Below, piece after piece: positions 1-64,000 of a stretch of 64,000 nucleotides of DNA. A program made the position numbers and the translations under genes. The notes below the pieces were generated by a model. The model had not been told where the DNA came from and did no database searches. It saw only the letters and a list, made by a program, of their open reading frames with translations. Origin of the DNA: an uncultured Lachnospiraceae bacterium (lineage in GTDB: Bacteria > Bacillota > Clostridia > Lachnospirales > Lachnospiraceae); the NCBI GenBank assembly GCA_905233955.1, contig CAJOFQ010000002.1, positions 68,594-132,593 of the forward strand, in the 5' to 3' direction. The number at the start of each line of letters is the position of its first letter. Position 1 is the stretch's first letter.

Positions 1-451
1 TTCCCCACAGGGTCAGATATTCGTTATCATTCCAGTCGTCAGTACTTTTTTGTATAGTATAATTATCATTGCTTATGATAAGCTGGGATGCATCATTATT
101 TCGCCCCAGCATCAGATCAAAAAGCTGACGCATCATTGCCTGGCTTTCACTTTCAGATTGAAGCGCAACCGAACCATCAGAAGACATTACCACGATGGAT
201 ACATTCTCATTGGCGCATATTTTCTCTAACTCGTCCGAAAAAGATTCTTCATACAGATTACCGCTCTTGGACTGGGCATTCAGCTTTTCAAAAGCATCTT
301 CCATGGATGCAGTCTTGTAGTTCAGATAAAACTCCTTCAAGAACAGGTTGTTCATCATCCATATAAGCATGAATACAAACGCCAGGCATAGAAAGATCAT
401 CCCCGTTATCTGTACATTAATGCGATAATGTTCAGGCTTTGTCCACTTCAA
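1..451 (-). CDS. Sensor histidine kinase, N-terminal part (truncated by window edge)
   Basis: Not in the ORF track. The reverse strand is open from the window edge to a possible TTG start overlapping the response-regulator stop. Translation (L)KWTKPEHYRINVQITGMIFLCLAFVFMLIWMMNNLFLKEFYLNYKTASMEDAFEKL... shows a TM helix followed by an extracytoplasmic sensor-like region, directly downstream of a response regulator. Start codon uncertain. Confidence 0.75.
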   Translation of the reverse strand, partial: MKWTKPEHYRINVQITGMIFLCLAFVFMLIWMMNNLFLKEFYLNYKTASMEDAFEKLNAQSKSGNLYEESFSDELEKICANENVSIVVMSSDGSVALQSESESQAMMRQLFDLMLGRNNDASQLIISNDNYTIQKSTDDWNDNEYLTLWG

Positions 452-1109
452 ATTTGTAACCCATCCCCCATATTGTCTTGATGTAGCTTCCTGATATTCC
501 AAGCTTGCTGCGGAGCATCTTCACATGAGTATCTATTGTTCTGGCTTCACCCAGAAAATCATAGCCCCATACTGCTTGAAGTATCTGTTCTCTGGACAGT
601 GCCAGCCCTTTGTTCCTGATAAAATAAACCAGCAGTTCGAATTCCTTAACAGAAAGCCGGACATCTTCTCCCCCCACCTTGACCTCATGTGCATCCTCAT
701 CGACTATTATATCTCCGGCTATCAGCTTGCTTGCTTCTTCCTTTTGATTCCTGCGAAGCAGGGCATTCACTCTGGCCACTAATACCTTTGGAGAAAAAGG
801 CTTTGTGACATACTCATCCGCTCCCTCTATAAACGCCGCAAGCTCATCCTCCTCAGCACTTTTGGCCGTAAGCATCAAAACAGGTATTGCAGATTCTTCT
901 CTGATGTTTGAAAGAACCTTGCTCCCATCCATTTTCGGCATCATAATGTCCAATATTACAAGCGACAGATCATCATTCTCATAAAAGGCATTCAGTGCTT
1001 CCAGTCCGTCACTTGCCTCTATAACCTGGTATCCGTCCTTTTTCAAAAAATCTCCCACGAGCTTTCGCATCCTGGCTTCATCATCCGCAATTAGTATTTT
1101 TTCTTTCAT
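432..1109 (-). CDS. OmpR/PhoB-family response regulator
   Basis: REC domain (ILIADDEARMRKLV, LVILDIMMPKMDG, TAKSAEEDE, YVTKPF) plus winged-helix output domain (TIDTHVKMLRSKLG, IWGMGYKFE). Confidence 0.96.
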   Translation of the reverse strand: MKEKILIADDEARMRKLVGDFLKKDGYQVIEASDGLEALNAFYENDDLSLVILDIMMPKMDGSKVLSNIREESAIPVLMLTAKSAEEDELAAFIEGADEYVTKPFSPKVLVARVNALLRRNQKEEASKLIAGDIIVDEDAHEVKVGGEDVRLSVKEFELLVYFIRNKGLALSREQILQAVWGYDFLGEARTIDTHVKMLRSKLGISGSYIKTIWGMGYKFEVDKA

Positions 1110-1783
1110 AATGTACTCTCTTGAGATAGTCCATCCTCAGTATCTTCAACCTGTTCGTCAACTACAGGGTTCTCTTGTTGCTTGTTCAACTCGGCTTCAC
1201 GCTTTTTAAGCTCCTGTTCCCTTCTGTTCAGTTCCTCATCCCATGTAGCGTACTCATCCTCAAGCTGGCTTCTGTAGTTAATTATGTTCGGTGAATCACT
1301 TGTTATGGTAAGCACAAACATTATAGCTACCATAATAGCTAAAACAACATTTAAAAATATAGAGAACCCTAGTACAGGAAAGGATTTTCGATTTTCATTT
1401 TCTTCTTGTGATTTTTCCCGGAAGAATCTCTTTTTCTTCTTATCCTCCTTAGGTTCCTTTTTATGCTTGTCCTTCGTTTTATTATTTTTAGTTTTGACTT
1501 TCTTCTCAGGTGTGGATTTTATCTCCTCAGGCTCCTGCTCTACGATATCAGCTTCACTTGTAGCGGGAAGAGGAGGAACCTGCCCGGGATCGACAGCCTC
1601 ATCATTGTGTATTATATCATTAAGCTCGCGCAAAAAAGAAAGTCCAACATCAGTATGAAAGACATCCTGTTCCAATATCTGTTTGTAAACAGCCAAAACC
1701 GCTTCGGCATTACTTAAATCAAGTTGAGATTTAAGATATTCTACTGCCCGCTGTTCCTTTCTCTCTTCCGGAGTGTATTCCAT
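1106..1783 (-). CDS. Uncharacterised single-TM protein with charged linker and C-terminal coiled coil
   Basis: Full-length ORF. Lys/Glu-rich linker, one hydrophobic segment (FPVLGFSIFLNVVLAIMVAIMFVLTI), then a coiled-coil-like C-terminus. Stop overlaps the RR start (ATGA). Confidence 0.8.
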   Translation of the reverse strand: MEYTPEERKEQRAVEYLKSQLDLSNAEAVLAVYKQILEQDVFHTDVGLSFLRELNDIIHNDEAVDPGQVPPLPATSEADIVEQEPEEIKSTPEKKVKTKNNKTKDKHKKEPKEDKKKKRFFREKSQEENENRKSFPVLGFSIFLNVVLAIMVAIMFVLTITSDSPNIINYRSQLEDEYATWDEELNRREQELKKREAELNKQQENPVVDEQVEDTEDGLSQESTL

Positions 1784-1793
1784 ATCAATTTCC

Positions 1794-4208
1794 TCATGCC
1801 TTCGCTAATATGCGTTCCACCAGTTTTACACATTCCGCTGCATCCCTGGAATATCCATCAGCCCCTATTTCATCTGCAAAGCTTTCAGTAATACAGGCGC
1901 CGCCTATTACTATTCTGGAAGTGCAGTTCATCTCTTTTGCCTTTTCAACTACTTCCTTCATTCTCATCATGGTGGTAGTCATAAGTGCCGATAAGCCTAT
2001 TACTGCCGCTTTTTCACGGATAGCAGCGGAAACTATATCCTCTGCAGGAATATCCTTCCCTAAGTCAATAACCCGATAGCCGTAGTTCTTCAGCATAAGT
2101 ACCACAAGGTTCTTACCAATATCGTGAATATCCCCTTCAACGGTCGCAACAACTATAGTCTCTTTTTGATCATTGCTGTCGGAAATAAGCATTGGCTCAA
2201 GATAATCCATTGCCTCCTTCATGGCGTTGGCACCTGCTATGAGCTGGGGCAAAAAATATATCTTGTCTTCATAATATTTCCCTACAAGATTAATTCCTGA
2301 TATAAGATATTCATTGATAATACCCGATGGTTCAGTTCCTTTTTCCAGTTCTTTTTTAACATCATCAACTATCGAAGAATTCCTCCCCTGAACGACATCC
2401 TCAGTGATAGGATGTAGTGACTCCTGTTTTTTTTCTTTCTTTTCATGTGAGGATGAAACTGTAAGATTACCGGAGGGCACAGTGTTCAGATACCGTTCGG
2501 TAGCCTTGTCCTTGTCCATCAGCATATCAGAAGCCAGAGCTGTGTACATAAGCATTTCCTGGGAAGGATTGGCAATAGCCATTGTAAGTCCCTTTGACAG
2601 AGCTATAGAGAAAAATGCCGTATTGACAAAGGTCCTCTGGGGCAGTCCAAAAGAAATGTTGGAAAGTCCGCATACCGTAGGCAGACCAAGGGTCTGTTTG
2701 CAGTAGCTGACTGTGGCAAAGCATTTCTGCGCAGACTGAGGATCTGCGCCTATGGTCGATACCAGAATATCAACCACAGCGTCCCTTTTATCCAATCCAC
2801 ATGAGATTGCATGCTCTAAAACCGTATCAATATTATCATGCTTTTCTTCGAGTGTCTTTGGAAGTCCTGCGTCTGAAAGAGGCAATAGTATAAACATGGC
2901 TCCATATTTTCTGGCAATAGGTAAAAGCCTGGTCATCTTGTCGCTTTCTGCCGATACGGAGTTAATTAGTGCCCTTCCCGGATATATTCTCAGTGCGGCC
3001 TCCACCACATCCACATAACTGGAGTCAATGCACAAAGGCAGATCAACCGTACTTGTAACCTCATATACGGCATCTATCATGCTCTGTTTTTCATCTATGC
3101 CGTTGGTTCCCATATTTATATCCAGAATCGAAGCTCCATCTTCTTCCTGCTCCCTGGCAAAGGAATTAACTATGTCCATCTTGCCGGCTCTAAGCTCCTC
3201 CTGGAGAACCTTTTTACCGGTTGGATTGATGCGCTCCCCTATGATCAAAAACGGAGCATCATGGGATATGTCGACATTTTTTCTCTCTGAGGTAAGAACA
3301 GAAAACACTTCAGGCTCAGGCGGCAATACAGTCATTCCATTTATCCGGTCACAAAGAGCCTTAATATGCTCCGGCGTGGTACCGCAGCAGCCGCCCACAA
3401 CTGAAGCCCCGGCTTCCACAAGAGAAACCATGGCATCAGCGAATTCGTCCGGATCCATTTTGTAAACAGTTTCACCATTCTCAAGTACCGGAAGTCCTGC
3501 GTTGGGCTTGATGAGTATAGGGATCTTGGCATATTTTCGCATCTTAATCAGAGGATCCAACATTGCTTCAGGTCCCGTAGAGCAATTAATACCTACAACA
3601 TCAGCCCCCATCTCCTGCAGCACTATTATTGTAGTATCAGGCAGACTTCCAAACAGAGTCCGTCCATCCTCATTGTAGGTAAGGGATACCATCACCGGAA
3701 GATCACAGGTTTCCTTAACAGCCAATAAGCCGGCTCTGCACTCCTGCAGGCTCATCATAGTCTCTATTACAAAAAGGTCCACGCCCTCTTCCAATATAGC
3801 CCCGACCTGTTCCTTGTAGATATCTACAAGCTCTTCAAAATCCAGATCCCCTATAGGATAAAGCTGCCTGCCTGTCATAGTAAGGTCTCCGGCTACAAAG
3901 GCGCTTTCCCCTGCTGCCTCTCTTGAAAGCCTTACCATCCGTCTGTTGATATCCGAAAGCCTGCTGCCCAGACCAAACTCCTCGAGCTTGATCCGATTGG
4001 CTGTAAAAGTAGGCGCATACAAAATCTGGGTTCCCACTTTAACATAGTCCTTCTGCAAATTCAAAATCGCATCTGGGTTATCATAGATCCAGGCTTCCGG
4101 ACAGACACCGGTTGGCAAGCCTGCTTTTTGAAGATTTGTTCCGGTAGCCCCATCTAAAATTACAGGTCCTTTGGAAAGAAGTTCTGAGAAATCGAGCTTT
4201 TTTATCAT
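1794..4208 (-). CDS. metH: Cobalamin-dependent methionine synthase, short form (Hcy-methyltransferase + pterin-binding + B12-binding)
   Basis: GATGTNLQKAG, GGCCGTTPEHI (Hcy/Zn site), ERINPTGKK (pterin domain), EGDIHDIGKNLVVLMLKNYGYRVIDLGKDIP (B12-binding DxHxxG). Ends after the B12 domain; no C-terminal AdoMet reactivation domain. Confidence 0.95.
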   Translation of the reverse strand: MIKKLDFSELLSKGPVILDGATGTNLQKAGLPTGVCPEAWIYDNPDAILNLQKDYVKVGTQILYAPTFTANRIKLEEFGLGSRLSDINRRMVRLSREAAGESAFVAGDLTMTGRQLYPIGDLDFEELVDIYKEQVGAILEEGVDLFVIETMMSLQECRAGLLAVKETCDLPVMVSLTYNEDGRTLFGSLPDTTIIVLQEMGADVVGINCSTGPEAMLDPLIKMRKYAKIPILIKPNAGLPVLENGETVYKMDPDEFADAMVSLVEAGASVVGGCCGTTPEHIKALCDRINGMTVLPPEPEVFSVLTSERKNVDISHDAPFLIIGERINPTGKKVLQEELRAGKMDIVNSFAREQEEDGASILDINMGTNGIDEKQSMIDAVYEVTSTVDLPLCIDSSYVDVVEAALRIYPGRALINSVSAESDKMTRLLPIARKYGAMFILLPLSDAGLPKTLEEKHDNIDTVLEHAISCGLDKRDAVVDILVSTIGADPQSAQKCFATVSYCKQTLGLPTVCGLSNISFGLPQRTFVNTAFFSIALSKGLTMAIANPSQEMLMYTALASDMLMDKDKATERYLNTVPSGNLTVSSSHEKKEKKQESLHPITEDVVQGRNSSIVDDVKKELEKGTEPSGIINEYLISGINLVGKYYEDKIYFLPQLIAGANAMKEAMDYLEPMLISDSNDQKETIVVATVEGDIHDIGKNLVVLMLKNYGYRVIDLGKDIPAEDIVSAAIREKAAVIGLSALMTTTMMRMKEVVEKAKEMNCTSRIVIGGACITESFADEIGADGYSRDAAECVKLVERILAKA

Positions 4209-4219
4209 AACCTACACCC

Positions 4220-7200
4220 TTATATGCTTGCTATATCCACAAGTGTAAACCTGTCAGGCTCACTTTCCAGGCATGTGGCAAGAGCATTGGCGGTATCCAT
4301 GGCCGTAATACAATACACCCCTGTTTCAATGGCGTTTCGCCTGATCAGAAAACCGTCCCTGGTCTTGTCTCCATGTCCCTGGGTAGGTGTATCTATAACC
4401 AGATCTATCTTGTGCCCTAAAATCAGATCCATTACATTAGGAGATTCCTGAGTGATCTTATTGACCCAAAGAGCGTCAATCCCCCTCTCCTGCAAATATT
4501 TTGCAGTAGATCTGGTGGCATAAATCTTGTAGCCTAAAGCCTTGAATCTCTTAGCCACATCCACTGCCTCAGGCTTGTCTGCGTCCTTAACAGTAAGTAT
4601 CATCTGCTTGTATTTTGGAAGCACTACTCCCGCTCCCAAAAAGGCCTTGTACAAGGCTTCGGTAAAGTTGTCAGCAATTCCCAGGCACTCACCGGTGGAT
4701 TTCATCTCAGGCCCAAGAGATATCTCGGCACCTCTTAGTTTTTCGAAGGAAAAAACAGGCATTTTGACTGCGATATAGTCACTTTCCTTTGCAAGCCCCG
4801 GCTCATAGCCCAGCTCTCTTATGGTATGTCCCAGCATTACCTTTGCCGCCAGATCAACTATGGGTATACCTGTAACCTTGCTGATATAAGGCACTGTACG
4901 GGAAGACCTGGGATTGACCTCTATCACATATACCTTGTCATCCATTACAATGAACTGAATATTGATCATACCCTTGACATGCAGCGCCTCTGCAAGCCTG
5001 GCCGTATAATCCGCCAGGGTTTTCTTAACCTCTTCAGAAATTGACTGGGCAGGATAAACAGAAATCGAATCTCCCGAGTGAACTCCGGTACGCTCAATAT
5101 GCTCCATTATTCCGGGAATAAGAATATCAGTACCGTCACATACCGCGTCAACCTCGATTTCCTTGCCCTGAAGATACTTATCAACCAATATAGGATGATC
5201 CTGGGTCGTTCTGTTAATAACCTCCATAAACTGCTCTATATCGGAATCGTCCCAGGCAATCTGCATCCCCTGTCCGCCAAGCACATAGGAAGGGCGTACC
5301 AGAACCGGATATCCTAGCCGGTTAGCTACGGTACGAGCTTGAGCAGTGGTAAATACTGTATCCCCTGCTGCCCTTGGAATCCTTGTTTTTTCCAGTATCT
5401 CATCAAACAGCTCCCTGTCCTCGGCCGCATCCACATCCTCAGCCCTGGTCCCAAGAATAGGTACTCCCATTCGCATCAGGCTTTCAGTAAGCTTGATGGC
5501 AGTCTGTCCCCCAAACTGCACCACTGCCCCGTCAGGCTGCTCCATGTTTACAACATTTTCCACATCCTCAGGGGTAAGGGGCTCGAAATACAGCTTGTCT
5601 GCAATATCAAAATCAGTTGAAACGGTTTCAGGATTATTATTAATTATAATGGTTTCAAAGCCCTCTTTGGCAAAGGCCCATGTGGCGTGAACGGAACAAT
5701 AATCGAATTCTATTCCCTGTCCGATACGAATAGGCCCCGAACCAAGTACAAGGATCTTTTTGGTGTCGTTGCTCCTTGTGGCTTCATTTTCCCTGTTATA
5801 AACTGAGTAATAGTACGGAGTAGATGCTTCAAATTCGGCAGCACAGGTATCAACCATCAAAAATACTGCTTCTATGCCGTATCTCCTTCTCATATCCCGG
5901 ATCTGTTCTGTTTTTCGACCCGTAAGGGCGGCAATGGTACTGTCCGGAAACTGAAGTCTCTTTGCCTCGGCTAAAAGCTCTTCGTCGAGCTCATCTCTCT
6001 TAAGCCTTTCCTCCATCTCCACCAATATAGCTATCTTATCTATAAACCAGCGGTCAATGGATGTGATCTCAAAAAGCTCGTCTATGCTCATACCACGGCG
6101 AAGAGCCTCTGCTATACGATAAATCCTAAGATCGTCAACAAGCTCAAGCTCTTTTTTTAACCTGTAGTCCGAAAGACCGGAAAAATCCACAGAACGCAGG
6201 GATTCAACATTCTGTTCGAGAGATCTTATTGCCTTCATCAGCGCGCCTTCAAAGCTGTCACATATGCTCATAACCTCCCCGGTTGCCTTCATCTGGGTGG
6301 TCAGAGTTCTCTTGGCTGTAATGAATTTGTCAAAAGGAAGCCTTGGAATCTTGACTACACAGTAGTCCAGCATTGGTTCAAAGGAAGCGTATGTCTTTTT
6401 AGTTATCGCATTAGGAATCTCATCTAAGGTATATCCCAAGGCAATTTTTGCTGCTACCTTTGCAATAGGATAACCTGTGGCCTTGGAAGCCAGGGCCGAC
6501 GAGCGGCTGACTCTGGGATTGACTTCTATAACGCAGTATTCAAAAGAATCAGGATTCAGAGCGTATTGAACATTACAGCCTCCGGTAATTCCAAGCTCAG
6601 AAATAATATTAAGCGCGGAAGATCTTAGCATCTGATATTCCTTGTCGGAAAGAGTCTGAGATGGAGCAACTACTATTGAGTCACCTGTATGAACACCTAC
6701 CGGATCGATATTTTCCATGTTACAGACTGTAATACAGTTTCCGGCACTGTCACGCATTACCTCATATTCAATTTCCTTCCAGCCGGCAATACACCTTTCT
6801 ACCAGAACCTCATGAACCCTTGATAATCTAAGTCCATTCTCCAGTATCGCTCTTAGCTCATTTTCATCATTGGCTATTCCGCCGCCGCTTCCTCCAAGCG
6901 TATAGGCAGGACGGAGTACAACAGGATAGCCTATGGTATTGGTAAAACGGACGCCATCATCTACATTGTTAACCACCTTGCTGGCAGCTATTGGCTCTCC
7001 GATCCTCTCCATGGTGTCTTTGAATTCCTGACGATCCTCAGCCTTTTTTATTGTGGATGCCGTAGTTCCTATCAATCTTACATTATGCTTTGCCAGAAAT
7101 CCGGATTCTTCCAGTTCCATTCCAAGGTTCAGTCCCGCCTGTCCTCCCAGTGTAGGAAGCAGACAATCCGGCTTTTCTTTTTCAATGATCTGTTCTAAAA

Positions 7201-7417
7201 GGCGGATCGTAAGGGGCTCAATATATACAGCATCGGCGATCTCTTTATCCGTCATAATGGTTGCAGGGTTAGAATTAACAAGTACAACCGTAACTCCCTC
7301 TTCCTTTAATGAACGACAAGCCTGGGTACCGGCGTAATCAAATTCCGCTGCCTGTCCAATTACAATTGGGCCTGAGCCTATCACCATAACTTTTTTAATA
7401 TCTGCTCTTTTAGGCAT
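4220..7417 (-). CDS. carB: Carbamoyl-phosphate synthase large subunit (copy 1)
   Basis: Two ATP-grasp halves (GSGPIVIGQAAEFDY, GSGPIRIGQGIEFDY), ~1065 aa, C-terminal MGS-like allosteric domain; directly downstream of carA. Confidence 0.97.
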   Translation of the reverse strand: MPKRADIKKVMVIGSGPIVIGQAAEFDYAGTQACRSLKEEGVTVVLVNSNPATIMTDKEIADAVYIEPLTIRLLEQIIEKEKPDCLLPTLGGQAGLNLGMELEESGFLAKHNVRLIGTTASTIKKAEDRQEFKDTMERIGEPIAASKVVNNVDDGVRFTNTIGYPVVLRPAYTLGGSGGGIANDENELRAILENGLRLSRVHEVLVERCIAGWKEIEYEVMRDSAGNCITVCNMENIDPVGVHTGDSIVVAPSQTLSDKEYQMLRSSALNIISELGITGGCNVQYALNPDSFEYCVIEVNPRVSRSSALASKATGYPIAKVAAKIALGYTLDEIPNAITKKTYASFEPMLDYCVVKIPRLPFDKFITAKRTLTTQMKATGEVMSICDSFEGALMKAIRSLEQNVESLRSVDFSGLSDYRLKKELELVDDLRIYRIAEALRRGMSIDELFEITSIDRWFIDKIAILVEMEERLKRDELDEELLAEAKRLQFPDSTIAALTGRKTEQIRDMRRRYGIEAVFLMVDTCAAEFEASTPYYYSVYNRENEATRSNDTKKILVLGSGPIRIGQGIEFDYCSVHATWAFAKEGFETIIINNNPETVSTDFDIADKLYFEPLTPEDVENVVNMEQPDGAVVQFGGQTAIKLTESLMRMGVPILGTRAEDVDAAEDRELFDEILEKTRIPRAAGDTVFTTAQARTVANRLGYPVLVRPSYVLGGQGMQIAWDDSDIEQFMEVINRTTQDHPILVDKYLQGKEIEVDAVCDGTDILIPGIMEHIERTGVHSGDSISVYPAQSISEEVKKTLADYTARLAEALHVKGMINIQFIVMDDKVYVIEVNPRSSRTVPYISKVTGIPIVDLAAKVMLGHTIRELGYEPGLAKESDYIAVKMPVFSFEKLRGAEISLGPEMKSTGECLGIADNFTEALYKAFLGAGVVLPKYKQMILTVKDADKPEAVDVAKRFKALGYKIYATRSTAKYLQERGIDALWVNKITQESPNVMDLILGHKIDLVIDTPTQGHGDKTRDGFLIRRNAIETGVYCITAMDTANALATCLESEPDRFTLVDIASI

Positions 7418-8492
7418 TCTTATTCCCCCTCTTTCGGGCCATCATATCACAGAACCTGTCAAACAATACTCCGCTGTCCATAGGTCCCGGAGCTGCCTCC
7501 GGATGAAACTGTACGGTAAAAATGTCTTTATTTATATATGCCATGCCTTCGTTAGTTTTGTCATTGACATTAACAAATGACGGCACAGCAACATCCTTCG
7601 GAATGCTGTTTTCATCTACTACATAACCGTGATTCTGCGACGAAATATATACCTTGCCTGTTTTTACATCCTTTACCGGATGATTGCCGCCTCTGTGCCC
7701 GTATTTCATCTTGTGTGTATCCCCGCCGTTAGCCAGCGCCAGAAGCTGATGTCCCAGACATATTGCAAAAATCGGAATATCCGATTCACATAATATTTTA
7801 ATCTGATTAATAATACCGGTACAGGATTTAGGATCACCAGGGCCGTTTGACAACAGTATTCCATCAGGTTCATCTCTGATAATTTGTTCGGCCAGGGTAT
7901 CCGCAGGATAGACATTCACCTGACATCCTCGCCTGGACAGGGACTTGGCTATGCTTTTTTTGGCGCCAAGATCCAGCAATGCTACCTTGTAGCCCTTGCC
8001 CTTTACTACATAGGGCTTTTTGCAGGTAACCTTTGATACCACATCACCTACACTATAGCCTTTAATAACTGACAGCACTTCATCCGGATTAACATCCTCG
8101 GTTGTTATCATGCCGTTCATGGTTCCCTTATTACGAAGCCTTCTGGTAAGGGATCTGGTATCTACACCGCAGATCCCCGGAATATCTGATTTGATCAGAA
8201 AATCCTCCAGGCTTCCCATACTTCTAAAATTACTGTCAAGCCTTGATAATTCCCTTACTATATAACCGTCTGCCCATGACCTTTCAGATTCCATATCATC
8301 AGTAAAGCCATAATTGCCAATCAGAGGGTAGGTCATAACAATCGCCTGCCCTGCATACGATGGATCGGTAAGCACCTCAAGATAACCTGTCATAGATGTA
8401 TTAAAAACAATCTCACTTATGGCAGTTCTCGTTGAACCTATGCTTGTTCCTGTATATACAGTTCCATCTTCTAATATAAGCTTCGCCTGCAT
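7410..8492 (-). CDS. carA: Carbamoyl-phosphate synthase small subunit
   Basis: Class I glutamine amidotransferase motifs (LSNGPGDP, FAICLGHQLLALA, VQFHPEAAPGPMD); overlaps carB start by 8 nt. Confidence 0.97.
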   Translation of the reverse strand: MQAKLILEDGTVYTGTSIGSTRTAISEIVFNTSMTGYLEVLTDPSYAGQAIVMTYPLIGNYGFTDDMESERSWADGYIVRELSRLDSNFRSMGSLEDFLIKSDIPGICGVDTRSLTRRLRNKGTMNGMITTEDVNPDEVLSVIKGYSVGDVVSKVTCKKPYVVKGKGYKVALLDLGAKKSIAKSLSRRGCQVNVYPADTLAEQIIRDEPDGILLSNGPGDPKSCTGIINQIKILCESDIPIFAICLGHQLLALANGGDTHKMKYGHRGGNHPVKDVKTGKVYISSQNHGYVVDENSIPKDVAVPSFVNVNDKTNEGMAYINKDIFTVQFHPEAAPGPMDSGVLFDRFCDMMARKRGNKNA

Positions 8493-8507
8493 ATGCGTGC
8501 CTTTCTA

Positions 8508-11500
8508 TCAGTGAAAATACTCTACTCCCGACTCAAACAGCTTCATATCCTTATTGCCGTAGATATTCTTCATCACATTCTTTCCAATCCTCTCTGAATG
8601 ACACATCTTGCCGAAAACTCTGCCATCAGGACTTGTAATACCCTCAATTGCATAATATGATCCATTGATATTCCAAGGCTCGGCCATAGTACATGTTCCA
8701 TTTTCGTCAACATATCTTGTTGCTATCTGTCCGTTTTCATAAAGCCGCTTTATTGTGGCATCATCTGCGACAAACCTGCCCTCTCCATGGGAGGCCGGGA
8801 TGGAATACACTTCATCTAACCCTGCTTTTGAAAGCCAGGGTGAAAGATTGCTTACAACCTTGGTATAGGCAACCTTGGCCACATGCCTGCCTATAGTGTT
8901 ATATGTTAATGTAGGAGAATTCTCCTCCTGAGGACATATTCTGCCATATGGAACGAGTCCCAGCTTGATCAGCGCCTGGAAGCCGTTACAAATTCCCAGT
9001 ACCAATCCGTCTCTCTCATTTAAGAGACGCATAAACGACTCTTTTATCTTTTCATTTCTGAATACAGTAGAAAAGAATTTGGCGCTTCCTTCCGGTTCAT
9101 CTCCGGCAGAAAAACCTCCCGGGAAGAAAACAATCTGCGAATTGTCTATCACCCTGCAAAACTCTTCTACTGAATCTGAGATGTCACTCTTGTTCTGGTT
9201 GCAAAATACTACTGTTTTTGTATCTGCTCCCGCGGTATCAAAAACCTTTTTGCTGTCATATTCACAATTTGTCCCGAAAAATACCGGGATAAATACCTGC
9301 GGCCTGGCGGTCTTATGCTTGTTGATATATATTTCTTTGGCATTGAAAGGCTGATTCATCTGGTTCCACAGATTGCTGCCTTCTACACTTCTATCTACCT
9401 TCGTCTTAGTATGGAATACTCCCTCTAACGGCTCCTCCCACGCTGTAATTGCATCCTCTAATGAACATACAACATCTTTGAATCTAAATTCAGCTTCATC
9501 CGTTACTATAGCTATATATTTTGCCAGGTCAGAAAGCCCCTGCAAATCAATATACTCTGATACCTCAGACTGATGCTCCTTTTTAATCTCAAGGATAAGA
9601 GAGCCTGTCTGTGGAGCAAACAATTCATCAACAGATATGGCTGCATCATCGAATGCAATTCCAAATCCATTGCCAAACGCCATTTTGGCTGCAGCGGCAA
9701 AAACACCGTATCCATCTACTGCATAGGCAGATTGTATAAGGGACCTCTGCATAAGCTTATGTACAAGATCATATAAGCTTGAGGCACTGTCATAATCTAT
9801 GACATCGTATTCATCTCTCTTTACACTAAGCAAAAGCAACAGATTACCAGCCTGCTTAAGCTCCGGGGTTATAATGTCATTGTCACTAGCAGTATCCACC
9901 GCAAATGAAACCAAAGTCGGAGGAACATCTATATCATTAAAGCTTCCTGACATAGAATCCTTGCCTCCAATGGATGGCAGTCCAAATCCCATCTGTGCCG
10001 CATACGCGCCTAATAACGCTGCTACAGGCTGACTCCATCTGGCCGGATCTTCACTCATCCTTCTAAAATATTCCTGGAATGAAAATCTGATCTTCCTGTG
10101 GTCGCCTCCACTGGCAACAATTCTTGCAATCGACTCAGTAACCGCGTATATGGCTCCATGATAAGGGCTCCACGAAGAAAGGTATGGATCGAAGCCATAA
10201 GCCATCATGGATACCGCATCAGAGCTGCCATTTTCTACGGGGAATTTTGCAGCCATCGACTGAACAGGAGTAGCCTGATGTCTGCCTCCATAAGGCACAA
10301 GCACACTTCCGGCGCCTATGGAGCTGTCAAACATCTCCACCAGTCCCTTTTGATCAGCGACATTCAGATCAGAAAGAACATGCAAAAACGCATCCCTTAT
10401 ACGATTATCTGCTATATCACTGCAGACCTTGGGAATGGGATTGTGCATGAAATAATTATCCTTTTGGGAAGGACTCTCGACATATACATCCGTTTCCTGA
10501 TGTGCTCCGTTAGTATTCAAAAACGCCCGTGACAGATCTACGATTTTTTCTCCATGCCATTTTAGCACAAGTCTTGGCTCATCGGTTACAACAGCAACCT
10601 GTGTTGCCTCCAGGTTCTCCTGCCTGGCATACTTAAGGAAAGCCTCTGTATCCTTAGGATCTATAACCACAGCCATACGCTCCTGGGACTCGGAAATAGC
10701 AAGCTCCGTTCCATCCAGACCCATATATTTTTTTGGAACCTTGTCCAAATCTATATCCAGACCATCTGCCAGCTCGCCAATCGCTACAGAGACTCCGCCT
10801 GCTCCAAAATCGTTGCATTTTTTTATGAGGACACTGACCTCTTCTCTGCGGAATAATCTCTGGAGCTTTCTCTCTGTAGGAGGATTACCCTTTTGAACCT
10901 CAGCCCCGCATTCAACCGTAGATGATGTGTCATGTGCCTTGGATGAGCCTGTCGCCCCTCCTATGCCATCCCTTCCGGTTCGGCCTCCCAATAGAATAAT
11001 TATATCTCCAGGATCCGAAGTAAGGCGTCTTACTGCACGCCTGGGAGCAGCACCTACTACAGCTCCTATCTCCATTCGCTTTGCTACATAATCCTTGTGG
11101 TAGATTTCATGAACATATCCTGTAGCCAGGCCTATCTGGTTGCCATATGAGCTGTAACCATGGGCTGCCTCACGGACTATCTTCATCTGAGGAAGCTTGC
11201 CTTCCATAGGCTTTTCAACTGCAAATCTCGTTGGATCGGCTGCCCCCGTTATACGCATTGCCTGATATACATATGTCCGCCCTGACAACGGATCTCTGAT
11301 GGCTCCTCCAAGGCATGTTGCAGCTCCTCCAAACGGCTCGATCTCAGTTGGATGGTTGTGAGTCTCATTTTTAAAATTTAATAACCACTCTTCATTTTTT
11401 CCATCTACCTCAATCGGTACCACAATGGAGCATGCGTTAATCTCGTCAGTATCCTCCTGATCTTCCAGCATTCCCATGGATTTCAGCTTCCTGGCCGCCA

Positions 11501-12335
11501 GAATTGCCATCTCCATCAGACAGATGTACTTGTCATCCCTGTCCTTGTAAAACTCTTTAAAATCCTTGCAAAACTGTCTGTAGGTTTCCTCTATGAGTCC
11601 GGTATAATATCCATCCTCAAATTCTATTGATTTGATCTCGGTTGAAAAGGTTGTATGCCGGCAGTGATCAGACCAGTATGTATCCAATACCCTGATCTCT
11701 GTTATGGTAGGATCTCTGTGTTCTTCCTTGCTAAAATAATTTCTGATATGCCAAAAATCCGCATAGGTCATGGCCAGAGAAAGAGATTCATACAGCTCTT
11801 TGAAATCACTTTCAGGCATCACGCAAAAATCACTCATCACCTCTATGCCCTCAGGAATACTGTATTCCTGAACCAGAGTATCCGGTATGGCTTCTTCGGC
11901 CATTCTGGAATCTACAGGATTGATGCAATACCCGCATATCCTGTCAAATTCCTCATCTGTTATACTGCCCTCTATGATGTAGGTAGTGGCTGACCTGATC
12001 AAGGGCTGGGCGTCATCATTCAACAGCTGAAGACACTGCTGTGCAGAATCAGCCCTCTGATCATACTGTCCCGGTAACAGCTCCACTGTAAACCTGCGTC
12101 CGGATACATCAATATCATCTTCAAAAATATCATCCACCGGAGGCTCAGAAAAAACGGTGCGCTTGGCCATCTCATATACTTCTTCTGATACTCCGTCTAT
12201 ATCGTACCTGATGAGCTTACGCACATTTTCTACCTTGTCAATTCCCAGATAATGGCGAAGCTCGTGAGCTAATCTATGTGCTTCCGGGGCAAACTTATCC
12301 TTCTTTTCGACATATATCCTTCTGACGCGACTCAT
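8508..12335 (-). CDS. purL: Phosphoribosylformylglycinamidine synthase (long, single-chain)
   Basis: 1275 aa; [28 protein letters not shown]-type motif ([18 protein letters not shown]), C-terminal amidotransferase ([21 protein letters not shown]). Confidence 0.96.
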   Translation of the reverse strand: [1275 protein letters not shown]

Positions 12336-12371
12336 ACAGCCTCCTTCTTAAGCCAGGTTTTCATTCGTAGT

Positions 12372-12400
12372 AGTATAACATAAATCCACCATCTTGAAAA
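12372..12400 (-). promoter_or_regulatory. Possible sigma-A promoter of purL
   Basis: Minus strand TTTTCA-17 nt-TATACT, ~37 nt upstream of the purL ATG. The -35 is weak. Confidence 0.4.
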
Positions 12401-12429
12401 CTAAGAGGAACAGCTTGCAAAAAGAAAGA

Positions 12430-12454
12430 AGCCTGCACAATTACTGTGCAGGCT
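12430..12454 (-). terminator. Intrinsic terminator of the thl...etfA operon
   Basis: Perfect 10-bp stem AGCCTGCACA-ATTAC-TGTGCAGGCT, followed on the minus strand by TTCTTTCTTTTT, directly downstream of etfA. Confidence 0.9.
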
Positions 12455-12492
12455 CCCTTGCCGTATCCTTGTTACAAGCTATGCTCTATGCC

Positions 12493-13536
12493 TTATTTAG
12501 CCTGAGCCTTGATAGCATCTGTAAGCATAGGAACAATTTTGTTCAAATCACCAACAAGACCATAATCAGCAACATCGAAAATCGGAGCTGTATCATCCTT
12601 GTTGATAGCAATAATAATATCAGATTCTTCCATACCTGCTACATGCTGGATGGCACCTGAAATACCAATAGCAAAATATACATTAGGCCTTACAGTCTTA
12701 CCTGTCTGACCAACCTGCATGTCCTTGGGCTTCCAGCCACTGTCCACTACTGCACGAGAGCAGGAAACAGTTCCGCCTATTGCATCCGCAAGATCCTCTA
12801 ACAGCTTGAAGTTCTCAGGGCTTCCAACTCCACGGCCGCCTGATACCAGAATCTTAGCTTCTGAAATATCAACTGTCTTGGATACTTCCTTAACAACCTC
12901 GAGAATCTCTACATAGCGGTTGTTCTCGTCAAAATCAGGCTTGAACTCAACTACCTCAGCCTTGGCACCCTTGTTAGGCTCAATCTTCTGCATTACGCCA
13001 GGGCGAACTGTAGCCATCTGAGGACGGTTATCCGGGCATGCAATAGTAGCGATAGTATTACCACCAAAAGCAGGACGAGTCATCAGAAGCTGATTCTCTT
13101 TTGTCTTGCCATCTCCCGGCGTACCATTAAGCGGGAAGTTACCTATATCCAGTGATGTACAGTCAGCAGTCAATCCTGTTGCAACTCTGGCTGATACTGT
13201 AGGTCCAAGATCGCGTCCGATAGCTGTAGCGCCAACCAGAACTATCTCGGGCTTAAACTCATTAATAACACCTGCAAGTGCCTGTGCATAAGGCTCTGTA
13301 CGGTATATCTCAAGCTTGGGATCATCTACAACAATAACCTTATCTGCGCCATATTCTGCGAGAGAATCTGCAAGATCCTTGACGCCTGATCCAAGCAGCA
13401 CTGCTGCTACCTCAACTCCGCCAAGATCCTTTGCCAGATCTCTGGCCTTGCCCAGCAGCTCAAATGCGATATTGTCCAGCTTGTTATCTACCTGCTGTGC
13501 AAATATATATACTCCTTTGTAATCCTCTAATGCCAT
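12493..13536 (-). CDS. etfA: Electron transfer flavoprotein alpha subunit
   Basis: EtfA FAD-binding signature (PNVYFAIGISGAIQHVAGMEESDIIIAINKDDTAPIFDVADYGLVGDL). Confidence 0.97.
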   Translation of the reverse strand: MALEDYKGVYIFAQQVDNKLDNIAFELLGKARDLAKDLGGVEVAAVLLGSGVKDLADSLAEYGADKVIVVDDPKLEIYRTEPYAQALAGVINEFKPEIVLVGATAIGRDLGPTVSARVATGLTADCTSLDIGNFPLNGTPGDGKTKENQLLMTRPAFGGNTIATIACPDNRPQMATVRPGVMQKIEPNKGAKAEVVEFKPDFDENNRYVEILEVVKEVSKTVDISEAKILVSGGRGVGSPENFKLLEDLADAIGGTVSCSRAVVDSGWKPKDMQVGQTGKTVRPNVYFAIGISGAIQHVAGMEESDIIIAINKDDTAPIFDVADYGLVGDLNKIVPMLTDAIKAQAK

Positions 13537-13566
13537 TACAACATCCTCCTCATTCGTCTGCTGTCA

Positions 13567-14358
13567 TCAAATAACATGCTTCTCTAAAAGCTTGCCCATT
13601 ATGTAGTCTACTGATTCCTTCGGATCGAGACTAACCTTCTCGCCGGCTCCCTTTCTTACCTTGTCAGAAGCCTTGGCAATCTTAGTGGGTGAACCTGCCA
13701 AACCAATGTTAGCATCGTCCAGATCCTTTAAGTCGTTGCGGCCCCAAACGGTAACTTCCTTCTCATCATAGGCATCAAAGATTCCGCCGGGTGTCATATA
13801 ACGAGGCTCATTAAGCTCTGCCAACGCGGTAATAAGGCAGGGCATCTTAGCCTTGAGCATGTGGTAACGATCCTCATACTGACGCTTTACAACAACAGAG
13901 TCACCTTCGATCTTAAGCTCCTCTGCGTAGGAAATTACAGGCAATCCCAAATGCTCAGCGATCTGAGGTCCAACCTGAGCTGTATCACCATCTATTGCCT
14001 GACGGCCTGTGATGATAAGATCATAGTCAATATTTCTAAGACCTGCTGCAATTGTAGATGATGTAGCCCATGTGTCAGCTCCGCCAAGCACACGATCTGT
14101 AATCAGAACACCCTTGTCAGCTCCCATAGCCATTGCTTCACGAAGTACATCGTCAGCCTTGGGTAATCCCATTGTAAGTGCTGTAACCTCAACATTATCA
14201 GGATCGGAATCCTTGATTCGAAGAGCAGCCTCCAATCCGGCTTTGTCATCCGGATTCATGATAGAAAGCATAGCTGCACGGTTCAATGTTCCATCCGGGT
14301 TGAACTGTACGCCGCCCGCAGTGTCCGGAACCTGTTTAATACAAACTACTATTTTCAT
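13567..14358 (-). CDS. etfB: Electron transfer flavoprotein beta subunit
   Basis: MKIVVCIKQVPDT, MNPDDKAGLEAALRI, TGRQAIDGDTAQVGPQIAEHLGLP; adjacent to bcd and etfA. Confidence 0.97.
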   Translation of the reverse strand: MKIVVCIKQVPDTAGGVQFNPDGTLNRAAMLSIMNPDDKAGLEAALRIKDSDPDNVEVTALTMGLPKADDVLREAMAMGADKGVLITDRVLGGADTWATSSTIAAGLRNIDYDLIITGRQAIDGDTAQVGPQIAEHLGLPVISYAEELKIEGDSVVVKRQYEDRYHMLKAKMPCLITALAELNEPRYMTPGGIFDAYDEKEVTVWGRNDLKDLDDANIGLAGSPTKIAKASDKVRKGAGEKVSLDPKESVDYIMGKLLEKHVI

Positions 14359-14394
14359 ATTATATTAATACCTCCTATTTATTCTACGCGCGGT

Positions 14395-15546
14395 TTACTT
14401 CAATAATGCTCCTGAAATAACCATTCTCTGAACTTCAGATGTTCCTTCGTAAATCTCAGTGATCTTGGCATCGCGCATCATACGCTCTACATCGTACTCT
14501 CTGGTGTAACCATATCCGCCGTGAAGCTGAACAGCCTTGGTGGTGACTGCCATTGCTGCTTCTGCTGCAAAAAGCTTGGCCTGTGCTGCTTCAACTGAAT
14601 AAACCTTCTGTGTAGCCTTAGCCTGTGCTGCACGATATACCATGAACTGAGCAGCCTGCATACGGGTCGCCATATCAGCCAGAGTAAACTGGGTATTCTG
14701 GAATGCGGATATAGGACGGCCAAACTGCTTTCTCTCCTTAACGAAGTCGATGGCGCACTGCAGTGCTCCCTCACCTATACCAAGTGCCTGAGCGGCAATT
14801 CCGATACGACCGCCATCAAGAGTATGCATGGCAATACCAAAGCCCTTGCCTCTGGGCCCTAAGATATTCTCCTTGGGAATGCGGCAGTCCTCGAAGATAA
14901 GCTCATATGTGGATGAACCACGGATACCCATCTTCTTCTCCTTGGTACCAAATGAGAAACCAGGTGTTCCCTTCTCAACAATAAAAGCTGAAAAACGCTT
15001 CTGAGGACCACGCTTGCCTTCAACTATATCTGTTACGGCAAAGATGATATAAACATCAGCTTCCTTACCATTGGTGATAAAGCACTTTGTACCATTAAGT
15101 ACCCACTCATCGCCATCTTCAACAGCCTTAGTCTGTGCTCCCTGGGCATCAGTACCTGCACCAGGCTCAGTAAGGGCAAAAGCTCCAAGCTTCTGACCAC
15201 TTGCAAGGGGAACCAGATACTTCTGCTTCTGCTCTTCCGTACCGTAGGTCAGGATAGGATCGCAGCAAAGAGAAGTATGAGCTGAAACGATAACGCCTGT
15301 AGTACCGCAAACCTTTGATAACTCCTCAACACACATAACATATGTCAGAGGGTCAGCACCCTGTCCGCCATACTCCTTGGGGATAGGTATACCCATAAAA
15401 CCGGCCTTCTGCATCTTGGTAACCGTCTCACGCGGGAAAACCTCTGTCTCGTCTGTTTCCTGTGCAAGAGGCTTTGCTTCTTTTTCGGCAAACTCTGCAA
15501 AGAGAGTCCTGGCCATTTCATGTTTTTTATCTAATAAAAAATCCAT
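14395..15546 (-). CDS. bcd: Butyryl-CoA dehydrogenase (short-chain acyl-CoA dehydrogenase)
   Basis: ACAD motifs (GAFALTEPGAGTDA, CFITNGKEADVYIIFA, QLHGGYGYTREYDVERMMRDAKI). ATG at 15546 (MDFLLDKKHEM) follows GGAGG and is preferred to the track start at 15588. Confidence 0.96.
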   Translation of the reverse strand: MDFLLDKKHEMARTLFAEFAEKEAKPLAQETDETEVFPRETVTKMQKAGFMGIPIPKEYGGQGADPLTYVMCVEELSKVCGTTGVIVSAHTSLCCDPILTYGTEEQKQKYLVPLASGQKLGAFALTEPGAGTDAQGAQTKAVEDGDEWVLNGTKCFITNGKEADVYIIFAVTDIVEGKRGPQKRFSAFIVEKGTPGFSFGTKEKKMGIRGSSTYELIFEDCRIPKENILGPRGKGFGIAMHTLDGGRIGIAAQALGIGEGALQCAIDFVKERKQFGRPISAFQNTQFTLADMATRMQAAQFMVYRAAQAKATQKVYSVEAAQAKLFAAEAAMAVTTKAVQLHGGYGYTREYDVERMMRDAKITEIYEGTSEVQRMVISGALLK

Positions 15547-15588
15547 GCTTGTTTTTCCTCCATTATTTATTCTATAGTGATGCGACAC

Positions 15589-16458
15589 TTATGCATCCAT
15601 GGGTGTCTTGGTACGGTCAGCATTGTAGATATAGAAGCCCTTGCCTGACTTAACTCCCAAGTTACCTCCACGAACCATCTTGCGAAGCAGAGGACATGCA
15701 CGATATTTGCTGTCACCTGTCTCATTGTACAAAACATCCATAATTGCAAGGCAGATGTCCAGTCCGATGAAATCACCCAGCTCTAACGGTCCCATAGGAT
15801 GGTTAGCACCGAGCTTCATAGCTGTATCAATACCAGCTACATCTGATACGCCTTCCATCTTGATGAAGGCAGCTTCGTTAATAAGAGGGATCAGGATTCT
15901 GTTAACAACAAATCCTGCTGCCTCATTAACCTGAACAGGAGTCTTGCCGATCTCTTCTGAGATCTTCTTGATGCAGGCTACTGTATCATCAGGTGTATTA
16001 ACGCCTGCAATAACCTCAATAAGCTTCATACGGTCTGCCGGATTGAAGAAATGCATTCCGATCATAGGGCGTGAAAGACCGTTTCCAATCTCTGTTATGG
16101 AAAGTGATGATGTGTTAGAAGCGAATACACAGGAATCCTTGCAGATCTCATCCAGCTCCTTAAATGTAGTCTTCTTGACATCCATATCCTCGAAAGCAGC
16201 CTCAACGATAAGATCACAATCCTTACACAGATCCTCTTTAAGACCGGGTGTGATGCTGGCAAGGATGCCATCAACCTTAGCCTGATCCATCTTGCCCTTT
16301 TCTACCAGTCTGGCGTAGCCCTTTGCAATCTTATCCTTGCCGCCCTCTGCCCATTCCTGCTTAATGTCGCAAAGTGCAACCTCATAGCCGTCAACCTGTG
16401 CAAAGGCCTTGGCGATGCCCTGACCCATTGTGCCGGCGCCGATTACTCCAACCTTCAT
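15589..16458 (-). CDS. hbd: 3-hydroxybutyryl-CoA dehydrogenase
   Basis: GAGTMGQGIA Rossmann motif, GMHFFNPADRMKLIEVI, NRILIPLINEA, GPLELGDFIGLDICL. Confidence 0.97.
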   Translation of the reverse strand: MKVGVIGAGTMGQGIAKAFAQVDGYEVALCDIKQEWAEGGKDKIAKGYARLVEKGKMDQAKVDGILASITPGLKEDLCKDCDLIVEAAFEDMDVKKTTFKELDEICKDSCVFASNTSSLSITEIGNGLSRPMIGMHFFNPADRMKLIEVIAGVNTPDDTVACIKKISEEIGKTPVQVNEAAGFVVNRILIPLINEAAFIKMEGVSDVAGIDTAMKLGANHPMGPLELGDFIGLDICLAIMDVLYNETGDSKYRACPLLRKMVRGGNLGVKSGKGFYIYNADRTKTPMDA

Positions 16459-16484
16459 TTTTTCTCCTCCTTTACTATAGTTGC

Positions 16485-16661
16485 TTATTCGATTAAACCC
16501 GGATCCTGATAAAGCTTTCTTTCTATCATGCTTTTTTCATATTCCGCTGTTTCAATGACTTTATCAATATCGTGCGTTTCTGTAGCAACCTTCAATATTC
16601 TCTCTATGCGTTCCAACTGTTCAAACACATAGCCATTAAATTCTTTTACATCTGTCGCCAT
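16485..16661 (-). CDS. Small uncharacterised protein (58 aa) between thl and hbd
   Basis: Below the ORF-track size cut-off. Reverse strand reads MATDVKEFNGYVFEQLERIERILKVATETHDIDKVIETAEYEKSMIERKLYQDPGLIE*, ATG preceded by AGGATG, same strand and close spacing to both neighbours. Confidence 0.72.
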   Translation of the reverse strand: MATDVKEFNGYVFEQLERIERILKVATETHDIDKVIETAEYEKSMIERKLYQDPGLIE

Positions 16662-16681
16662 AGAAACACATCCTAAAAAAA

Positions 16682-17878
16682 TCAGTCACGCTCTACAATT
16701 GTAGCGCAGCCCATGCCGCCGCCAATGCAAAGTGTAGCAAGACCCTTCTTGGCATCCTTCTTCTGCATCTCGTGAAGCAGAGTAACTAAGATACGGCATC
16801 CGGAAGCTCCTACAGGATGTCCGAGAGCAATAGCTCCGCCATTAGGATTGAGCTGTCTTGCCACATCAATTCCCAGATCCTTGCCAACTGCAACAGACTG
16901 AGCAGCAAATGCTTCATTAGCCTCGATGATATCAAAATCACCAATCTTCATACCGGTCTTGTCCATAACCTTGTTAACAGCAGCAACAGGTCCGATACCC
17001 ATAACCTCAGGACGAACGCCTGCTAATGCTCCTGCTACGAAGGTAGCCATAGGCTTAACACCAAGCTCATTAGCCTTCTCTTCGCTCATAACTACAACTG
17101 CTGCAGCACCATCATTGATACCAGATGCATTACCAGCTGTTACAAATCCGTCCTTGTTAATAGGACGCATTCCTGCAAGCTTCTCTAATGTGACTGTAGG
17201 TCTGGGGCCTTCATCGGTGTCAAATACTACTGTATCTCTCTTAACCTTAACCTCAACCGGAACAATCTCATCCTTGAAAGCGCCTGCCTCCATAGCAGCC
17301 TTGCACTTCTGCTGGCTGTTGTAAGCAAACTCATCAAGCTCTTCACGGGTAAGATTCCATTCCTTGCAGATATTATCTGCTGTCTGAATCATATGATAAT
17401 CATTAAATGCATCCCAAAGAGCGTCCTTAACCATGGTATCTACAAGACCACCCTTGCTGGCTGAAGGCCACATCATACGATAACCGTAACGACCCTGAGG
17501 AAGGGCAAAAGGAGCCATGGACATACTCTCCATACCTCCGGCAACAACAACATCCGCGTCGCCTGCCATAATCATCTGAGCAGCCTGGTTAACACAGTTA
17601 AGGCCGGAACCACAAACAACATTGGTAGTTACTGCCGGTACTTCAACCGGAAGTCCTGCTTTGATGGAAGCCTGACGAGCAACATTCTGACCAAGACCTG
17701 CCTGGATTACGCATCCCATGTATACATGCTCAACCTGGTCACCTGAGATACCTGCACGGTTAAGTGCTTCCTTGATAACGATAGCGCCAAGATCAACAGC
17801 CGGGGTATTGCCAAGGCTTCCGCCCATAGTACCAATAGCTGTACGGCATGCACCTGCTAGAACTACTTTTTTTGCCAT
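16682..17878 (-). CDS. thl: Acetyl-CoA C-acetyltransferase (thiolase)
   Basis: Thiolase motifs ([56 protein letters not shown]). ATG at 17878 (MAKKVVLAG) after AAGGAGAAAGAC preferred. Confidence 0.97.
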
Positions 17879-17942
17879 GTCTTTCTCCTTTTCTTGTTTG
17901 TTACGGTCTAAATGTACAATTATGGCTAAATTGCACAAATAG

Positions 17943-17994
17943 AACAGACTTCTGTTACTTCAACATCAAAAATGATAACATAACAGAGGTCTGT
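17943..17994. promoter_or_regulatory. Two operator-like dyads upstream of thl
   Basis: AACAGA-CT-TCTGTT at 17943-17956 and ACAGA-GG-TCTGT at 17983-17994, centres 39 bp apart; one in the promoter spacer, one just downstream of the predicted TSS. Confidence 0.6.
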
Positions 17995-18000
17995 ATTCAA
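17972..18000 (-). promoter_or_regulatory. Sigma-A-type promoter of the butyrate operon
   Basis: Minus strand TTGAAT-17 nt-TATCAT upstream of thl; spacer contains the dyad ACAGACCTCTGT. Confidence 0.7.
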
Positions 18001-18053
18001 GCAATCTTTGTGAAAAAATACCAAAAACCTTTATTGTTTCTTAGTAGCTTGTC

Positions 18054-19040
18054 TCAATTATCACGGCTGCTGTATTTCATCATGATAATTTCTACGCCGA
18101 TTTGCGGATCAATAAGGCCGGTTTTTATCCGGGCCTCAACATTGCCGGCATCCTTTATAAGCTGGCGTAGCTCCTCCATCCTGAAATTACCTGCCAGCAT
18201 CTGGTTTTTCCTGATAAAATACGGCCTTATACCGGCTGATCTTGCTATAACGCTGTCAGGCTCCCGGCGGTCTGTCATTTCTTTTACCACAAGCAGTTTT
18301 ATAAACTGACTCCTTAATATGGCAATTATCTTCAGAGGTTCTTCCTTTCTCAGAAGAAGGTCCCTATAAGCATTCATAGCCCCTGTGGAATCCTTTTTTG
18401 CTATGAATTCCAGCATTTCGAAGATCCTGTCCTCCGCAACGGCCGGACAGCATACTGATATATCCTCCTCTGTGATTGCTTCCTGTCCCTGGCAGTATGA
18501 AATCAGCTTGTCTATCTCATTAGACATTCTGTCCATTGAATCCCCTGCCCTATTGTAAAACATCTGCCAGGCCTGAGAATTCATGGAAAGATTTGCATTT
18601 TTTGTCCGTTTTGAAATCCATCCATACAGCGCTCTCTCATCGGGCAGATTAAGCTCCTCAACATCACCGTGTTTTTGAACAGCTTTATAAAGTGAAGTCC
18701 TTTTGTCAACTTTTTTCTCCGTAAAAATCAGGTATGCAGTTTCCGGAAGAGATTTAATATATTCTGTAAGCGTGGGGCATTTTTTATTAAACAGCCCTCC
18801 GTCCTCACAAACTATAAGCCTGCTGGAGGCAAAAAAGGGCATAGTATCCGCTGCTTCTATGATCGCAGATTCGCTGCACTGTGAATCCTTAAGGTGGGTA
18901 ATATTAATATCGCTGTCATCAGGACGAAGGGCTTGTGTCAATGTTTTGCGATAACCCCGGATCAGATAGCTTTCCTGGCCATATAACAGATATATGTGCT
19001 TGAATGATTTGTTTTTGATATCTGAATCTATTGTACGCAT
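18054..19040 (-). CDS. holA: DNA polymerase III subunit delta
   Basis: HolA-like sequence (IYLLYGQESYLIRGYRKTL...LIVCEDGGLF...YLIFTEKKVDKRTSLYKAV). Track start is GTG at 19070; ATG at 19040 also possible. Confidence 0.88.
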   Translation of the reverse strand: MRTIDSDIKNKSFKHIYLLYGQESYLIRGYRKTLTQALRPDDSDINITHLKDSQCSESAIIEAADTMPFFASSRLIVCEDGGLFNKKCPTLTEYIKSLPETAYLIFTEKKVDKRTSLYKAVQKHGDVEELNLPDERALYGWISKRTKNANLSMNSQAWQMFYNRAGDSMDRMSNEIDKLISYCQGQEAITEEDISVCCPAVAEDRIFEMLEFIAKKDSTGAMNAYRDLLLRKEEPLKIIAILRSQFIKLLVVKEMTDRREPDSVIARSAGIRPYFIRKNQMLAGNFRMEELRQLIKDAGNVEARIKTGLIDPQIGVEIIMMKYSSRDN

Positions 19041-19060
19041 GTCGTTACCATATAGTGATG

Positions 19061-19120
19061 CGAGGGTCACAAAGTCTCAAATTATTGCGCAAGCGCATAA
19101 TTTGGACCTTTTGACCCTTG
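19061..19120. repeat. 60-nt imperfect inverted repeat (long hairpin)
   Basis: 24 potential base pairs in four helices (19061-69/19112-20, 19071-74/19108-11, 19078-84/19098-104, 19086-89/19094-97) closing a CAAG tetraloop; no adjacent U-tract. Confidence 0.85.
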
Positions 19121-19132
19121 AATCATATTATC

Positions 19133-19161
19133 TTGCGGAGATCCTGTTTTTCCTCTATAAT
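19133..19161 (+). promoter_or_regulatory. Sigma-A promoter of folA-ilvB-ilvN
   Basis: TTGCGG-17 nt-TATAAT upstream of folA. Confidence 0.75.
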
Positions 19162-19235
19162 CATAAGGTAAATGCCAGAACCTTGCAAGCGGCATGATTC
19201 AATGAATATTTAACAGAACTGGAGAGTCCCGTAAG

Positions 19236-19724
19236 ATGAAGCTGATAGCTGCGGTTGACAAAAACTGGGGAATAGGACTTAAGGGCAGGCTCCTTTGTTC
19301 CATTCCAGAGGATATGAAATATTTTCGCAATACTACTCTTGGAAATGTGGTTGTAATGGGCAGAAGAACCCTGGAAAGCCTGCCAGGTGCCAGGGCGCTT
19401 CCTGACAGAACCAATATTGTTCTGACCAGAAACCATGACTACAAAGCCAAGGGTGCTGCCGTTGTTCATTCAGTGAATGAATTACAAAAAGAATTAGAAC
19501 AATACGACACTGATAATGTATTCGTGATAGGTGGAATGAGCATATACAAAACCCTTTATAATCTCTGCGATACGGCTTATATTACGAGGATTGACTATAC
19601 TTATGAGGCGGATGCTTATTTTCCTGATCTGGACAAGAATGACAACTGGGAGTTATCCGGCGAAAGCGATGAATACACCTACTTTGATCTAAGCTATACA
19701 TTTTGCACTTATCGACGGATTTGA
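19236..19724 (+). CDS. folA: Dihydrofolate reductase
   Basis: MKLIAAVDKNWGIGLKGRLLCSIPEDMKYFRNTTLGNVVVMGRRTLESLP, VIGGMSIYKTL. Confidence 0.97.
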   Translation: MKLIAAVDKNWGIGLKGRLLCSIPEDMKYFRNTTLGNVVVMGRRTLESLPGARALPDRTNIVLTRNHDYKAKGAAVVHSVNELQKELEQYDTDNVFVIGGMSIYKTLYNLCDTAYITRIDYTYEADAYFPDLDKNDNWELSGESDEYTYFDLSYTFCTYRRI

Positions 19725-19752
19725 TTCAACTTGACACACATGGAGGCTGTTT

Positions 19753-21468
19753 ATGGATATCACCGGTAAAAAACTGTTTGTAAAAGCACTCTTAGAAGAA
19801 GGCGTTGATACTGTATTTGCCTATCCCGGAGGATACATAACGGATGTACTGGACGAATTGTACAGGACAGATGGAATCAGGATTGTTCTGCCCAGGCATG
19901 AGCAGGCGCTTGTACACGAGGCTGAGGGCTATGCCAGAGCCACCGGCAAGCCTGGAGTCTGCATTGTAACTAGCGGTCCCGGTGCTACTAATACCATCAC
20001 TGGAATAGTTGACGCCAGATATGATTCTATTCCCCTTGTCGTAATAACAGGCCAGGTATCCCAGGGTCTTATTGGCAACGACGCCTTTCAGGAAGTGGAT
20101 ATCGTTGGTATGACCAGAAGCGTGGTCAAATACGGCGTCACAGTAAGGGATAGAAAAAAGCTTGGCAAAATCTTAAAGATGGCCTTTTATATTGCTTCCT
20201 CCGGCAAACCTGGACCGGTTCTTATTGATCTTCCCAAGGACATACAGCTCGCCCAGGGGCCCGCTGAATACCCCTCAGAGGTGCATATCCGTGGTTACAA
20301 GCCTAATGAATCTGTACATATAGGCCAGTTAAAAAAGGCATACAAATTACTTCGTACCGCCAGAAAGCCTCTTATCCTGGCAGGCGGAGGTGTACGCATT
20401 GCCGGCGCAAATGAAGAGCTTACCCGTTTTGCTGAAGAAATGCACATCCCTGTAGTTACAACAGTTATGGGCAAGGGCGCCATTCCCGAGGATCACCCTT
20501 TATATGTGGGTAATTCTGGAATGCACGGCCGCTATGCCGCCAATACTGCTGTAAATGAATGCGATGTATTGTTTTCCATAGGAACCAGATTTAACGACCG
20601 TATCACCGGAGATCTTAACGAATTTGCCCAGCATGCCAAGATCATTCATGTGGATGTGGACACCTCCTCCATATCCAGAAATGTAGTAGTTGATGTTCCT
20701 GTTGTTTCTGATGCCAAGCTTGCTCTTGAGAAGCTTTTGGAATGGGCATCTCCGAAAAAAACAAAATCCTGGAGAGAGCAGATAGGTATATGGCAGCAGG
20801 CACATCCACTGCAGATGAGAAAAGACAGAGGCATGACGCCTCAGATGATTATGGAGGGAATTAATGAGGTTTTCCCTACCGGAATAGTTGTTACTGATGT
20901 AGGACAGCATCAGATGTGGGCAGCCCAATATATCAAGGTTCTTAATAACAGGCGTTTCTTCACCTCAGGAGGTCTTGGTACAATGGGATTTGGTTTTCCT
21001 GCTGCTATTGGCGCCAAGATCGGATCCGGCAAAGAAGATGTGGTTTGCATAACCGGGGATGGCGGAATGCAGATGAATATGCAGGAGCTTGCCACTTGTA
21101 TGTATGAGGATGTCGATATTACCGTATGCATTCTCAATAACCGTTATCTTGGAATGGTTCGTCAGTTCCAGCAGGTATTCTATGGCAAGCGCTATGTTGC
21201 TACCAGCCTTTGCAATTCCGGCGGCAGGCCCCAAAACGGCAAGCTTTCAGATTCTGCAGAGGCCAAATATTTACCGGATTTTGTAAAATGGGCCGAAAGC
21301 TATGATGCCCTTGGTATCAGAGTGGACAACGAAGCGGATATAATCAGTGCCCTAAGGCAGGCGAAGGAGCACAAAGGAACAGCAATAGTCGAATTTATGA
21401 TAGCTTCCGAGGAAATTGTCTTACCCATGGTCAAGGGTGGTGCGCCCATGACGGATATGATACTGTAA
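19753..21468 (+). CDS. ilvB: Acetolactate synthase large subunit (copy 1)
   Basis: ThDP enzyme motifs (FAYPGGYITDVLDELY, TSGPGATNTITGI, GDGGMQMNMQELAT); followed by ilvN. Confidence 0.96.
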   Translation: MDITGKKLFVKALLEEGVDTVFAYPGGYITDVLDELYRTDGIRIVLPRHEQALVHEAEGYARATGKPGVCIVTSGPGATNTITGIVDARYDSIPLVVITGQVSQGLIGNDAFQEVDIVGMTRSVVKYGVTVRDRKKLGKILKMAFYIASSGKPGPVLIDLPKDIQLAQGPAEYPSEVHIRGYKPNESVHIGQLKKAYKLLRTARKPLILAGGGVRIAGANEELTRFAEEMHIPVVTTVMGKGAIPEDHPLYVGNSGMHGRYAANTAVNECDVLFSIGTRFNDRITGDLNEFAQHAKIIHVDVDTSSISRNVVVDVPVVSDAKLALEKLLEWASPKKTKSWREQIGIWQQAHPLQMRKDRGMTPQMIMEGINEVFPTGIVVTDVGQHQMWAAQYIKVLNNRRFFTSGGLGTMGFGFPAAIGAKIGSGKEDVVCITGDGGMQMNMQELATCMYEDVDITVCILNNRYLGMVRQFQQVFYGKRYVATSLCNSGGRPQNGKLSDSAEAKYLPDFVKWAESYDALGIRVDNEADIISALRQAKEHKGTAIVEFMIASEEIVLPMVKGGAPMTDMIL

Positions 21469-21493
21469 TTCTTATCAGTGCGAGGATATCAAT

Positions 21494-22015
21494 ATGAGTA
21501 GTATATTAAAAAACCGCTGGATTGCTCTGTATGTAGAAAACGAAGTAGGCGTTCTTGCCAAGGTTGCCGGATTATTCTCCGGAAAATCATATAATCTCCA
21601 GAGCCTCACTGTGGGTACCACAGAGCACGAGGATATCTCCAGAATGACCATATGTGTAACCAGTGATGATGTGACCTTTGAGCAAATAAAAAAACAGCTC
21701 AACACAATGGTTGAAGTCATTAAGGTTATGGATCTTACCAATATTCCCATTCACATGAAGGAGATCCTCTTTGCCAAGCTAAAAAGAATAACCACAGAAG
21801 AAAAAGCCGAGGCATTCCGAATAGTAGAGGTTTTTGCGGCCAGCGGACATATCAGGGTGATAGACATAGGTGAAGACAGCCTGATAATAGAAAGTGCCCT
21901 TACAGAAAGGCGCAATAACGAGCTTTGCGCCCTCCTTAGAAGCACATTCAAGCATATTGATATAGTAAGAGGCGGAGCTGTGGCTGTTGAAGCAGTCTCT
22001 ACAAGCTGCAGATAG
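21494..22015 (+). CDS. ilvN: Acetolactate synthase small (regulatory) subunit
   Basis: ACT domain: WIALYVENEVGVLAKVAGLFSGKSYNLQSLTVGTTEHEDISRMTI. Confidence 0.95.
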   Translation: MSSILKNRWIALYVENEVGVLAKVAGLFSGKSYNLQSLTVGTTEHEDISRMTICVTSDDVTFEQIKKQLNTMVEVIKVMDLTNIPIHMKEILFAKLKRITTEEKAEAFRIVEVFAASGHIRVIDIGEDSLIIESALTERRNNELCALLRSTFKHIDIVRGGAVAVEAVSTSCR

Positions 22016-22019
22016 CACA

Positions 22020-22883
22020 CTAGTATAAGTTTATCCACACTAATTCACGCGGATTGCCGAATCTCGGAACAGGCGCTGTATTAGCAAGTCCCCTTGATAC
22101 AATAAGATTTCTATCCCCATTGCTGGAAAGTCCGCCGGCATATCGGGGCAGTATCCCCTGCCCCGGTGCAAATAAACCGTGTCCCATCACCCTGATCTGA
22201 CCTCCATGGACATGTCCTGAACATACCAGGTCTATATTCCGGTCACAGAGCATGGGCTCCTGAACAGCCCAGTATTCAGGATGGTGGCTTAAGAGTATCT
22301 TAAATCCCCTTTTTGATTCAAATTCATCCAGCCATCTATATTCAGGTATGATGCCTGCCATATGATATTCGTCCAATTCCTGCTGTGACAGGCTTTTTTT
22401 ATCTATCCAGAGCCAGTCCTTATGATTCTTCCTGTATGCTCTTGTACCAATCACTGCAGCCGATGTTAATCCACCTATCAAAAAATGTTTATTGATCCGT
22501 TTGAATGCATTATCCAGTACGATCACTCCTGTTTTTTTGACCTGCTTAATATCATACCTGGTCAATATTCTTTCGTGATTTCCCAAAGAATAATATGTAG
22601 GTGCGATCCCGGCTAATTGGCTGATAAAGCTCATTACTTCACTGCAATTATCTGTTACGGCTGTCCTCCTGTTGGCCAGACCGTTTTGCTTGAGATACCA
22701 AAGAATTCTGCCATCGATAAGGTCTCCGGTTATGGCTATAATATCAGGTCTTCTTTTCTTCAGATAACCTGTAATAAAATTCAAAGGCCTGTTGTGTATG
22801 TCGGAAAGAAGCGCTATAGACAGCCTGCCTCTGGCAGGAAGATTGTATTCACTGATATCGAATTTCAATTCTTTCCCTTTCAA
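22020..22883 (-). CDS. Calcineurin-like metallophosphoesterase
   Basis: LLSDIHNRP, ITGDLIDG, LGNHE, LLSHHPE, CSGHVHGGQIR. Confidence 0.93.
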   Translation of the reverse strand: MKGKELKFDISEYNLPARGRLSIALLSDIHNRPLNFITGYLKKRRPDIIAITGDLIDGRILWYLKQNGLANRRTAVTDNCSEVMSFISQLAGIAPTYYSLGNHERILTRYDIKQVKKTGVIVLDNAFKRINKHFLIGGLTSAAVIGTRAYRKNHKDWLWIDKKSLSQQELDEYHMAGIIPEYRWLDEFESKRGFKILLSHHPEYWAVQEPMLCDRNIDLVCSGHVHGGQIRVMGHGLFAPGQGILPRYAGGLSSNGDRNLIVSRGLANTAPVPRFGNPRELVWINLY

Positions 22884-22964
22884 TATTTAGCAAAATGAGG
22901 TACTATATCCTCATTGTTTTTAATATTAAAAAATTCTGCCGTATATAAAGGAGGCTGCACTATT

Positions 22965-23810
22965 ATGAGCAAAGCAGATAAAATCTTTGTATCAATGTGT
23001 GAGGATATATTAAGTAACGGAACATCCACAGAAGGCGAAAAGGTTCGTCCGCATTGGGAGGATGGCACAAGCGCTTACACCATCAAGAAATTCGGAGTGA
23101 TAAACCGCTACAATCTGGCAGAAGAATTCCCTGCCCTTACATTAAGACCGGTCGCCATCAAATCCGCTACAGATGAGATGCTGTGGATATGGCAGCGTAA
23201 ATCCAATAATATCCACGATCTCAAGCCTCATATCTGGGATGAATGGGCCGATGCGGATGGTTCCATAGGCAAGGCTTACGGGTATCAGATGCAGATGCTT
23301 CACAATTATCCTGAGGGAAAAATGGATCAGGTGGATCGACTGATATATGATTTGAAGCACAATCCATTTTCCCGGCGCATGATCACCAATATGTATGTTC
23401 ATCAGGATCTTTCAGAAATGAATCTGTATCCATGCGCATACAGTATGACCTTCAATGTTACTCTTGACGAGGATAACGCACTTGTGCTAAACGCAATTTT
23501 GAACCAGCGTTCCCAGGATGTGCTCGCCGCTAACAACTGGAATGTATGTCAATACGCAGTGCTCGTACATATGCTGGCACAGGTATGCGATATGAAGGCA
23601 GGCGAACTGGTGCATGTAATAGCTGACGCGCATATTTACGACAGACATATCCCAATTATTAAGGAGCTGATACAAAGAGAACAGCACGATGCTCCTGACT
23701 TTGTACTCAACCCCGACATACACGACTTCTATGAATTCAGTGACGCTGATGTAAGATTAGAAAACTATGTAACCGGCGAACAGGTCAGAAACATTCCTAT
23801 TGCGGTGTAA
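22965..23810 (+). CDS. thyA: Thymidylate synthase (divergent ThyA-family sequence)
   Basis: TS fold motifs: [74 protein letters not shown] at 22965 after AAAGGAGG; track start is upstream. Confidence 0.9.
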
Positions 23811-24828
23811 GGAACATTGCATCACCAAAAGAGAAAAATCTATATCTCTGTCTTACTGCTTCCTCATATGCCTTGAGAACATTTTCCCTGCCCGCAAAGG
23901 CCGACACGAGCATTAAAAGTGTAGACTGGGGCAGGTGAAAATTAGTGATCAGCCCGTCTATTACCTTGAACGAATAACCCGGATATATAAAAATATCCGT
24001 CCAGCCGCTTTTTGCCTCTACTATTCCGTTATCGTCAGCCGCTGACTCCAATGCTCTTGTTGATGTGGTTCCAACGGCTATAACTCTTCCCCCATTCGCC
24101 TTTGTCTGTCTGATTGTATCGGAAGTCTCCGGTGGAATGGAATAGTATTCGCTGTGCATATGGTGATCCGCAATATCATCCGCCTTTACCGGCCTGAAGG
24201 TTCCCAGCCCTACATGAAGGGTAATCGGCGCAATGGATACTCCCTTATCTGTGATCTTCTTCATAAGCTCCCTGGTAAAATGCAGTCCCGCCGTCGGTGC
24301 CGCTGCCGATCCGCTGTTGGCAGCGTACACGGTCTGATAGCGTTCCTTATCCTTAAGCTTGTGGGTGATATAGGGTGGAAGCGGCATCTGTCCAAGCTCA
24401 TCCAATACTTCTTCAAATATTCCATCGTAGCTGAAGCTTATGAGTCTGTTGCCGTCACTTAGAATGTCTGTTATCCTGCCACTTAACCTGCCATCACCAA
24501 AATCCAGTATGGTTCCTATCCTGCACCTTTTACCGGGCTTAACAAGGGTCTCCCACACATCCGCTTCCACTCTTTTAAGAAGCAAAAGCTCTACATGACC
24601 ACCTGTGTCAGGCTTGATGCCGAATAATCTTGCGGGGATAACCCTGGTGTCATTGATCACCAGAGTATCTCCACGCCTCAGATAATCCACAACATCAGAA
24701 AAAACTCTGTGAGTAATACTTCCGTTTTGACGATTAAGAACCATGAGCCTTGAACTGCTCCGGTCTTCAAGGGGATCCTGCGCAATCAATTCATCCGGCA
24801 GTGTATAGTTAAAATCAGCCGTTCTCAT
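23797..24828 (-). CDS. queA: S-adenosylmethionine:tRNA ribosyltransferase-isomerase
   Basis: [62 protein letters not shown]. Confidence 0.97.
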
Positions 24829-27251
24829 TATTTTCTCAGGCTTATGCCAAGCTTTGACAAGGCATCAATAATGCCATCAACAGCATCCGTTATATCCGCT
24901 TCCTCAAGACTTCGGTTGCTGGCTCTGAACACAAGGGAATAAGCCATGGACTTATGACCCTTCAATACCTGTGAGCCCTCATATATATCAAACAATTGAT
25001 AACCTTCCAGATACTGCCCACCCTCGGATTCAAATACCGCTTCGATCTGGCCTGCAGTTATACCATGGGGCACAACCATGGAAAGATCTCTGGTGGCTGC
25101 AGGGAATCTGGCTATGCCCTCATATTTATGATCAAAGGTCATAAGAGGAAGAACCATAGGCAGATCAATATTGGCAATGTACACCCGGTCCTTGATATTA
25201 TAATTCTGGCAGGTAAGAGGATGTACCTCGCCCATAAAGCCAAACTCACGACCCTCATAGCTGATCAACGCCCTGCGTCCCGGATGTAAAAACGGATAGC
25301 TGCCTGCATTGGTGTCATATTGTATTTTCTTTCTGAGACCGGCCTTTTCGAAAAATTCCTCCACAGCACCCTTCAAAGTAAAGAAATCTCCCTCACCGAA
25401 GAATCCCATTATAAACTGCACTCTCTCATCAGGAAGTTCACTAAGAGGCAGCCCCTTCGGAATATATATCTTGGCCAGCTCATATAGCCTTACATCCTTG
25501 TTGCGGTGATTGTAATTCGTAGAAAGCGAGGATAATAAACCGTTAAGGGCAGATGTCCTCATTATGGAAAAATCTTCTCCGAGGGGATTAGATATAACAA
25601 TTGCCTGTCTCATGGGATGATCCTCAGGCAATAAAAGCCTGTCAAATACCTTGGGACTCTCAAAGGAGTATGTCATAGCCTCTGAGAAACCACAATGCTC
25701 TGCCGCATCCCTTGCGATATTGTCCAGCACAAGCCTCTCGGAAAGCTTGCCAGCGGTAGCCTCACCGCTGGGCAGGGTAGATGGTATCCTGTCATATCCC
25801 CAAAAACGGGCAACCTCCTCCGCAATATCCGCATAAGAAAGCAGATCCTGACGGAATGTAGGAATTTTAAGCATATTGGAAGACTCGTTGTATTCTATCT
25901 CCAACGGAACAAAATACGAGAGCATATCCTCTTTTGAAATTGAGGTTCCGAGTATACGATTATATTTTTCCGGTTCAAAGGGCAGAGATACCGGTTCTCT
26001 TTTTTCCGGGTAAATATCTATAACACCACCCACAACTTCACCGGCACCCAGCTCTTCTATCAACTGGCAGGCCCGGTTCATAGCAAGTATGGCATTATTA
26101 GGATCAAGTCCCTTTTCAAATATTCCGGAGGCCTCAGTACGCATTCCCAGCTTCTTGGCGGACAATCTGATGTTGGTCCCGTCAAAGCAGGCCGCCTCAA
26201 AAAGCATTGTCTTGACATCATCAGTGATCATGGAATTCTCACCACCCATGATACCACCTATACCTACAGGTTTCTTGCCGTCACATATCATGAGCATGGA
26301 CTCATCCAAAGTGTGCTCCTGACCGTCCAATGTAACGAATTTCTCGCCATTTGACGCATTTCTGACTATTATCTTTTTATCCTCAATGGTATCAAGGTCA
26401 TATGCGTGCATAGGCTGACCAAATTCTTCCATTACATAATTAGTAATATCAACCAGGTTGTTGATAGGTCTTATGCCTTGAGAGCGAAGTCTCTGCTGCA
26501 TCCAATCAGGTGAAGGAGCTATATTAACATTTTTGACCACTCTGGCAGTGTATCTGGGACATAACTTAGTATTTTTAACCTCAACAGATACATAATCATT
26601 AACATCATCAGAATTGCCTGTGTCAGTTACCACAGGAGGGCGAAATGGCTTGCCAAAAGTGGCAGCAGCTTCTCTTGCTATACCAATTACCGAAAAACAG
26701 TCTACCCTGTTGGAGGTTATCTCATATTCTACAACACAGTCATCCAGACCCAAAAAACTGATGGCGTCCTCTCCCACCGGAGCATCATCAGGCAATATGT
26801 AAATACCGTTTTCAGGAGCATCTGGGAACAGATTTCTATCGCTTCCAAGCTCCTCAATAGAACAAAGCATACCGTCTGACTCAACTCCACGAAGCTTGCC
26901 TTTTTTTATCTTTATACCGCTTACGCTCTGTTTGCCATCGTGATCTCCGGCAACCTTACCTCCGGAAAGCACCACCGGTACTATCGCACCTTCAAATACA
27001 TTTGAGGCACCTGTTACAATCTGAACTGACTTGTCTCCAACATTTACCTGACAAATCACAAGCTTGTCTGCATCCGGGTGTTTTTCTATTTTTTCTATTT
27101 TTCCTATTTTGATATTATCCAGTTTGCTGTCCAGCTGTTCAAATAATTCAACCTTTGATCCGGACATTGTCATGGCATCGGCGTATTGCGAAGGGGTTAT
27201 ATCCTCCATACCATCAACCATTGACCTGATCCATTTCAGCGATGTTTTCAT
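24828..27251 (-). CDS. pheT: Phenylalanyl-tRNA synthetase beta subunit
   Basis: 807 aa; N-terminal tRNA-binding domain ([25 protein letters not shown]), B3/B4/B5 and FDX-ACB regions. Confidence 0.97.
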
Positions 27252-27293
27252 GCTGTTTTACTCCTCCAAAACGATAGTATTTTTATCTGCACT

Positions 27294-28313
27294 TTAGAAC
27301 TGTCTTAAGAAACGATCATCATTATCATACAATAATCTCATATCGTCTATTTCATATTTGAAAAGTGTAATCCTCTCCAGTCCCAATCCAAACGCGAATC
27401 CTGTGTACTCGTCTGGATCTATGCCACTCATCTTAAGTACCCGGGGGTGTACCTGCCCACAGCCAAGGATCTCTATCCAGCCTTCTCCCTTGCAAAAACG
27501 GCAGCCCTTGCCCTTGCATTTAAAGCAGCTTATATCCACCTCTGCTGAGGGTTCCGTAAACGGAAAATGGTGGGGACGGAATTTGACCTTGGTGTCCTCT
27601 CCAAACATCTCCTTTGCAAACTGAGCCAGAGTACCCTTCAGATCGGAAAAAGTAATATCCTTATCTATGACCATTCCCTCAATCTGATGAAAGCTTGGTG
27701 AATGAGTCGCATCTACCTCATCTGAACGAAAAACACGGCCCGGAGCTATCATACGAATAGGCAATCTGCCCTGCTCCATCTGATGAACCTGTACAGAGGA
27801 TGTCTGGGTTCTAAGCAGAATGTCCTTGTTAATGAAAAATGTATCCTGCTCGTCCTTTGCAGGGTGATTCGCAGGGATATTAAGCGCCTCAAAATTATAG
27901 TAATCGTATTCTACCTCAGGCCCCTCAACTACTTCATAGCCCATTCCTATGAAAATCCGTTCTACCTCTTCCAATGCTATGCTGTTGGGATGGCGGTGGC
28001 CTCTTTTTTCTCTCCTGGCAGGAAGGGTAACATCTATGGTTTCTTCAGCCAGCCTCCGCTCCATTTCTTCTCTTTCAATGGCTGCTCTGGCTTCCTGCAG
28101 CCTGTTCTCGATCTGGGCTCTGGCATCATTGACCATCTGTCCGATTTTAGGACGATCCTCGGCTGAAACATCCTTCATACCCTTTAACAGCGCAGTCAGC
28201 TCTCCTTTTTTACCCAGCACGGCAACACGCACTTCATTAAGAGAGTCCATGCCCCGGGCATCATCTATCTTTTTTAATGCTTTTGCCTGTATTTCTTTTA
28301 GTTTTTCGTTCAT
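27294..28313 (-). CDS. pheS: Phenylalanyl-tRNA synthetase alpha subunit
   Basis: HPNSIALEEVERIFIGMGYEVVEGPEVE, FRSDEVDATHSPSFHQIEG, GFAFGLGLERI. ATG at 28313 after AGGAGG; upstream track extension overlaps the promoter. Confidence 0.97.
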   Translation of the reverse strand: MNEKLKEIQAKALKKIDDARGMDSLNEVRVAVLGKKGELTALLKGMKDVSAEDRPKIGQMVNDARAQIENRLQEARAAIEREEMERRLAEETIDVTLPARREKRGHRHPNSIALEEVERIFIGMGYEVVEGPEVEYDYYNFEALNIPANHPAKDEQDTFFINKDILLRTQTSSVQVHQMEQGRLPIRMIAPGRVFRSDEVDATHSPSFHQIEGMVIDKDITFSDLKGTLAQFAKEMFGEDTKVKFRPHHFPFTEPSAEVDISCFKCKGKGCRFCKGEGWIEILGCGQVHPRVLKMSGIDPDEYTGFAFGLGLERITLFKYEIDDMRLLYDNDDRFLRQF

Positions 28314-28346
28314 ATCAATGCTTCCTCCTATAAAAATCCAAAAGAC

Positions 28347-28375
28347 ATTATATCTATACACAAAAATCTCGTCAA
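28347..28375 (-). promoter_or_regulatory. Sigma-A promoter of pheS-pheT
   Basis: Minus strand TTGACG-17 nt-TATAAT. Confidence 0.8.
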
Positions 28376-28392
28376 GCAAGCTTATATATGCA

Positions 28393-29727
28393 TTATTCCA
28401 AAACCTTAAGATCTGCAATCTCTTTTCTGATGCTGCTATACTCCTGATCCAGCATTAAAATTTTAGAGTATTTGTTATATGATTCACTGGAACACTCGGC
28501 CAGATACTCCTTTGCATAAGGATCCCTGCCAATTGAAGTCAAAAACAGCAGCATTTCCTGTCCTTCTCCAAATGTCTTGTCCAGGAACAAAAAGGCATTT
28601 TCGAGCATGTCTCCTGTCAGATCAATTTCTTCCTGGCGCCTGTCTTCAAGACTGTCAAAATGTTCCTTTTCCCTGGCAAAATCATCACTGCTAAGTGATT
28701 CCTTTTGAGCCTTAAGAGTGGATAAAAGATTCTCCTGCGCCTGCCTTTCCTCATGGTAAGAATAAAATCTGTTACCCAGAGCATCACTTAATAAATGCAA
28801 AAATGACAGCTTCTCATCAAACGGGGCGTTTGTTATTTCATCTCCTCCCTGTCTATATGAGCCCTTTAATATATCGCCTACAGCAAATCTGGTATTATAT
28901 TTCTGATACAGTCTGTAATAATCAAAAAAAGCAGCCGCAATCTGTGTATCCTCAACATATTCGCTGATAAGATACTCTGTAACCGGATAGCTGTTTCTCT
29001 CGTATGCTTTTAGCATTTCAGAAAGATCCTCCCAGCTTCTGGCTGTTACAAAGGATGTCTCATTCACATCGGCACTGATACGATAGAAATAATCCTTCTT
29101 GATATCCAAAAAAGCCCTTATTGCATCATGTAATCTGGCCTTTACTGCGTATTCAAAAAACACATTTATATCTATGTCAATATCCAGTCTTCTGACACGA
29201 TCCAGGGTTACTATGTCAAAATCCCTGGCTGCCCTGTTATAGCTTGGGGGATTTCCGGCACAGGCAATAACAAAGCCTCTTGGTACTTTGTGAGTTCCAA
29301 ATGTCTTGTATTGCAAAAACTGAAGCATTGTGGGCAAAAGGGTTTCAGATACACAGTTTATCTCATCCAAAAACAATATTCCCTCAGAAATTCCAGTCTC
29401 CTCTATGCTCTTATATACCGACGCAAGTATCTCGCTCATGGTATATTCTGTTACCGAATAAGGCTTGCCGTCAAAGGTAACCTCCCTTACTACAGGAAGA
29501 CCAATTGCGCTTTGCCTGGTATGATGGGTTATGGTGTAGGAAACAAGATTGATGCCCATTTCAGAAGCTATCTGGCTCATTACCGCAGTCTTGCCTATAC
29601 CCGGTGCTCCCATCAGCAGCAGCGGTCTGCAAAACCGTTCATCAAGAATATAGTTACCTGATTCATCCTTCCCAAGATACGCGCTTATTGCGTGCTTTAT
29701 TTCTTCTTTTGCCTGACTTATGTTCAT
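28393..29727 (-). CDS. MoxR-like AAA+ ATPase
   Basis: Walker A GAPGIGKTA, Walker B ILFLDEIN, sensor CAGNPPSYNRAARDFD. ATG at 29727 (MNISQAKEEI) preferred. Confidence 0.93.
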   Translation of the reverse strand: MNISQAKEEIKHAISAYLGKDESGNYILDERFCRPLLLMGAPGIGKTAVMSQIASEMGINLVSYTITHHTRQSAIGLPVVREVTFDGKPYSVTEYTMSEILASVYKSIEETGISEGILFLDEINCVSETLLPTMLQFLQYKTFGTHKVPRGFVIACAGNPPSYNRAARDFDIVTLDRVRRLDIDIDINVFFEYAVKARLHDAIRAFLDIKKDYFYRISADVNETSFVTARSWEDLSEMLKAYERNSYPVTEYLISEYVEDTQIAAAFFDYYRLYQKYNTRFAVGDILKGSYRQGGDEITNAPFDEKLSFLHLLSDALGNRFYSYHEERQAQENLLSTLKAQKESLSSDDFAREKEHFDSLEDRRQEEIDLTGDMLENAFLFLDKTFGEGQEMLLFLTSIGRDPYAKEYLAECSSESYNKYSKILMLDQEYSSIRKEIADLKVLE

Positions 29728-29741
29728 ATTATTATGCCTCT

Positions 29742-31076
29742 TTACAGATACACCTTTACTGCCCATGACGGCACATTGGTATCATCGTAATCCTCGTCCT
29801 CTATGAAAATAAAGGCTGTATCATAATCTGTTGCTTTTGTGGGGTAAATTCCGTATCCATCAGTAAAATATAAAAGAGCTGAAAGCCCGGGCAAGCCTCC
29901 TTTTTTCCTTAGATCATCCACATAGGAAAAAACCGGTCTGAAATCCGTCCCATATCCGCCTGAAACGGTAAAATCTCTGGCATATTCTTCTATCTGCCCG
30001 GGTTTGGTCAGTTCTATATCCCTTTGAACATGCTCATCACATTCTATTATGTGCAGATTGACACTTTCAAAAAAATACTCTGACTGGCGAAGAATAGCGA
30101 CTGTCTCATTCAAGAATCTGATCACATGCTTCCTTCTGGTGGAAGCCGATGTGTCAATAGCTATGATCAAAGTAAAAATCCGTTTTTCTTCTCTTCCCTC
30201 AAGTTCCTCTATCAGGGGCATGTCCCCATACATCTTCATGCCATACTGATAGTAGGCTATGTCAAAATACTCCGGATCTATCCTGCATACTTCCCTTGGA
30301 ATCATGTATTTCTCAAGCAGCTTATGATAGTCTCTGTGCGCCGTGTGCCTTAGCTTAAGATTCCAGGTGAGCCTGCCGCTGTCTGACATGGCCTTAGCAC
30401 CTGAAAGCTCTACCTCAGAGTTTATTGCATTTGCGGCCTTCTCCCATATCTCCTTTAGAGGAAGATTACAAAAGGGAGCCAATTGAAAATCATTTTCTAT
30501 TTCATTACTGTCATCATCATTATCCCGCCTCATCCAGAAGGAGTGATCATCCATGCAAAATTCATCTTTTAGCTTCAACCAATCATCACCATAGGGCGGA
30601 TGCTCTTTGAAATATCTGTAGATTCCGGTGTCCGTAAGAGATCTTATCTCATTTGAAAGGGTTTTGTACCATTTTTCACGAAAATCACTTGTGACCATAC
30701 GCATACAATCCATATCCATTGAATCAATAATTGACTCAACGGATATCTCACAGGCAAGCTGCCACAATTCCTCATCATCCTCATTGTCAAAGGAAAAAGC
30801 CCGATAAAAAGGATGCATCAGCAGATTGTGGAGAAGCATATGCATATATATGCGGTTTAATCTTGTCGGAAAATTCAGATATATCTCACTTAGAAACCTT
30901 GTATTATAGCGGATAGATACTCCATCTGTTCCAACTGTGAAGGTATTTTGATCCATAGCCTCTGACAGAGTACCCATAGCTCTGGCAAGATACGGCATAC
31001 TTAGATATAATTCTCTTTTTACCGCCGAAAGAATCCGGCTTCCGAGAGTGATAAGTGTGTCCTTAGTTTTTTTCAT
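29742..31076 (-). CDS. VWA-like protein with DUF2201/metallopeptidase-like N-terminus
   Basis: MIDAS-type motif IIAIDTSAST, GGYGTDFRP, LLYFTDGYG; N-terminal HMLLHNLLMH resembles a HExxH-x4-H helix lacking the Glu. Confidence 0.85.
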   Translation of the reverse strand: MKKTKDTLITLGSRILSAVKRELYLSMPYLARAMGTLSEAMDQNTFTVGTDGVSIRYNTRFLSEIYLNFPTRLNRIYMHMLLHNLLMHPFYRAFSFDNEDDEELWQLACEISVESIIDSMDMDCMRMVTSDFREKWYKTLSNEIRSLTDTGIYRYFKEHPPYGDDWLKLKDEFCMDDHSFWMRRDNDDDSNEIENDFQLAPFCNLPLKEIWEKAANAINSEVELSGAKAMSDSGRLTWNLKLRHTAHRDYHKLLEKYMIPREVCRIDPEYFDIAYYQYGMKMYGDMPLIEELEGREEKRIFTLIIAIDTSASTRRKHVIRFLNETVAILRQSEYFFESVNLHIIECDEHVQRDIELTKPGQIEEYARDFTVSGGYGTDFRPVFSYVDDLRKKGGLPGLSALLYFTDGYGIYPTKATDYDTAFIFIEDEDYDDTNVPSWAVKVYL

Positions 31077-31795
31077 AGCTGCAAAGAAAGCCTTGTCCGT
31101 TTACGGGCAGCGTATTTAAGCAGCAAAGCCACAGTCTGGGCGTCCTTAGTCTCTGACAGGCAGTTAAGAGCCTCTAATGCACTTTGCCTGGATAGTAACC
31201 CGTTTTTTATCATAAAATCAACTTCACCTGATATATCCCTGTCCTGATCTATCAGCTCCTTTATAACCATAGCATCATTATCTCTGATAAAATCTTCGTA
31301 AACAACTCTATGATTATCCAGCATCTGTACGGGAAATCTCAGCCTGCAAAGAGACATCCTTGCAGCATCACTGATATCCTGATCAACCACATGCAAAAAC
31401 TGCCTGTCATATTCACGCAAATTAAGCTGATATTTGCCAACACACTCTCTGCAGACATATCCGCTGCCCTCTATCTTGTGATGGATAGCCCTGGCAAAGG
31501 TATCCTCCACAAACCCATACAAGTAATCAGGAAAATACAACGACATCACCGTATCATCTTCGGATATAATATCAACTGACAGCGCTGTCTCATGATCCTG
31601 CAAAAAGGCCCTTAACAACGCAAAATCGCCCTTTGCAATTCCATTCGAAAAGGCCGGCCTAACATCAGAGTCTGTGTATTGAATTTGAAGCCTTACTATG
31701 GAGGAATAGCGTTTTGCAACTCCTGCATAGTAGTCCTCAAGGGTGTTTGAGAGATTTTTCAGCTTGTGATTCCTGTCAAAACCAATACATACCAT
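31073..31795 (-). CDS. Uncharacterised protein of the MoxR/VWA cluster
   Basis: Full-length ORF, stop/start overlap (ATGA) with the VWA gene; helical C-terminal repeats reminiscent of ankyrin (unverified), CxxC (CRECVGKY). Confidence 0.75.
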   Translation of the reverse strand: MVCIGFDRNHKLKNLSNTLEDYYAGVAKRYSSIVRLQIQYTDSDVRPAFSNGIAKGDFALLRAFLQDHETALSVDIISEDDTVMSLYFPDYLYGFVEDTFARAIHHKIEGSGYVCRECVGKYQLNLREYDRQFLHVVDQDISDAARMSLCRLRFPVQMLDNHRVVYEDFIRDNDAMVIKELIDQDRDISGEVDFMIKNGLLSRQSALEALNCLSETKDAQTVALLLKYAARKRTRLSLQL

Positions 31796-31810
31796 AGTTT
31801 CAAAAAAGAT

Positions 31811-33118
31811 TTAGTAAGGACAAAGCACATAAGCTCTGTGAGCTTCTACTTCAAGCCCTCCGCCAAAATCAACCGTTTCACCAGTAATAAGATCCCTGGC
31901 TCTGCCTGCCTGGGCGTCAAAATGGAATACATACGGTGCGTCATCAATGTTTATGGCCACCATAACACGACCATCACCAAAACGCCTTTGGAATATGCAG
32001 TGCTTATTCTCTAATACAAGCGAAGAAAAATCTCCTTGGCTGAGGGCCTCTGTTTCTTTTTTAGCCCTCGACAGTGCTGCTATTGTATCACAAAGCGGCG
32101 TCCACCGGGGCTCTTCGATCCTGGGTCTTAATGCATTATCTCCCTGTGACTTGTCGCCTCGAATTCCCCACTCACTTCCGTAGTATATGCAAGGGATCCC
32201 CGGCATTGTATACATAAGTGTATAGGCTATGGCAAGATTCCTCTCATCGTTGAGATTGGAGGCTATCCTGGTTACATCGTGATTATCTACAAAGGATATA
32301 AGATGCGCACCCTTGTACAGCGTCCATTGCTCCGGTCCAAACTGCCTCATAAGGGAATGAATTATTTCAAATAAATTACCACTGTTTATGGCAGAAAAAA
32401 TACCTTTGAAGCATTCATAATTAGTGGCCGAATGACACATTTCGTCATTCATGATCTGTTTGTAATCACCGCCTAAAATCTCCCCAAACAGGAAGAAATC
32501 CTTCTTCCAGGAAGATGTCTGTGCTCTTAATCTCTTTAGAAAATCACGATTGACCATATAAGCCACATCAAGCCTCAGGCCATCAATGTCAAATGTGTCT
32601 ATCCAGTATTTGACACTGTCCATCAGGTAATCACACACTGCCGGGTTGTTCAGATTGAACTTGACCAGATCGTAATTACCTTCCCAGCCCTCGTACCACA
32701 ATCCGTCATTGTATGAATTATTGCCGTCAAAGCTTATATTAAACCAGTCCCGGTAGGCTGAATTCTCGCGGTTAACAAGCACATCCTCAAATGCAAAAAA
32801 GCCCCTTCCGGCGTGATTGAACACACCATCCAGCATAACCTTAAAGCCCTCTTTGTGAAGCTTGGCACAAATATCGGCAAAATCTTCATTGCTGCCCAGG
32901 CGGACATCCACCTTACGATAATCCCTGGTGTTATATCCATGAGTATCAGATTCAAAAAGCGGATTGAATAAAACTGTATCTACTCCCAGCTTCTTAAGAT
33001 GGGGTATCCAACGGGATATTTCGTTGATCCTGTGAGTTAGAACCCCATCATTCTCATATGGAGCCCCGCACAATCCCAAGGGATATATCTGATATATAAC
33101 GCTGTTATCTGACCACAT
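31811..33118 (-). CDS. GH13 alpha-amylase-family glycosidase, intracellular
   Basis: IDGLRLDVAYMV, FFLFGEILG, FVDNHDVTRIAS; no signal peptide. Confidence 0.93.
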   Translation of the reverse strand: MWSDNSVIYQIYPLGLCGAPYENDGVLTHRINEISRWIPHLKKLGVDTVLFNPLFESDTHGYNTRDYRKVDVRLGSNEDFADICAKLHKEGFKVMLDGVFNHAGRGFFAFEDVLVNRENSAYRDWFNISFDGNNSYNDGLWYEGWEGNYDLVKFNLNNPAVCDYLMDSVKYWIDTFDIDGLRLDVAYMVNRDFLKRLRAQTSSWKKDFFLFGEILGGDYKQIMNDEMCHSATNYECFKGIFSAINSGNLFEIIHSLMRQFGPEQWTLYKGAHLISFVDNHDVTRIASNLNDERNLAIAYTLMYTMPGIPCIYYGSEWGIRGDKSQGDNALRPRIEEPRWTPLCDTIAALSRAKKETEALSQGDFSSLVLENKHCIFQRRFGDGRVMVAINIDDAPYVFHFDAQAGRARDLITGETVDFGGGLEVEAHRAYVLCPY

Positions 33119-33147
33119 AAATATCTCCTTTCGTAAAAAATATAAAA

Positions 33148-33170
33148 CCCCTATACTAAGGGTATAGGGG
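33148..33170 (-). terminator. Intrinsic terminator downstream of mecA / just upstream of GH13 gene
   Basis: CCCCTATAC-TAAGG-GTATAGGGG, followed on the minus strand by TTTTATATTTTTT. Confidence 0.85.
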
Positions 33171-33227
33171 CAATAAAAACCTCAAAAAACAAAGTTCATC
33201 AAAAAGCCACTAACAATACTATACAGC

Positions 33228-33905
33228 CTACAAATTCTGTAACTGCAGCAGGGCATCGGATTTGATCATACGAATGGCATGCTCCTCAACACCATAGGTT
33301 GAAGGACCTGAAGCATACATATTGTCTGAATACTCGGCAATGGTGAAAACACTGTGAGCTAACTGCTTCTTAGTCTGATGCAATTCTATGATCAGATAGT
33401 AGGTATCATGATATTTGAGCAGACGCGATGGTGCTCCTGGCATATCTACTGACTTGGCAAGCCTGATACAATCATCCAGATTAGAAAACTCCGCCCAAAT
33501 CTCCATGTCGGTGATCTCATCATCTGAAGTTCCCTCCAGAACCTCCTTGGCAGGATCCAGAGCCAAAGCGTTCTGTGCCTTCATCTTGCCTTGCTCAATA
33601 GCCTGCTGGAATTCCTTAAGGCGTTCCTTGAATTGAGCCAGCATAGCATGAATCGCTGCATTCTGGTCGTCAGAGATCATCAGTGATACATCTCCGTCCT
33701 TCATAACGGTGAGCTGAACATTGAGAGCCTCTCCGGTAGTCTCAAAATCCACCTCGTATCTTGCCTGCTGAAGAATATAGCGCAAAAACTCCTCAGCCTT
33801 GACACGATCTCCCATAAGCTCATCCAAATCTATACCCTGTGCGTTCATCTCTTCACGGCTTATAATGCACTGGATTGAATTATCATTAATCTTAGTAAAT
33901 TTCAA
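33228..33905 (-). CDS. mecA: MecA-type Clp adaptor protein
   Basis: (M)KFTKINDNSIQCIISREEMNAQGIDLDELMGD... and C-terminal FSNLDDCIRLAKSV...LLKYHDTYYLIIEL...IAEYSDNMY match MecA architecture; probable TTG start at 33905 after GGGGTG. Confidence 0.85.
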   Translation of the reverse strand: MKFTKINDNSIQCIISREEMNAQGIDLDELMGDRVKAEEFLRYILQQARYEVDFETTGEALNVQLTVMKDGDVSLMISDDQNAAIHAMLAQFKERLKEFQQAIEQGKMKAQNALALDPAKEVLEGTSDDEITDMEIWAEFSNLDDCIRLAKSVDMPGAPSRLLKYHDTYYLIIELHQTKKQLAHSVFTIAEYSDNMYASGPSTYGVEEHAIRMIKSDALLQLQNL

Positions 33906-34014
33906 ATTATCACCCCTGAAAAAACATGCGGTATAACAGAGAAAAATTCGAGTCCGCACCCGGCGGAAATGGCACCGGATTTACGACCGCTTTAGAATAC
34001 ATACACTCCACCAT

Positions 34015-34043
34015 ATAATAACAAGAAAGTATAGATATGTCAA
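34015..34043 (-). promoter_or_regulatory. Sigma-A promoter of mecA
   Basis: Minus strand TTGACA-17 nt-TATTAT (near-consensus). Confidence 0.82.
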
Positions 34044-34077
34044 AGAATTAAAAATAAAAACTTTATTAAAAATGAAA

Positions 34078-34103
34078 ATCCCCAGGGAAATCTCCCTGAG
34101 GAT
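34078..34103 (-). terminator. Intrinsic terminator downstream of rpsT
   Basis: 11-bp stem ATCCTCAGGGA-GATT-TCCCTGGGGAT on the minus strand, followed by TTTTCATTTTTAAT. Confidence 0.85.
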
Positions 34104-34149
34104 GTCATACACAACAACAAATTCATACACAAAACTCGTATCCGTCTGA

Positions 34150-34391
34150 TTAGATAGTATTAACTGCCTTGGCAAGACGGGACACCTTGTGAGCTGCATT
34201 ATTCTTATGATAAACACCCTTGGAGGAAGCCATGCTGATCTCCTTGGTTGCCATACGAAGAGCACTTACTGCAGCGTCTTTATCCTTAGCGGCAACAGCA
34301 GCCTCAACCTTCTTAATGCGATAGCCTTGTTCCTCTCAGTCTTTGTTGCCGATACTAAAATTCGTTTCTTTGCAGACTTTATATTCGCCAA
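34150..34391 (-). pseudogene. rpsT: 30S ribosomal protein S20, reading frame broken
   Basis: Minus strand TTG start after AGGAGG gives MANIKSAKKRILVSATKTERNKAI, then the frame shifts; the second frame continues KKVEAAVAAKDKDAAVSALRMATKEISMASSKGVYHKNNAAHKVSRLAKAVNTI*. 242 nt (not divisible by 3); ~19 nt missing at ~34316-34321. Confidence 0.88.
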
Positions 34392-34420
34392 TGTTATTCA
34401 CCTCCTCTAAAGACCAAAGT

Positions 34421-34449
34421 ATTCTACCACATTCGCTACTCTTAAGCAA
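34421..34449 (-). promoter_or_regulatory. Sigma-A promoter of rpsT
   Basis: Minus strand TTGCTT-17 nt-TAGAAT. Confidence 0.75.
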
Positions 34450-34483
34450 GGGTAAAATTAAACTTTACAAAAATATGTATGAT

Positions 34484-34511
34484 CCCTCATATAACTCAGG
34501 CTTTATGAGGG
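34484..34511 (-). terminator. Terminator-like hairpin at the 3' end of the FIST-GGDEF gene
   Basis: CCCTCATA...TATGAGGG, 8-bp stem overlapping the stop codon; T5 run is offset by ~9 nt. Confidence 0.5.
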
Positions 34512-36308
34512 TTTTGGATTATGCCTTTCCTCACCAACTACTATACGATTCCTGCCAGTCTCCTTGGCTTCATACAATGCATTATCTACACGGGTGTATA
34601 TAGCCTTTTTGTCCTCGGCTCCTGTAACAACAGTAACTCCAAGACTGCAGGTAAGTCTGTGGATCTTAGGGAAGGGGTACATCTCAACAGTCTGCCTGAT
34701 CTCTTCTGCGCGCTCTAATGCCTGCTCCAGAGTAACTCCGGGCAGCAGCATAAAGAATTCTTCGCCGCCCCAGCGTCCAACTGCCTCTCCCTCATATTCC
34801 CGGACTGTAGCATTTAATACCGCCGCCACTCCTTCGAGAATCTTATCTCCTGTTTCATGTCCACAGGTGTCATTAACACGCTTAAAATGATCAACATCAA
34901 TCATTACCAGAGAAACCACGCCTCCATTTTCTGCCACATCATCCAAAGCTACATTAATGCGTCTTTCTATTTCCCGTCTGTTGTACAAAGCTGTCAGCTC
35001 ATCAACAGTTGCCATATGAAGCAGCTTCTCATTAGCCTCAGTAAGGTCCGAAAGGCTCTGTCTAAGCTCGTCTGATGTAGCCTTGATGAGAGTTGTAAGT
35101 CTCTTGACAAGTGAAGTCTGACCATGCATAGCGGTAGTGTCAACTGATACCCTGGGTATATCCCGACCCGTCTTTGGGCCCTCGCGCATCGCAATAGTAA
35201 GCATAGTAATATTATGCCACATAATATGACCCGTATCATGATCACGATTCAATTCACCGCCCGTACAAAAACCACATGATGTGGCTATCTTCTGGAATGG
35301 CGCCATCTCATTATTGATGAAATAATTCCAGAAAATCTTGCGCATAGCACAGCTGTAAATAAGTATGGCCTCCGGCTCAAACTTTCGAACCTCTTCTGCC
35401 CTGGCGTCAACCTCCGCAACTATCGCTATAGGATCACCATACGACATGGTAACCTTCATGCCATTATGAATATAACCCGCAAGCTCCAAAGCACCCTCAG
35501 TTCCGGTAACAGAACAGTGCCTTAGCATGGTCATCCCCTCATCCTCCACCAACAAAGGAAATTCCATGGAATTCTCAATAAAGTGACCATCATCTTCGAT
35601 ATCAAGATAACGGCGATACAGCTCCATGGCAGATATATCATCTACACAGTATAAGGTATTCTTACTGGCTTTTGTAACTGTAAATGTACGCCCTAATGGC
35701 TCCCATCCAGCAGTATGTCCCACATCAATATGGAAATCACTGCCGGCATATGTAATCAAGGCAAGGGCGTTGTCAAACACACCACCCTCTGTAACAATGA
35801 AACGGCGTCCTCCCTCAAGTATATGACTGATTGGATATCCTCCGAAAATCTTTACATCCCTGCTGCACTTGTCCAGCGAATGTAAAAAAGTCAGGTTATC
35901 CACCGGAGCGCCCTGAATCAGAATCTCCGCAGCCTTAATATCCGGTGTATCATCTATGATACGCCTGGCCTGATCACCTGTCTCAGCTTCATGATCCAGT
36001 ACATCGGGAAAGAAAAAGACCCTGACATCAGTGGTCTTAAACATCATCGCGGAAAGCAGTATCACCGGATCAGTAAGGGCACCGTTAATAATCTCTGCAT
36101 TAGAAGAAATCCCGCAAAACTCACAGAAGGGAAACTCCCTGTACAGCCTGTCCCTTATGGTTAGAATCCATCCCTCCTCATCTATTCCACAATATATGTG
36201 AAATAGCAGTGATTTCGCCTCTCCAAATACCTCAAGCTCCTTCCTTATAGCGTCAACTGAAGCAGAAAGAGCATCATCATTATATATTTCGTACAAAAAC
36301 TGTCTCAT
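34503..36308 (-). CDS. FIST-domain sensor diguanylate cyclase
   Basis: C-terminal GGDEF domain (VDELTALYNRREIERR, GRWGGEEFFMLLPG); N-terminal ~390 aa resembles FIST_N/FIST_C (FCGISSNAEIINGALTDPVILLSAMMF, IYSCAMRKIFW). Confidence 0.88.
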   Translation of the reverse strand: MRQFLYEIYNDDALSASVDAIRKELEVFGEAKSLLFHIYCGIDEEGWILTIRDRLYREFPFCEFCGISSNAEIINGALTDPVILLSAMMFKTTDVRVFFFPDVLDHEAETGDQARRIIDDTPDIKAAEILIQGAPVDNLTFLHSLDKCSRDVKIFGGYPISHILEGGRRFIVTEGGVFDNALALITYAGSDFHIDVGHTAGWEPLGRTFTVTKASKNTLYCVDDISAMELYRRYLDIEDDGHFIENSMEFPLLVEDEGMTMLRHCSVTGTEGALELAGYIHNGMKVTMSYGDPIAIVAEVDARAEEVRKFEPEAILIYSCAMRKIFWNYFINNEMAPFQKIATSCGFCTGGELNRDHDTGHIMWHNITMLTIAMREGPKTGRDIPRVSVDTTAMHGQTSLVKRLTTLIKATSDELRQSLSDLTEANEKLLHMATVDELTALYNRREIERRINVALDDVAENGGVVSLVMIDVDHFKRVNDTCGHETGDKILEGVAAVLNATVREYEGEAVGRWGGEEFFMLLPGVTLEQALERAEEIRQTVEMYPFPKIHRLTCSLGVTVVTGAEDKKAIYTRVDNALYEAKETGRNRIVVGEERHNPKPS

Positions 36309-36433
36309 GATATCTCCTCTAAAAAACAGATAATACCGCTTGCTTTAAACAGCTCATACCATTAGAAAACCGATAAATACTCTTGTAATTTTAAATCATT
36401 GTACATAAAAAGTAAAGATGTTTGGCGGTGCCA

Positions 36434-36462
36434 TTGAATGATTTAATCAGTTGGATTATACT
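36434..36462 (+). promoter_or_regulatory. Sigma-A promoter of the alpha/beta-hydrolase-like gene
   Basis: TTGAAT-17 nt-TATACT; overlaps the TTG start proposed by the ORF track. Confidence 0.7.
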
Positions 36463-36501
36463 GTATCTGGAACCCTAATACGAATGGAATCAGGCAGAAA
36501 A

Positions 36502-37068
36502 ATGATAAGTCGCATTGCAGTAATATTCCCCGGCATCGGATACAATAAAAACCGTCCGCTTCTATATCACTCAGGCAAGCTGGCCCTTCAGCACGGATTC
36601 AAGGTCAAAGCACTTGAATTTGGCGGATTTCCGACCAAAATAAAAGGCGACCGTGAAGCCCTTATGAAGGCTTTTTCAATCGCCGTAGCCCAATCAGAAG
36701 ATCAGCTAAAATATATAGATTTCGAGGCCTATGAGGATATTGTTTTCATATCCAAAAGTGTGGGTACAGTAGCAGCCGCCGTATATGCTGCCAAGCACAA
36801 TGTTCCGGCTCGTCAGCTATATTATACGCCTCTTGAGCATACCTTTTCCCTGATGGAGGATCACAACGGACTGGTCTTCCACGGCACTGCTGATACCTGG
36901 GTCAATACCGAAGCTGTAGAAGAGGGCTGCAAAGAAAAGCATCTGATACTTAAGACCATTCTTGGGGCTAACCATTCTCTGGAAAGCGAAGATGTATTTG
37001 CCAACCTCCAGGATCTGTTTGTGATCCTGAAGGATGTCAATCGTTTCCTGCTCAAGCAGGAGGTCTGA
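36502..37068 (+). CDS. Alpha/beta-hydrolase-like protein
   Basis: MISRIAVIFPGIGYNKNRPLLYHSGKLA..., nucleophile-elbow-like ISKSVGT, terminal GANHSLE His. Start could also be ATG 36484. Confidence 0.75.
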   Translation: MISRIAVIFPGIGYNKNRPLLYHSGKLALQHGFKVKALEFGGFPTKIKGDREALMKAFSIAVAQSEDQLKYIDFEAYEDIVFISKSVGTVAAAVYAAKHNVPARQLYYTPLEHTFSLMEDHNGLVFHGTADTWVNTEAVEEGCKEKHLILKTILGANHSLESEDVFANLQDLFVILKDVNRFLLKQEV

Positions 37069-37085
37069 TACATCTTATATATCAT

Positions 37086-38480
37086 TTAGAACATAAGCTT
37101 TTCTTCAAAATACTCTTTCAGCTTGGCAATAGGTACTCTCTCCTGCTCCATCGAATCTCTTTCCCTGACAGTGACACAATTGTCTTCCTGGGAATCAAAA
37201 TCATAGGTTACGCAATAAGGAGTGCCTATCTCATCCTGTCTGCGATAACGCTTACCTATATTACCCCTGTCGTCATATTCACAATTATAATACTTTGAAA
37301 GCTGGCCATATACTTCTTCGGCAGCCTCACCCAGCTTTTTTGAAAGGGGCAGTACGCCGATCTTAACCGGAGCTATGGCAGGATGAAAATGGAGAACCGT
37401 TCTCATATCTGGCTTCTCTTCGGTGCCTATATTCTCTTCATCATAAGCAGCGCATAAAAATGCCAATACTACACGGTCAGCTCCAAGTGAAGGCTCTATA
37501 CAGTAAGGAATATACTTTTCTTTTTTGACATCATCAAAATATGTCATATCCTCACCTGAAGTGTCCTGGTGCTGCTTGAGATCATAATCTGTCCTGTCAG
37601 CAATTCCCCAGAGCTCGCCCCATCCAAATGGGAACATAAATTCAATATCAGTGGTTCCTTTGGAATAAAATGCCAGCTCTGCAGGATCATGATCACGCAT
37701 CCTTATATCTTCTTCCTTAATACCCAGAGAAAGAAGCCAGTTCTTGCAGAAAGAGCGCCAATATTCAAACCATTCAAGATCCTTGCCCGGCTCACAGAAA
37801 AACTCCAGCTCCATCTGTTCAAACTCTCTGGTACGGAATGTAAAATTCCCGGGTGTTATCTCGTTTCTGAAGGATTTTCCAATCTGTCCAATTCCAAAGG
37901 GCAGTTTCTTACGGCTGGTTCTCTGAACATTTTTAAAATTGACAAATATTCCCTGAGCTGTCTCGGGGCGCAGATATACTACATCCTTAGCATCCTCAGT
38001 CACTCCCTGGAAGGTCTTGAACATAAGATTAAACTGACGGATCTCTGTAAAATTGTGCTTACCGCAGGTAGGACAGGCAATATTATTATCGGCAATGTAA
38101 CTCTCCATTTCCTCCTTGGTCCATCCATCCACAGATGAAGAAAGCTCTATTGAATTGTCATGGGCATAATCCTCTATGAGCTTGTCTGCACGAAATCTCT
38201 CATGGCACTCCCGACAATCCATAAGGGGATCGGAAAAACCGCCCAAATGTCCTGAAGCATGCCAGGTTCTGGTATTCATCAATATGGCACAATCCACCCC
38301 AACATTGTATGGATTCTCCTGTATAAATTTTTTCCACCAGGCCTGCTTGACATTATTCTTAAGCTCTACTCCCAGATTTCCATAATCCCATGTGTTAGCA
38401 AGCCCTCCATATATCTCGGAGCCGGGATAAATAAATCCTCTGTTCTTACACAGGGCTACAATTTTTTCCATGTCTTTCAT
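37086..38480 (-). CDS. glyS: Glycyl-tRNA synthetase (single-chain, dimeric type)
   Basis: [70 protein letters not shown]. Confidence 0.97.
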
Positions 38481-38501
38481 TTCTCTGTTACCTTTCCTTT
38501 T

Positions 38502-39230
38502 TCATTTTGCGCTGTATATTATATAACTCTCAACAGGATCTCCTATCTGGACCTTTCTGGATGATATGACTCCTGTGCCCTCATCGCTCAGATATAAAAT
38601 ATCCGAAGGAACAACCACACTTATAGCCTGGTCAATAATTACAACCTGCTGTGATGAATCCTTGGTAACCGCATCTATTTCAGCGGAATCAGCCTTTTCT
38701 CCACCCTTGACATTCACAAAACTCGTCTGAAAATCGTAGCCTTCCTTGAGAGCAGCCTCAATCGTCCCGTCAAAGAAAGACAGGCCTGTAAAGTCCGAAT
38801 AGCTCTCAAAATCCCTGTACTGTGTCTTCAAATAAGCTACCCCGTCAGAAACACTGCATTTTTTGAAACGGATGGCGTTAGGCTTTTCGGATTTGTCGTT
38901 ATATTCACTTATCTGCTGCCTGGCAAAGGATTCGATTTCCTGTTTTGAAGCTTTTGAATCAACAACATCTATTTCCTCAAAAATAATACTTCCATCAGAC
39001 TTGATAGTAAGAGTAGTCTCAGTAGCCTTTTTTTCAAAACCTCCCAGCAGAAAAACAATCAGCAAAATTACAGCTGCCACAAAAGCACAAATAGCCATTA
39101 TCAAAGCTCTTCTGCGCCTTTTTAGAAGCTCAACCCGTTCTTTTTTTCTTTTCAGCATCGCCTGATCTCTCGTCATGCGATTGGTTTCTGCTCTGTGAAA
39201 ACCGTTTCGTCTAACTCTTTTTTGACTCAT
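38502..39230 (-). CDS. Uncharacterised membrane-anchored protein
   Basis: Basic N-terminus, single TM (ALIMAICAFVAAVILLIVFLLGG), extracytoplasmic remainder; between recO and glyS. Confidence 0.8.
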   Translation of the reverse strand: MSQKRVRRNGFHRAETNRMTRDQAMLKRKKERVELLKRRRRALIMAICAFVAAVILLIVFLLGGFEKKATETTLTIKSDGSIIFEEIDVVDSKASKQEIESFARQQISEYNDKSEKPNAIRFKKCSVSDGVAYLKTQYRDFESYSDFTGLSFFDGTIEAALKEGYDFQTSFVNVKGGEKADSAEIDAVTKDSSQQVVIIDQAISVVVPSDILYLSDEGTGVISSRKVQIGDPVESYIIYSAK

Positions 39231-39239
39231 CTGATTACC

Positions 39240-39974
39240 TCATAAGTCCAAAAAGCTCTCACTTTTAAAGCTATGTCCCACATACAGGTTATAGTATTCA
39301 TTAATTATATAAGAAAGTTCCTCTAGTATTTCATCCTTTAAAACAAAAGAATAAACCTTAGAGCTTGGTGTAGATGCAATATACTGCAGCGTGTATAGTG
39401 CGGAGGGTGATATTCTGATCCCCCTGCCATTTCCACAGCAGTCACTGCACAAAACACCTCTTCGATCCGAAGAAAGAAATATCAGATTCTCTCTTTTTTT
39501 ACAGCTTTGACACTGAAAAACATTCGGATAATCACCGTTTATCACAAGGGTCTTAAACTCATATACCAGTCTTACAAGTTCAACCGGAATTCTTCCCACC
39601 AGCATAGCCCTGAAACTTTGGTAGAGCAAAACCAGCCTCTCGGTTTCATCAACATTTTCAAGCGAAAAATACTCTGCTATCTCAAGAAAATAATATCCGT
39701 ACCATACCAGCTCCAGATCACCGGTTAAAGCTTCAAAATAATTGCTTATGTCCGCGCTGTAAATTGTATATGATTCTCTGCCCTCAAAGGCTTCAAATAC
39801 TCCACTTACAAACGGATTTGTAGCCGCGGCAATCTGGCTTTTTGACCGTCTGGCATTCTTGGCAAATGCGGATATCTTTCCCCGTTCTTTGGTTAACAGT
39901 ACTATCCTTCTGTCAAACTCTCCTACAGGCATACTGGACAATACCATCCCTGTCAGGTTGATTCTATCACTCAA
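39240..39974 (-). CDS. recO: DNA repair protein RecO
   Basis: Oligonucleotide-binding N-terminus (VLSSMPVGEFDRRIVLLTKERGKISAFAKNARRSKS), CxxC...CxxC zinc motif; adjacent to era. Confidence 0.94.
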   Translation of the reverse strand: MSDRINLTGMVLSSMPVGEFDRRIVLLTKERGKISAFAKNARRSKSQIAAATNPFVSGVFEAFEGRESYTIYSADISNYFEALTGDLELVWYGYYFLEIAEYFSLENVDETERLVLLYQSFRAMLVGRIPVELVRLVYEFKTLVINGDYPNVFQCQSCKKRENLIFLSSDRRGVLCSDCCGNGRGIRISPSALYTLQYIASTPSSKVYSFVLKDEILEELSYIINEYYNLYVGHSFKSESFLDL

Positions 39975-40900
39975 ATATCATCCTCTATACGGTACCCAAA
40001 ATTTGATACCAGATAATCACTGTCCCGCCAGGCTTTTTTTACTTTAACAAACAGGGAAAGATTAACGGGGGCATCAAGCATTCTCTCTATTTCAAATCGT
40101 GCATTGGTACCGATCTTCTTCAGCATTGAACCCTTTTTGCCTATTATTATCCCCTTGTGGGATTCCTTTTCGCAAATTATGGTGGCTTCTATATCGTATA
40201 TTTTCTTGCCCTTTCGCTTCTTCATACGATCAATGGAAACCGCTATTCCATGGGGTACCTCTTTGTCTAAAGCGTGAAGAGCCTTCTCCCTTATAAATTC
40301 CGCTGCCAACTGTCTCTGCGGCTGGTCCGTAACCGTATCCTCATCGAAGAACATGGGACCATTTTCCAGATAGTTAAAGATTATATCAATAAGCTCATTG
40401 CAGCCATCTCCCATCCTGGCGGATACCGGAACTATCTCAGCAAAATCGTACAGCTTACTGAAATGGTCTATGACTATCAAAAGCTTATCCTTTTGGATTG
40501 AATCAATCTTGTTAATAACCAGAATAACCGGTACACCAACATTACCAAGCTGATCGGCTATTTTTATATCCTTTGGTCCGGGATTAACATCCGGCTCCAC
40601 CATCCAGAGGATAACATCCACATCACGAATGGCGGATTTGGTCACCCGAACCATATACTCCCCCAGCTTGTTTTTAGCCTGCTGTATACCCGGAGTATCT
40701 GCAAAAACTATCTGTCCCCTGGCATTGTCATTATAAACACTTAAGATTCTGTTTCTGGTCGTCTGGGGCTTGCTTGAGGTTATTGCCACCTTTTGGCCCA
40801 CCAGATGATTCATGAGAGTAGACTTACCCACATTTGGCCTGCCGATTACTGTTACAAATCCACTCTTTAACTCTTCTAAAGTGTTCCCGTCCTCCATCAT
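39971..40900 (-). CDS. era: GTPase Era
   Basis: GRPNVGKSTLMNHLVGQKVAITSSKPQTTRN, DTPGI, NKID, C-terminal KH domain GIIIGKKGSMLKKIG. Confidence 0.97.
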   Translation of the reverse strand: MMEDGNTLEELKSGFVTVIGRPNVGKSTLMNHLVGQKVAITSSKPQTTRNRILSVYNDNARGQIVFADTPGIQQAKNKLGEYMVRVTKSAIRDVDVILWMVEPDVNPGPKDIKIADQLGNVGVPVILVINKIDSIQKDKLLIVIDHFSKLYDFAEIVPVSARMGDGCNELIDIIFNYLENGPMFFDEDTVTDQPQRQLAAEFIREKALHALDKEVPHGIAVSIDRMKKRKGKKIYDIEATIICEKESHKGIIIGKKGSMLKKIGTNARFEIERMLDAPVNLSLFVKVKKAWRDSDYLVSNFGYRIEDDI

Positions 40901-43803
40901 AGACTGCGAACCTCATCAAAAATATCAGAATTCTCACGAAGTACATCTTCATTGCCAATGGCGCACAGGTAGCCTTCATCCGTGACTGACCGGATAATAT
41001 CGGATAATGCCCGTATATCCTCTGTATCACAGGATAAAACCTCGTCTCTCTCCTTTTGAAGAACCTCCTCAGTCATATCCGTAAGATATGCTGTAAGAGA
41101 TCTTACTCCCTCCTGAGAAACTGTCAACGGAGTATCCATACTGCTGATTGTTCCTATTACATATTTGCGCATATCTCTTTCTGATGCGTCAAACTCCGAA
41201 AGATAATCTGCTGTATGCTCAAATATCTCGTAGGTTTTTTTCAGATTAGGATCCCTGTAGGAGGAAAAGAGCACATTGCCATTTCTGGAAAAGGTACTCA
41301 TGCAACCGTATGCTCCGCCCTTTACCCTGATATTGATCCAAAAATATTCATAATTGAGCAAGACCTTGAGCACCTTCAAGGCACCGCTGTATTTGAATCC
41401 ATGGCGCTTAAAATTACCTGCCAGGGAATCATACTGAACCTGGGCTGCCGTTCCTATTCCCTCATTCCTGTGTGAAGATTCATGAATATCGTATTCTACG
41501 GAACAATTGCCATCAAAAAGACCATCGCAAAAATGTTTATAACATCTGTCCCATATGGTCTCTCCCTGGTTTTCACGGATTGAAAAAACGCTTAACCTGG
41601 TTTTGGTGAAAATCTTGTTGCAAAGACTTTTTGCTCTGTCCACGAAACCATCTATTCTATTATCGAAATCCTCCGCAAAGGCTTTGACAAATTCGAAATA
41701 ACAAATTCCTGAAAGCTCATCTAATTTTTTATAATTATCAGCAAAATAGCTTCCTGCACGGTAAGAAGACAGCGTATGGCCTGCACTCATAAGCTTCATC
41801 TGCATAGCTGACACTTCCTGAAGCAATAGCTGATTTATACGCTTTTTATCGGAAAAATCCGTGTGAAAAAGCATCTGTTCCATAAACTCAAAAGCCTTTT
41901 CTTCCTTGTCGTAAATATATTTCATGTGAGCTTCGACAAAGAATCTGTAAGTTCCGTCGTCTTTTGCATATAATTTAGGAATCAGACTTATTCCGCCTGT
42001 GTTTAGATTAACCTCATTGTAGAAATCATTATAATTGTATTTTTCTGTATTAAGGAGTCCTATCAATCTGGTGAAAAATGACAGCTCCGGTACATAAAAA
42101 TCATCTATATCCTTAAGCTCGAACAAAAACGAAATATATGCGATTCCATGAGTATCCAACTTACACTCTATAAAAGGAACTCCGTCAACCTTCCTTGTTG
42201 TATGGCAGAACGGTCTTATTTTATCCTTGAGGTCGCTTCTTTCAAGAAGAGGAAGAGTCATAAGCTCCTCCTGGCTGGAGGGGGTCGCTTGGTATTCCTT
42301 TAGATGGGCGGTTTCTTCTATCAGCTTATTGATCTGATCATCCGAAAGACTGGTTTTGTATTTGGCAAGCTTATCCTTAAGCTTCTGATCTCTCTCCTTG
42401 GTAAGTCCCTTTTTGGGTTCTACAACTACAACTGAAGCATGAGAATTGGACAACAGATATTCTCTGATCCAGTCTTCAAAGCAGCCATTTTCAAGATCTT
42501 CCTTTAGCTGCTGCAGTACCTGAAGCGCATCCAGATGCAGAAATGGCTGTTCTTCATCATAGAGCCAGCTGTCCAGCGCGTTCAAGCCATACAGCAATCC
42601 CTTGGGATATGAGCCAAAATCAGCCTCTCTTACCTTGAATTCCGTACTGTTAATTGCTGCCAAAAGACTCTTGTGGTCAAGAGCTCCATCGGCTTGCTCC
42701 TTTAACACCCGGTTAATTATATCCAAAAATTCCTGTTTTTTCTCAACATCACTACCCTTGGCTATTATTGAAAAGACAGGCTGCAGCGTTCCATTGTCAT
42801 AACCGCCCAAAATATCCTTGCCTATCCCTGCATCCAAAAGAGCCTGTCTTATGGGAGCTCCGGGAGCTGACAAAAGAGCATAATCCAAAAGCTCAAAAGC
42901 CGAATACAGCTTCTGATCCAAAACATCTCCAATTACAAGATTATACGAAAGGTATGTCGCCTGCTTTTCATCCTCAGCACTTGCTATAGGATACTCCTGA
43001 ACCAGGTGAACCGGCTCGGAAAAAGGCTTCTGTAAAACAATCCCGGAATTGATATCTATTCTGTCATAATGGGAAAGATAATTAGCGTCCAGCCAATTCA
43101 GCCGTTCCTCCATATCCATGTCACCGTACAGGTAAATATAGGAATTAGAAGGATGATAGTACATACGGTGAAAGTCCAGAAAAGCCTCATAAGAAAGGGA
43201 CGGAATATCATCCGGATCCCCTCCGGACTCATATTGGTAGGGCGTATCGGGAAACAGAGAGTTAAGCACTGCCCTTGACAGAACATCATCCGGCGAAGAA
43301 AAGGCTCCCTTCATCTCATTATAGACAACACCACTGATCCTTATATCTCCATCAGGATCATCCAGCTCATAATGCCATCCCTCCTGCCTGAATATCTCCG
43401 GATGTCTCGCTATATTGGGATTCAGGCAGGCATCCATATACACATCCATAAGATTGGCAAAATCCTTGGCATTGGTGCTCGCCACAGGATAAACTGTCTT
43501 ATCCGGATAGGTCATAGCATTCAAGAATGTATTCATGGAACCCTTTGCCAATTCTACAAAAGGATCCTTTATCGGATATTTTTCTGATCCGCATAATACA
43601 GAATGCTCAGTTATATGAGCAGTACCGCATGAATCTACAGGCGGCGTCCTGAATCCAATGTAAAACACCTTATTCTCGTCATCATTCTCCAGAAGCAACA
43701 GTCTGGCGCCACTTTTTTTGTGCTTTAACAGCCAGCCCTCTGACCTGAGATCAGAAAGGCTCTGTCTGGAAACAAGAGAATAAGTATCAGGTATTTTAAA
43801 CAT
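40897..43803 (-). CDS. M16C-family (PreP-like) metallopeptidase
   Basis: 968 aa; inverted zinc motif TAHITEHSVLCGSEKYPIKDPFVELAKGSMNTFLNAMTYPDKT. Confidence 0.94.
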   Translation of the reverse strand: MFKIPDTYSLVSRQSLSDLRSEGWLLKHKKSGARLLLLENDDENKVFYIGFRTPPVDSCGTAHITEHSVLCGSEKYPIKDPFVELAKGSMNTFLNAMTYPDKTVYPVASTNAKDFANLMDVYMDACLNPNIARHPEIFRQEGWHYELDDPDGDIRISGVVYNEMKGAFSSPDDVLSRAVLNSLFPDTPYQYESGGDPDDIPSLSYEAFLDFHRMYYHPSNSYIYLYGDMDMEERLNWLDANYLSHYDRIDINSGIVLQKPFSEPVHLVQEYPIASAEDEKQATYLSYNLVIGDVLDQKLYSAFELLDYALLSAPGAPIRQALLDAGIGKDILGGYDNGTLQPVFSIIAKGSDVEKKQEFLDIINRVLKEQADGALDHKSLLAAINSTEFKVREADFGSYPKGLLYGLNALDSWLYDEEQPFLHLDALQVLQQLKEDLENGCFEDWIREYLLSNSHASVVVVEPKKGLTKERDQKLKDKLAKYKTSLSDDQINKLIEETAHLKEYQATPSSQEELMTLPLLERSDLKDKIRPFCHTTRKVDGVPFIECKLDTHGIAYISFLFELKDIDDFYVPELSFFTRLIGLLNTEKYNYNDFYNEVNLNTGGISLIPKLYAKDDGTYRFFVEAHMKYIYDKEEKAFEFMEQMLFHTDFSDKKRINQLLLQEVSAMQMKLMSAGHTLSSYRAGSYFADNYKKLDELSGICYFEFVKAFAEDFDNRIDGFVDRAKSLCNKIFTKTRLSVFSIRENQGETIWDRCYKHFCDGLFDGNCSVEYDIHESSHRNEGIGTAAQVQYDSLAGNFKRHGFKYSGALKVLKVLLNYEYFWINIRVKGGAYGCMSTFSRNGNVLFSSYRDPNLKKTYEIFEHTADYLSEFDASERDMRKYVIGTISSMDTPLTVSQEGVRSLTAYLTDMTEEVLQKERDEVLSCDTEDIRALSDIIRSVTDEGYLCAIGNEDVLRENSDIFDEVRSL

Positions 43804-43811
43804 AATTATGA

Positions 43812-45059
43812 TTACCTCTCTATTTCGTGGATCAACAAACCACTTCTAAGCTTAGGCTCGAACCATGTGGATTTGGGAGGCATAAGAAGGCCGTTATCAG
43901 CAACTGCAAAAAGCTCATCCATGGATGTTGGATACATTGCAAAAGCCACCTTCATATTGTCCTTTTCACACCGCTTTTCCAACCCTTCCAATCCTCGTAT
44001 TCCTCCTACGAATCCAATTCTCTTATCCTTGGAAGGATCCTTTATTCCAAATATTGGTCCAAGTATATGATTCTGTAAAAGCGACACATCCATTCCATCT
44101 ACAGGATCATCATTTTTCAATTCATCATGAAACTCAAATAAATACCATTTGTCCTCCATGAACATTGAGAACTGTCCCTTTTTTTCGGGGCGAATACCGT
44201 AAAAGTCTGTTTTTTTAAGTGTAGCAGCCTTTTCAACAGCAGCCAAAACCTTAACGGGAGTAAGCCAGTTCAAATCCTTAACCACCCGGTTATAATCGTA
44301 GATCTTAAGCTCGTCCTGAGCGAACAATACCGCAAGAAAGTAGTTGTATTCTTCCTTGCCATTGCCCCTTGGATGGGAGTCTCTTCTCATCTTAGATACC
44401 CTTATTGCAGATGCAGCCCTGTGATGTCCGTCTGCAATATAAACCTCCGGGATATTGCCAAAAGCAAATGTAATATTGTCTATATCCTTACCGTCACTGA
44501 TCACAAATATCCTATGACGGATTCCATCATCGGCGGTAAAATCATATACAGCCTCTTCTTGTTTTTTTGTTTTTTCTATTATCTGTGCAATAGTATTGTT
44601 ATGTCTGTGAGCCAAAAAAATCGGACCTGTCTGGGCACTCGTCCTGTCCACATGACATACTCTGTCTTCTTCCTTTTCTTTTCTGGTATTCTCGTGTTTT
44701 TTGACAACACCATTTATGTAATCATCTACTGACACGCAACCTGCTATTCCATTTTGAATGCGGCCATCCATTGTAAGCTCGTACAGATAATAGCAGGGCA
44801 TTTCCTCACGAATAAAATCCCCCTCATCTATCATCTTATGGAGAAGCTCATCGGCTTTGTCATACACTTCCGGTGCGTATGTGCTTACACTGTCATCAAA
44901 ATTTGTCTCAGCTCTGTCAATTCTCAAAAATGAAAGCGAGTGATTCTTAATCTCCATTTTTGCTTCGCTGCGAGTATATACATCGTATGGTAATGCCGCA
45001 ATTTCACTGGCCTTGTCCCTGGCAGGACGAAGAGCTTTAAATGGTTTTATATTTGCCAT
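43812..45059 (-). CDS. DUF1015-family protein
   Basis: KPFKALRPARDKASEIAALPYDVYTRSEAK, IADGHHRAASA typical of DUF1015; next to serA/serC. Confidence 0.88.
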   Translation of the reverse strand: MANIKPFKALRPARDKASEIAALPYDVYTRSEAKMEIKNHSLSFLRIDRAETNFDDSVSTYAPEVYDKADELLHKMIDEGDFIREEMPCYYLYELTMDGRIQNGIAGCVSVDDYINGVVKKHENTRKEKEEDRVCHVDRTSAQTGPIFLAHRHNNTIAQIIEKTKKQEEAVYDFTADDGIRHRIFVISDGKDIDNITFAFGNIPEVYIADGHHRAASAIRVSKMRRDSHPRGNGKEEYNYFLAVLFAQDELKIYDYNRVVKDLNWLTPVKVLAAVEKAATLKKTDFYGIRPEKKGQFSMFMEDKWYLFEFHDELKNDDPVDGMDVSLLQNHILGPIFGIKDPSKDKRIGFVGGIRGLEGLEKRCEKDNMKVAFAMYPTSMDELFAVADNGLLMPPKSTWFEPKLRSGLLIHEIER

Positions 45060-45108
45060 GTATGTCCCCTTCTAAGGTGGTTAGGTTACGCAAGTAACTG
45101 ATATTGTA

Positions 45109-46272
45109 TCATTTTATAACTCTGATCCGGATTACCTCTGGAATCTTGTTAAGTTTTGCAATTGCATCCTTGGTTACAGGAGTATCCAAATCCAACAGAG
45201 CATATGCTAAAGTTCCTCTTGTCTTATTAAACATGTCAGATACATTAATATCATCGTCACCCATGATCTTAGTATACTGAGCTATAACGCCCCTTACATT
45301 GCGGTGCATTATCGCTACCCTTCCGGCTCTTGGAGGACGGCCCATGTCACAATCAGGGAAGTTAACTGAATTAGTGATATTGCCGTTCTCAATGTAGTCC
45401 ATTATCTGCTCAACCGCCATAACCGCACAGTTATCCTCAGCCTCCTCGGTAGAAGCTCCAAGATGCGGGGTAAGTATAACTCCCTCTTTGCCTGCCGTAA
45501 CAGTATTAGGAAAATCGGACACATATTTGCGGATCTTGCCATCCTTAATAGCCGCTACCACAGCCTCTTCATCTACCAGAAGATCCCTGGCAAAATTCAA
45601 TATCACTACACCCGGCTTCATCTCGGATATAGCTTCCTGATTGATCATCCTTCTGGTATTATCCATTAACGGAACATGTATAGTTATATAATCACAGTTC
45701 TTATAGATATCACTTACATTGTCTATGTGACGGACACTGCGTGACAGGTTCCATGCCGCACGAACTGAGATGAAGGGATCATAGCCGTACACCTCCATAC
45801 CAAAATGCGTTGCCGCATTAGCTACACGGACACCTATAGCTCCTAAGCCTATAACGCCCAGCTTTTTACCATATAATTCAGTACCGGCATAATTCTTTTT
45901 TGCCTTTTCCATGGCACTGGCTATCTCTTTGTCACTGGCATTATCCGAAACCCACTTGTTGCCGCCAATGATGTCTCTTCCTGCCAAAAGCATGCCTGCA
46001 AAAACCATCTCTTTTACAGCGTTGGCATTAGCTCCGGGGGTATTAAATACGACTATCCCGTGTTCTGCACACTCCTGAATAGGAATATTATTAACTCCTG
46101 CACCTGCCCTGGCAACAGCCAGAAGCTTTTCATGAAACTGCATTTCGTGAAGTCTGGCGCTGCGCACCAGGATAGCATCCGCTTCCTTAACATCCTTGGT
46201 CTCCTGATACTGGGAGGTAAATAAGGATGTTCCCTTATCAGAAATAGGATTCTGGCAATTATACTGGTACAT
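45109..46272 (-). CDS. serA: D-3-phosphoglycerate dehydrogenase
   Basis: KKLGVIGLGAIGVRVANAA, ILNFARDLLVDEEAV, HLGASTEEAEDN, C-terminal ACT-like domain. Confidence 0.95.
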   Translation of the reverse strand: MYQYNCQNPISDKGTSLFTSQYQETKDVKEADAILVRSARLHEMQFHEKLLAVARAGAGVNNIPIQECAEHGIVVFNTPGANANAVKEMVFAGMLLAGRDIIGGNKWVSDNASDKEIASAMEKAKKNYAGTELYGKKLGVIGLGAIGVRVANAATHFGMEVYGYDPFISVRAAWNLSRSVRHIDNVSDIYKNCDYITIHVPLMDNTRRMINQEAISEMKPGVVILNFARDLLVDEEAVVAAIKDGKIRKYVSDFPNTVTAGKEGVILTPHLGASTEEAEDNCAVMAVEQIMDYIENGNITNSVNFPDCDMGRPPRAGRVAIMHRNVRGVIAQYTKIMGDDDINVSDMFNKTRGTLAYALLDLDTPVTKDAIAKLNKIPEVIRIRVIK

Positions 46273-46293
46273 AATTATATCTCCTTAATTAAA

Positions 46294-47376
46294 TTATATG
46301 TTTTTCTTTTCAAAATCCGCCATAAATTCTACCAGCTTTTCCACACCCTCTTTAGGCATGGCGTTATAGATTGAAGCTCTCATTCCGCCTACAGTACGAT
46401 GTCCCTTAAGATTCTCAAATCCCACTGCCTTGGACTCTGCAACAAACTTAGCATCCAATTCATCATTATCTGTGACAAAGGGAACATTCATCAGTGAACG
46501 GTCCTTTTTGACAACTGTTCCTCTGAACAATTTGCTGTTGTCCAGGAAATCATATAATACTGCAGCCTTTTCCTCGTTGCGCTGCTTCATAACCTCAAGG
46601 CCGCCCATGTTCTTAAGCCACTTAAATACCTTGCCGCAAATATATATTCCATAGCAGGGAGGAGTATTGTACATGGAACCGTTATCCGCCTGAGTCTTCC
46701 ACTTCATCATGGTAGGAGTGCCGGTAAGGCATTCATCTGTTATAAGATCCTCGCGGATGATGTTAATAACAACACCTGCAGGACCAATGTTCTTTTGAAC
46801 ACCACCGTACAAAACTCCGTATTTTGTCACATCAACCGGCTCTGACAAAAAGCACGAGGAAACATCTGCCACAAGCTCTCTCCCCTTTGTGTTCGGAAGC
46901 TGCCAGAATTTGGTTCCGTAGATAGTATTGTTTTCGCAGATATAGACATAATCCATATCGTCTGTAATTGGAAGATCAGAACAATCAGGGATGTAAGAAA
47001 ATGTCTTGTCGGCGGAGCTGGCAAGCTCAACTGCATCACCGTAAACTTTAGCCTCCTGGTAAGCTTTTTTAGCCCATTGTCCGGTTACAATATAGCCTGC
47101 CTTTTTATTCTTCATAAGATTCATCGGAACCGCTGCAAATTGTAGAGAGGCCCCTCCCTGTAAAAACAGAACCTTATAATTATCAGGTACATTTAAAAGC
47201 TCTCTAAGATCCGCTTCTGCTTCATTGATTATATCGTCGTACATCTTGGATCTGTGGCTCATCTCCATGACTGACATACCGCATCCGCGATAATCCATCA
47301 TCTCGTCAGCAGCTTCCTTAAGAACCTCTTCGGGTAATACAGCAGGTCCGGCAGAAAAATTATATACTCTTGACAT
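46294..47376 (-). CDS. serC: Phosphoserine aminotransferase
   Basis: YNFSAGPAVLPEEVL, LFLQGGASLQFAAVPMNL, YGGVQKNIGPAGV. Confidence 0.97.
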   Translation of the reverse strand: MSRVYNFSAGPAVLPEEVLKEAADEMMDYRGCGMSVMEMSHRSKMYDDIINEAEADLRELLNVPDNYKVLFLQGGASLQFAAVPMNLMKNKKAGYIVTGQWAKKAYQEAKVYGDAVELASSADKTFSYIPDCSDLPITDDMDYVYICENNTIYGTKFWQLPNTKGRELVADVSSCFLSEPVDVTKYGVLYGGVQKNIGPAGVVINIIREDLITDECLTGTPTMMKWKTQADNGSMYNTPPCYGIYICGKVFKWLKNMGGLEVMKQRNEEKAAVLYDFLDNSKLFRGTVVKKDRSLMNVPFVTDNDELDAKFVAESKAVGFENLKGHRTVGGMRASIYNAMPKEGVEKLVEFMADFEKKNI

Positions 47377-47378
47377 TT

Positions 47379-49037
47379 TTACCCCTCTCTACATTCACTA
47401 ATGGATGTTCCCGGTGCGACCATAGGCCATACCTTGTCATCTCTGTCTATAACTGCATCTATCAAAAATGGTTCATCCGCAGACAAAGCCATATCCAAAG
47501 CAGCTTCGTACTCCTGTCTGTTTGAAGCACGCACGGCCTTTATTCCAAAGGCCTCTGCCAGCTTAACATAGTCTGTATTCTCATCTAATATGGTGGCCGA
47601 GTAGTTCTCATCATAAAACAGATCCTGCCACTGACGGACCATGCCCAGCACATGGTTGTCCATTATTATTTCCACTATTGGAACATTTTCCCTCTTTGCA
47701 GTGGCAAGCTCGTTCATATTCATGCGAAAACACCCGTCACCTGCGATATTTACAACCTTTTTATGTCCCAAACCTATGGACGCACCTATGCAGGCACCAA
47801 GACCGTAACCCATTGTGCCGCAGCCTCCTGATGTAATAAGCTGTCTTGGCCTTGAGAATTTGTAATGCCCCGCAGTCCACATCTGATGCTGACCCACATC
47901 GGTTGTAATTACCAGATCTCCATCGGTCTTCTCATAAAGTGACTGAATCATATATGGACCGGTAAGACCCTCTCCTGTTGCAAGTGGATATTTGTCAGAA
48001 AGGGATTTTATATATTGTACCCACTGGGTATGCTCCTGGGCCTTCAGCATTGGATTAAGCTGCCTTAATATACCGCGTATATCTCCCACTACCTGCGCGT
48101 CTGCAACTATATTTTTATTGATCTCAACAGGGTCAATGTCAAATTGCAGTATATCGGCATTTTTCGCAAAGGTTGTAGGGTCTCCCAGAATACGATCTGA
48201 AAATCTGGTTCCTATGGCTATCAAAAGATCACACTCGCTGACCCCCAGATTAGACGCCTTGGTCCCATGCATTCCAAGCATTCCGGTATAATTATCCTTG
48301 CGGCCGTCATATGCTCCCTTGCCCATGAGAGTGTCACAAACCGGAGCATCCACCAATCGTACAAACTCTTCAAGCTCTTTTTCAGCTCCTGAAATTACGG
48401 CTCCTCCACCTACCATCACAAAGGGCTTTTTGGAACCATGTATCATATCCGATGCTCTCTTAAGATCCTTCTGGCTGATAGTAGCCGTAACCGGAACTAT
48501 GTCTTTTGGCGCAGTATATGTGTACTCTGTCTCTTCTGCAGTTATATTCTTGGGAATATCCACCAGCACCGGTCCCGGGCGCCCGGATCCGGCAATATAA
48601 AACGCCCTGCGCAAAGTGTCTGCAAGCTTGTTTATATCCTTGACAATAAAATTATGTTTGGTAATAGGCATTGTTATGCCTGCTATATCCACTTCCTGAA
48701 AACTGTCCTTGCCTAGCAGTGACAAGCCAACATTACAGGTTATGGCGACCAGAGGTACTGAATCCATATATGCCGTTGCTATTCCTGTAACCAGATTCGT
48801 CGCACCGGGTCCGCTAGTAGCAAAGCAAACTCCTGTTCTTCCTGTGGCTCTGGCGTAGCCGTCGGCTGCATGGGCCGCACCCTGTTCATGGCTTACCAGT
48901 ACATGATGGATCTCATCTCTGTGACGGTACAGCTCGTCATAGAGATTTAAAATCGCTCCTCCAGGATAGCCAAATATTGTATCAACCTTTTGTTCTTTCA
49001 GGCATTCTATTACAATCTGAGAACCATTTAACTGCAT
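47379..49037 (-). CDS. ilvB: Acetolactate synthase large subunit (copy 2)
   Basis: FGYPGGAILNLYDELY, TSGPGATNLVTGIATAYMDSVPLVAITCNV, IAGDGCFRMNMNELAT; no small subunit adjacent. Confidence 0.95.
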   Translation of the reverse strand: MQLNGSQIVIECLKEQKVDTIFGYPGGAILNLYDELYRHRDEIHHVLVSHEQGAAHAADGYARATGRTGVCFATSGPGATNLVTGIATAYMDSVPLVAITCNVGLSLLGKDSFQEVDIAGITMPITKHNFIVKDINKLADTLRRAFYIAGSGRPGPVLVDIPKNITAEETEYTYTAPKDIVPVTATISQKDLKRASDMIHGSKKPFVMVGGGAVISGAEKELEEFVRLVDAPVCDTLMGKGAYDGRKDNYTGMLGMHGTKASNLGVSECDLLIAIGTRFSDRILGDPTTFAKNADILQFDIDPVEINKNIVADAQVVGDIRGILRQLNPMLKAQEHTQWVQYIKSLSDKYPLATGEGLTGPYMIQSLYEKTDGDLVITTDVGQHQMWTAGHYKFSRPRQLITSGGCGTMGYGLGACIGASIGLGHKKVVNIAGDGCFRMNMNELATAKRENVPIVEIIMDNHVLGMVRQWQDLFYDENYSATILDENTDYVKLAEAFGIKAVRASNRQEYEAALDMALSADEPFLIDAVIDRDDKVWPMVAPGTSISECREG

Positions 49038-49057
49038 ACTAAATCAACTCCATTTTC

Positions 49058-50734
49058 TCAAGGCTTGTCACCAGGGATCTCAAGTATTGCACCGCGGTTA
49101 CCGGAGGTTACCATACTTGCGTATCTGGCCAGATACCCGCTTTCAACCTTGGGCTTTCGAGGAGTCCAGGCTGCCCTTCTCTTTTCAAGCTCCTCATCTG
49201 ATACGAGAAGATCCAGCTTAAGTCCCGGAATATCAATGGATATCATATCTCCCTCTTCTACAAGAGCTATAGGTCCGCCTACGGCTGCTTCCGGAGAGAC
49301 ATGTCCTATGGATGCACCCCTTGAAGCTCCTGAAAACCGCCCGTCTGTGATTAAGGCTACGCTGGAGCCTAAGCCCATGCCTGCAATCGCAGATGTAGGA
49401 TTAAGCATCTCTCTCATGCCGGGACCGCCTTTGGGACCCTCATATCTGATCACTACTACATCACCTTCGTTGATCTTGCCGCCCTTGATAGCAGATATGG
49501 CATCCTCTTCGCTGTCAAAAACCCTTGCAGGACCTTTGTGAACCATCATCTCATCGACAACGGCTGAACGCTTGACAACAGAACCATCCGGAGCCAGATT
49601 GCCCTTTAATACGGCCAGACCTCCGGTCTTGGAATACGGATTATCTACCGGTCTTATAACCTCAGGGTTGAGATTAACAGCGTTTTTAATGTTTTCTCCA
49701 ACTGTTTTTCCTGTTACCGTGATGCAATCCGTATTAATCAGCCCTATATCCGCAAGCTCTTTCATAACTGCGTACACGCCGCCAGCCTCATTCAAATCCT
49801 CCATATATGTAGGACCGGCCGGTGCAAGGTGGCACAGATTCGGAGTCTTCTCGCTTATGGGATTAGCATATGATATGTCAAAATCAAAACCAACCTCATG
49901 GGCAATTGCCGGCAGATGAAGCATTGAGTTGGTGGAGCATCCCAGAGCCATATCCACGGTAAGAGCGTTCTCTATGGCTTCTTTTGTCATTATATCCCTG
50001 GGCCTGATATTTTTAGCCAGCATATCCATTACTGCATAACCGGCTCTTTTAGCCAGACGAAGCCTCTCGGAATACACTGCCGGTATGGTACCATTGCCTC
50101 GGAGTCCCATGCCCAAAACCTCTGTAAGACAGTTCATGGAATTAGCCGTGTACATTCCTGAGCATGATCCGCAGGTAGGACATATTTTCTCCTCATATAC
50201 AGCCACCTCTTCTTCGGACATCTTGCCTGCGGCATGAGCGCCTACAGCCTCGAAAATGGAAGAAAGGGATCTCTTTTTGCCATCTATGCGTCCCGCAAGC
50301 ATCGGTCCGCCTGAAACGAAAACTGTAGGAACATTGATCCTTGCAGCAGCCATTAAAAGTCCCGGAACATTCTTATCACAGTTTGGCACCATAACCAAAG
50401 CATCAAACTGGTGCGCAATAGCCATACATTCGGTAGAATCGGCTATCAGATCCCTGGTAACCAGAGAATACTTCATTCCAATGTGTCCCATGGCTATACC
50501 GTCACAAACAGCTATGGCAGGAAATACTACCGGCGTGCCGCCGGCTTCCGCCACACCCATTCGTACAGCGTCTACTATTTTGTCTATATTCATATGACCG
50601 GGTACAATCTCATTATATGAGCTTACAATACCCACCATTGGTTTTTTGATTTCCTCAGGTGTATAACCAAGCGCATTCAAAAGGCTTCGCGCCGGAGCCT
50701 GCTGCATACCGCATTTCATGTTGTCACTTTGCAT
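49058..50734 (-). CDS. ilvD: Dihydroxy-acid dehydratase
   Basis: [66 protein letters not shown]. Confidence 0.97.
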
Positions 50735-50744
50735 TTTGTTCCTC

Positions 50745-51836
50745 CTATAAGCGCTCTACTATTTTATCACCCATCTGGGCTGTGTTGATCTGTTCTACGA
50801 CACTTTTATCACGAGGCATAATGTCTATGGTACGATAACCGTCTTTAAGAACCTTAGTAACAGCGTCCTCTACTGCTTTTGCCTCCTCATCCAGGTCAAA
50901 GCTGAACCTGAGCATCATAGCTGCAGATAGTATCGTGGCTATGGGATTGGCTATGCCCTTGCCTGCTATGTCCGGAGCGCTGCCGCCGCTGGGCTCATAA
51001 AGTCCGAAGCTGGTCTCATTAAGGCTGGCAGAAGAAAGCATTCCCAAAGAACCTGTAAGCATGCTTGCTTCATCGGAAAGTATATCCCCGAACATATTCT
51101 CTGTAAGAATTACATCAAACTGCGCAGGATCCTTCACAAGCTGCATGGCAGCATTGTCAACAAGCATATGCGAGCATTCCACATCCGGATAGTCCACTGC
51201 AACTTCATCTACGATCTTTCGCCATAATCTTGAAGAATCCAGCACATTAGCCTTGTCAACGGAGCATACCTTTTTGCTGCGCTTCCTGGCTATATCAAAC
51301 GCCCTTATAGCAATTCTTCGAATCTCATTCTCATTATAAATAAGTGTATCATAAGCGCTTAACACACCATCTATTTCTTCAGTTTTGCGCTCGCCAAAGT
51401 ACAATCCTCCGGTTAATTCGCGCATTATCATCATATCAAATCCGTCAGCAATAATATCATCCCTTAAGGGGCAGGCTTCCTTGAGCTCATTATACAGATA
51501 TGCCGGTCTTAAATTCGCAAACAATCCCAAAGCCTTGCGTATTCCAAGCAATCCGGCCTCGGGACGCTTGTCGGGAGGAAGCTTGTACCATGGAGAGGTC
51601 TTGGCATCTCCTCCTATTGAACCCATCAGCACTGCGTCAGCGCTTTTCGCCTGCGCTATGGCTTCATCTGTCAACGGAATGCCATATTTGTCAATCGACG
51701 CTCCCCCCATGAGAATCTCTTCATATTCCCATGAATGCCCAAATTTGTCTGCTACAGCGTCTAATACCTTAATGGCCTCAGCCACTATCTCAGGACCAAT
51801 ACCATCTCCTCTGATAACTCCAATTTTAAAATTCAT
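50745..51836 (-). CDS. leuB: 3-isopropylmalate dehydrogenase
   Basis: [25 protein letters not shown]-type motif, [49 protein letters not shown] at 51836 after GGGGAGG preferred. Confidence 0.97.
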
Positions 51837-51883
51837 ATTTTTTCCTCCCCTGGTGACTGTAAAGGAAATTAACCAATTCACTA

Positions 51884-51912
51884 ACTATAATCTATTTGCC
51901 GTTTTATATCAA
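51884..51912 (-). promoter_or_regulatory. Sigma-A promoter of leuB-ilvD-ilvB-serC-serA
   Basis: Minus strand TTGATA-17 nt-TATAGT, overlapping the end of the HAD gene. Confidence 0.75.
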
Positions 51913-52713
51913 CCCAAAATGTTCCAATCCATTGTATATACCATCATTATCAATATCTGATGTTATGTAATCCGCCAGGGCCTTGATCTCATCCCTGCCA
52001 TTCCCCATACATATTGACAGACCGGCGTATTCCATCATGTCCACATCATTGGGTCCATCTCCAAATGCCACCGAATCCTGTCTGTTTAATCCATAATGAG
52101 AAAGCAGCTTCTCCATACCTGTTGATTTTACAACTCCGTTTATTGTTATCTCACCACAGTATGGATCCGGATCACCAAATGACAGCTCTGTAACGGTAAA
52201 ATAATCACCCAGCATATCGGAAAGCTCATCTACCGTAACCTTTGCGTTATGATAAAACATCTTCTGGACTTTTTCAATTCCATCGAGGGATGGCAGCTTT
52301 ACAAGATTACCTACTGCATCCTTGGGATCCTTGGCATTTGCCACTTTCGATGTAAACATAGCCAGCTTGTCATATCCCTCATTACTTATGAATACTTCTC
52401 CAACAGTCTGAACACATAGATCCGGCAGTATTCCTTGCGAAATCTTAAGACAAGAAGCGTATTCCAATGGATCAATATACTCCTCATAAACGACCTGCCC
52501 ATTTGCTGTAACATAGGCACCTGCTGCCGATACTATCGCGTCAAAGCCAATATCAAGTATATGACTGTCAATCTGATTTTCACTCCTGCCAGAACAAAGT
52601 GCCGTAATATTACCCTTTTTCTGAGCCAGCTTCACCCCTTCTATGGCTGAGGCCGGTACCACACCTTCAAAATTGCTAAGAGTTCCGTCAATATCAAAAA
52701 ATATAACCTTCAT
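51904..52713 (-). CDS. HAD-superfamily (Cof-type) hydrolase
   Basis: FFDIDGTLSNFEG, CSGRSENQ, VAFGDGPNDVDMMEYAGLSICMGNG. Confidence 0.94.
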   Translation of the reverse strand: MKVIFFDIDGTLSNFEGVVPASAIEGVKLAQKKGNITALCSGRSENQIDSHILDIGFDAIVSAAGAYVTANGQVVYEEYIDPLEYASCLKISQGILPDLCVQTVGEVFISNEGYDKLAMFTSKVANAKDPKDAVGNLVKLPSLDGIEKVQKMFYHNAKVTVDELSDMLGDYFTVTELSFGDPDPYCGEITINGVVKSTGMEKLLSHYGLNRQDSVAFGDGPNDVDMMEYAGLSICMGNGRDEIKALADYITSDIDNDGIYNGLEHFGLI

Positions 52714-52727
52714 GCTTTTTATACCGC

Positions 52728-55700
52728 CTATAATTCCTGAAGAGAGTGAATCTGACCGTTACCGTGTTCCTTTAATTCATGAATGCCCTCTGCTGCAGCC
52801 ATGGCTCCGGCAACAGTTGTAATATATGGTATACGGGCTCTGATCGCAGCTCGCCTTACATAAGCGTCATCATGACCTGTACCCTTGCCGATGGGAGAAT
52901 TAATAACCAATGACACCTGACGATTAGTGATTACATCCTCGACATTTGGACGCCCTTCATAATTCTTTAAAACCCGCTTTACAGGAATTCCGGCATTTTC
53001 TATTGTTGCAGCCGTCTGCCCTGTAGCAAAAATCTTAAAGCCATCATCATGGAAGCTTTTTGCTATGGCAGCAGAATAGGGTCTGTCCTGCTCGTTAACT
53101 GAGATAAGTACTGATCCTTCAAGCGGAAGCTTGGAACCGGCTGCTTCCTGTGCCTTGTAAAATGCTTCGCCTGTAGATGTGGCAAGACCAAGCACTTCTC
53201 CCGTAGAACGCATCTCCGGTCCCAAAAGAGGGTCAACCTCAGGGAACATGGAAAACGGGAATACAGCTTCTTTAACACCATAGAACAAAGGCTTTTTGCC
53301 GTCAAACCTCAATTTCAGATCTGATACGGGTGATTCCTTGCCAGTAAGGGATGATGTTATTATCTCAGTAGCAATTGGAACCATCCTGATTCCGCAGACC
53401 TTGGAAACCAAAGGCACTGTACGGGATGCTCTGGGGTTGGCCTCCAAAACATATACTGTGTCATTTTCTATGGCATACTGAATATTCATAAGTCCCACTA
53501 CATTGAGCTCCACAGCTATCTGTCTGGTGTATTTCCTTATGGTATCAAGATGATCCTGTGAAATATGCTTAGATGGAACTATACAAGCCGAATCGCCTGA
53601 ATGTATACCAGCCAGTTCTATGTGCTCCATAACTGCCGGAACAAAGGCGTCCTGCCCGTCAGATATGGCGTCGGCCTCACATTCTACAGCATTCTGCAGA
53701 AAACGGTCAATCAGAATCGGTCGATCCGGTGTTACGCCAATTGCATCACGCATATATGAATCCATGCTCTCTTCACTGCGGACAATCTCCATTCCCCGGC
53801 CTCCGAGTACGAAGGAAGGTCTTACCATTACCGGATAACCGATTTCTGCCGCAACAGCCTTGGCTTCCTCTACAGTGGATGCCATACCTGACTGGGCCAT
53901 AGGAATGTTAAGCTGATCCATCATTTTCCTGAACAGGTCACGATCCTCCGCCAGGTCAATAACCTCAGGCTGTGTTCCCAGTATTTTTACTCCCTCTTCT
54001 TTAAGCTTTGAGGAAAGATTAAGCGGCGTCTGACCCCCGAACTGGGCAATAATACCTACAGGCTTTTCCTCGCGATATATCTGCAGTACATCCTCCAAGG
54101 TAAGGGGTTCAAAATACAGCTTATCTGATGTATCGTAATCTGTTGAAACAGTTTCAGGGTTGCAATTAATTATTATTGTCTCAAAACCCAGCTTCTTCAG
54201 CGCCAAAGACGCGTGAACACAGCAGTAATCGAATTCTATTCCCTGCCCTATACGGTTTGGTCCGCCTCCAAGGATTAAAACCTTGTTCTTTTTTTCAGAT
54301 ATCGGGTTATTGCCTTTTTTGCAGTAGGTTGAATAGTAATATGCACTGTCCAAAGTCCCATATACATGAACGCCATCCCAGCTCTCTAAAATATCAGATT
54401 CCTCGCGCTTTGCTCTTATTTCGTCCTCTGATACTCCAAGAAGCTTGGCCAGATAAAGGTCTGAAAAACCGTTTTTCTTGGCATTCTTAAGAGCTTCAGT
54501 ATCCGGAACCGTCCCTTTAAATCTGTCTATCAGGGATTCTTCCTCCTCAACCAGTTCCTTCATCTGGGTCAGGAAATAAGACTTAATGCCGGTCTTGTCA
54601 AAAATTTCTTCAACACTGACTCCCTTGCGAAGAGCTTCATAAATCAAAAAATATCTCTCGCTGGAAGCATTCTGTATCATCTGCATCAGTTCTTTTGCTG
54701 ATAGCCTGTCGTATCCGTTAACATATCCAAGACCATATCTGTCCTTCTCAAGAGAACGGATAGCCTTCTGGAATGCTTCTTTGAAGTTCTGCCCTATACT
54801 CATTACTTCGCCCACAGCGCGCATCTGTGTGCCAAGCTTATCCTCAACTCCGTCAAACTTCTCAAATGCCCATCTGGCAAATTTTACTACAACATAATCC
54901 CCGTTTGGAACATATTTATCCAGCGTACCAAAACGACTGTCAGAAATATCTGACAACAAAAGTCCTGCAGCAAGCTTAGCTGAGACAAGAGCTATCGGAA
55001 AGCCTGTGGCCTTGGAAGCAAGTGCTGATGAACGGGAAGTCCTGGGGTTAATCTCTATTACTACCACCCGATCACTCTTGGGATCATGGGCAAATTGAAC
55101 ATTAGTACCTCCAATAACTCCTATGTGTTCTACAATCCTGTACGCCTGATCCTGAAGCTCCTTCTGAAGATCCTGTGAAATCGTAAGCATGGGTGCCGTA
55201 CAGAATGAATCTCCTGTGTGAACTCCTACCGGATCAACATTCTCGATGAAGCACACCGTTATCATGTTGTTGGCACTGTCCCTGACAACCTCCAGCTCCA
55301 GCTCTTCCCATCCCAGAATAGATTCTTCCACCAGAACCTGATGTATAAGTGAAGCCTGCAAGCCCCTTTCACATACCACCTTCAATTCATCTCTGTTGTA
55401 TACCAGTCCGCCTCCTGCACCGCCCATTGTATATGCAGGTCTTAACACTACAGGATATCCCAGCTCGTCTGCTTCTTCCAAAGCTTCATCGACACTATAG
55501 CATGCCTTGCTTTTTGCCATAGCAATTCCCAGGCTGTCCATAGTCCGTTTGAATTCGGTCCGATCCTCTCCCCGTTCGATGGCATCTACATCAACGCCTA
55601 TAACCTTGACATTATATTTTTCCAGAATTCCTGCCTTGTACAGCTCAGAGCACAAATTAAGACCCGATTGTCCTCCCAGGTTAGGAAGAAGGGCCCGGGG

Positions 55701-55946
55701 TCTTTCCTTCTCTATTACCGCTGTAACCCTTTCAACATTCAAGGGCTCAATATATGTATGATCCGCCATTTCAGGATCCGTCATTATGGTCGCAGGATTG
55801 GAGTTGACTAAAACTATTTCATAACCCAGACTCCGCAGTGCTTTGCATGCCTGGGTTCCTGAGTAGTCAAATTCGCAGGCCTGACCTATGACAATTGGTC
55901 CGGATCCGATAATCAGTACTTTTTTCTTTTCTCCTTTTTGAGACAT
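52728..55946 (-). CDS. carB: Carbamoyl-phosphate synthase large subunit (copy 2, no carA adjacent)
   Basis: GSGPIVIGQACEFDYSGTQACKAL, GGGPNRIGQGIEFDYCCVHASLAL, 1072 aa with C-terminal MGS-like domain; clearly divergent from copy 1. Confidence 0.96.
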   Translation of the reverse strand: MSQKGEKKKVLIIGSGPIVIGQACEFDYSGTQACKALRSLGYEIVLVNSNPATIMTDPEMADHTYIEPLNVERVTAVIEKERPRALLPNLGGQSGLNLCSELYKAGILEKYNVKVIGVDVDAIERGEDRTEFKRTMDSLGIAMAKSKACYSVDEALEEADELGYPVVLRPAYTMGGAGGGLVYNRDELKVVCERGLQASLIHQVLVEESILGWEELELEVVRDSANNMITVCFIENVDPVGVHTGDSFCTAPMLTISQDLQKELQDQAYRIVEHIGVIGGTNVQFAHDPKSDRVVVIEINPRTSRSSALASKATGFPIALVSAKLAAGLLLSDISDSRFGTLDKYVPNGDYVVVKFARWAFEKFDGVEDKLGTQMRAVGEVMSIGQNFKEAFQKAIRSLEKDRYGLGYVNGYDRLSAKELMQMIQNASSERYFLIYEALRKGVSVEEIFDKTGIKSYFLTQMKELVEEEESLIDRFKGTVPDTEALKNAKKNGFSDLYLAKLLGVSEDEIRAKREESDILESWDGVHVYGTLDSAYYYSTYCKKGNNPISEKKNKVLILGGGPNRIGQGIEFDYCCVHASLALKKLGFETIIINCNPETVSTDYDTSDKLYFEPLTLEDVLQIYREEKPVGIIAQFGGQTPLNLSSKLKEEGVKILGTQPEVIDLAEDRDLFRKMMDQLNIPMAQSGMASTVEEAKAVAAEIGYPVMVRPSFVLGGRGMEIVRSEESMDSYMRDAIGVTPDRPILIDRFLQNAVECEADAISDGQDAFVPAVMEHIELAGIHSGDSACIVPSKHISQDHLDTIRKYTRQIAVELNVVGLMNIQYAIENDTVYVLEANPRASRTVPLVSKVCGIRMVPIATEIITSSLTGKESPVSDLKLRFDGKKPLFYGVKEAVFPFSMFPEVDPLLGPEMRSTGEVLGLATSTGEAFYKAQEAAGSKLPLEGSVLISVNEQDRPYSAAIAKSFHDDGFKIFATGQTAATIENAGIPVKRVLKNYEGRPNVEDVITNRQVSLVINSPIGKGTGHDDAYVRRAAIRARIPYITTVAGAMAAAEGIHELKEHGNGQIHSLQEL

Positions 55947-56065
55947 ATCTTGCTCCCTTCATCTTTGTAATCTTAACGGAACAATGCCGCCGAAACTGTC
56001 ATAACCGGCAATTTCAACGGCATAATTCAGATGCTTCCGGGAAACACCATGAACCGATGAATCCC

Positions 56066-57376
56066 TTAGTAATTTTTATTGTCAAGTCGCTTTCTAAAAT
56101 CTTCTTCACAAAGGGGCTTGTCGAAGTAATATCCCTGTATCACATCACACCCCGCATTATTGACAAATGACAGCTGGTCTTCCCTCTCAACTCCTTCGGT
56201 AAGAACTTCTATCCCGAGCCTTTTTGCCATTCGGATTATGTCCGTCAGTATGATCTCGTCCTTCCATGAGAAATCGTCTGTATTGATAAATGAACGGTCG
56301 ATTTTTAATGTGTGAACCTGGAATTCCCTAAGGGTAGATAATGATGAGTATCCCGAACCAAAATCATCTATGGCAGTCTTGACTCCCAGCATATATAGTC
56401 TGTTAATAAAATCTGCCAGAATACCGTGTTCCTCATCATCTACGGTCTCTGTAACCTCTATTTCTATCAGATTCTTGTCTATACCGGATTCTTCGATGAT
56501 GTTGTTAATATTGTCTGCCAGCTCGGCATCCATAAGATCTTTTCTGGAGAAATTTACAGATATGGTTACAGGCTCCAGACCTGCTTCCATCCAAAGCCTG
56601 ATATCATTACAGGTACGCTGAAGAACATAATAGTCCAGGAATAAAATCTCACCATTCTGTTCCAGGGTTGGGATGAAAGCTCCCGGCGGAACCATGTCTC
56701 CGTCATGCTTCCACCGAACCAAACCTTCTGCTCCAACCAGAAGGCGTTTCTTCGAATCCACTTTCGGCTGGTAGAATACAAAAAATTCTTCATTCCCGAG
56801 AGCAGTGTGAAAATTCTCAACCACTTCCTTCTTCTGAAAATCACGGTTAAGCATATCAGTTGAAGCAAGAGCTGTAGTCTTGTGAGTTATGTATCTGGCA
56901 TGGATCAATGCAACAGACGGACGGCTTATCACCTCCCTGATACCTGAAACCTTCTCATCTATGTCCCACATACCCACAGATGCGGATAAAAAGACCTGTT
57001 CCTTGTGCTTGTCCACATATACAGTCACACCTACACGGGATAAAAAATAAACAAACAGATCCCTCCTGCCCTTCAATATGAGAGCGGTGAAATTATCCTC
57101 ACCCAGATGCCCTACGCACTCCTGGGGCTGAACAAACGATCTAAGCTTATCAGCGTATTTGCGAATGATCTCGTCACCAACCTTATGACCATATTTCTGG
57201 TTGATCATTCCAAATCCGCGAATGTTAAAAAAGAACGCAGTATAATCGCTAAGCCTGCCAAAGCGCTCTAACCGACTGGCAAATTGAAGATATCCGGAGG
57301 CATTATATAATCCGGTCAGATATTGAGTCGTTCTGTTATTGAGTTGAACTGAAACATTACTCTTATCTAATGCCAT
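56066..57376 (-). CDS. EAL-domain c-di-GMP phosphodiesterase with degenerate GGDEF
   Basis: GGDEF site reads GEDNF; EAL signatures intact: EGLVRW, SVNFSR, EIEVTETV, KTAIDDFGSGYSSL, LKIDRSFI, LTEGVE, QGYYFDKPL. Confidence 0.92.
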   Translation of the reverse strand: MALDKSNVSVQLNNRTTQYLTGLYNASGYLQFASRLERFGRLSDYTAFFFNIRGFGMINQKYGHKVGDEIIRKYADKLRSFVQPQECVGHLGEDNFTALILKGRRDLFVYFLSRVGVTVYVDKHKEQVFLSASVGMWDIDEKVSGIREVISRPSVALIHARYITHKTTALASTDMLNRDFQKKEVVENFHTALGNEEFFVFYQPKVDSKKRLLVGAEGLVRWKHDGDMVPPGAFIPTLEQNGEILFLDYYVLQRTCNDIRLWMEAGLEPVTISVNFSRKDLMDAELADNINNIIEESGIDKNLIEIEVTETVDDEEHGILADFINRLYMLGVKTAIDDFGSGYSSLSTLREFQVHTLKIDRSFINTDDFSWKDEIILTDIIRMAKRLGIEVLTEGVEREDQLSFVNNAGCDVIQGYYFDKPLCEEDFRKRLDNKNY

Positions 57377-58287
57377 TATGACTCATACCTCTCCACCAGT
57401 TCATCCACTGTTTCCACCAGACGACCAATCTCGGGCTTGGTAAGCTGTGCGTCAGCTCCAAGGGATTCACCCTTTTTGTATATTACATCATTGATCATTG
57501 ATGAAAAGATTATGACAGGAATATTCTTGATGACCGGATGCTGTTTCACCAGCTTGGTCAGCGTATGTCCATCCATCTTCGGCATCTCAATATCTGTGAT
57601 AATACAGTGAACCTTGTCTAAAACATTGCCTTTTTCCGCCATCTCTGTAAGAGCATCCCAGGCATCCTGTCCGTTGACATAGGGCAAAATCTTAGTATAA
57701 CCGGCTCTGTCCAGGCATTCCTGAATAAGCTTGGAAAGCATTTTGGAATCCTCAGCCATAAGGATTGGAGAATGTGAGCGGTCTTTCTTCTCATATTCGT
57801 CCATATCAGAAACCTTGATGCCGGCTTCGGAATTGATCTTGGACATAATGCGCTCGAAATCAATAACCACAGTAAGATGACCTTCAATCTGCACAACTCC
57901 TGTCGCCAGATCAGCTTCCCCTGCCTCAGCAGATGCGTCCGGTACATGGATATGATCCCATGAAACGCGGTGTATGCCCCGGATCTCGTCTATATGAAAC
58001 GCTGTAATAAGTCCTGAAAAAGCGGCAATAATGAACATACCCTGTTTCTTCTGCCTGGGAAAAGGTTCAAATCCAAGAGCCTTCCTGAGGTCCACGACAG
58101 ATATCATTCTCTCTCTGGGCATGAACAATCCCTCGACATAAGCGTGAGTATTGGGAATCGGAGTGACAGGATACCAGTCTATAATCTCCTGAATCTTGGA
58201 AACATTAATGCCATAGTGGTGGTTTCCCACCATGAATTCCAGAATTTCAAGCTCATTTAATCGGTCTCCAAAAAGTATCTCGCTCAT
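57376..58287 (-). CDS. cheV: CheV-type chemotaxis protein (CheW + receiver)
   Basis: CheW domain (ILEFMVGNHHYGINVSKIQEIIDWYPVTPIP) and REC domain (ILMAEDSKML, IITDIEMPKMDGHTL, FSSMI, TKPE). ATG at 58287; track start overlaps the -10 box. Confidence 0.92.
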   Translation of the reverse strand: MSEILFGDRLNELEILEFMVGNHHYGINVSKIQEIIDWYPVTPIPNTHAYVEGLFMPRERMISVVDLRKALGFEPFPRQKKQGMFIIAAFSGLITAFHIDEIRGIHRVSWDHIHVPDASAEAGEADLATGVVQIEGHLTVVIDFERIMSKINSEAGIKVSDMDEYEKKDRSHSPILMAEDSKMLSKLIQECLDRAGYTKILPYVNGQDAWDALTEMAEKGNVLDKVHCIITDIEMPKMDGHTLTKLVKQHPVIKNIPVIIFSSMINDVIYKKGESLGADAQLTKPEIGRLVETVDELVERYES

Positions 58288-58330
58288 TATATCACCCGCT
58301 TCTTGCCGTGCGTTATACAACACCATTGCC

Positions 58331-58359
58331 ATTATATCATTTTTTTTGGATTTTGTGAA
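58331..58359 (-). promoter_or_regulatory. Sigma-A promoter of cheV-EAL
   Basis: Minus strand TTCACA-17 nt-TATAAT. Confidence 0.7.
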
Positions 58360-58382
58360 TATTATCCTTAATAATTTGGTGA

Positions 58383-58412
58383 TTGCACTACCACGATAAT
58401 TTGTATTATAAT
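58383..58412 (+). promoter_or_regulatory. Sigma-A promoter of the sensor-GGDEF gene
   Basis: TTGCAC-18 nt-TATAAT. Confidence 0.75.
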
Positions 58413-58464
58413 GGGAGCGTTAAATCATTATTTATCTGGCAAAGTTTACGGGACGGTTTGGTAT

Positions 58465-60132
58465 ATGAGAACAAAATTATTATCAACCTGTGTAGTTTTA
58501 TCCTTATTTTTGATTCTGCTTGGCGGCACTGTATATGCCGCACCTTCCAAAGATCATCAGAGTGATCCATTTCGCATACTCTTTATTGCCTCATATAACT
58601 ATTCCTATTCCACAGTTCCCCTTCAGCTTAGCGGCTTTAGAGAGGGTCTTGGAGGAATGTCATACGATATCGACTATGAGTTCATGGATTCCAAGAATTT
58701 CTACCATCCTGACGATTTGCAGGAGTTTTACACTTTTGTTAATTACAAGATCTCTCATTCCGACCCATATGATCTGGTTGTGGTATCCGATGATAATGCT
58801 CTCAGATTCTGGAAGAATTACCGCAATAAATTATTCCCTGACACACCGACCGTGTTCCTGGGTATTAACAATTACACTGACGCAAAGGCTGCTGATTCAA
58901 TGGATGAGGTGACCGGTATAGCTGAAGTATTCGATTACATATCCAGCTTTGATCTTATGCGTTCATTGTTCCCGAACCGCAATCATGTTGTCGCTGTTGT
59001 CGACGGGTCCATCACTGCCCGAGGTGAGTATGCACTGTTCCAGGATGCTTCCTCACAATATCCACAGCTTACATATTCTGTACTAAATACCGTGGATTAC
59101 TCTGAATCAGGGTTGATAGAAGCTCTCAAGAAGCTTGGTGATAATGATATAATCCTGTACCTGGACTTTTTAGAGGACGGAGATGGCAATATCTATACCG
59201 AGCGCACAGCTTCCTCTCTTCTTGCAGACAATGCCCCCAATGTTCCCATAATGCGTGTCTCTACCGCGAATGTTGAGCGGGGAGTTTTTGGCGGTATTGT
59301 ATATTCTCATTATGATGCAGGTGTCCTGGCAGGCGAGATGACTGCCAAGATTGCAAAGGGTACTCCCCTGGGCGACATCCCTATGGTTGATCACCCTATT
59401 ACCACAGCTATTTTTGATCAGAATGCCCTGGATCATTTTGGGATTTCAATAAGGGAGCTTCCCACAAACTCCACTATTCTCCACGAACATCCTTCGCTGA
59501 TCAAATTTTACAAAGAGAATACTATGCTTGCTAACCTGATTCTGCTTGTAATATTGATGATGATTGTCATCATAGCCATCCTCATAATCAATAATCAGCG
59601 CAGAGAAAAGTTAATCAAGCAGGACTTCCTGACACAGATGCCGAATCGGCTGTATATCAATTCCAAGATCCAGCAGACAATAGACAGACATGAGCCATTT
59701 GGACTGTTAATGATGGATGTAGACCACTTCAAGAACATTAACGATACCCTGGGGCATCCTATAGGCGACGAGCTTCTCATAAGTGTCGCCAAGAGGTTAA
59801 AACAGCAGAGCTCCAGCCAGCTTATTATCGCCCGTATCGGTGGTGATGAGTTTAATGCTCTTTTGCTTGGCAAGAGCGTAGGTCACGCGGATGAAATTTG
59901 CCAGCGTATCCTGGAATCAGTAAAGGAAGAATACAACCTGTCCAGCGGTCCTCTTAACATTACAGCCAGCTTGGGCTGTGCGCTTTACCCCCATCATACC
60001 GATGATCCAACCCGGGTTATGAGCTACGCTGATGCTGCTCTTTACGAAGTAAAAGAGCGTGGCAGAAACGGCTATCAGCTGTTCCATCCCACGCTCGCAA
60101 AGCACCTTAAGCATTCAGATTATCATGTTTGA
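58465..60132 (+). CDS. Membrane diguanylate cyclase with extracytoplasmic ABC-binding-protein-like sensor domain
   Basis: Signal/TM (MRTKLLSTCVVLSLFLILLGGTVYA), ~300 aa periplasmic-binding-like domain, second TM (LANLILLVILMMIVIIAILII), canonical GGDEF (IARIGGDEFNALLLG). Confidence 0.9.
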   Translation: MRTKLLSTCVVLSLFLILLGGTVYAAPSKDHQSDPFRILFIASYNYSYSTVPLQLSGFREGLGGMSYDIDYEFMDSKNFYHPDDLQEFYTFVNYKISHSDPYDLVVVSDDNALRFWKNYRNKLFPDTPTVFLGINNYTDAKAADSMDEVTGIAEVFDYISSFDLMRSLFPNRNHVVAVVDGSITARGEYALFQDASSQYPQLTYSVLNTVDYSESGLIEALKKLGDNDIILYLDFLEDGDGNIYTERTASSLLADNAPNVPIMRVSTANVERGVFGGIVYSHYDAGVLAGEMTAKIAKGTPLGDIPMVDHPITTAIFDQNALDHFGISIRELPTNSTILHEHPSLIKFYKENTMLANLILLVILMMIVIIAILIINNQRREKLIKQDFLTQMPNRLYINSKIQQTIDRHEPFGLLMMDVDHFKNINDTLGHPIGDELLISVAKRLKQQSSSQLIIARIGGDEFNALLLGKSVGHADEICQRILESVKEEYNLSSGPLNITASLGCALYPHHTDDPTRVMSYADAALYEVKERGRNGYQLFHPTLAKHLKHSDYHV

Positions 60133-61368
60133 TCAGTCCACAACTTCAAAGGTTCCATCATCATTCATCTTGTAGAAGCCTGTATCTACTAGTTCTTCTA
60201 CCAGGTTGTCCTTTGTAACTGTAACAGGAGTTAACAGGAATGATTTCATGTAATTGGTTCCGTTGGAGTATCTGTCGTCTGCAAATACCACATCAAAATC
60301 CCATCCGGATTTTTCTATAAGAGATTCGTCTATCTCTTCACCATTCATGAATGCCACTGTAACATCATACATGGCCTTAGTCTCATGAGGAAGGCACTTG
60401 TACACTGTCATGGACTGCTTTCCATCCATGATATTCTTAAGATTATCCACATCTCCATCCTGTCCGGTAAGAAGAACAGTATTACCACCGCTGTAGCTTG
60501 ATTCTATCGCCTGAGCCACTCCAAGGGCTGCGGTGTCGTTGGCACAAAGTACGGCATCCAATGGCTCGTCGGCGTAATACGACGCGATAATACCTGTCAT
60601 ACGCTCGTTGGCCTTCTCTGTAGACCACTGGAAGGTCTCGGTTTCGGAATAGCCTGTCTCACCTGAAAGAACCTCTACTACTCCGCTGTCCAGATAGGGC
60701 TGGAGTACTCCCATTGCGCCATAATAATAACCATCAGCATTCTTGTCATTGGAATCACCTGAAACAATCTCCATGTGATAAACCTTGTCACCGGCATTGT
60801 CCAGATCAAGTCCGTCTCTGATATGCTCCCCCTCCAATTGACCTACCATGTCATTATCAAAAGATACATAGTAATCCACGGAATCACTGTCAATAATTCG
60901 GTCATATGCAATAACAGGAATGTCACACGCTTTGGCTTCTTCTAGTACCTCCGTAAGCTCTGTGCCCTTTACAGCCGCTATAAGGAGAATATCAACTCCA
61001 TCATTAACCAGATCATGAATATCCTGCTGCTGAGTGTCTATCTTGTTATCTGCCCATCTGATATCAACTGTATATCCGGCATCCTCAAAATTCTGCTTCA
61101 GATAATTGCCGTCCCAGTTCCATCTCGGCAAATGCTCAGCTGGCATCGATATGCCAATTATTTCCTCGCCGTCATCTGCGTGATTAAGTGCTGCTTCTGA
61201 TAATTCCAGCTCTTCCTCTGCTGCATCAGCACTTTCTTCAGCCACAGCTTCACCTGTATCAGCATCATCTGAAGTTTGTGTACCTGAACCTCCAGAGCCT
61301 CCACAGGCTGCTGCAGACCATGCCAGCATGCAGGCTGCAAGCAGAGCCATAATCCTCTTTTTTCTCAT
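60133..61368 (-). CDS. Sugar ABC transporter substrate-binding lipoprotein (ChvE/XylF-like), orphan
   Basis: Signal peptide with lipobox-like SAAACGG; periplasmic-binding fold (IIGISMPAEHLPRWNWDGNYLKQNFEDAG, VIAYDRIIDSDSVDYYVSFDN, LCANDTAALGVAQAI, GQDGD). Confidence 0.9.
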   Translation of the reverse strand: MRKKRIMALLAACMLAWSAAACGGSGGSGTQTSDDADTGEAVAEESADAAEEELELSEAALNHADDGEEIIGISMPAEHLPRWNWDGNYLKQNFEDAGYTVDIRWADNKIDTQQQDIHDLVNDGVDILLIAAVKGTELTEVLEEAKACDIPVIAYDRIIDSDSVDYYVSFDNDMVGQLEGEHIRDGLDLDNAGDKVYHMEIVSGDSNDKNADGYYYGAMGVLQPYLDSGVVEVLSGETGYSETETFQWSTEKANERMTGIIASYYADEPLDAVLCANDTAALGVAQAIESSYSGGNTVLLTGQDGDVDNLKNIMDGKQSMTVYKCLPHETKAMYDVTVAFMNGEEIDESLIEKSGWDFDVVFADDRYSNGTNYMKSFLLTPVTVTKDNLVEELVDTGFYKMNDDGTFEVVD

Positions 61369-61479
61369 TGTATAAACCCCCTCCGTTTAAACCCCTGCAC
61401 TATAAGTAACTTTCATATCAGTTTATACGATGTTAAATGTAAAATCAATCCTGTTTTATACACTGTTTTATTCTCAACT

Positions 61480-63606
61480 CTATTCCAGCACTTCAGTCCA
61501 GTAGTGCTGATCGTATATATCTGTAAATCTGTACAACGCTTTTATAGCGCCATTGCCCACATCAACATTGGATATACGCATGTTATCAGAAACGATCATC
61601 GGCTCTCCCAAAAATGCGTCTTCTTCATACTGACCATTATAATTATAGTACGGACATATAAAATCAATACGGTCGCCATTTTCCAGGTCTGTAAGGCTCT
61701 TTGACACCGTATCTGTAGGTGCGTCACAATACTGTGCTCCGGCTATATAGCCCTTTGGCTCTTCATTATCAAAAACTATAATAAGATTGGCTTCCTGATC
61801 ATTTAATAATACAGGTACATAACCTGTAATGGTATAGCCTTCATCTGTCTCTGTAGTATCAGTGTGATAATAGCACACAGGCTGACCATTAATGGCAAGC
61901 CAGGTACGGTCAATATCTCCCAGAAGATTGCCATCATCATCAAAGGAGAAAACATTATCAAGTCCCAGATTAAAATACCCTTCCCCATCATCGTAATACA
62001 TGGACAGATCCAATGACAGAATACTGCTCCATTCATCTTCTGACAGGCTTATATATTTTTTCCCATCCTCAGATGTCTTCCATACCAGTTCCTCCCCGGA
62101 TATGGATCCATTCTGGGAATTTATGGAATCTGCACTTCTGGCCCCCGTCAAAAGATAAAAAATATTGGAAATATCCTGTGATGAGGTGGTAGTCTGTCCC
62201 TGAGACTGGGTGCTGGCAAAGGCACGAATACAGGCAGTGTAGTCGCTATCCATGCCTATATCCTCGTAATTATCCGCAGCCGCCTCAACATAATCCTTAC
62301 GCTGCTGAGGGAAATATATGGACACGCCATAGGCATTTGTCATATTAGATGATGTACGATTATACTTGACAGCTTCCTTGAGTACATCCGCAAGCTGCTC
62401 TCCCTCCGGAGAATTCATATTCTCTGCCAGATTAACCAGATCTACCTGATCTATCCTGGAGCTCTGGGCAAACTCCCTGGTATGATATCTGGCTGACGAA
62501 ACAGAAGCATAATCTGTATTAATCGCCCCTGAAACCTGCTGGGAAAAGCTGTTAAGTCGATCCGGAACGGTATTAGCAAATTCAGCCAGATCAATAACAG
62601 ACAATGTAGTCTTCTGCCCTGGAACATAACTTTGACATGCACTGGTGTAGTCATCAATAATATTTGCAGCCAGATCCAGTGTTGGCATGGAAGTATCCTT
62701 GGACAGCTTATTTAACCATTTTGTATAATACCAGCCGATTCCGGGTTCAGTTTCCTCAGAAGCAACAAGATAGTCTCCATAATGCTCCAGCATCAGGGCG
62801 TTTTCAGCCGTTGCCATAAGACACGCATCAAAACCGATCATATCAAAGCTGATACCGGAATTTTTAAGAGCCGTGTTTATTCCTGACAATGACATGGAAC
62901 CGGAGTTTTTATGCTTTTCATCGTAGCCGTAACCACTGACAGAACCGCCGCCATGATCCCAGAATATCAGTTCGTACCTGTTTGCAGGATAGTTTGCGGC
63001 ACTCCATTTTATGAAGGATGTAAGCGTGTCAGGGGATGTAAGCGACTTATCCCCATCATCATTAACCAGGCATCTAAGCCCTCCGTTTTCAACCTTATAT
63101 ATCTGATTGACACGGCTGGAAACCAGGGAATTCTGCCATCTGCTGCAGCCTCCTGTATATACCAGCAGATTGATCTTATCTGAGAGGGTGGCATCCATCA
63201 TTTCCTTAAGGTCATTAGTCGCCATGCTGCTTCTCGACTCAAGGTCAGTTCCGCACATGTAGACCATTAGCGTTATTATATCCTCTCCGTTACCTGCGAT
63301 GTCCGTAAATTTATTACGGGAACCATCGGCAACAGCCGTATTAGGTTTTGACACTGGAGTGGCAGCCCAATTTGCGGAATCATTTTGATACAGGGTTTCA
63401 GAGGGGCTTACAGCTTGGCCTCCCAATAAATTCAACAGAATAATAATTATTATTACAGGCAGACTTAATCCTCCGCCAATCATGGCTCCTCTTGACGGAC
63501 CACTACCCCCTGATGAAGAGTAGGAGCCGGACGGCCTTTTTGATACACCCTTACTATCATTAGTAACATATACATCTCTGCTCTTAGGTCTGTTTTTCGG
63601 CGCCAT
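61480..63606 (-). CDS. Membrane-anchored clostripain-family (C11) cysteine peptidase-like protein
   Basis: N-terminal Ser/Gly-rich cytoplasmic tail, TM (LPVIIIIILLNLLGG), C11 motifs with candidate His (LIFWDHGGGSVSGYGYDE) and Cys (MIGFDACLMATAE). ATG at 63606 after GGGAGG. Confidence 0.88.
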   Translation of the reverse strand: MAPKNRPKSRDVYVTNDSKGVSKRPSGSYSSSGGSGPSRGAMIGGGLSLPVIIIIILLNLLGGQAVSPSETLYQNDSANWAATPVSKPNTAVADGSRNKFTDIAGNGEDIITLMVYMCGTDLESRSSMATNDLKEMMDATLSDKINLLVYTGGCSRWQNSLVSSRVNQIYKVENGGLRCLVNDDGDKSLTSPDTLTSFIKWSAANYPANRYELIFWDHGGGSVSGYGYDEKHKNSGSMSLSGINTALKNSGISFDMIGFDACLMATAENALMLEHYGDYLVASEETEPGIGWYYTKWLNKLSKDTSMPTLDLAANIIDDYTSACQSYVPGQKTTLSVIDLAEFANTVPDRLNSFSQQVSGAINTDYASVSSARYHTREFAQSSRIDQVDLVNLAENMNSPEGEQLADVLKEAVKYNRTSSNMTNAYGVSIYFPQQRKDYVEAAADNYEDIGMDSDYTACIRAFASTQSQGQTTTSSQDISNIFYLLTGARSADSINSQNGSISGEELVWKTSEDGKKYISLSEDEWSSILSLDLSMYYDDGEGYFNLGLDNVFSFDDDGNLLGDIDRTWLAINGQPVCYYHTDTTETDEGYTITGYVPVLLNDQEANLIIVFDNEEPKGYIAGAQYCDAPTDTVSKSLTDLENGDRIDFICPYYNYNGQYEEDAFLGEPMIVSDNMRISNVDVGNGAIKALYRFTDIYDQHYWTEVLE

Positions 63607-63711
63607 TAGACATCCTCCCGTTATATACAGTTTAATACTTTTTATACTCGCGACCGAATTTAACTGCCGCTTAAACTTCTCTGACACGGTATATGCAGTT
63701 AAACTTGAACC

Positions 63712-63740
63712 ATTATATAATATCCTTTTTATTCGTACAA
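63712..63740 (-). promoter_or_regulatory. Sigma-A promoter of the C11-peptidase gene
   Basis: Minus strand TTGTAC-17 nt-TATAAT, giving a ~100-nt leader. Confidence 0.75.
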
Positions 63741-63761
63741 TAGCTGTATAAGCTGCAAATA

Positions 63762-64000
63762 TCACAAGACAAGAGAAGAAAAAGCCTTTTTAATTGCATT
63801 GGCATATTCACTGTCAAGATACCAGATTGAGCTGTCATTTGGAGCTCCCTTTGGCGGCTTTTGGGCCGTTGAACTACTATCTTCACCTGGATTTGAATAG
63901 TAATTGTCCTTAGAAATAAATCTTGTAAATACCTTCCTGTCCTTTGGAATTGGATCGTATATCACAACCTTAGCTCTGGCATATGTTATATTGCCTGCCG
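63762..64000 (-). CDS. C-terminal fragment of an unidentified protein (truncated by window edge)
   Basis: Reverse frame stays open to the window edge (AGNITYARAKVVIYDPIPKDRKVFTRFISKDNYYSNPGEDSSSTAQKPPKG...SSLVL*), upstream of the annotated internal ATG. Confidence 0.6.
   Translation of the reverse strand, partial: AGNITYARAKVVIYDPIPKDRKVFTRFISKDNYYSNPGEDSSSTAQKPPKGAPNDSSIWYLDSEYANAIKKAFSSLVL

Follow-up and report, generated by a model that had tools for sequence, protein, structure and literature searches.

The window, that is, the entire 64-kb stretch of DNA analysed here, carries thl and the further genes of the butyrate operon on its minus strand, with holA located upstream of thl. The features of the locus are as follows:

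12425-12459, minus strand: intrinsic terminator of the ordinary type that follows etfA and served as a yardstick for comparison
12493-16458, minus strand: hbd, bcd, etfB and etfA of the butyrate operon
16682-17878, minus strand: thl, acetyl-CoA C-acetyltransferase, with an ATG start and a GGAGA ribosome site
17935-17943, minus strand: T-rich tail TCTATTTGT, weak in the window
17944-17957, minus strand: right arm TAACAGAAGTCTGT of an inverted repeat, at about +10 to +23 of the predicted thl mRNA
17958-17980, minus strand: loop (23 nt) of the putative hairpin, containing the -10 element and the predicted transcription start of thl, which the spacing places at about 17966
17972-17977, minus strand: -10 element TATCAT within the loop, an extended -10 with TG one base upstream
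17981-17994, minus strand: left arm ACAGACCTCTGTTA, within the -35/-10 spacer, pairing and covarying with the right arm in all four readable genomes of the genus
17995-18000, minus strand: -35 element TTGAAT of the thl promoter, with TTGnnn at the equal position in the same four genomes and in most of the family
18054-19070, minus strand: holA, co-directional with thl, its stop about 60 bp before the left arm

An initial annotation of this DNA had described a thl promoter with two matched dyads. Re-reading of the sequence and a promoter scan reproduced its letters and coordinates exactly: TTGAAT (18000-17995) and TATCAT (17977-17972) are separated by 17 nt on the minus strand, and the dyads, AACAGACTTCTGTT at 17943-17956 and ACAGAGGTCTGT at 17983-17994 (both plus strand), lie 39 bp apart from centre to centre. 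The promoter itself was borne out by comparison with related genomes. A homologous promoter of the form TTGnnn, 16-18 nt, -10 was present in 90 of the 101 Lachnospiraceae thl upstream regions, where shuffles led us to expect 12.9, and alignment of the family promoters on the -10 element showed that they have an extended -10, TATGnTAnnAT, in common. Because of this distribution and the shared extended -10, the window promoter is, as judged from the alignments, the family-wide and ancestral thl promoter, in the spacer of which the left arm resides.

What the initial annotation had missed is a single longer inverted repeat that joins the two dyads. Both are arms of ACAGACCTCTGTTA - 23 nt - TAACAGAAGTCTGT (minus strand, 17994-17944), the dyad at 17983-17994 belonging to the left arm and that at 17943-17956 to the right arm, and the arms pair at 13 of 14 positions with one mismatch. 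With up to two mismatches, AACAGANNTCTGTT occurred seven times in the window as compared to 2.96 expected occurrences. Comparable inverted repeats (score of at least 11, loop of 15-35 nt) were encountered twice in the 64-kb window and not at all in four local shuffles, while only 1 of 200 dinucleotide shuffles of the 250-bp thl upstream region reached an inverted repeat of equal quality. Similar repeats are common between genes, with about 39 outside long ORFs in 846 kb of the window's genome. The inverted repeat is therefore unlikely to be due to chance, yet it is no unique object in the genome.

The genus of the window comprises six genomes (G000-G005), and the thl promoter was readable in four of them, namely G000 (the window), G001, G002 and G005. 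The left and right arms read ACAGACCTCTGTTA and TAACAGAAGTCTGT in G000, AAAGACCTTCTTA and TAAGAAGGTCTTT in G001, AGACCCTCTTA and TAAGAGGGTCT in G002, and TAGACCCTTGT and ACAGGGGTCTA in G005. G005 had lost the self-palindrome of the dyad and G001 and G002 had it in weak form, whereas arm-to-arm pairing was kept in all four. Predicted RNA folds of the arm pairs had energies of -16.0 to -20.7 kcal/mol (z -4.0 to -6.4), and no shuffle equalled them. When G-U pairs were disallowed, the G005 repeat was unexceptional, being matched by 38 of 200 shuffles; with G-U pairs its fold had a z of -4.6.

Since a MAFFT alignment misplaced the arms, covariation was assessed in a structural alignment of the four genomes, two of which are close. 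This alignment was made by hand, anchored on the -35 and -10 elements and adjusted by eye to match the structure, a procedure that favours a stem, while the left arm is independently fixed by the promoter. Two-sided changes were observed at column pairs 9-60 (CG/UA/AU), 15-54 (UA/CG), 16-53 (CG/UA with UG) and 17-52 (UA/CG), together with a paired deletion at columns 18-51. Furthermore, RNAalifold returned one 14-pair stem with an energy of -16.2, as compared to -0.7 ± 1.0 for the column-shuffle null. A T-rich tail was found on the thl-sense side in all four genomes and in none on the opposite side; it was strong in G002 and G005 (TCTTTTTTT and TTTTTTTGA, respectively), moderate in G001 and weak in the window, though its score of 2.24 there is similar to the 2.32 of the etfA terminator. 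A repressor that recognises DNA should keep its site constant and pairing predicts covariation, and because covariation was observed, the conserved property, complementarity of the arms with compensatory changes, speaks for base pairing and against recognition by a protein. Palindromes that flank a -10 element should accordingly be checked for arm-to-arm covariation before they are named operators.

The gene upstream of thl was co-directional in all four genomes, although its identity differed: holA in G000, a peptidase-like gene in G001 and G002, and ilvN in G005. No separate terminator was found between the upstream gene and thl in G000, G001 and G002; in G005, a weak extra terminator-like hairpin was seen at the ilvN stop. 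We propose, with a probability of roughly two in three, that the dyads form the opposite sides of a single RNA hairpin, which serves as an intrinsic terminator for holA and holds the thl -10 element and start in its loop. Read-through transcription from holA would copy both arms, and the resulting RNA would fold into a hairpin of 13-14 bp followed by a U-rich stretch, so that transcription would presumably terminate before thl. A polymerase engaged at the thl promoter would start inside the loop. Its transcript would contain the right arm only and should escape both hairpin formation and termination, because the left arm is positioned upstream of the predicted start. By the same token, as the promoter spacer contains the left arm, both arms would be carried only by read-through RNA from the upstream gene. 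The initial annotation had argued that the arms cannot share one mRNA; this is true for the thl mRNA, but it overlooks the read-through RNA from holA.

The proposed element resembles an intrinsic terminator in its stable stem, its closing pairs AGACC/GGUCU and the co-directional gene just upstream. It also has a U-rich tail on one side, which is weak in the window and to that extent counts against a terminator. It differs in its loop of 23-25 nt, which is long as compared to the usual few bases, likewise counts against a terminator, and encloses the -10 element and the start of the operon that follows. Elsewhere in the window's genome, gene ends also carried hairpins with long loops and T tails. 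A related arrangement is the frd/ampC overlap of Escherichia coli, where the ampC attenuator also serves as the frd terminator; that hairpin is situated entirely past the ampC start and attenuates ampC too. In both cases one hairpin would end the upstream operon within the control region of the next, but at thl the left arm precedes the start, and thl should therefore escape. In a partial search of the literature, we found no description of a promoter nested in a terminator loop. Such nesting would insulate the butyrate operon from its neighbour, and could provide a compact means of insulating adjacent operons in general, as the terminator would act on incoming polymerase and spare the polymerase that starts there.

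A comparable arrangement was seen in G164, a genome of another genus that does have Rex. There the thl -10 element is flanked by 15-nt arms, AAACACCGCTATGTT and AACGTAGCGGTGTTT, with a fold of -22.7 kcal/mol. The gene upstream of thl is co-directional in G164, no separate terminator was found between the two, and there is no clear T tail. In relatives that share this upstream gene (G356, G234, G249, G205, G363 and G108), a separate terminator occupies the interval from the gene's stop to thl, and this complementary distribution fits a terminator role for the nested hairpin. Across the family, with the window's genus included, brackets around the thl -10 were little above control (10% versus 6% at score 9). 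Likewise, no clear genome-wide enrichment of promoter-in-loop hairpins with a T tail was detected in 846 kb of the window's genome (7 sense versus 5 antisense), and promoter nesting is not a genome-wide device. A look-alike between prfC and recA was rejected, since it looks like a conventional terminator that contains an inner stem, and recA is apparently served by a separate promoter with a LexA-like box; at this locus (L175, about 9470-9660), a long two-stem terminator follows prfC, and the LexA-like sequence CGAACAATTGTTCG lies beside the recA promoter.

The initial annotation had interpreted the dyads as a DNA operator covered by a repressor. On this view, a dimeric protein would bind both palindromes and block access to the spacer and to the region around the start. 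The presence of two near-perfect dyads that match each other, the first within the spacer and the second immediately past the start, would suit such an operator, and with Rex control gone another regulator is conceivable. However, the congeners kept the complementarity of the arms and neither the dyad sequence nor its self-palindrome, so that the repressor claim was not sustained. The annotation had made its operator depend on dyad conservation upstream of orthologous thl genes, and ACAGANNTCTGT was absent at thl in G001, G002 and G005. Nor did the genome search that it had suggested reveal a regulon: the three other exact ACAGANNTCTGT sites all lie inside genes (radA-like, dapF and an unnamed ORF), and no other intergenic dyad copy was found in the assembly, which is 66% complete. 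The neighbours of thl that were inspected included no regulator gene, and a double-dyad scan of the whole collection (84,980 genomes) returned four other records, two of which (L036 and L038) were inspected and proved to be repeats unrelated to thl. We thus regard an operator as unlikely. Slightly less likely still is a leader attenuator, for which a second, upstream start would give a longer thl mRNA with both arms, and a signal would switch the hairpin. The nearest outgroups G063, G335 and G379 lend this some plausibility, since they have a compact hairpin and a T-run just after the start, but neither inspection by eye nor scans revealed a conserved promoter ahead of the left arm in the congeners, and Rfam matches at the site were weak, none of them meaningful.

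Pairing could also take place in the DNA itself, as a cruciform or as an invertible segment carrying the -10 element. The arms indeed remain matched as inverted repeats, but this would leave the one-sided T tail unexplained; moreover, the segment has a single orientation in all four congeners, and the 23-25 bp between the arms are very short for site-specific inversion. We find this explanation barely credible. A chance repeat without function is very improbable: intergenic repeats of this kind are no rarity in the window's genome, but this one has been kept with compensatory change in four genomes. The evidence as a whole thus favours the terminator with a nested promoter.

The initial annotation had also remarked that the motif is not of the Rex type. 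It was right, because gene and site are both missing: the Rex gene was detected in none of the six genomes of the genus (G000-G005), two of which are 93% complete, and the best match to a Rex box at thl in the window scored 10.5, below the 95% shuffle level of 12.0. Of 397 family genomes, 349 have Rex, as do the four nearest outgroup genomes, and most family thl promoters have a Rex-type box just after the start. Occurrence of the box tracked that of the Rex gene: at score 12.5, a box was present in 55 of 77 Rex-positive regions versus 3 of 24 Rex-negative ones (Fisher p 4.5e-7, which is a guide only as the genomes are related). In 846 kb of the window's genome, one Rex-like site was counted, versus three in shuffles. 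In related genera, the Rex operator of Clostridia (TTGTTAA-N4-TTAACAA) occupies the equal promoter region of thl, directly past the start, but it is absent here. The genus thus seemingly makes butyrate from the usual thl promoter without Rex. Other Rex-negative genera (G007, G009, G363 and G208) likewise had no Rex box at thl. It is conceivable, but quite improbable, that the nested hairpin has a role beyond insulation and has replaced Rex control in a pairing-dependent manner, with upstream read-through through the promoter setting the output of the butyrate operon. If true, loss of Rex would have been followed by control coupled to upstream transcription.

Several minor observations were made along the way. 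A second possible thl-leader hairpin, TGTGCAATT-TAGCCAT-AATTGTACA, lies at about 17910-17937 of the window (minus strand) and, among the four congeners, occurs only in this genome. In the thl leaders of the nearest outgroups (L039, L040 and L041), a compact hairpin near +1 is followed by a T-run and then by a Rex box; the arrangement looks like a leader terminator or attenuator before the butyrate operon. Lastly, six similar interspersed hairpins, GGGTCACAAAGTC...GACCTTTTGACCC, were found in 846 kb of the window's genome:

window, 19064-19117
L140, 17872-17926
L141, 2981-3034
L151, 12011-12064
L165, 10245-10298
L178, 975-1028

The window copy is located just upstream of holA and matches the Clostridiales-1 RNA with 28.9 bits, below the cut-off, while the copy in L140 overlaps a match to the same RNA (RF01699, 78 bits) that lies next to tmRNA.
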